DNA of 23,634 nucleotides from a virus, in the IMG/VR virus record IMGVR_UViG_3300033571_006426, positions 1 through 23,634 of that record. One strand, written 5' to 3'. A program made the position numbers and the translations under genes. Within the stretch, counting starts at the first letter, position 1. Each line of letters opens with the position of its first letter. The notes beneath the pieces were generated by a model, which ran no database searches, had not been told where the DNA came from, and saw only the letters and a list, made by a program, of their open reading frames with translations. Shown one piece after another: positions 1-23,634 of the stretch.

Positions 1-1
1 C

Positions 2-1213
2 GATGAAGAAAAGGAAGTCTACCCGATTGACACAAAGAATCTTGCGAACGCTCTATCACTTCCGATGGAGCCGAGAGATTATCAGTACATCGCTTCTAGC
101 GTCGGAATTACGAAGAAGAGAACTGTACTCATTTCACCTACCGCATCGGGAAAGTCATTAATCATCTACATGATGATCCGCCACCTGTTGAATACGGGTA
201 AAAAGCGCGGTCTGTTGATTGTCCCTACGATCAATCTAGTCACTCAAATGCACAGTGACTTCAAGAACTATTCATCTGTAAATGGATGGGATGTGGAAAA
301 GCACTGCCAGAAGATTTATGGTGGTGAGAGTAAGATCCCCGACAGTGATCTAATCATTAGCACGTGGCAATCTATTTTTGAGATGCCAAAAAAATACTTT
401 GCTCAGTTTGATTTTATCATCGGCGACGAAGCGCATACGTTCAAAGCCAAGTCATTGACAAGCATAATGACGAAACTCATCAACTGTGATGTGCGTATTG
501 GTACTACGGGTACACTTGATGACAGCAAAGTAAACAAACTTGTTCTAGAAGGTTTATTTGGTCCAGTGTTCAAAGCCATCTCAACCAAACAACTGATTGA
601 TCGCAAGCAACTCGCAAATTTCAGTATCAAGTGTATTGTTCTGAAGTACCCCGAAGCGGTGTGTAAATCGGTCAAAGGATTTTCATATCAAGATGAGATG
701 GCATTTTTAGTTCAAAATGAAGAGCGAAATAAATTCATCACTAATCTCGCCATCAATCTCAAGGGTAACACTCTGATTTTATTTACTTATGTCGAGAAAC
801 ACGGTAAACTACTATATGACTGGATAAATGAAAAGGCAAACGGTCGAAAAGTATTTTTCATTCATGGTGGGGTTGAAGCAGAAGATCGTGAAGCAGTAAG
901 ACATATTACTGAACAAGAAAGCGATGCGATTATAATAGGTAGTTATGGTTGCATGAGTACGGGTGTCAATATTCGTAACCTACATAATATTGTATTTTCC
1001 TCTCCGACTAAAAGTAAGATTCGAACGCTGCAGTCTATTGGGCGTGTTCTGCGTTTAGGTGAAAACAAAGACGCGGCGACACTTTATGATATTGCTGACG
1101 ATTTACGTTATGGTCCTTATACAAACTTCACACTGAAGCATTATGAGGAACGAGTGAGGATCTACAGCGAAGAACAATTTCCTTTCACTACTAGTAACGT
1201 AAGGGTAAGTTAA
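2..1213 (+). CDS. uvsW: UvsW-like superfamily 2 DNA/RNA helicase, 5' end cut by window edge
   Basis: The reading frame is open to the window's first bases, so the N-terminus lies upstream; a Met at 65 is internal because the residues before it continue the same frame. Seen: a DYQ-type Q-like motif near 80, Walker A SPTASGKS at 134-157, a DEAH box (GDEAH) at 422-436, motif III-like GTTGT near 500, and motif VI QSIGRVLRLG at 1031-1060. This order and the T4-like neighbours fit UvsW, the phage SF2 helicase that unwinds R-loops and branched DNA, remodels stalled forks and helps switch from origin-dependent to recombination-dependent replication. The stop abuts the next ATG directly (TAAATG), so it is co-transcribed with the following genes. 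Another SF2 helicase is possible but less likely next to gp55, gp47 and gp46. Confidence 0.9.
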   Translation, partial: DEEKEVYPIDTKNLANALSLPMEPRDYQYIASSVGITKKRTVLISPTASGKSLIIYMMIRHLLNTGKKRGLLIVPTINLVTQMHSDFKNYSSVNGWDVEKHCQKIYGGESKIPDSDLIISTWQSIFEMPKKYFAQFDFIIGDEAHTFKAKSLTSIMTKLINCDVRIGTTGTLDDSKVNKLVLEGLFGPVFKAISTKQLIDRKQLANFSIKCIVLKYPEAVCKSVKGFSYQDEMAFLVQNEERNKFITNLAINLKGNTLILFTYVEKHGKLLYDWINEKANGRKVFFIHGGVEAEDREAVRHITEQESDAIIIGSYGCMSTGVNIRNLHNIVFSSPTKSKIRTLQSIGRVLRLGENKDAATLYDIADDLRYGPYTNFTLKHYEERVRIYSEEQFPFTTSNVRVS

Positions 1214-1663
1214 ATGACAGAAGAAACGCAGTTTAATCCAAAGGGTGAACTAAAATTCGTTCGCCTTCGCAATCTTCCAGATGATCTTGTCGGTTATGTC
1301 ACCTATGATGAAGATTTCGTTTTGATTGAGAGACCGCTCAGGATAGACGTTGAAACTATTTTTGAAGAGGGTCGTCAGATTTTGGCGATGCAAGAATACT
1401 TGCCGCAGACAGTTATTGACTTGCAAGAAATAGAATTCCGCACGAGTGATGTTTTGTTCATAACTCCCGTAAAAGAAGAATTCGTTGAGCAGTATCAATA
1501 CGTTGCCGAGTTTTTCTATAACAACAAATCTACTATTAAAACTCCATTCAAAACCCCCAAAGGTTCTACTGAGAGTATGCCAACTGATCCAGTAGAAGCC
1601 GCTCAAAAAGTTGTTTCTATTCTAGAGGCACTAGCAAGCAAAAAAGATAAACCAGTTCACTGA
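1214..1663 (+). CDS. conserved T4-like phage protein, possible Sm-like fold
   Basis: A 149-residue acidic protein whose ATG follows the uvsW stop immediately. The first ~100 residues alternate short hydrophobic strands and charged turns (LVGYVTYDEDFVLIERPL, then LPQTVIDLQEIEF, then DVLFITPVKEEF). This resembles small Sm-like beta-barrel proteins annotated in T4-like cyanophages, which share the pattern of short strands, an LP..... segment and a final V.FI..P strand. The last ~45 residues are a Thr/Pro/Lys-rich linker and a short helix (PVEAAQKVVSILEAL). The fold assignment is inference from pattern memory, not a search, and no function is established. Its position between uvsW and gp55 suggests a nucleic-acid or transcription role, but nothing in the sequence proves it. 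Confidence 0.8.
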   Translation: MTEETQFNPKGELKFVRLRNLPDDLVGYVTYDEDFVLIERPLRIDVETIFEEGRQILAMQEYLPQTVIDLQEIEFRTSDVLFITPVKEEFVEQYQYVAEFFYNNKSTIKTPFKTPKGSTESMPTDPVEAAQKVVSILEALASKKDKPVH

Positions 1664-1674
1664 TAAGGATTTAT

Positions 1675-2211
1675 ATGGCAAAGAATAATTATATTGACAA
1701 CAAGCAATTTCTTGATGAGATGGTAAAGTTTCGAAAATCCGTCAACAAAGCAAAAAGAGCGAAAGAGCCGAGGCCACAGATTCCTAGATTTATCGCCGAA
1801 TGTTTTTTGAAGATTGCTGAAAACTATTCACATAATCACAAGTTCATTGCTTATACATTCAAAGATGAAATGATCTCCGACGCAGTTGAGAATTGTGTCA
1901 GGTACATAGACAATTTTGACCCTAAAAAATCTAGCAATCCGTTTGCGTATTTCAGTCAGGTTACATTCTTTGCTTTCTTGCGTCGAATCAAGAGGGAGAA
2001 GCAAGAGTTGTATGTGAAATATAAGTCAACTCAAATATGCGGTCTCACCGATGAATACGAGATCAACGAAACCGACGACGGAACTCCCCCCTTCCGTCAA
2101 TTTGAACTTTATGATAACATAGCAGAGTTTATTGAAAATTATGAGAAGTCTTTAAAAGAAAAGAAGGTTAAAAAGACCAAAAAGATTGCGTTGGAAAAAT
2201 TTATGGATTGA
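1675..2211 (+). CDS. 55: late-transcription sigma factor gp55
   Basis: 178 residues, close to T4 gp55 (185). The ATG is preceded by AAGGA at 1665-1669. The central part (residues ~60-120) has the region-2-like pattern of gp55: an acidic/aromatic helix, then VRYIDNFDPKKSSNPFAYF, then FFAFLRRIKREKQ, the equivalent of sigma region 2 helices contacting the polymerase clamp and the -10 element. The C-terminus ends ALEKFMD, a hydrophobic-acidic tail resembling the sliding-clamp-binding motif by which gp55 is tethered to gp45. In T4, gp55 with host core polymerase, gp33 and gp45 recognises TATAAATA; two exact TATAAATA boxes occur in this window, so the system looks complete. No gp33 is confidently identified here. 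Confidence 0.9.
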   Translation: MAKNNYIDNKQFLDEMVKFRKSVNKAKRAKEPRPQIPRFIAECFLKIAENYSHNHKFIAYTFKDEMISDAVENCVRYIDNFDPKKSSNPFAYFSQVTFFAFLRRIKREKQELYVKYKSTQICGLTDEYEINETDDGTPPFRQFELYDNIAEFIENYEKSLKEKKVKKTKKIALEKFMD

Positions 2212-2411
2212 GTCATAATGCTTTACTTTTGGAATATAAAGGCGTAGAATATTATGGTTGGCGCGAGTTACGAGAAGCAACTGGCGTTAGCAAAGATTTA
2301 TATAAAAAATATTATTTAAATGGGATCGATCCAGAACCAAGAATCGGTAAAGACGGTCCCGCCCCATCAACATCAACTACGGACAAAGTCCGTCAAGGAG
2401 GGTCGGCTTGA
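2208..2411 (+). CDS. small hypothetical protein with TTG start, HTH-like N-terminal half
   Basis: 67 residues if started at the TTG that overlaps the gp55 stop (TTGA). The N-terminal ~40 residues look protein-like (YKGVEYYGWRELREATGVS, then DLYKKYY): an aromatic lead, a helix, a short turn and a second helix, like small HTH or NUMOD-type DNA-binding modules. The last ~25 residues are low-complexity (PAPSTSTTDK, then VRQGGSA) and their DNA carries a 6-bp hairpin (2379-2393) and the Shine-Dalgarno of gp47. No good SD precedes the TTG, only a weak GGAA. The first ~120 bp are AT-rich relative to flanking genes. It could be a real small gene, a relic of a homing element, or a leader region for gp47. 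No function is proposed. Confidence 0.45.
   Translation: MSHNALLLEYKGVEYYGWRELREATGVSKDLYKKYYLNGIDPEPRIGKDGPAPSTSTTDKVRQGGSA
2395..2401 (+). promoter_or_regulatory. Shine-Dalgarno that fixes the TTG start of gp47
   Basis: A near-perfect AAGGAGG lies 6 nt before TTG at 2408-2410. That TTG opens M-K-I-A-I-L-G-D-T-H, the expected Mre11/gp47 N-terminus. The alternative TTG at 2415, which is in frame with the rest of the gene, has no ribosome site at a suitable distance. A short hairpin (ACGGAC/GTCCGT, 2379-2393) sits just upstream of the ribosome site. Confidence 0.75.
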
Positions 2412-3464
2412 AAATTGCAATTCTTGGCGACACACACTTTCGGCGCAAGAGGTGACAGCATCGCCTTTCACAATCATTTCAAAGAGTTTTATTCACAACA
2501 CTTTTTTCCTTACTTGGTGCAAAATGGAATTACCACCATCTTTCAGTTGGGTGACTTATTTGATCGTCGGAAGTATATCTCTTTTCAGTCTCTTGATCTT
2601 TGCCGTAGGTATTTCTTTGATGAAATTGTTCGGCATGATTTAGAACTACACACACTTCTTGGCAATCATGACATTACATTCAAGAATACTCTTGAGGTCA
2701 ATTCTCCAGAATTGCTTCTTCAAGATTACAAGAATGTTTATGTTTACAATCAGCCTTTTTCATGGGTAGATGGTGTCGATGTTATTCCTTGGATCTGCAA
2801 AGACAACGAACTAGAGGTTTTAGACTTTATCAAGAGAAGTAAGAACCAAATATGCTTTGGTCATTTTGAACTTGCTGGGTTTGAAATGGATCGCGGTAAT
2901 ATTTGCCATGAAGGTATGGATGCATCGTTGTTGAAAAAATATGATGTTGTGCTATCGGGACACTTCCACTATAAAAGCAGTAAGGGGAACATAGTTTATA
3001 CTGGCACACCATATGAAATGACTTGGAGCGATTGCGGAGATCCCAAAGGATTTCATATCTTCGACACCGAGACTAGAGAACTGACTTTCATCCAGAGTCC
3101 GTTGAAGATGTTCCATAAGATCAAATATAACGACGATAAGTTGCTTTATGATGACATTGTCAATGCGGACTACTCGCAGCACGCAAATAAATACGTCAAA
3201 ATTATAGTTGAGAAACGTGACAACACGTTCTTGTTTGATGCGTTGATTGATAACCTAACGAAGGTTTCGCCCGTCGAGATTTCGATTGTTGAAGACTATT
3301 CGGATATTACAGAGAACGTGGATATTGATATAGACCAAGCGCAAGATACAATTTCTATCCTGAATTCTTATGTTGATAATTTGACTTTGCCCGTTGAATC
3401 TAGTAAAATAAAAAGTGTTTTGCGTGATGTGTATCGTGAAGCGATGTCTATGGAGACTACATGA
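2408..3464 (+). CDS. 47: gp47 recombination nuclease subunit (Mre11/SbcD-like), with apparent +1 frame discontinuity
   Basis: Metallophosphoesterase partner of gp46; the complex resects DNA ends for phage recombination-dependent replication. Visible motifs: GDLFDRR (~2551), LLGNHD (~2657), GHF (~2860) and SGHFHYKS (~2957). Motif I (GDTH) is encoded at 2426-2437 in the frame of the TTG at 2408. From about 2439 onward the protein continues one base ahead, in the frame ending at 3464. Reading straight from 2408 gives a 15-residue stop product. Starting at the TTG at 2415, in the main frame, gives FLATHTFGARGD, which lacks the catalytic Asp-x-His. Skipping one T in the TTT at 2438-2440 restores GDTHFGARGD and a 351-residue protein (T4 gp47 is 339). 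Either an indel error, a mutation or +1 frameshifting is possible. The stop overlaps the gp46 start (ATGA). Confidence 0.88.
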
Positions 3465-5173
3465 TTGTTTTTCGCACCGTGAAGTTTAAAAATTTCCTAT
3501 CAGCGGGAAATGTATTCACAGAAATCGATCTCAACAAAAACTCAACAACTCTCATAGTTGGTGAGAATGGCGCTGGAAAATCGACTTTTCTAGATGCTAT
3601 TACGTTTTCGTTATTCGGTAAACCTTTCAGAAACGTCAACAAGTCTCAGTTGGTAAACTCTATCAATGAAAAAAATTGTGTGGTTGAGATCGAATTTGAC
3701 ATCGGCGAAAAGTCATACAAGATCATTCGCGGCATCAAACCCAATACATTTGAAATCTATTGTGACCAAGAACTCCTAAATCAGGACGCAAGTTCGAGGG
3801 ATTACCAAGAACATCTTGAGAAGAACATTCTCAAGATGAACTACAAGTCATTCACACAGATTGTAATTCTAGGGTCAACCAATTTTACTCCATTCATGCA
3901 GTTATCTGCGTCTGATCGTCGTGCGGTCATCGAAGACTTGCTCGATATTCAGATCTTCTCTGCGATGAATGGAATTGTAAAGAGCAAACTGACGACACTC
4001 AAAGATGAAGCAGCACAACTAAAGATTCAAATTGATAATATCAAAGATAAGATCGAACTACATAAGAAACATCTTGAAGAACTGAAGAAAAACACAAAAG
4101 AAATCGTAGACGCAAAGAGACAAGAAATAGCCGAAAATGCGGCATCACTCTCGGCACTCGAAATTGAAGCAGAAGATAAAGAAGCACAAATCGAAAACCT
4201 ACTGACCGAAGTATCAGATGACGATGCAATAAGTAAAAAGTTTACAAAACTGAACCAACTCGAAGCAAAGATTGAAGGAAATATTCAGAAACTTGAGAAA
4301 GACATCGAATTCTATTCTGTAAATTCAACATGTCCAACTTGCGATCAAACTATCAATAACAAAGAAGAAAAAGTACATACTTGCAACAATAAAATTACAC
4401 AACTGACTGATGGTCTAACCAAACTGAAGGAAGAGAGTGATGCCGTTCTACGTCGAATCAATACAATTAAAAATGTACAGAAAGCACTCAAAATTCTTGA
4501 ACAAGATCTTGTGCGGATTAATACTTCTCGCAAGCAGGTTCGAAACTATATTGCGAAACTTGAAAAAGAAATCCAAGAGATAGAAAGTAAACCAGCGATG
4601 AGTGACGCATTCAAGGCGCAATCGAAAGAATTACTGAATGCACTACAAACATTTAATGAGAGTAGAAAACTAGTATCAGAACAAACACAGAACTATGATA
4701 TTGTCGCGCAGTTGCTTAAAGATGGCGGGATTAAGGCGCTGATCATTAAGCAGTACGTTCCAGTCATCAACAAACTGGTTAACAAGTATTTGACTGCGAT
4801 GGACTTCTTTGTCAATTTCACGATTGATGAAGAGTTCAAGGAGACCATCAAGTCTCGTCACCGAGATGATTTCAGTTATGAAAACTTCTCAGAAGGCGAA
4901 AAGGCTAGATTGAATTTGGCGATACTTTTTGCTTGGAGGTCTATTGCTAAACTAAAAAACTCAGTTTCATGTAATCTTCTAATCTTAGATGAAGTTTTTG
5001 ATGGTAGTTTAGATGCTTCGGGAACTGAGTGTCTATTAAAAATTTTTGACTCTTTGAGTCAAGACACCAATTTATTCGTCATTAGTCATAAAACAGAACA
5101 AATGTTAGACAAGTTTAAAACAACAATTCGATTCGCTAAAAAACAAAATTTTTCAGTCATTGTAGATAGTTGA
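3461..5173 (+). CDS. 46: gp46 recombination ATPase subunit (Rad50/SbcC-like)
   Basis: 570 residues, typical for T4-like gp46 (T4: 560). Domain order: Walker A GENGAGKST (residues 34-42), a long heptad-rich coiled coil (~170-440) interrupted by a zinc hook CPTC (Cys291, Cys294), ABC signature FSEGEKARLNL (~475), Walker B LLILDEVFDG (~506-515) and a switch His in VISHK. It partners gp47 as the SMC-like ATPase that loads on and resects DNA ends. Translationally coupled to gp47 through the ATGA overlap. The C-terminal ~60 codons become AT-rich, matching the homing-endonuclease region that follows, which may mean the 3' end was touched by insertion or co-conversion. Confidence 0.97.
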   Translation: MIVFRTVKFKNFLSAGNVFTEIDLNKNSTTLIVGENGAGKSTFLDAITFSLFGKPFRNVNKSQLVNSINEKNCVVEIEFDIGEKSYKIIRGIKPNTFEIYCDQELLNQDASSRDYQEHLEKNILKMNYKSFTQIVILGSTNFTPFMQLSASDRRAVIEDLLDIQIFSAMNGIVKSKLTTLKDEAAQLKIQIDNIKDKIELHKKHLEELKKNTKEIVDAKRQEIAENAASLSALEIEAEDKEAQIENLLTEVSDDDAISKKFTKLNQLEAKIEGNIQKLEKDIEFYSVNSTCPTCDQTINNKEEKVHTCNNKITQLTDGLTKLKEESDAVLRRINTIKNVQKALKILEQDLVRINTSRKQVRNYIAKLEKEIQEIESKPAMSDAFKAQSKELLNALQTFNESRKLVSEQTQNYDIVAQLLKDGGIKALIIKQYVPVINKLVNKYLTAMDFFVNFTIDEEFKETIKSRHRDDFSYENFSEGEKARLNLAILFAWRSIAKLKNSVSCNLLILDEVFDGSLDASGTECLLKIFDSLSQDTNLFVISHKTEQMLDKFKTTIRFAKKQNFSVIVDS

Positions 5174-5183
5174 TTGTTATATA

Positions 5184-5191
5184 TATAAATA
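5184..5191 (+). promoter_or_regulatory. T4-type late promoter (TATAAATA)
   Basis: Exact match to the gp55-dependent late promoter octamer in the 47-bp gap between gp46 and the homing endonuclease; the ATG follows 29 nt downstream. There is no -35 element, as expected for this class. Confidence 0.75.
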
Positions 5192-5220
5192 AATCAATAC
5201 ATTACTTCTAGAGGCTCAAT

Positions 5221-5892
5221 ATGTATTGTGTGTATATAACAACTTATAAAGGTGATAAATTTACTCCAAACAAATATATTGGATCAAGTTCTTTCATTAA
5301 AATTAAACAGGGATATAAAGGTAGTGTAGCCTCTAAACAATATTACCAACTTTGGGAACAAGAAATTAAAAACAATCCACATTTATTTGAAGTTGAGATC
5401 GTGAGTAAACATAAAACAAGAAAATCTGCATTAAAAGCGGAATTAAAATTACAAAAAAAATATAACGCTGTAAAATCTGATCAATGGTTGAATAAATCTG
5501 AGGCTAGAATAAATGGATTTTTTGGTATGGATGTTAATGGAAAAAACAACCCTATGTTCGGTAAAACTCGAAAGGGCGAAAAGCATAAAGGTGGAGAAAA
5601 TATTTCCGAAGGGCTAAAAAAATATTATTCTACAGATAGAGCACTGTCCCATCGAAATTCTGCTAAACAACGGATGTTAGAAAACAATCCGAGCAAAGAT
5701 CCCAATATTATTTTAAAAAACAAAGATATATGGGAAAAAAGTAATAGAAATGTTGGCGTTAAAAATGGCATGTATGGTCAAATTGGTAAATTAAAAGGTA
5801 AAAAGTTATATAATAACGGTGTTGAGACTAAAGCCTTTTATGAAGGATTAGAGCCAAGTGGATGGATTTTAGGCAGACACAAAAACAGGTGA
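5221..5892 (+). CDS. GIY-YIG homing endonuclease (Seg-like) with NUMOD3-type repeats
   Basis: 223 residues. N-terminal GIY-YIG variant: VYIT (residues 4-7) and KYIG (18-21), then a conserved helix with the candidate catalytic Glu in ALKAELKLQKKYN (~70-82). The middle carries NUMOD3-type motifs (NNPMFGK ~109-115, and NGMYGQIGKLKGK later). The C-terminus has the YNNGVETKAFYEG and GWILGR signature common to phage-borne Seg and intron endonucleases, which binds DNA in an extended fashion. The gene is visibly more AT-rich than its neighbours, a sign of separate origin. It is a free-standing selfish element between gp46 and def with its own late promoter, similar to the late expression of T4 homing endonucleases. 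Confidence 0.92.
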   Translation: MYCVYITTYKGDKFTPNKYIGSSSFIKIKQGYKGSVASKQYYQLWEQEIKNNPHLFEVEIVSKHKTRKSALKAELKLQKKYNAVKSDQWLNKSEARINGFFGMDVNGKNNPMFGKTRKGEKHKGGENISEGLKKYYSTDRALSHRNSAKQRMLENNPSKDPNIILKNKDIWEKSNRNVGVKNGMYGQIGKLKGKKLYNNGVETKAFYEGLEPSGWILGRHKNR

Positions 5893-5896
5893 TTTC

Positions 5897-6496
5897 ATGA
5901 GCAAAATATTAAAGTATATCAATGGCGAGTTGGTAGAGTATGAAATTCTGCCTCTGGTAGATTTCTATGACCCAATTCTTAGAAAGCCAACTATACCATT
6001 CGACTTTAACCAACCCAACGTCACAAAGGTAATTGACTATTACGCATACTCACTCGCCGAAACCATGAGCAAGTATGGTGGCTTGGGCTTGTCTGCAAAT
6101 CAGTGCGGATTGCCGCATCGAGTTTGCGTTATCAACATGGGTGATAAAATTTGGACGCTATTCAATCCTTACATCATTGAAAAAAATGAAGTGCCCGCAG
6201 ATTTTTCTGAAGGCTGCTTGAGTTACCGTGGATTGTATTTAAAACTGAATCGCTCGAATCATATCAAGGTAAGATTCCAAGCGTTAGGTGGCCAGTTTGT
6301 TGAACAAGAATTTGATGGGTTGACTGCCGTCTGTGTTCAACATGAACTAGATCATCTAGACGGGGTTGTATTCACTGAAAAGGTCAGTCCAATAAACTTG
6401 GAAAAAGCAAAACGAAAAGTCAAGAAAAATCTCAAGAGAATGGATTCGGTCACTGAAAAAGAGGTTGAAACGTACCTAAAAACCGTCGGAGCGTAA
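5897..6496 (+). CDS. def: peptide deformylase
   Basis: 199 residues with all three family motifs: motif 1 GLGLSANQ (62-69), motif 2 EGCLS (105-109, metal-ligand Cys107) and motif 3 QHELDHLDG (148-156, two His ligands and catalytic Glu). It should remove the formyl group from nascent N-terminal fMet. Phage deformylases occur in marine T4-like phages, where they are thought to process phage or host photosystem or other proteins made during infection. The C-terminus is a basic helix, as in some short phage forms. Starts 4 nt after the homing endonuclease stop with only a weak AGGTG-like ribosome site. Its TAA stop is the first triplet of the first repeated promoter box. Confidence 0.95.
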   Translation: MSKILKYINGELVEYEILPLVDFYDPILRKPTIPFDFNQPNVTKVIDYYAYSLAETMSKYGGLGLSANQCGLPHRVCVINMGDKIWTLFNPYIIEKNEVPADFSEGCLSYRGLYLKLNRSNHIKVRFQALGGQFVEQEFDGLTAVCVQHELDHLDGVVFTEKVSPINLEKAKRKVKKNLKRMDSVTEKEVETYLKTVGA

Positions 6497-6553
6497 GTTA
6501 TTGATTTCATTAGAGTTTTTTCCCTTTACTTTTTGTTGATTTTAAGGGATAAT
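6494..6553 (+). promoter_or_regulatory. repeated promoter module, copy 1 (box + sigma70-like -35/-10)
   Basis: A conserved box at 6494-6520 (TAAGTTATTGATTTC, then AT, then TAGAGTTTTT), -35 TTTACT at 6525-6530, a 17-nt spacer and -10 GATAAT at 6548-6553. A 41-nt stretch (6492-6532) is identical to copy 2 at 8974-9014. Only six bases separate the -10 from the ATG at 6560, so transcription should start at or next to that A. Confidence 0.85.
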
Positions 6554-6559
6554 GGCTCC

Positions 6560-8968
6560 ATGAAAACTAATTTACAGTCTTCCAAATCTATTCTCGCCAA
6601 ACTTTTGGCTTCCGAGAATATCACGGTCTCGCACCAAAACGTCAAGACCGCATATTTTGATCTCAAGGCTCGCACGATGGTTCTTCCAGTATGGAAGGAC
6701 ATGGACGGCGATCTTTACGATTTGCTCACGGGTCACGAAGTGGGTCATGCTCTGAACACCCCCGAGCACGGGTGGCATGATCAAGTCACCCAGAACGAAA
6801 AGAAGTTCAAAGATTTTTTGAACGTCATCGAAGATGCTCGCATCGAGAAACTTATCAAGCGCAAGTTCCCTGGACTCTCCAAGTCCTTTGCTCGTGCTTA
6901 TGCTTCGCTGTATGAAAGCGATTTCTTCGGCATCAAGAAACTCGACGACCTGAACAAACTCAATCTTATTGACCGTGTAAATCTTCGGTTTAAGATGGGC
7001 GCGCATGTCGTTGTTGAGTTCAACGATTTCGAGCGTGAAATCGTCAAAGAAATTGATGCCGCTGAAACTTGGGATCAGGTTGTTGACATCGCTGGTCGTG
7101 TGTATGACTATGTGAAGACACACGAGAAAAACAAAGTCCAAAACCAAGACGATCTTCAAGATCAGATTCTAGAGCAGATGCGAAATCTTCAAAATGAAGA
7201 AATTTCCGATGACTCTCAAGGCTCCGAAGACGAAGACGAAGAAGAAGAAGATTCTTACGATCTGGGCGAAAGCGATGAATCGGACGACGAATCGGAATTA
7301 GATGAAGCGTCTGATGGCTCCGACTCATATGATCCAGATAATTCTGATGAGTCCGACGACTCCGACGACTCCGATGATTCAGACTTTAATTCTGAATCTA
7401 GTGGTTCAGGCGGAGACAGCGACGAAGATGACGATGAAGACAGCGACGAAGATGACGATGAAGACAGCGACGAAGATGACGATGAAGACAGCGACGAAGA
7501 TGACGATGAAGACAGTGACGAAGATGACGATGAAGACAGCGACGAAGATGACGATGAAGACAGTGACGAAGATGACCAAAATGATGGACCGCAGTCAGTA
7601 ACTGACCGCAATTTCCGTCGCCGTGAGCGGGAACTTGTCAATCAATCTGGTAAAGTCCTTATGTTTGACTTGCCTGATGCTGTTCTTGACAACATCATTC
7701 TTCCTAACACGGAAGTCATCAAAGACCTAGAAAAATACTTCCGAGACGATGCCACCAAAAAGGCAGAACGCTATCGTGTAACCAGCATCGCATATGAAAA
7801 ACTTGCTCAGGAATCCACACGCAAATTTAATGCCAGCAACAAGAAAGTCATTATGCATATCTTGAAGGAATTTGAGATGCGCAAGAAGGCGAGCGAATAT
7901 GCTCGAACTCAGACTGCTCGAACTGGCGAACTGAACATGAATGTACTACACAAGTACCGTTTCAGTAACGACTTGTTCCGTAAGATCGAAGTTGTGCCGA
8001 AAGGCAAGAATCATGGCTTTATCATGTTTGTTGATATGTCTGGCTCGATGACAGATATTCTCCGCAACACGATTGAGCAGATGCTTGTGCTTGCGTCCTT
8101 CTGCAAACTTGCCAAGGTTCCGTTTGACGTTTATGGGTTCTCTAATGATTTTTACGACAACGAAAAACTGCGCGAAATGCGAAGGAAAAGTAGTCAGTTT
8201 GTGTGCAACCCTAATGTTGATATTGGACTCGATGCTAGTAGTTTTCATCTGAAGCACTTGATTGGTTCTTCTTTGTCACATACACAATATCGTCGTGCTT
8301 TCAACGCGATGTGTGTTGTTGCCATCGGATCCAATGGATATCTTCCAAAATCATCTGGGTTTGGTTTGAACGCAACCCCGTTTATTGAGACTCTGCTCGC
8401 TTCCCGTGATATCGTGACCAAGTTTCAGCGCGACAATAAAGTTGATGTTTGTAACGTTGTCTACCTGACTGATGGTGAAGGCCGCATGAATTTGGTTCAT
8501 CCTCAAACCACGAATTGGTCAGAGGTATTAAAATCTGTTGTGTATCTTGTAGACAAGAAAACCAAGAAAAAGATCAAGTTGCCTCATAGTGGTGCTTCTG
8601 CTTACCAGAGCGCCATCACTCAACTTGTTGCTGATGTTACTGGCTGCAAGCACATCGGTTTTTATCTTGGCGATCAGAAATACTACAGAGAAAATTTCAA
8701 GCACTTGATGTATGGCAAGTCCTATGAAGAAAGTCGATTGGCTCATAAAAGTTTCAAAGAAAATAACCACTTTGTGACCAGTAATATTGGTTATGAGAAG
8801 TATTTCTATGTTGTTCTTCCGAATACCAACATCACCGACCAAAAACTCGTGATCACTGGTGATATGACCAAGAATAAGATGGTTCGCGAGTTTACCAAGA
8901 CTGTCAATAGCAAGAAGACCAACCGACTTCTGTTGACAAAACTCGCTGAAGAATTGGCTGTTTCGTAA
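6560..8968 (+). CDS. CobT-like protein: HExxH metallopeptidase-like domain, acidic repeat linker, C-terminal VWA domain
   Basis: 802 residues from the ATG at 6560. The longer frame from TTG 6533 is rejected because it would read through the promoter's -10. N-terminal HEVGHALN (His59, Glu60, His63) is a zincin-type motif. Residues ~215-350 are Asp/Glu/Ser-rich with an 8-residue DEDDDEDS repeat. The C-terminal half carries a VWA domain with MIDAS DMSGSM (Asp492) and a LTDGEG segment. This three-part layout matches CobT, the VWA subunit of the cobaltochelatase-type AAA+ pair, and the partner ATPase lies immediately downstream. In a phage without other cobalamin genes in view, a MoxR/VWA-like remodelling chaperone is at least as likely as cobalt insertion. 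No ribosome site precedes the ATG; expected to be leaderless. Confidence 0.85.
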   Translation: MKTNLQSSKSILAKLLASENITVSHQNVKTAYFDLKARTMVLPVWKDMDGDLYDLLTGHEVGHALNTPEHGWHDQVTQNEKKFKDFLNVIEDARIEKLIKRKFPGLSKSFARAYASLYESDFFGIKKLDDLNKLNLIDRVNLRFKMGAHVVVEFNDFEREIVKEIDAAETWDQVVDIAGRVYDYVKTHEKNKVQNQDDLQDQILEQMRNLQNEEISDDSQGSEDEDEEEEDSYDLGESDESDDESELDEASDGSDSYDPDNSDESDDSDDSDDSDFNSESSGSGGDSDEDDDEDSDEDDDEDSDEDDDEDSDEDDDEDSDEDDDEDSDEDDDEDSDEDDQNDGPQSVTDRNFRRRERELVNQSGKVLMFDLPDAVLDNIILPNTEVIKDLEKYFRDDATKKAERYRVTSIAYEKLAQESTRKFNASNKKVIMHILKEFEMRKKASEYARTQTARTGELNMNVLHKYRFSNDLFRKIEVVPKGKNHGFIMFVDMSGSMTDILRNTIEQMLVLASFCKLAKVPFDVYGFSNDFYDNEKLREMRRKSSQFVCNPNVDIGLDASSFHLKHLIGSSLSHTQYRRAFNAMCVVAIGSNGYLPKSSGFGLNATPFIETLLASRDIVTKFQRDNKVDVCNVVYLTDGEGRMNLVHPQTTNWSEVLKSVVYLVDKKTKKKIKLPHSGASAYQSAITQLVADVTGCKHIGFYLGDQKYYRENFKHLMYGKSYEESRLAHKSFKENNHFVTSNIGYEKYFYVVLPNTNITDQKLVITGDMTKNKMVREFTKTVNSKKTNRLLLTKLAEELAVS
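7415..7576 (+). repeat. 24-bp in-frame tandem repeat (about 6.7 copies) coding for DEDDDEDS units
   Basis: Six full 24-bp units start at 7415, 7439, 7463, 7487, 7511 and 7535, and a partial one at 7559; they differ only by GACAGC/GACAGT. Each adds eight acidic residues to the CobT-like linker. Near-perfect identity implies recent expansion by slippage or recombination. Length changes in whole units would keep the frame. Confidence 0.95.
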
Positions 8969-8975
8969 GGCACCG

Positions 8976-9035
8976 TAAGTTATTGATTTCATTAGAGTTT
9001 TTTCCCTTTACTTTCGAGTGTTTTTAGGGGATAAT
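8976..9035 (+). promoter_or_regulatory. repeated promoter module, copy 2
   Basis: Box at 8976-9002 identical to copy 1, -35 TTTACT at 9007-9012, a 17-nt spacer and -10 GATAAT at 9030-9035. Six bases separate the -10 from ATG 9042. It drives the mini-ORF and the CobS-like gene. Confidence 0.85.
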
Positions 9036-9041
9036 AGTTTT

Positions 9042-9080
9042 ATGAAAACGAAATTTCCTACATTTAACTTTGTAATGTAA
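9042..9080 (+). CDS. 12-residue leader ORF in front of the CobS-like gene
   Basis: ATG at 9042 lies exactly where the transcript from promoter copy 2 should begin. It encodes MKTKFPTFNFVM and stops at 9078-9080, two bases before the GTG of the CobS-like gene. Its first codons (ATGAAAAC) match the start of the CobT-like gene behind promoter copy 1. It may therefore be a duplicated start region that now serves as a translation entry point, with ribosomes terminating and reinitiating at the GTG. No ribosome site precedes either start. Too short to confirm by homology. Confidence 0.45.
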   Translation: MKTKFPTFNFVM

Positions 9081-9082
9081 CA

Positions 9083-10447
9083 GTGAGTAATAAAATGCCC
9101 AGAAAATCTAATTATGATACTCTCGATTCGCGCATCGAAATACTTGAACAGTTGACTGCGTATTTCGATAAGGAAACTATTTCTCTCAAGGAATTGGATT
9201 CTTTTGTCAAGGACGAGAACAACAGCGTTAAGGGTTATCCATATTTTATCTTGCGCGAGCGCAAGGTAAATCACGGTCAGTATAACATCGTCCCGAAGCA
9301 TGTAGGGTGCATTACTCCCGCTGCTCCGAAGCAGAAGCAGACTGTTGCTGCTGAAGTTGCGGCTCCCGCGATGGTTGCGCAGGTTGTGAACATCGCGGCG
9401 AAGCGTGCGCAAAACGTCACCGAGTCGTTTGTGCCTGATCGCAACGAAACGTATGTTCCGTTCGGGTTTTATAATGATCTGCGTGACATTATCAAGTCTC
9501 GCATTTTCTATCCTATCTACATCACAGGTCTTTCTGGTAACGGCAAGACGTTCATGATTGAGCAAGTTTGTGCTGCGCTCAAGCGTGAGTTGATTCGCGT
9601 CAACATCACCAAGCGCACCGATGAATCTGATCTTATCGGCTCTTACGAACTTGTTGACGGCAACACGATTCGCCGCGAGGGTCCAGTCATCACCGCGATG
9701 CGTCGTGGCGCTGTACTGCTTCTTGACGAGACTGATCTCGGCACGGAAGACATTCTGTGCTTACAGCCTATTCTTGAAGGCAAGCCATACTTCGACAAGA
9801 AGACGGGTGAGGTTGTTCATCCTGCCGCTGGTTTCAACGTGATCGCGACTGCGAACACGAAGGGCAAGGGCAGCGATGACGGTCGATTCATCGGCACGAA
9901 TGTGCTGAATGATGCTTTCCTTGAACGATTCGCTATTACGGTTGAACAGGAATATCCGCCAGCAGCAACCGAGCGCAAAATTCTTGAGAAGAATTTTGAG
10001 ACTCTTGGTCTTACTGATGCTACTTTCATCGAGCATCTAATCACTTGGGCTGATATTATCCGAAAGTCTTTCGCGGATGGTGCAGTCGATGAGATTATCT
10101 CGACCCGTCGCCTTGTGCATATTGCCAAGGCATTTTCGATCTTCGGCAATCGACTGAAGGCAATCGAAATGTGCTTGAACCGATTCGATGGCGACACCAA
10201 GACTGCGTTCGTGGATTTGTACACGAAGGTTGATGCGGAAGCGACACTGAAAGCCGCAGCCAAGCCAACTGTTGATTTGAGCGAGTTGGGTGTGCACAAA
10301 AATTCATATGACTATAGTGTAACTTTTACTTACGGGAGTAGATCGCTCTTTTTATGTGCTACTGAAATCGACAATTTGAAGCAAGAGGGGTGGACCGATG
10401 AACAGATCAAACTCAAGGCTTTAGAAACCCTTGCGAAGACGATTTAG
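9083..10447 (+). CDS. cobS: CobS-like AAA+ ATPase (MoxR/cobaltochelatase-type)
   Basis: 454 residues from GTG 9083; an in-frame ATG at 9095 is an alternative. An N-terminal ~70-residue domain is followed by an Ala/Val/Pro/Lys-rich linker (80-110) and an AAA+ core: Walker A GLSGNGKT (149-156), Walker B VLLLDETD (211-218), and a sensor-1-like IATANT (~253). The dynein/MoxR-like insert and NDAFLERF segment (arginine-finger region) follow. CobS with CobT powers metal insertion in aerobic cobalamin synthesis, and cobS is common in T4-like cyanophages. Here it sits next to a CobT-like VWA/metallopeptidase protein under an identical promoter, so the two very likely work as one ATPase-adaptor machine. 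The actual substrate is unknown. No SD is seen; start by reinitiation after the 12-codon ORF is plausible. Confidence 0.85.
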   Translation: MSNKMPRKSNYDTLDSRIEILEQLTAYFDKETISLKELDSFVKDENNSVKGYPYFILRERKVNHGQYNIVPKHVGCITPAAPKQKQTVAAEVAAPAMVAQVVNIAAKRAQNVTESFVPDRNETYVPFGFYNDLRDIIKSRIFYPIYITGLSGNGKTFMIEQVCAALKRELIRVNITKRTDESDLIGSYELVDGNTIRREGPVITAMRRGAVLLLDETDLGTEDILCLQPILEGKPYFDKKTGEVVHPAAGFNVIATANTKGKGSDDGRFIGTNVLNDAFLERFAITVEQEYPPAATERKILEKNFETLGLTDATFIEHLITWADIIRKSFADGAVDEIISTRRLVHIAKAFSIFGNRLKAIEMCLNRFDGDTKTAFVDLYTKVDAEATLKAAAKPTVDLSELGVHKNSYDYSVTFTYGSRSLFLCATEIDNLKQEGWTDEQIKLKALETLAKTI

Positions 10448-10455
10448 TGCAAAAC

Positions 10456-10464
10456 TGCTATAAA
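10456..10464 (+). promoter_or_regulatory. possible extended -10 promoter before the alanine-rich array
   Basis: TGCTATAAA fits an extended -10 (TGnTATAAT) in the 31-bp gap after the CobS-like gene. A convincing -35 at 17 nt is absent. The transcript would start about 8 nt before ATG 10479. Confidence 0.3.
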
Positions 10465-10478
10465 GACAGGCATTTAAA

Positions 10479-10850
10479 ATGACAGACCTTAACCAAATGT
10501 GGATGCGCCTCGCAGAACACCAATCCTTTGCCGACCAGCGAGGATATGGTCTTGAGTGGAAAACAATGTGCGAAGAGCGCACACCCGAAGCAGCGGAGGC
10601 GGCGGCGAAAGCGGCGGCGGCAGAGGCAGAGGAGTTGGCGTCGGCAGCGTATGAGGCAGCGTATGCGGAGGCGGAGGCGGCGATGCGGTATCATGAGGCG
10701 GAGGCGGAGGCGGCAGCGGAGGCTGCTGCTGCTGCAACGGATGCGGCGGCAGATGCGGCGGCTTGGGCGGCGGAGGCTGCGGCGGAGGCTGCGGCGGAGG
10801 CTGTGGAATTGGCAATCAAATCTATCAACAAAGCAGAGGACAAGCCATGA
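10479..10850 (+). CDS. alanine-rich paralog 1 of 5
   Basis: 123 residues. Conserved head shared with four neighbours: M-T-D-L-N-x-M-W, then L.EHQ..AD.RGYG..WK.MCE.RTPEAA. An alanine-dominated stretch (~36-110) of A/E/D with occasional Y, M, R or W follows, then a conserved tail SINKAEDKP. The alanine tract is written almost entirely with GCG/GCA codons, making the DNA GC-rich and low-complexity. Other frames here give Gly-, Arg- or Pro-rich shadow ORFs. The tract should be strongly helical. No signal peptide or membrane segment is seen. I do not recognise a named family. The stop overlaps the next paralog's start (ATGA). Confidence 0.8.
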   Translation: MTDLNQMWMRLAEHQSFADQRGYGLEWKTMCEERTPEAAEAAAKAAAAEAEELASAAYEAAYAEAEAAMRYHEAEAEAAAEAAAAATDAAADAAAWAAEAAAEAAAEAVELAIKSINKAEDKP

Positions 10851-11092
10851 GTACTCTTGACGAAATGTGGGCGCGTATTGAGGCGCATCAGCCGATCGCA
10901 GACAAGCGCGGCTACGGTACTGAATGGGCCAAGATGCGCCGAGAGCGGACGCCACGGGCGGCGTTTGCTGCACAGCGTGCGGCGGAGTGGGCTGTGAACA
11001 ATGCGGAGTGGGCGGCAACGTCGGCAGAGTGGGCGGCGGCGTGGGCAATGACCGCAATCGAGTCTATCAACAAAGCAGAGGACAAGCCATGA
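10847..11092 (+). CDS. alanine-rich paralog 2 of 5, with AEWA heptads
   Basis: 81 residues, beginning at the ATG overlapping the previous stop (the longer frame upstream is a Gly-rich shadow). Head: STLDEMWARIEAHQPIAD, then KRGYG, EWAKM and RERTPRAA. The alanine tract contains three perfect heptads A-E-W-A-x-x-x (DNA 10982-11044), which put Trp on one face of a helix and could form a coiled coil. The tail is SINKAEDKP; its last 30 nt of DNA, including the stop, are identical to paralog 1. The cysteine in the head of the other members (MCE) is replaced by Arg. Function unknown. Confidence 0.8.
   Translation: MSTLDEMWARIEAHQPIADKRGYGTEWAKMRRERTPRAAFAAQRAAEWAVNNAEWAATSAEWAAAWAMTAIESINKAEDKP
10982..11044 (+). 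repeat. three 21-bp units coding AEWA heptads
   Basis: Three consecutive seven-codon units start at 10982, 11003 and 11024, each beginning with codons for Ala-Glu-Trp-Ala. The first four codons are conserved and the last three vary (VNN, ATS, AAW), consistent with duplication followed by divergence. Confidence 0.8.
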
Positions 11093-11325
11093 CCGACCTT
11101 GACGAAATGTGGGCGCTGCTTGAGGCGCATCAGTCGTTCGCTGATGCGGGTGGCTACGGCAAGGCTTGGAAGATCATGTGCGAGCAGCGCACACCAGATG
11201 CGGCATGGGATGCGGCTTGGGCGGCGTATGCGGCAGAGGCGGCAGCGGATGCGGCGTATGCGGTAGAGGCGGCAGCGGCGGCAGCGGATGCGGCAGCGGT
11301 CGAGTATATCAAAAGGTATGAGTGA
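11089..11325 (+). CDS. alanine-rich paralog 3 of 5
   Basis: 78 residues from the ATG overlapping the stop of paralog 2. Head: TDLDEMWALLEAHQSFAD, then AGGYGKAWKIMCEQRTPDAA. An alanine tract with Trp and Tyr spaced 3-4 residues apart (AAWDAAWAAYAAEAAADAAY) follows. The usual INKAEDKP tail is missing; it ends EYIKRYE, and its last codons overlap the start of the zinc-ribbon gene by 8 bp. This member appears tail-truncated by the junction with the next gene. A 51-bp block in its head (11143-11193) is nearly identical to paralog 4. Function unknown. Confidence 0.8.
   Translation: MTDLDEMWALLEAHQSFADAGGYGKAWKIMCEQRTPDAAWDAAWAAYAAEAAADAAYAVEAAAAAADAAAVEYIKRYE
11143..11193 (+). repeat. 51-bp dispersed repeat shared by paralogs 3 and 4 (second copy 12247-12297)
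   Basis: The two copies differ at one position (TAC versus TGC, Tyr to Cys) although the rest of the two genes has diverged and about 1.1 kb and three other genes lie between them. The pattern suggests recent recombination or gene conversion. Confidence 0.85.
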
Positions 11326-11536
11326 TCTTGCAGAAATATGCGTGTGCCATCGCTGCATCAAGGAACAGGATTTGCGTGGTCCCGACGGATTTCTTCCGTT
11401 GAGTTCCACCCAAATGATCGTATGTCCAATTTGCGGCAACAAACGATGCCCCAAAGCCAGTGACCATCGACTGGAATGTACTAACAGCAACGAGTCGGGG
11501 CAACTTGGCAGCATTTACCGAGCAAAGAGGAATTAA
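11318..11536 (+). CDS. small zinc-ribbon-like phage protein
   Basis: 72 residues from the ATG at 11318, preceded by AAAAGG. Two cysteine pairs, C-H-R-C near the N-terminus and C-P-I-C (followed by GNKRCPKA), fit a zinc ribbon. The C-terminal DHRLECTNSNE and GQLGS segment recurs in many small phage proteins of unknown role. Probably a small metal-binding, nucleic-acid or protein-interaction factor; function unproven. The start overlaps the end of alanine-rich paralog 3, so it is in the same transcript. Confidence 0.75.
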   Translation: MSDLAEICVCHRCIKEQDLRGPDGFLPLSSTQMIVCPICGNKRCPKASDHRLECTNSNESGQLGSIYRAKRN

Positions 11537-11537
11537 T

Positions 11538-11708
11538 ATGACATTGCAAGAAGAAGTGAATGTGTTTCTGGACGATCTTCGCGAGACTGGTGCAATCAAT
11601 ATGTTTGGTGCCGCACCGTATGTTGCTGAAACTTTTGGTGTCAGCAAGCATGAGGCTCGTGATCTCGTTAAGAACTGGATGGAAACTTTTGCCGAAAGGC
11701 ACAAATAG
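11538..11708 (+). CDS. 56-residue hypothetical protein, possible HTH
   Basis: ATG at 11538, with AGAGGAA upstream and one base after the previous stop. Sequence: MTLQEEVNVFLDDL, then a helix-turn-helix-like stretch AAPYVAETFGVSKHEARDLV (~25-45) and a C-terminal amphipathic helix KNWMETFAERHK. The turn GVSKHEA is typical of small DNA-binding HTH proteins. This is inferred from the pattern only. The longer frame upstream overlaps the zinc-ribbon gene and lacks a ribosome site. Confidence 0.65.
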   Translation: MTLQEEVNVFLDDLRETGAINMFGAAPYVAETFGVSKHEARDLVKNWMETFAERHK

Positions 11709-11717
11709 GAGATTATC

Positions 11718-12179
11718 ATGGGATTGGATATGTTTTTGAATGCTAAAAGGTATCTCTCTGATTACGATGTCGCTGACAGGGTAAAGAAGGAAGCAATGAT
11801 GGAGTTGTTTCCTGAATTGAAGGCATACGTCATCGAAGAATACAACCCCATTGAACAGATTTCTGCTCAGGTTGGATACTGGCGCAAGGCAAACGCAATC
11901 CACAATTGGTTCGTTCAAAACGTACAGGGTGGCAAGGATAATTGCGCTAACTATTATGTCAGCCGAATACAATTGTTGGCACTGAAGAGTTTTTGTGAAC
12001 AGGTTTTGGCAGATAATAGCCTTGCCGAAAAACTTTTGCCGCCCGTTTCTGGATTCTTCTTCGGCAACACTGAAATCAACAAGTTTTATTTCAGTGATCT
12101 TGAAAGCACGGTGAAGATTATTGACGGCGCTCTTGCTCTTTCAGAGGATTGGGAGTTTGAATACCATTCTAGTTGGTAA
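11718..12179 (+). CDS. conserved phage hypothetical protein
   Basis: 153 residues; ATG preceded by TAGGAG. The pattern GLDMFL at the N-terminus, VGYWRKANAIHNWFV in the middle and PPVSGFFFG plus the C-terminal EYHSSW is shared by many phage and prophage proteins of unknown function. No catalytic motif can be named with confidence. It sits between the third and fourth alanine-rich paralogs, in the same direction and with tight spacing, so it is probably part of the same accessory operon. Confidence 0.8.
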   Translation: MGLDMFLNAKRYLSDYDVADRVKKEAMMELFPELKAYVIEEYNPIEQISAQVGYWRKANAIHNWFVQNVQGGKDNCANYYVSRIQLLALKSFCEQVLADNSLAEKLLPPVSGFFFGNTEINKFYFSDLESTVKIIDGALALSEDWEFEYHSSW

Positions 12180-12192
12180 GAGAGGATAAAAT

Positions 12193-12411
12193 ATGGACAA
12201 TCTTGACACAATGTGGATTCGTCTCGCAGAACACCAGCCGTTCGCCGATGCGGGTGGCTGCGGCAAGGCTTGGAAGATCATGTGCGAGCAGCGCACAGAA
12301 GAGGCAGCGAGGGCGGCGTGCGCCTCGGCACAACTAGCGTGGGCGGAGGCGGAGGCGGCGGTGGCGGTGGCGGTGGCGATTTATTTCATCAATAAAGCGG
12401 GGGGCAAATGA
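12193..12411 (+). CDS. alanine-rich paralog 4 of 5
   Basis: 72 residues, ATG preceded by AGAGGATA. Head: MDNLDTMWIRLAEHQPFAD, then AGGCGKAWKIMCEQRTEEAA. The alanine tract is short (~38-62) with Val/Glu/Trp (AEAEAAVAVAVAIYF), and the tail is FINKAGGK. The tail DNA (GCGATTTATTTCATCAATAA) is shared with paralog 5, whereas paralogs 1 and 2 share a different tail. The stop overlaps the next start (ATGA). Function unknown. Confidence 0.8.
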   Translation: MDNLDTMWIRLAEHQPFADAGGCGKAWKIMCEQRTEEAARAACASAQLAWAEAEAAVAVAVAIYFINKAGGK

Positions 12412-12707
12412 CCGACTTAAACGAGATGTGGACTCGCCTAGGAGAGCACCAACCGATTGCCGACGCTCGCGGGTATGGCGAGGCTTGGAAGATCATGTGC
12501 GAGCAGCGCACACCCGAAGCAGCGGAGGCGGCGGCGCAGGCGGCTTGTGCTGCAAAATATGTGGAGGATGGGGCGGTGGCAGCGGCGTGGTCTGTGGCGG
12601 AGGTTGTGGAGGCGGATGCGGGGTGTGCGCCGACCCGCGCAGCGGTGTGGTCAAGAATGGCGATTTATTTCATCAATAAAGCGGAGGCGAGCGATGAACA
12701 AAATTAA
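12408..12707 (+). CDS. alanine-rich paralog 5 of 5
   Basis: 99 residues. Head: MTDLNEMWTRLGEHQPIAD, then ARGYGEAWKIMCEQRTPEAA. The tract is more mixed than the others (AKYVEDGAVAAAW, then EVVEADAGCAPTRAAVW), followed by YFINKAEA and an extra acidic tail SDEQN. It is mosaic: its KIMCEQR block matches paralogs 3 and 4, the next 32 bp (12505-12536) are identical to paralog 1 (10577-10608), and its tail matches paralog 4. The 3' end overlaps the following gene by 14 bp. Function unknown. Confidence 0.8.
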   Translation: MTDLNEMWTRLGEHQPIADARGYGEAWKIMCEQRTPEAAEAAAQAACAAKYVEDGAVAAAWSVAEVVEADAGCAPTRAAVWSRMAIYFINKAEASDEQN

Positions 12708-12897
12708 AATTCCTAACCAACCCAAGATCACTGTGACCAGCCCTGGTCTCATCTGGATCGATGAAACTGAACTGAATCAGTATCACAATGATATGGAAAC
12801 TGCATACAAGGACTTCAAACAGGCTATGCAAGGTGCCGAGAACGATCCAGATGAAATCATAAGACGGTTTGATGGGGATCTTCAAATAAAAGGTTGA
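12694..12897 (+). CDS. 67-residue hypothetical protein
   Basis: ATG at 12694 with a GGAGG ribosome site inside the end of alanine-rich paralog 5. Sequence begins MNKIKIPNQPKITVTSPGLIW, then a Glu/Asp/Lys helix (ETELNQYHNDMETAYKDF) and an acidic C-terminus. Not recognised. The TGA stop lies within the -35 hexamer of the strong promoter that follows, so it is the last gene of the alanine-rich operon. The upstream part of the same frame is an Arg-rich shadow of paralog 5. Confidence 0.6.
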   Translation: MNKIKIPNQPKITVTSPGLIWIDETELNQYHNDMETAYKDFKQAMQGAENDPDEIIRRFDGDLQIKG

Positions 12898-12922
12898 CTT
12901 TTGCTGTTTGGTATTATATACT
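12894..12922 (+). promoter_or_regulatory. strong sigma70-like promoter
   Basis: TTGACT, a 17-nt spacer and TATACT, the best consensus match in the window. The -10 ends 7 nt before an ATG (12930), so this too may give a leaderless or near-leaderless transcript. Together with the terminator at 13302 it frames a one-gene unit. Confidence 0.85.
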
Positions 12923-12929
12923 AAACGGT

Positions 12930-13004
12930 ATGTTGCAAGATAAGCCTCGCTCTTGTAATATTATTGAAGAGGTATTTTTTGTGAAGGTGATAAAATATGT
13001 CTAA
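12930..13004 (+). CDS. possible 24-residue leader ORF
   Basis: ATG falls at the predicted transcript start of the strong promoter. The ORF runs MLQDKPRSCNIIEEV, then FFVKVIKYV, and ends 5 bp inside the next gene, overlapping its start. It may only be a 5' leader: the AAGGTG at 12984-12989 serves the next ATG well without it. Kept at low confidence because the start position and stop overlap fit translational coupling. Confidence 0.25.
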   Translation: MLQDKPRSCNIIEEVFFVKVIKYV

Positions 13005-13281
13005 TGCTCTTGTTTCTTTTGTTAGTTATCTTGCTCGCGGCAAGACCGTGACATCGCGCCAAGTTCGTGCGATGTTCAAGGTTGATAATGCTGCCGATCT
13101 TGCCTACCGTGCTCGTAATAAGGGTATTTCGGTTTACACAAACCGCACCACCCTAAAGGATGGTACTCAGACTTTTGTTTACCGTCTCGGTAATCCATCT
13201 GCCCTGTTCCAGAAGCATATTACCAAGGGCAATTTGGGACTTGCGCGAAAGACGCTATATCGTGATGTTGTCGGTAGTTAA
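12997..13281 (+). CDS. small winged-helix-like phage protein
   Basis: 94 residues; ATG preceded by AAGGTG at 7 nt. N-terminal VSFVSYLARGKTVTSRQVRA is helix-turn-helix-like, followed by LAYRARNKGISVYTNRT and TLKDGTQTFVYRLG, which could be the recognition helix and a two-strand wing. The C-terminal 25 residues are basic and helical. Similar small proteins recur in T4-like marine phages without assigned function. It is the only gene between a near-consensus promoter and a perfect intrinsic terminator, so it should be made early, strongly and independently. Could be a DNA-binding regulator or host-takeover factor; unproven. Confidence 0.8.
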   Translation: MSNALVSFVSYLARGKTVTSRQVRAMFKVDNAADLAYRARNKGISVYTNRTTLKDGTQTFVYRLGNPSALFQKHITKGNLGLARKTLYRDVVGS

Positions 13282-13301
13282 TTGACAATCTAGCGTTTAA
13301 T

Positions 13302-13333
13302 AATAGGGGTGTTATCGCACCCCTATTTTTTTT
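13302..13333 (+). terminator. rho-independent terminator
   Basis: A perfect 10-bp stem (AATAGGGGTG / CACCCCTATT) with loop TTATCG, leading into a run of eight T at 13326-13333. It ends the one-gene unit started at 12894 and insulates the methyltransferase gene 14 bp downstream. Confidence 0.95.
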
Positions 13334-13346
13334 AGATATAAAAAGT

Positions 13347-14093
13347 ATGCCCGATATTTTAAATTTTTTTGATCAATCAGAGCAACCGAAAAAAGATTAC
13401 TTGTCTATACTCCCAGTTTCAGTGATAGACATTGAAGCGCAGAAAAAAAGACAAGCAGAATCTCATTCGAAATCTTCTAGTCGCGCAAACTATTCCCCAT
13501 TTCCAAAAGAAATCGCAACACTCTGTTGTGAATTCTTTTTAAAGAACAGCACCATTGTTTTCGATCCATTTGCGGGATGGGGTGAGCGACATAATGCAGT
13601 GAAATCTGCTGGTAAAACTTACATTGGGTTTGATACATCAGAAGTGGCTATAAAAAAAGCCAAAGAAGATTTCGGTGTCGATAATATCTTGGCTGATAGT
13701 AGCAAGAACGATATTCCAAATTTTAACGGTTTACTGACATGTCCTCCATATTGGAACTTGGAAAAGTATCATTCCGATGCGGGTATCGACAGAATTAAAA
13801 CTTGGGAAGGTTTTATCGATAGCCTTAGACACATCTTCTCTAGATGCTACGAGAAGGCTGATGTCGGCACCACGTTTTGTATTATGGTTGGTGATTGGCG
13901 TTCTGGTGGTGTTTATTATGATCTTGAGTTCGAACTCTGTAAAATGTTTAAAGACTTCGGTGCTTCTGTCATAGACAAAGTCATCGTTAGTAGAAAAAAA
14001 ATTAGTAAAATTAAAATCATGCTGCCTCAATGTAAAAGATTAGGATACACGGTGCATGTTCATGAAAATTTACTGATTTTCAGGAAATCGTAA
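13347..14093 (+). CDS. DNA methyltransferase (N4/N6 amino-type)
   Basis: 248 residues. SAM-binding motif I DPFAGWGE (73-80), an acidic ligand in YIGFDTSE (92-99) and catalytic motif IV CPPYW (132-136, in place of the usual DPPY) fit the amino-methyltransferase class of DNA-modification enzymes. Order motif I then IV suggests beta- or gamma-type. No cognate restriction gene is nearby, so it is a solitary phage methylase, plausibly protecting phage DNA from host restriction or serving regulation. No ribosome site is seen before ATG 13347, which lies just after a terminator, so the source of its transcript is unclear (readthrough or an unseen promoter). Target sequence cannot be read from the protein. 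Confidence 0.82.
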   Translation: MPDILNFFDQSEQPKKDYLSILPVSVIDIEAQKKRQAESHSKSSSRANYSPFPKEIATLCCEFFLKNSTIVFDPFAGWGERHNAVKSAGKTYIGFDTSEVAIKKAKEDFGVDNILADSSKNDIPNFNGLLTCPPYWNLEKYHSDAGIDRIKTWEGFIDSLRHIFSRCYEKADVGTTFCIMVGDWRSGGVYYDLEFELCKMFKDFGASVIDKVIVSRKKISKIKIMLPQCKRLGYTVHVHENLLIFRKS

Positions 14094-14095
14094 TT

Positions 14096-14116
14096 CATTC
14101 GTGCTATATACGAATG
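14096..14116 (+). promoter_or_regulatory. inverted repeat overlapping a possible extended -10
   Basis: CATTCGT and ACGAATG form a perfect 7-bp inverted repeat around GCTATAT. The centre with its edges reads TGCTATATA, an extended -10-like element (14102-14110). It stands in the 57-bp gap before the glycosyltransferase. No T-run follows, so a terminator is unlikely; an operator-promoter is possible. Confidence 0.35.
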
Positions 14117-14150
14117 TGTGTAGTTTTATGTATGATTAGGAGAATTTGAT

Positions 14151-14966
14151 ATGCAATTAGAGGTAAAAATTGAAGAGTTGAGAAAGAAGAAACTCTTCGT
14201 GGCCACACCAATGTATGGTGGTATGTCACACGGTATGTTTGTAAAGTCTTGTTTGGATTTGCAAGCAATTTGTTCCCAGTACGGCGTTGAATGTAGATTC
14301 TCGTTCATTTTTAATGAATCCCTTATTACTCGCGCCCGCAACTACCTTGTAGATGAGTTCCTTCGCGCAGAAGGATTCACGAATCTACTTTTCTTGGACG
14401 CAGACATTCACTTTGATCCCCGCGATGTTATTGCGTTGCTCGCGCTAGATAAAGATGTCATCGGTGGACCATATCCAAAGAAGTCGATTAAGTGGTCTGC
14501 GGTGAAAGATGCCGTCAGGAAGAACCCAGAAATCAATGCCGCAGAACTTGAGAAAGTTGCTGGCGATTTCGTTTTCAATCCAGCCCCTGGCACCGAAAAG
14601 TTCTCAGTTGCCGAGCCAATCGAGGTTCTTGAAATTGGCACTGGATTTATGATGGTCAAGCGTGAAGTGTTTGATAAATTCCGCGTAGCATACCCACAAC
14701 TTCGCTATAAGCCAGATCATGTTGGTCAGGCGAATTTTGATGGATCTCGTTACATCCATGCGTACTTCGATACTGTTATCGACAGCAAGGAAAACGGTGG
14801 CTTCGGATCAGATCGTTATTTGTCTGAAGATTATATGTTCTGCCAGTGGTGGAGGCGTTTGGGTGGCCAGATCTGGTTGTGCCCTTGGATGAAGACTCAC
14901 CACATTGGAACGTATGCGTTTACTGGTGATATGCCAGCCGTTGCTAATTACGTGGGAACTCTATGA
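14151..14966 (+). CDS. GT-A fold glycosyltransferase-like protein
   Basis: 271 residues; ATG preceded by AGGAGA. The N-terminus KKLFVATPMYGGMSHGMF and SLITRARNYLVDEFL, with the metal-binding DxD in LLFLDADIHF (Asp83, Asp85), fit a nucleotide-sugar binding GT-A domain. Later segments EIGTGFMMVKREVFD and LSEDYMFCQWWRRLGG resemble the acceptor-side region of these enzymes, and there is a C-terminal metal-ligand-like HH in KTHHIG. Similar proteins are widespread in T4-like aquatic phages. A role in sugar modification of phage DNA or virion proteins is possible but unshown; the DNA methyltransferase upstream makes DNA decoration worth considering. The stop overlaps the next gene's start (ATGA). 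Confidence 0.8.
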   Translation: MQLEVKIEELRKKKLFVATPMYGGMSHGMFVKSCLDLQAICSQYGVECRFSFIFNESLITRARNYLVDEFLRAEGFTNLLFLDADIHFDPRDVIALLALDKDVIGGPYPKKSIKWSAVKDAVRKNPEINAAELEKVAGDFVFNPAPGTEKFSVAEPIEVLEIGTGFMMVKREVFDKFRVAYPQLRYKPDHVGQANFDGSRYIHAYFDTVIDSKENGGFGSDRYLSEDYMFCQWWRRLGGQIWLCPWMKTHHIGTYAFTGDMPAVANYVGTL

Positions 14967-15631
14967 TCATAGGGCTTGTTGGCTCGATTGGAGTTGGTAA
15001 AGGAGCCGTTGCTGATATTCTTGTTGAACGCCACGGGTTCGTCAAAGAAAGTTTCGCCAATTCTCTGAAAGACGCTTGTTCCATAATTTTTGGATGGGAT
15101 CGCGATCTTCTCGAAGGTTCGACTCCAGAATCCAGAGCATGGCGCGAGCAAAAAGATGAGTGGTGGTCAAAGAAACTCGGAAGAGAATTTTCACCAAGAC
15201 TAGCATTGCAACTAATGGGAACAGAGGCGGGTCGTGATGTATTTCACCCCGACCTCTGGGTTCATACAGTAATGCGTCGTTGTGAAATGGCCCCTTGGAA
15301 TGACTATGTAATTGCTGATGTGAGGTTTCCAAATGAAATCAACTCTATTAAAGATTCTGGTGGGACTGTTATTCGCATTCGTCGCGGTGATGATCCTGAG
15401 TGGTTTAACCTTGCTAGAGAATGCAATGTACAAAATAAGCCCGAGATAATGCGTAATGCATACCCAGAAGTCCATTACTCTGAATGGGCTTGGATTGGTG
15501 CGCATTACGATATTATTTTGGACAATAATTGCACATTGAAGGAGTTGGAAGTTAGAGTTGATAATATTTTGAAGTCGTTATATAATAATCATGTTGAAGC
15601 AAATGAGGTAATTAATTATGAATCTTTCTGA
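14963..15631 (+). CDS. 1: deoxynucleoside monophosphate kinase gp1
   Basis: 222 residues (T4 gp1: 241). P-loop GSIGVGKG (7-14) begins right after the initial MIIGLV strand. Conserved gp1 segments follow: FGWDRDLLEGSTPESRAWRE, RLALQLMGTEAGR and FHPDLWVH, then VIADVRFPNE and IRIRRGDDPEW in the C-terminal half. It phosphorylates dNMPs to dNDPs with ATP to feed the phage dNTP synthetase complex. Coupled upstream by the ATGA overlap with the glycosyltransferase, and its end overlaps the clamp gene by 14 bp, so it belongs to the replication operon. T4 gp1 also handles hydroxymethyl-dCMP; whether this one does is unknown. Confidence 0.92.
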   Translation: MIIGLVGSIGVGKGAVADILVERHGFVKESFANSLKDACSIIFGWDRDLLEGSTPESRAWREQKDEWWSKKLGREFSPRLALQLMGTEAGRDVFHPDLWVHTVMRRCEMAPWNDYVIADVRFPNEINSIKDSGGTVIRIRRGDDPEWFNLARECNVQNKPEIMRNAYPEVHYSEWAWIGAHYDIILDNNCTLKELEVRVDNILKSLYNNHVEANEVINYESF

Positions 15632-16298
15632 AGACACTATAGTTGTGTTAAAAAATTTCTCGGCAATTAATCAAAGTCTTCAATTCAAGCCAGGAAGCAC
15701 TCTAAGAACAATTTCTCCACTCGGAACTATTTTTGTTGAGGCTAAAATCAGCGAGACGATTCCGCAGGAATTTTCCCTGTTTGACCTTAATAAACTTCTT
15801 GCTAAAATTTCTTTGTACAAAGATGCCAAGATTTCATTCAGTCAAGATCGAGTGCACATAACTTCGAACAACAAATCAGACTACATTAAATTTTGTTCGC
15901 CGAAAGTTATCGCTCGCCCGCCCGAGAAGAATATCGTATTGGGTGATGTCGATTATTCATTTACTATTTCGCAAGAAGATTTGGAATGGATGCGAAAGAG
16001 TGCGGGTATCTCTGGATCTCCAAATTTAGTTTTCGAGTCTGATGGTAGCGACATTTATTTTGTTGCGACGGATATCAAAGATGATTCATCCGATCAATCT
16101 CGAATTAAAATTGGTGCTGCCAATCAGAAGGGCACATTTCGCGCTGTTATGAAAATCGAAAACTTCAAACTCCTCGATGGTTCATATGATGTTGCGATTG
16201 CGAAGAAAGGTCTTGCGCAATTCAAGCATAAGAATATTCCGATCACTTACTACATCGCTATTGAAGCAGCAAATTCAACTTTTGGAGAACAGTCATGA
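15618..16298 (+). CDS. 45: DNA polymerase sliding clamp gp45
   Basis: 226 residues (T4 gp45: 228). It has the weakly conserved but characteristic two-domain clamp pattern: an N-terminal LSEDTIVVLKNFSAINQSL, LRTISPLGTIFVEAKI, and a second-domain FRAVMKIENFKLLDGSYDVAIAKKG followed by a final PITYYIAIE strand. The trimeric ring tethers the polymerase and, through gp55/gp33, activates late transcription. The ATG has GAGG upstream within the end of gp1. The stop overlaps the next small gene (ATGA). Gene order gp45-gp44-gp62-regA is the T4 order, with small inserts. Confidence 0.92.
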   Translation: MNLSEDTIVVLKNFSAINQSLQFKPGSTLRTISPLGTIFVEAKISETIPQEFSLFDLNKLLAKISLYKDAKISFSQDRVHITSNNKSDYIKFCSPKVIARPPEKNIVLGDVDYSFTISQEDLEWMRKSAGISGSPNLVFESDGSDIYFVATDIKDDSSDQSRIKIGAANQKGTFRAVMKIENFKLLDGSYDVAIAKKGLAQFKHKNIPITYYIAIEAANSTFGEQS

Positions 16299-16531
16299 AA
16301 GTAGATAAAGCAAAGGTATTGGGTTGCCTAGAGGAAATTTCAAATTCACTCACTCGAATTGAAGCCGAGCGTGATCTTATCAAAGAAATTCTGCAGCGAC
16401 TACAAGATGAGTGTGAACTTCCTAAGAAGTTGAGCCGCAGGTTGGCAAAGGTTTATCATAAGCGTAATTATGCTGAAGAAGTCGCGGAAAACGCTGACTT
16501 TCAAGAAATCTACGAAACCGTGGCCAACTAA
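16295..16531 (+). CDS. small helical protein, possibly DsbA-like dsDNA-binding late factor
   Basis: 78 residues, two parts: a heptad-like N-terminal helix (KVLGCLEEISNSLTRIEAER, then DLIKEILQRL), and a compact C-terminal region PKKLSRRLAKVYHKRNYAEE followed by NADFQEIYETV. The second part recalls small T4-like proteins annotated as double-stranded DNA-binding DsbA, a late-transcription accessory, but this is from memory of pattern only. T4 dsbA lies elsewhere (near gp33), so the location does not support it strongly. Coupled to gp45 by the 4-bp overlap, which favours a clamp- or transcription-related role. Confidence 0.75.
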   Translation: MKVDKAKVLGCLEEISNSLTRIEAERDLIKEILQRLQDECELPKKLSRRLAKVYHKRNYAEEVAENADFQEIYETVAN

Positions 16532-16537
16532 TCGTAT

Positions 16538-16618
16538 TGGGGTGCAACCTTCTGTTGACGGCACAATCCGCCAGACTGCTCGCCGTGGGAGTTCACCCTC
16601 CCCTCCCCATCTTTTTTT
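16538..16618 (+). ncRNA. candidate structured RNA with cloverleaf-like pairing, ending in a T7 run
   Basis: An 87-bp gap between two small genes holds an approximately 64% GC segment in a much more AT-rich surround. Possible pairs: outer stem TGGGGTG (16538-16544) with CTCCCCA (16603-16609), one T-T mismatch; CAAC/GTTG hairpin (16545-16557); ACGGC/GCCGT (16558-16562, 16582-16586) closing a 19-nt loop; GGGAG/CTCCC (16587-16602) with loop TTCACC directly abutting the outer stem. A run of seven T follows (16612-16618). Size (72 nt) and the 7-bp outer stem resemble a tRNA, but the D-loop GG is absent, the anticodon-like loop is far too long and the T-like loop has six bases. Could be a tRNA-like element, a degenerate tRNA, a small RNA or an attenuator. 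Confidence 0.4.
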
Positions 16619-16831
16619 ATGCAAGAACTACAAGACAAAACAGACGAACTGATAAATAACTTGAATGATACGCTCAGGATATTGTCCGAGATGCGCATCT
16701 ATGAATTGACTGGACAGTTTGATCTGGCTCAGATGAATAGTGCCAAAACTAGAACTGCTATGACTAATGCACTCGCAGAAAACATCAGGAATTGTTTGGT
16801 GGCCGCGAGACGTATTAAAAGTTTAACGTGA
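16619..16831 (+). CDS. 70-residue helical hypothetical protein
   Basis: Starts at an ATG right after the T-run of the structured segment, with no visible ribosome site. Sequence MQELQDKTDELINNLNDTLR and ILSEMRIYELTGQFDLAQMN, then AKTRTAMTNALAENIRNCLVAARRIKSL, predicts two or three amphipathic helices, possibly a coiled-coil. Not recognised. It lies between gp45 and gp44, where T4 has no gene. A short late co-activator such as gp33 is conceivable but the C-terminus lacks an obvious clamp-binding tail. Confidence 0.65.
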   Translation: MQELQDKTDELINNLNDTLRILSEMRIYELTGQFDLAQMNSAKTRTAMTNALAENIRNCLVAARRIKSLT

Positions 16832-16840
16832 GGTTATATT

Positions 16841-17776
16841 ATGAATGAAGCATTATGGGTTGAAAAATATCGCCCCCATACTATTGCCGATTGCATTCTT
16901 CCCGATGAATACAAGGCAACTTTCCAATCATATGTTGACCGCAAAGATATCCCACATCTGTTGTTGTGTGGTGGGTCAGGAACGGGTAAGACGACTGTTG
17001 CCAAGGCATTGTGTGATGAGATTGGATGCGATTACCTTTTCATAAATGGTTCAGATGAATCGGGTATTGATACGTTCAGAATCAAGATTAAGAACTATGC
17101 CAGCGCGATCTCAATGACTGGTAGTAAAAAAGTTATCATCATCGATGAGGCTGATTATCTGAATCCAAACAGCGTTCAGCCAGCCCTTCGTGGTGCAATG
17201 GAAGAGTTTGCACACAACTGTACGTTTATCTTCACTTGCAATTACAAGAATCGAATCATCGATCCGTTGCACAGTCGATGTGCTGTGATTGAATTTAGAT
17301 TGCGTAAAGAAGAGCGGCCAAAGATGGCATCACAGTTCATGAAACGTGTCGTTGAAATTTTGAACGCGGAAAGAGTTCCTTTCGATAAGAACGCAGTCGT
17401 CGAATTGGTAAAGAAGCATTTCCCAGACTACCGCAGAATATTGAACGAACTCCAGAGATATTCCACTTCTGGTAAAATTGATGTTGGAATCCTTTCCAAC
17501 ATCGTTGACGTTTCTTTGGATGATTTGGTAAGTGCACTCAAGAGTCAGAACTTCACTGCCATGAGAAAATGGGTTGCTGAATTTGGGACTGAGGATCCAT
17601 CCAAAATATACCGAAAGATATATGATTCTCTTTATGAGATAATGGATAAATCCACCATTCCAAACGCGGTTGTCATACTTGCAAAGTACCAATATCAGGC
17701 GGCATTTGTATCAGATCAGGAGTTAAATCTTACTGCATGTCTCACTGAGATGATGGGGGAATGTGTGTTTCCATGA
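16841..17776 (+). CDS. 44: clamp loader large subunit gp44
   Basis: 311 residues (T4 gp44: 319). AAA+ ATPase: an N-terminal WVEKYRP segment (residues 6-12, box II of clamp loaders), Walker A GGSGTGKT (44-51), Walker B VIIIDEAD (98-104), sensor 1 FTCNY (131-135), SRC arginine-finger motif (145-147), then a C-terminal helical collar. With gp62 it forms the 4:1 ATPase that opens and loads gp45. The ATG has GAGG upstream. The 3' end overlaps the endonuclease VII-like gene by the ATGA at 17773. Confidence 0.96.
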   Translation: MNEALWVEKYRPHTIADCILPDEYKATFQSYVDRKDIPHLLLCGGSGTGKTTVAKALCDEIGCDYLFINGSDESGIDTFRIKIKNYASAISMTGSKKVIIIDEADYLNPNSVQPALRGAMEEFAHNCTFIFTCNYKNRIIDPLHSRCAVIEFRLRKEERPKMASQFMKRVVEILNAERVPFDKNAVVELVKKHFPDYRRILNELQRYSTSGKIDVGILSNIVDVSLDDLVSALKSQNFTAMRKWVAEFGTEDPSKIYRKIYDSLYEIMDKSTIPNAVVILAKYQYQAAFVSDQELNLTACLTEMMGECVFP

Positions 17777-18222
17777 ATTTGTATGATTTGTTTGAATGCA
17801 TAGACACCACCGAATTTAAAGAAGAAAGCATTTTTTGTAAAAAGTGCAAGTCTATGCAGCCATTGTCAAACTACGGTAAAGATAGTGGATCAAACAAATT
17901 GACTTCATCGTGTAACTCGTGTCTTAAAAGATTGAAAAAGCAGACAGCCCAACTACTAAAAAGAATACCGCCGCCGCCCGAAAATTACTTGTGTCCAGGG
18001 TGTAATCGAGATGAGCAAACGATTCGCAATACACTTCGATTTAGGAAACGAAAGGCTGGTAGAGTGTGGTCTCTCGACCACGACCATGAAACTGGAAATT
18101 TTAGGGGATGGATCTGCAACAAATGTAATTTGGCTATAGGCAATATGAATGATGACTTGGAATATGCTAAGAGACTAGTGAAGTATTTGGAAAAATATGC
18201 GAGGAAGAATAAAAATGGCTGA
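17773..18222 (+). CDS. endonuclease VII-like nuclease with N-terminal zinc ribbon
   Basis: 149 residues from the ATG overlapping the gp44 stop; an in-frame ATG 12 nt earlier is an alternative. N-terminal zinc ribbon: CKKC (22-25) and CNSC (47-50). After a Lys-rich hinge and PPPP, an endonuclease VII domain: CPGC (74-77), LDHDHETGNFRGWIC (101-115, catalytic Asp/His of the beta-beta-alpha-metal fold) and CNKCNLAIGN (115-124). T4 endonuclease VII (gp49) resolves four-way junctions before packaging. T4 gp49 has one zinc site, so the second ribbon here is extra. The gene splits the usually adjacent gp44-gp62 pair. It may be the functional resolvase or a free-standing homing-type nuclease of the same fold. 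Confidence 0.88.
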   Translation: MNLYDLFECIDTTEFKEESIFCKKCKSMQPLSNYGKDSGSNKLTSSCNSCLKRLKKQTAQLLKRIPPPPENYLCPGCNRDEQTIRNTLRFRKRKAGRVWSLDHDHETGNFRGWICNKCNLAIGNMNDDLEYAKRLVKYLEKYARKNKNG

Positions 18223-18595
18223 TTTATTTAAAGAAATTCTTCCGTCCATCCTCCAGACGAAAGAAAATGTACTGCTAACAGATTCGGATGAAAAGAGTTA
18301 TCCATCATTTTTGGTGAATAAGGCTCTATCTTATTATAGAGATACTGTTTTTTATGCTAACTTGATGAATCAATACCCCAACCTAGATAAAAGGCTACAA
18401 TACGATTTTTATAAATATATCGTAAGAGCCTCCAAGCGCCCATATTCAAAATGGCACAAAAAGGTTCAAAGTAGTGATTTGAGTGCTGTCAAGGAATATT
18501 ATGGCTACTCCGACGCCAAGGCAGAGGAAGTATTAAAGATTCTAACTGACGACCAAATCACCGAAATAAAAAAACAATTATACAAGGGTGATTGA
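18215..18595 (+). CDS. 62: clamp loader small subunit gp62
   Basis: 126 residues from ATG 18215, chosen over the upstream in-frame ATG (18197) because GAGGAAG lies at a good distance before it. It starts ADLFKEILPSILQTKENVL, followed by SYPSFLVNKALSYYRDTVFYANLMN and KRLQYDFYKYIVRASKRPYSKW, the short gp62 form typical of cyanophage-like relatives; T4 gp62 is longer (187). It has no nucleotide-binding motif and acts as the non-ATPase subunit that completes the gp44 ring. The start overlaps the end of the endonuclease VII-like gene by 8 bp. Confidence 0.9.
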   Translation: MADLFKEILPSILQTKENVLLTDSDEKSYPSFLVNKALSYYRDTVFYANLMNQYPNLDKRLQYDFYKYIVRASKRPYSKWHKKVQSSDLSAVKEYYGYSDAKAEEVLKILTDDQITEIKKQLYKGD

Positions 18596-18597
18596 TC

Positions 18598-18996
18598 ATG
18601 GTCGAAAAATTAGTAGAAGTCACACTAGAGAAGCAAGACGACTTCCTCAAGGTCCGCGAAACTTTGACGCGCATCGGTGTCGCTGCAAAAAACGATAATA
18701 TCCTTTATCAGTCTTGCCATATTCTGCACAAGCAAGGTAAGTATTACATCGTGCATTTCAAGGAACTGTTCGAATTGGATGGTAAGCCTAGCAATATGTC
18801 AGAAAATGACATTCAACGCCGCAATACGATTGCGAATTTGATGGCTGAATGGGGATTGGTAAAACTTGTCGATCCAGCAAAAACAAAGGATAATGTCGCT
18901 CCGTTGAGTCAGATTAAGATTCTTCCATTCAAAGAAAAGAGCGAATGGCAGTTGGTGAGCAAATATACTATTGGTAAGAAAAAGAAAGAGGCTTAA
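18598..18996 (+). CDS. regA: RegA translational repressor
   Basis: 132 residues (T4 RegA: 122) from ATG 18598, with AAGGGTG upstream; the TTG six bases earlier is less likely. The pattern VEVTLEKQDDFLKVRETLTR, then IGVAAKNDNILYQSCHILHK and GKYYIVHFKELFELDGK, is the RegA signature. RegA binds the initiation region of many early phage mRNAs, including those of clamp-loader genes and itself, and lowers their translation. Its place directly after gp62 is the T4 position. Two bases separate its stop from the next ATG. Confidence 0.95.
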   Translation: MVEKLVEVTLEKQDDFLKVRETLTRIGVAAKNDNILYQSCHILHKQGKYYIVHFKELFELDGKPSNMSENDIQRRNTIANLMAEWGLVKLVDPAKTKDNVAPLSQIKILPFKEKSEWQLVSKYTIGKKKKEA

Positions 18997-18998
18997 TT

Positions 18999-19619
18999 AT
19001 GGAACATTTTTGGTTTCAACCGCATATGGGCGAGAATTGGTTTACCTATCCAGCCTTATATGCGGAAACGGTGAAGAGATTCGATACGGGCAGTCATTTT
19101 GTTGAGTTGGGGAGTTGGAAAGGAATGTCAGCAGCATATATGGCTGTAGAAATCATCAACTCTGGTAAAAACATAAAGTTCGACTGTATTGATATTTGGG
19201 CTGATGGTGGGTATCTCCAAGACGGGACTCAAGACCTGTTTGGTGTTGACTTGATGAACAGGTTTTTGGAAAACACTAAACCCGTATCCCATATCATCAA
19301 CGCTACTCGCGGCGATTCATCAGAGACGGCAAAAAACTATGCGGATGGATCTGTCGATTTCGTCTTCATTGATGGCGACCATTCATATGAAGGCTGCAGC
19401 AGAGATATCAGGGCTTGGTTGCCAAAAGTGAAGAATGGTGGCGTTTTGGCTGGACACGACTATGGATGGCATGAGCCAATTAGACAATCGGTTCGCGACA
19501 TATTCGGTGAGGGCAACTTCAGCGATCCTTGGGGATGCGGTTGCTTTGTGTTTGACGTTATTGATGGTCGCGCAGTGAAATTTGGCGGCACCGAAGAAAA
19601 ATTCATCTACAGGGTGTAA
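18999..19619 (+). CDS. class I SAM methyltransferase (Methyltransf_24-like)
   Basis: 206 residues. Motif I VELGSWKGMSA (35-45), an acidic residue after DCIDIWAD, then VDFVFIDGDHSYEG (~118-131) and the post-motif NGGVLAGHDYGWHEP. This FIDGDHSYE...GG...GHDY pattern is characteristic of small-molecule or sugar methyltransferases of the Methyltransf_24 group. The acceptor is not identifiable; glycans are a common target, which would fit the glycosyltransferase elsewhere in the window. It has no DNA-methylase motif. The TTAATT before the ATG has little ribosome-site character. Confidence 0.82.
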   Translation: MEHFWFQPHMGENWFTYPALYAETVKRFDTGSHFVELGSWKGMSAAYMAVEIINSGKNIKFDCIDIWADGGYLQDGTQDLFGVDLMNRFLENTKPVSHIINATRGDSSETAKNYADGSVDFVFIDGDHSYEGCSRDIRAWLPKVKNGGVLAGHDYGWHEPIRQSVRDIFGEGNFSDPWGCGCFVFDVIDGRAVKFGGTEEKFIYRV

Positions 19620-19622
19620 AAT

Positions 19623-20189
19623 ATGATTACAGTGAACGTTCATAGAACTCATGACAGAGTTGAATTGCCTACTTACGGGACGACAATGGCGGCGTGCTTT
19701 GATCTATCTTTTCAGCCGTTATCGAACGTTGTAAGTGGTTATGACTGTTTCAATGCACCAATTCAAAGAGATGTGAATGCAATCGGAGAAGTGTATATTT
19801 ATCCAGGGGATCGTTTGCTGATTCCTACTGGGTTGATCTTTAAAATTGAACAACCCGTGACCATTGAAACTTTTGCGGATATCACAAAATTCTCAAATTC
19901 TAACACCCTGCAAAATTACAGCATCCGCCTTCACCCTCGATCTGGGCTGGCGCTCAAAAAGGGGCTGGTCTTGGCTAATAGCGAAGGTATTGTGGATGTT
20001 GACTATCAAGAAGAAGTTTTTGTTCTTTTGACCAATATATCCAAGATGCATAATGTAATTCGACGCGGGGATCGCATCGCTCAGGCTGAGGTTGTGTCCA
20101 ATGAAACCGTAACTTTTACAGTCGTTCAAGAAAAACCGAAAAAACATTCAGAAAGAACTGGTGGTTTCGGTAGTACGGGCACAAACTGA
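19623..20189 (+). CDS. dut: dUTP diphosphatase
   Basis: 188 residues. Trimeric dUTPase motifs in order: motif I variant AACFDL (24-29), motif II HPRSGLA (104-110), motif III GIVDVDYQEE (122-131), motif IV RRGDRIAQ (147-154) and motif V RTGGFGSTG (178-186). It hydrolyses dUTP to dUMP, keeping uracil out of DNA and feeding thymidylate synthesis along with the dCMP deaminase two genes on. Longer than typical (~150) because of an insertion at ~35-60 and ~80-100. The ATG follows the methyltransferase stop by three bases. Confidence 0.92.
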   Translation: MITVNVHRTHDRVELPTYGTTMAACFDLSFQPLSNVVSGYDCFNAPIQRDVNAIGEVYIYPGDRLLIPTGLIFKIEQPVTIETFADITKFSNSNTLQNYSIRLHPRSGLALKKGLVLANSEGIVDVDYQEEVFVLLTNISKMHNVIRRGDRIAQAEVVSNETVTFTVVQEKPKKHSERTGGFGSTGTN

Positions 20190-20197
20190 TATAAATA
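20190..20197 (+). promoter_or_regulatory. T4-type late promoter (TATAAATA)
   Basis: Exact late octamer beginning at the base after the dUTPase stop, 60 nt before the hsp20 ATG. It is the second exact copy in the window. Confidence 0.8.
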
Positions 20198-20201
20198 ATG
20201 G

Positions 20202-20224
20202 TGGAATGCCCATATGGGGTTCCA
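20202..20224 (+). other. hairpin at the 5' end of the late hsp20 transcript
   Basis: TGGAA (20202-20206) pairs with TTCCA (20220-20224), and CCC with GGG around an ATAT loop. It would lie at the very start of RNA made from the TATAAATA at 20190. No T-run follows. A 5'-stabilising hairpin is a possibility; the ribosome site (AAGGAG, 20245-20250) is left free. Confidence 0.45.
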
Positions 20225-20257
20225 AATTGTTAAACTTGCTTACTAAGGAGTATTAAA

Positions 20258-20689
20258 ATGACTAATGCACTATCATCTGTAAACTATGAGCGTTATCTTC
20301 CATCGCTACTGGGCTTTGAAAATGTCTTTGCAGCCCTTGATAACGCAGCCCATCTAGTGACTACTGGCGCATCTGCCTTTCCACCCGTAAACATCGTTAA
20401 GACTGGCGAATACACATTCACGGTCGAACTTGCTGTTGCTGGATACAAACTAGATGAAATCGATATCACAGCAGAAAAAAATTCTTTGAAGGTCACAGGA
20501 AAAAAGGCGGAGACCGATGATCGCAATTATCTCGTAAAGGGTATTGCTGGTCGCATGTTCTCGCGTCAGTTCGTTCTGTCTGACACTGTTGTGGTTCGCG
20601 ATGCTTCTCTTGCTGACGGTATTCTCTCGATTTTTCTTGAGAATGTTATACCCGATGAGCAAAAGCCTCGTAAGATTCAAATCAAGTAA
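20258..20689 (+). CDS. hsp20: small heat shock protein Hsp20
   Basis: 143 residues, with AAGGAG at 20245. The alpha-crystallin domain (~45-135) includes EYTFTVELAVAGYKLDEIDI, the NSLKVTGKK strand and DGILSIFLEN, the conserved G-x-L core near the C-terminus, with a terminal K-I-Q-I that resembles the IxI oligomer anchor. ATP-independent chaperone holding unfolding proteins. Hsp20 genes are characteristic of T4-like cyanophages, and its late promoter here suggests use during virion assembly rather than early takeover. Confidence 0.94.
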   Translation: MTNALSSVNYERYLPSLLGFENVFAALDNAAHLVTTGASAFPPVNIVKTGEYTFTVELAVAGYKLDEIDITAEKNSLKVTGKKAETDDRNYLVKGIAGRMFSRQFVLSDTVVVRDASLADGILSIFLENVIPDEQKPRKIQIK

Positions 20690-20710
20690 TAACTGAGAAA
20701 AAAATATATT

Positions 20711-21190
20711 ATGATTCGTGATGAACTATCGTGGGATGAACTATTCATTCTTCAGGCAGCATTGATCGCTCAAAAGAGCAAAGACCCATCGACGAAAGTC
20801 GGCTGCGTCATCGTAAATGATGACAATGTGATTCTCTCGATGGGTTTCAATGGTTTTCCTAGAGGCATCGACGAACACGTTGATGCCCGTTGGCAGAGAC
20901 CAGAGAAATATCATTGGGTTGAGCACGCGGAGCGTAATGCCATTTTCAACGCTGCTCGTGTTGGTGTTTCGCTCAACAACTCAAAGGCATATCTAAACTG
21001 GGAACCGAAACCTTGTGCTGATTGCACACGCGCATTGATTCAGGCGGGCATTAAAGAGGTCATAGGACCGAACCGAACGTTTTCGGGTAAGGGTGCGGGG
21101 AAGCACTATTCAATCGACCACGCTGAAACTATGCTTCATGAGGCTGGTGTTAAAGTTAGATATATAGAAGTAGGTAACTTAGAACCGTAG
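20711..21190 (+). CDS. cd: dCMP deaminase
   Basis: 159 residues. Zinc-dependent deaminase motifs: HAERNAIF (72-79; His72 ligand, Glu74 catalytic) and PCADC (101-105; Cys102 and Cys105 ligands). The early TKVGCVIVNDDNVILSMGFNGFPRG segment is typical of dCMP deaminase rather than cytidine deaminase. It converts dCMP to dUMP for thymidylate synthesis, linking with the dUTPase. It follows hsp20 by 21 bp with no strong ribosome site and may be read from the same late transcript or from upstream. Confidence 0.93.
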   Translation: MIRDELSWDELFILQAALIAQKSKDPSTKVGCVIVNDDNVILSMGFNGFPRGIDEHVDARWQRPEKYHWVEHAERNAIFNAARVGVSLNNSKAYLNWEPKPCADCTRALIQAGIKEVIGPNRTFSGKGAGKHYSIDHAETMLHEAGVKVRYIEVGNLEP

Positions 21191-21199
21191 GTATATGCT

Positions 21200-21769
21200 A
21201 TGAAAGGTGAATGGGTTTACAATAAAAATTATTTCTGTGTAGAAGACTGTAATAGAATAATAAAGCACGCGCTGGATCTTCCAGTCGAAGACTCTGTCAT
21301 CGGTTACAGTAATGCGGTTACAGATACCGAATTCCGAAGATCAAAAATTAGATGGATTCATCAAGAAAATCCACACCTCGATTGGGTATTCGACGAGTTT
21401 TGGAAGATTGCACTGAGCATAAATTCAGACTGGTACAAATTCAATCTCCACACTCTACCGCCACTACAATTTACAGAGTACGATGAGTCGTATCAGGGTG
21501 AATATAAGTCTCATCAGGATATATTTTGGTTGAACCCAACAGATCGCCACCGCAAACTGTCGCTTGTTTTACAGTTGACCGACCCATCAACTTATGAAGG
21601 TGGCGATCTTGTACTAGAAAACCTAACCGACGTTCCAGATCCGTCAGAAATTAGACAACAGGGAACTGTCATTACATTCCCATCATTCGTCTATCACAGA
21701 CTGACTCCCGTTACAAGGGGCAAGAGATATAGTCTGGTTGCGTGGTTTGAAGGTAACAAGTTCGTTTGA
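21200..21769 (+). CDS. 2-oxoglutarate/Fe(II)-dependent oxygenase
   Basis: 189 residues. Fe ligands HxD in SHQDIFW (His105, Asp107) and distal His166 in VYHRLTPV, with the 2OG-binding Arg176 ten residues on in KRYSLVAWF; GGDLVLE (~134-140) is the typical strand between. The layout fits the prolyl 4-hydroxylase/PKHD-type group, common in T4-like cyanophages. The substrate is unknown; protein or nucleotide hydroxylation are both possible. Its TGA lies immediately before the third copy of the repeated promoter box. Confidence 0.88.
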   Translation: MKGEWVYNKNYFCVEDCNRIIKHALDLPVEDSVIGYSNAVTDTEFRRSKIRWIHQENPHLDWVFDEFWKIALSINSDWYKFNLHTLPPLQFTEYDESYQGEYKSHQDIFWLNPTDRHRKLSLVLQLTDPSTYEGGDLVLENLTDVPDPSEIRQQGTVITFPSFVYHRLTPVTRGKRYSLVAWFEGNKFV

Positions 21770-21829
21770 TAAGTTATTGATTTCCCTAGAGTTTTTCCTG
21801 TTGCGTTTTTCGCCGAAAAAAGCGATAAT
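21770..21829 (+). promoter_or_regulatory. repeated promoter module, copy 3
   Basis: Box at 21770-21796 (as copies 1 and 2, with CC for AT), -35 TTGCGT at 21801-21806, a 17-nt spacer and -10 GATAAT at 21824-21829. The spacer holds a perfect palindrome TTTTTCGCCGAAAAA (21806-21820). Six bases separate the -10 from ATG 21836. Confidence 0.87.
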
Positions 21830-21835
21830 GATAAT

Positions 21836-22108
21836 ATGAAAAGCGAAAACACTGTAAAGATTGGTGACGTTGTCAAGTCTCTTGACTTCGTTGGTGACAC
21901 TGGCTGCTACTATGTCGGCATCGTAACTGACATCAATGCCTCGGACTTCACTTTCAAGGCAAACACCATCAAGCGTGTGTGGGATCACACAATGGTCTCG
22001 GAGGTGCAGACGAGTCCGACTTTCATCGCCCCGCTCCCTGGTTACTACTTCGGTGACGACAGGGCTGCAGAAAAGGGTCTCGCTCCTCGCGTGCAGGTGG
22101 TTGCCTAA
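21836..22108 (+). CDS. small conserved phage protein, probably from a leaderless mRNA
   Basis: 90 residues. The ATG lies six bases after the -10, so no ribosome site can exist on the transcript; like the CobT-like gene, it opens with ATGAAAA. The sequence KIGDVVKSLDFVGDTGCYYVGIVTDI, then FTFKANTIKRVW, looks like a small beta-barrel (KOW/Tudor-like spacing of G-D-V and Y-x-G strands), ending FIAPLPGYYFGDD. Similar short proteins occur in phages without function. The fold call is inference. Confidence 0.75.
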   Translation: MKSENTVKIGDVVKSLDFVGDTGCYYVGIVTDINASDFTFKANTIKRVWDHTMVSEVQTSPTFIAPLPGYYFGDDRAAEKGLAPRVQVVA

Positions 22109-22149
22109 TAAACATCGACATATTCAGTGGAAAGAGATACCATAATTCT

Positions 22150-22332
22150 ATGAAATCTTATCAATACATTCAGTCGGGTAACGACAAGTTTGGTGCGCGT
22201 CACACCCTGTGGCACGTGGGCAATTACCAATACGAGATCGAATGTCGCGACACGGGCAAAAAGATTGCCCTTAATGACACCAATTTTGAAAAGGCTCTGC
22301 AGATTTTCCAGAGCGTCCTCTTAAGTTACTGA
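22150..22332 (+). CDS. 60-residue hypothetical protein
   Basis: MKSYQYIQSGNDKFGARHTL, then WHVGNYQYEIECRDTGKKI, then a helix NFEKALQIFQSVL. It reads as two or three strands and a helix. Not recognised. No good ribosome site: AAAGAG is 13 bases upstream of the ATG. It is the second gene after promoter copy 3, 41 bp from the previous stop. Its last codons and stop lie inside promoter box copy 4, showing how compact the arrangement is. Confidence 0.6.
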   Translation: MKSYQYIQSGNDKFGARHTLWHVGNYQYEIECRDTGKKIALNDTNFEKALQIFQSVLLSY

Positions 22333-22381
22333 TTTCCCTAGAGTTTTTCCTGTTGCATTTTTTCAATCTATTAGGCATAAT
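22322..22381 (+). promoter_or_regulatory. repeated promoter module, copy 4
   Basis: Box at 22322-22348, -35 TTGCAT at 22353-22358, a 17-nt spacer and -10 CATAAT at 22376-22381. Copy 4 and copy 3 match at 39 of 41 bases (22322-22362 against 21770-21810). Unlike the other copies, a normal ~30-nt leader with a ribosome site (AAGGAG) precedes ATG 22417. Confidence 0.85.
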
Positions 22382-22416
22382 AGGCTTATAGGGTAGAGAT
22401 TTAAGGAGATTGCGAA

Positions 22417-22767
22417 ATGGCATACATGAACCAAGAGCGCAAGAAGATCATCGCCGCTAACCTCAAGCCCGTGCTTAAGAAGTACGGGATGAAAGGTACG
22501 CTGAGTGTCCGCAATCATATGGCGATTACACTCACGTTGCAGAGCGGTCCGATTGACTTTGGCAGTGACTGCAGGGACGCCAATCCCTATTGGTTTCACG
22601 AAGACTTCGAAGGTGTTGCTAAAGACTTCCTCGCTGAAGCGTTTGCCGCGCTCAAATCCGCTGGTTGGTATGATAATAGCAATGCCATGATCGACTATTT
22701 CGATACTGCGTACTACATGGGAATCACGATTGGTAAGTGGTGTAATCCGTATAAGGTCACTCAATAA
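22417..22767 (+). CDS. conserved phage/plasmid hypothetical protein
   Basis: 116 residues; ATG preceded by AAGGAG, 35 bases after the promoter copy 4 -10. It begins AYMNQERKKIIAANLKPVLK, then KYGMKGTLSVRNHMAITLTL and QSGPIDFG, and ends DYFDTAYYMGITIGKWCNPY. This is a recurrent pattern in proteins carried by proteobacterial phages and plasmids, with no assigned function that I know. Its occurrence in mobile elements would allow an anti-defence or host-interaction role, but no motif shows it. Confidence 0.82.
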   Translation: MAYMNQERKKIIAANLKPVLKKYGMKGTLSVRNHMAITLTLQSGPIDFGSDCRDANPYWFHEDFEGVAKDFLAEAFAALKSAGWYDNSNAMIDYFDTAYYMGITIGKWCNPYKVTQ

Positions 22768-22779
22768 GGAATATATATC

Positions 22780-23004
22780 ATGAAGAAGCAAACTGAAACT
22801 CTGCTTTCTGAAGCAATTGATCTCGTCAACGGTGTCGATCATGTTCTTGCGAACACGATGACGCAGTATGATCTGAGCGCCAAGAACTGTTACGATTTTG
22901 CTGAACGTCTTGAGCGTGCGTGTCATCTGCTCTTGGTGATCGGTGATCGCAAGACGCAGGAAGACTTGAATCGGATTCCCGAAACTGATGGAGCGCCGTT
23001 CTAA
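22780..23004 (+). CDS. 74-residue helical hypothetical protein
   Basis: AAGGAA lies upstream of the ATG. MKKQTETLLSEAIDLVNGVD, then LSAKNCYDFAERLERACHLL and LVIGDRKTQEDL suggest a two-helix hairpin. Not recognised. Same transcript as the preceding gene (12 bp gap); the stop overlaps the next start by one base (TAATG). Confidence 0.65.
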   Translation: MKKQTETLLSEAIDLVNGVDHVLANTMTQYDLSAKNCYDFAERLERACHLLLVIGDRKTQEDLNRIPETDGAPF

Positions 23005-23501
23005 TGAGGCATTGGAGTACAATTGAAATTGACGTCATCGAGATGTATCGCAAAGATGGCATGAATGAGATTGAGATTGCCAAATCTGTTGGTATTTCGG
23101 TCCTACAGGTTCATGAGATTCTTGCTGCACATGAACTCGGCGAACTATCTTATGATCTGGATAGATCTTATGATCTGGATGATGATTCCGACGACGATGA
23201 TGAGTTTACGAAGAGTGATCATTACGATGATGTGGGTGATAAACTCGGACTCTCCACTATCTGGAGCATGTTTGAAGTTGACGATTTGAATTCTCCGCAC
23301 CCCTACCGAGGTGCGCAGACTCTTGTGTACAAGGATCACTTCGGTGAAAAACCTGTATATGTTCCCATTGCGGGCATAACTTGGGCTGATCTTTGGGTTG
23401 CTGCTGATGCTGCGATCAAGCAGAGTGGTGACAACCACCATGTGTTCATTGAAGGCTTTGCACAGGGAAGCGAGTACCTTTTCCTCCGTACAGGGTCTTA
23501 A
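23004..23501 (+). CDS. HTH-containing hypothetical protein with acidic linker
   Basis: 165 residues. N-terminal ~40 residues form a probable helix-turn-helix (VIEMYRKDGMNEIEIAKSVG, then ISVLQVHEILAAH) like resolvase or sigma-type HTHs. Then an acidic linker (residues 51-70) with a duplicated SYDLDR/SYDLDD unit (18-bp direct repeat), followed by a ~95-residue C-terminal domain with FEVDDL, YRGAQTLVYKDHFGEKPVYV, HVFIEGF and YLFLRTGS. The last part resembles small beta-rich phage proteins of unknown role. It could be a DNA-binding regulator. No SD needed, since the TAATG overlap allows reinitiation. Confidence 0.7.
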   Translation: MRHWSTIEIDVIEMYRKDGMNEIEIAKSVGISVLQVHEILAAHELGELSYDLDRSYDLDDDSDDDDEFTKSDHYDDVGDKLGLSTIWSMFEVDDLNSPHPYRGAQTLVYKDHFGEKPVYVPIAGITWADLWVAADAAIKQSGDNHHVFIEGFAQGSEYLFLRTGS

Positions 23502-23515
23502 GAGGTCACATTCTA

Positions 23516-23551
23516 ATGAGTTATTTCAAAGCAAGGGGAGAAAGTAAATGA
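23516..23551 (+). CDS. possible 11-residue upstream ORF
   Basis: ATG with AGAGG upstream, encoding MSYFKARGESK, and stopping in an ATGA overlap with the next gene. Its codons contain the next gene's ribosome site. It may be incidental; noted because other mini-ORFs precede genes in this window. Confidence 0.2.
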   Translation: MSYFKARGESK

Positions 23552-23634
23552 CCCGCGACGACATTATCCGACTGGCGCAAGAGGTTTGGTCTGCTGATGA
23601 TGCTTACAGCGCCGAATCACTTCATCGTTTCGCC
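23548..23634 (+). CDS. conserved small phage protein, 3' end cut by window edge
   Basis: Only the first 29 residues are present: MTRDDIIRLAQEVWS and ADDAYSAESLHRFA, still open at the last base. AGGGGAG lies just upstream. The MTRDDIIR.A start with a later L.RFA motif recurs in many small phage proteins of unknown function, in genomes of proteobacterial phages. No role assigned. Confidence 0.7.
   Translation, partial: MTRDDIIRLAQEVWSADDAYSAESLHRFA

Follow-up and report, generated by a model that had tools for sequence, protein, structure and literature searches.

The DNA at 10479-12707 (+) of an environmentally sampled, uncultivated phage raises the question of what is encoded by five short genes that share a head and differ in the alanine-rich tract that follows it. 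A preliminary description had proposed this set of same-direction genes, and all five were found. The window, i.e., the whole stretch of 23,634 bases analyzed, is the entire IMG/VR virus record IMGVR_UViG_3300033571_006426, which probably represents a fragment of a larger phage genome. By eye we took window genes to encode a helicase, an SbcC/46-like exonuclease subunit, a clamp and a clamp loader, and the 46-like protein finds its best database match in Synechococcus phage S-CREM1 (48.7% identity). Because of this gene content and this match we place the phage among the T4-like phages.

The last 87 bp of the window (23548-23634) are identical to positions 1-87 of L011, the T4-like contig IMGVR_UViG_3300033571_012887, which carries one further full and one truncated copy of the family. 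This suggests that L011 is the adjoining piece, from this phage or a very close one, and in view of the shared end the array probably continues beyond the window. L011 also bears a family-B DNA polymerase-like ORF.

A promoter-like element, TAAGTTATTGATTTCNNTAGAGTTTTT, is repeated in the window at 6494-6520, 8976-9002, 21770-21796, and 22322-22348 (four copies versus none expected from 100 shuffles). GATAAT- or CATAAT-like boxes follow three of the four copies, and elements resembling it are present in L009, L010, and L059. Tandem coding repeats for the acidic sequence DEDSDEDD are located at 7400-7600, inside a large protein (6533-8968) adjoined by an AAA+ ATPase gene (9083-10447); by eye we take this pair to be CobT/CobS-like.

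Anatomy of the Array

Paralog 1 (10479..10850, +; 123 aa) consists of a head (10479-10586), an alanine tract (about 10587-10820, 78 codons) and the tail SINKAEDKP. Paralog 2 (10847..11092, +; 81 aa) starts within the stop codon of paralog 1 (ATGA), has its head at 10847-10954 and its tract at about 10955-11065, and shares the tail INKAEDKP with paralog 1. Paralog 3 (11089..11325, +; 78 aa; head 11089-11196, tract about 11197-11313) has the divergent tail IKRYE. Paralog 4 (12193..12411, +; 72 aa; head 12193-12300, tract about 12301-12387) ends in INKAGGK and paralog 5 (12408..12707, +; 99 aa; head 12408-12515, tract about 12516-12647) in INKAEASDEQN.

The heads can be aligned gap-free over 40 residues, of which 16 are invariant (M1, L4, M7, W8, H14, Q15, A18, D19, G22, G24, W27, M30, R34, T35, A38, and A39), and the conserved head is 36-40 residues long. 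Exact matches of 42 nt connect the head of paralog 4 with L009 and that of paralog 5 with L010. The tracts were expected to differ widely in length and composition, and they measure 29-78 residues, with 34-55% alanine after residue 38.

Small ORFs had been described as interleaved with the paralogs, and three such ORFs separate copies 3 and 4. The first (11318..11536, +; 72 aa) contains Cys pairs and has a weak Lar-like match (PHROG 6422, E = 0.025). The second (11538..11708, +; 56 aa) has a weak HTH match and a relative in L032 (50% over 42 aa), while the third (11718..12179, +; 153 aa) matches phrog_7971, for which no function is assigned (E = 2.4e-9).

Translational Coupling of the Copies

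ATGA overlaps were seen at 10847, 11089, and 12408, as claimed, while the overlap is 8 bp between copy 3 and the ORF after it (ATG 11318) and 14 bp between copy 5 and an ATG at 12694. The junction GAGGACAAGCCATGA at 10836..10850 (+) supplies the codons for EDKP in the tail of copy 1 and holds a Shine-Dalgarno sequence (GAGGA) for copy 2, with start and stop overlapping within it; an identical junction lies between copies 2 and 3 (11078..11092, +). The shared INKA tail had been regarded as a part of the protein design. It is present in four of the five copies, but it is a protein motif only in part, since AAAGCAGAGGACAAGCC followed by ATGA also carries the Shine-Dalgarno sequence and start of the next gene. 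As the bases encoding KAEDKP in the window contain GAGGA a few bases 5' of the next start, and 41 of 62 family members end in ATGA, the need to translate the following gene accounts, at least in part, for conservation of the tail. The sequence indicates that the family copies are tandem and translationally coupled.

The Head Defines a Family of Phage Genes

In pairwise comparison of the window copies, 12-35% of nonsynonymous and 37-94% of synonymous head sites differ, corresponding to a pN/pS of about 0.2-0.5. Pooled over alignable pairs of equal length, which are not independent of each other, pN/pS was 0.25 in heads, compared to 0.55 in tracts. The five paralogs are real coding genes with heads under purifying selection. 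Coding conservation might have been missing, in the terms of the preliminary description; the opposite was seen, with pN far below pS in the heads.

A profile search with the head alone, which had been suggested as a check, matched about 100 uncultivated viral contigs. The search gave 103 loci, of which 80 were kept, and an iterated HMM search gave 99 distinct family sequences, the weakest two or three being doubtful (e.g., L028, E = 5e-3). Because of these further contigs, and of the difference between synonymous and nonsynonymous sites in the heads, the similarity of the paralogs is more than chance.

The statement that no family of this kind had been described holds for the head in all libraries searched, with no credible match in Pfam, PHROGs, NCBIfam, PADLOC, or PDB. 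The sole PADLOC match, to RT_UG22 (E = 0.0065, in one of 61 members), was taken as a low-complexity match and rejected. Searches by tblastn with several subtype heads gave no match in INPHARED phages or PLSDB plasmids, and the same search does recover relatives of phrog_18326 (21 INPHARED records). Bacterial genomes gave one doubtful locus only (L028), the genome of which had no match in a profile re-test. A fold search of PDB found no match (best E 2.2), and that of a viral library found one likely relative, the uncharacterised A0A6J5MX58, aligned over 70 columns at 43% identity (probability 1.00, but E = 0.24). We found no account in the literature of phage proteins with this type of head and Ala tract. 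Within INPHARED, PLSDB, and the viral contigs searched, the head family is seen solely in uncultivated phages; neither the curated libraries nor the records of cultured phages that we searched contain it, yet a profile finds it in viral contigs.

The Tract Is Predicted to Form One Long Helix

The monomer structures that had been called for were predicted with AlphaFold2 and the family alignment. Copy 2 (81 aa) was modeled with helices at 3-13, 15-21, 24-33, and 36-77 (pLDDT 93.3) and copy 1 (123 aa) with helices at 3-13, 15-21, 24-33, and 36-119 (pLDDT 93.8), values above 90 being those of the best of five models only. The head is thus predicted to comprise three short helices, with a single uninterrupted helix (42-84 residues) after them.

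Since AlphaFold2 can over-predict long helices in Ala-rich sequence, the tract sequences were tested directly for periodicity. We used a Fourier test for angular recurrence of residues other than Ala, Gly, and Ser, compared to shuffles. For 32 non-redundant tracts this gave z = 8.7 at 103 degrees (reached in 0 of 1000 shuffles; shuffle z-scores do not fully remove the shared ancestry of related tracts), with no signal at 80, 120, 140, or 180 degrees. Charged residues gave z = 5.0 at 100 degrees and aromatic residues z = 5.4 at 106 degrees, and the five tracts of the window alone gave z = 5.2. Because the non-Ala residues follow an alpha-helical repeat, the tract is selected as a helix with one small-residue (Ala) face. 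This selection is not universal, as members with (GCA KMC)n tracts show a 2-residue period in place of the helical one. The proposal of a constant head with a changing helical rod is supported by the AlphaFold2 shape, by the alpha-helical periodicity and by heads being more constrained than tracts.

The Tract DNA Behaves as an In-Frame Repeat

In the window tracts 81 of 123 alanines are encoded by GCG, compared to 25% in the background, and only one by GCC. Ala-rich members in general use alanine codons that are uniform inside each gene and different between genes, often regardless of the phage background, the types of dialect being GCG, GCT, or GCA/KMC. GCT dialects run at about 80-98%, with L049, the longer copy of L083, and L084 at 93-98%. 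The (GCA KMC)n pattern is strict, with rare exceptions, in L090, L092, and L075 (KMC is GCC, GAC, TCC, or TAC), and in L090 this holds despite a background GCG of 0.67. The low-Ala members L085 and L088 have no codon dialect. Across 70 tracts we counted 868 pairs of identical 12-mers versus 303 expected when synonymous codons were shuffled. The excess reached p < 0.05 (uncorrected) in 19 of the 70, including window copies 1 and 3, and was not individually significant by synonymous shuffles for window copies 2, 4, and 5. The tract DNA behaves as an in-frame coding repeat with one alanine-codon dialect per gene.

The GC3 of the window heads is raised too (0.66 versus 0.42 in the background), and the codon bias of the window may therefore owe something to transfer from a source richer in GC. 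Codon adaptation or recent transfer alone would not account for the tract codons, as in L090 GC3 is 0.89 in the head, 0.82 in the background, and 0.50 in the tract. The likeness of T-dialect tracts to NNT variation raised the possibility of a diversity-generating retroelement, which was rejected as the window fragment contains no reverse transcriptase (PF00078), a domain matched in control genomes. An overlapping second reading frame was set aside, since T-dialect tracts hold stops in the other frames. When one-step codon changes were scored by position, an excess of nonsynonymous over synonymous changes did not hold across all tracts.

These properties of the DNA bear on whether the tract is mostly neutral simple-sequence DNA, arising by triplet slippage and tolerated as soluble helical Ala/Glu/Asp sequence, with the head alone at work. 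Codon dialects independent of the phage, surplus exact repeats, wide variation in length and composition, and the strict hexamers of L090, L092, and L075 without helical period all fit such an origin. However, we consider it unlikely, given the 100-106 degree periodicity of non-Ala residues both in the non-redundant set of 32 and in the five window tracts, a tract pN/pS that is below 1 and the presence of like tracts on several unrelated heads. Purely neutral slippage as the whole story is rejected on the basis of the Fourier test. We prefer to read the tract as a selected helix; with its codon dialects and helical periodicity together, it shows that low-complexity sequence can be structurally selected and at the same time repeat-like in its DNA.

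Copies Are Gained, Lost, and Replaced

Comparison of copy number in related phages, another of the proposed checks, gave one to six copies per locus. Two to six copies were present at 14 of 68 non-redundant loci and a single copy at the other 54, where the two copies of L007 are one ORF and the three of L015 include a divergent minus-strand head. In L007 (9998-10804) two head-plus-tract units are read in a single ORF, a natural tandem fusion.

Over the 4,571 bp upstream of the array L012 and L032 share 99.2% identity, and just downstream of it 94%, yet L032 has two copies versus one in L012, and the copies at the shared position have 77% head identity and 67% tract identity. As the DNA immediately upstream of these copies differs too, the change is at least partly a cassette replacement. 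In the closest pairs the gene was either identical (L050/L051) or replaced in this manner (L012/L032), and no slippage in progress was seen. Most of the remaining fast-changing pairs differ more in the tract than elsewhere in the gene, with the exceptions L016/L024, L052/L082, and L085/L088; the last two loci are low in Ala and show little tract change (95% tract identity). In L036 and L013 the tract is followed by tails from other small-ORF families, i.e., module exchange. Copies are gained, lost, and replaced among closely related phages. The anatomy and evolution of the family are, as described up to this point, very probably correct.

Gene Neighborhood and Proposed Function

The neighbors at the 68 loci, named by eye, include an ERF-like annealase (10 loci), a YqaJ-like exonuclease (8 loci), and a DUF1364-like gene (7 loci). 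Such neighbors resemble the nin-like early accessory region of many temperate phages, the window itself being T4-like. The commonest neighbor, at 26 of the 68 loci, is a multi-copy small ORF family 'MTREDIIRLA...AIRARG'. This neighbor, also written 'MTRDDIIRLAxEAG...AEREACA...AIRARG' (e.g., L095:9893-10204 and L011:1-216), looks like another head-variable-tail family, and the tail of L036 seems to be borrowed from it.

Because early recombination genes adjoin the family at a minority of loci, an early host-interaction role suggests itself; we advance this function, which is drawn from gene context, as a tentative possibility that we lean against more than toward. The paralogs would then most likely be early accessory proteins that bind host factors, in host takeover or counter-defence. 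In Ala-rich coiled coils such as honeybee silk and the Alacoils, long Ala-faced helices are expected to pack closely, with several paralogs made together. The Ala faces of the phage tracts may likewise pack into a coiled coil, as a homo- or hetero-oligomer of co-translated paralogs. If they do, the array would yield a set of rods with one type of head and different exposed stripes of W, Y, E, D, and R. In-frame changes of the repeat may maintain their diversity, together with recombination within the tract and turnover of copies.

Ala faces, long predicted helices, and co-translated paralogs would also suit a self-assembling scaffold or filament of Ala-rich coiled-coil rods, serving a replication or takeover structure and having no specific host target, and the reading of two head-plus-tract units as one ORF in L007 is in line with this. 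Large tract variation and copy turnover among close relatives would be unusual for scaffolds, however, and most loci have a single copy; we regard a scaffold as quite improbable. The best explanation as a whole, namely early accessory proteins with an Ala-faced helix that are diversified by repeat change, recombination, and turnover, has in our judgment slightly less than an even chance of being right in all its parts. If the tract sets binding, it would offer phages a simple route to diversify small host-interaction proteins.

Tracts of the Same Type on Other Heads

A scan for (KMCGCA)6 gave 107 stretches. Although poly-Ala of unrelated origin, DA repeats, and stretches in other frames make up many of them, a considerable number are Ala-frame tracts, joined to five or more distinct heads, among them Imm5_like (L176), DUF7666 (L148), and phrog_3416 (L145). 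L151 encodes a longer Ala-tract protein whose second half resembles the window head. Four tandem 'MNAWSHLPNA...' Ala-tract genes are located at L091:2576-4300, on a contig that also has three copies of the window family. Other phage families with Ala-rich tracts are already in databases, and we found no tested function for those met. That phages share an 'expandable helix' module, in which an in-frame codon-word repeat encodes an Ala-faced helix on many unrelated heads and length change and swapping at the DNA level diversify early host-interaction proteins without a retroelement, is a generalization we consider doubtful. Several unnamed phage families with the same type of tract would be linked if the tract sets binding.

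It is very unlikely that the paralogs are immunity-like neutralisers, in which an Ala-rich helix of Imm5 type would bind toxins or nucleases and be fused to varied heads. This reading is favored by two other-head (GCA KMC)n proteins matching Pfam Imm5_like (L176, E = 2.2e-11, above the cut-off; L196, E = 2.3e-5, just below it). It is opposed by window members having no Imm5 or Imm5_like match up to E = 10 with the Pfam profiles, by most other tract-bearing heads having no Imm5 match and by no toxin gene being recognised beside the arrays among the clustered neighbor ORFs.

Comparison with Known Systems

The putative immunity proteins Imm5_like and Imm5 (PF21805 and PF14423) resemble the window family in that the matching phage proteins L176 and L196 have an Ala-rich (GCA KMC)n tract, whereas their head sequences are unrelated. 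The unassigned phage protein phrog_18326 (head 'MIHTTLNKIRA...DPRSVAALDVAERYA') likewise has a separate head and an Ala/Trp-rich tract. It co-occurs with the window family in L008, and similar heads are found in L010, L069, L071, and L086. It differs by its longer, distinct head and, unlike the window family, has relatives in cultured phages; only paralog 3 matched it, weakly (E = 0.34) and mostly over the tract, which does not indicate homology of the heads.

Honeybee silk is an Ala-rich coiled coil (PMC12284834). The phage tracts share with silk and Alacoils the periodicity of an Ala-faced helix, as found by the Fourier test. There is no homology, and any assembly of the phage proteins is putative.

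At the DNA level the tracts resemble coding tandem-repeat (contingency-type) loci, with repeat-like DNA within the gene, length changes between relatives and, as for slippage loci, an excess of exact repeats beyond the demand of the protein. They differ from contingency-type loci in that the tract units are in-frame codon words, so that length, and not an on/off state, would change.
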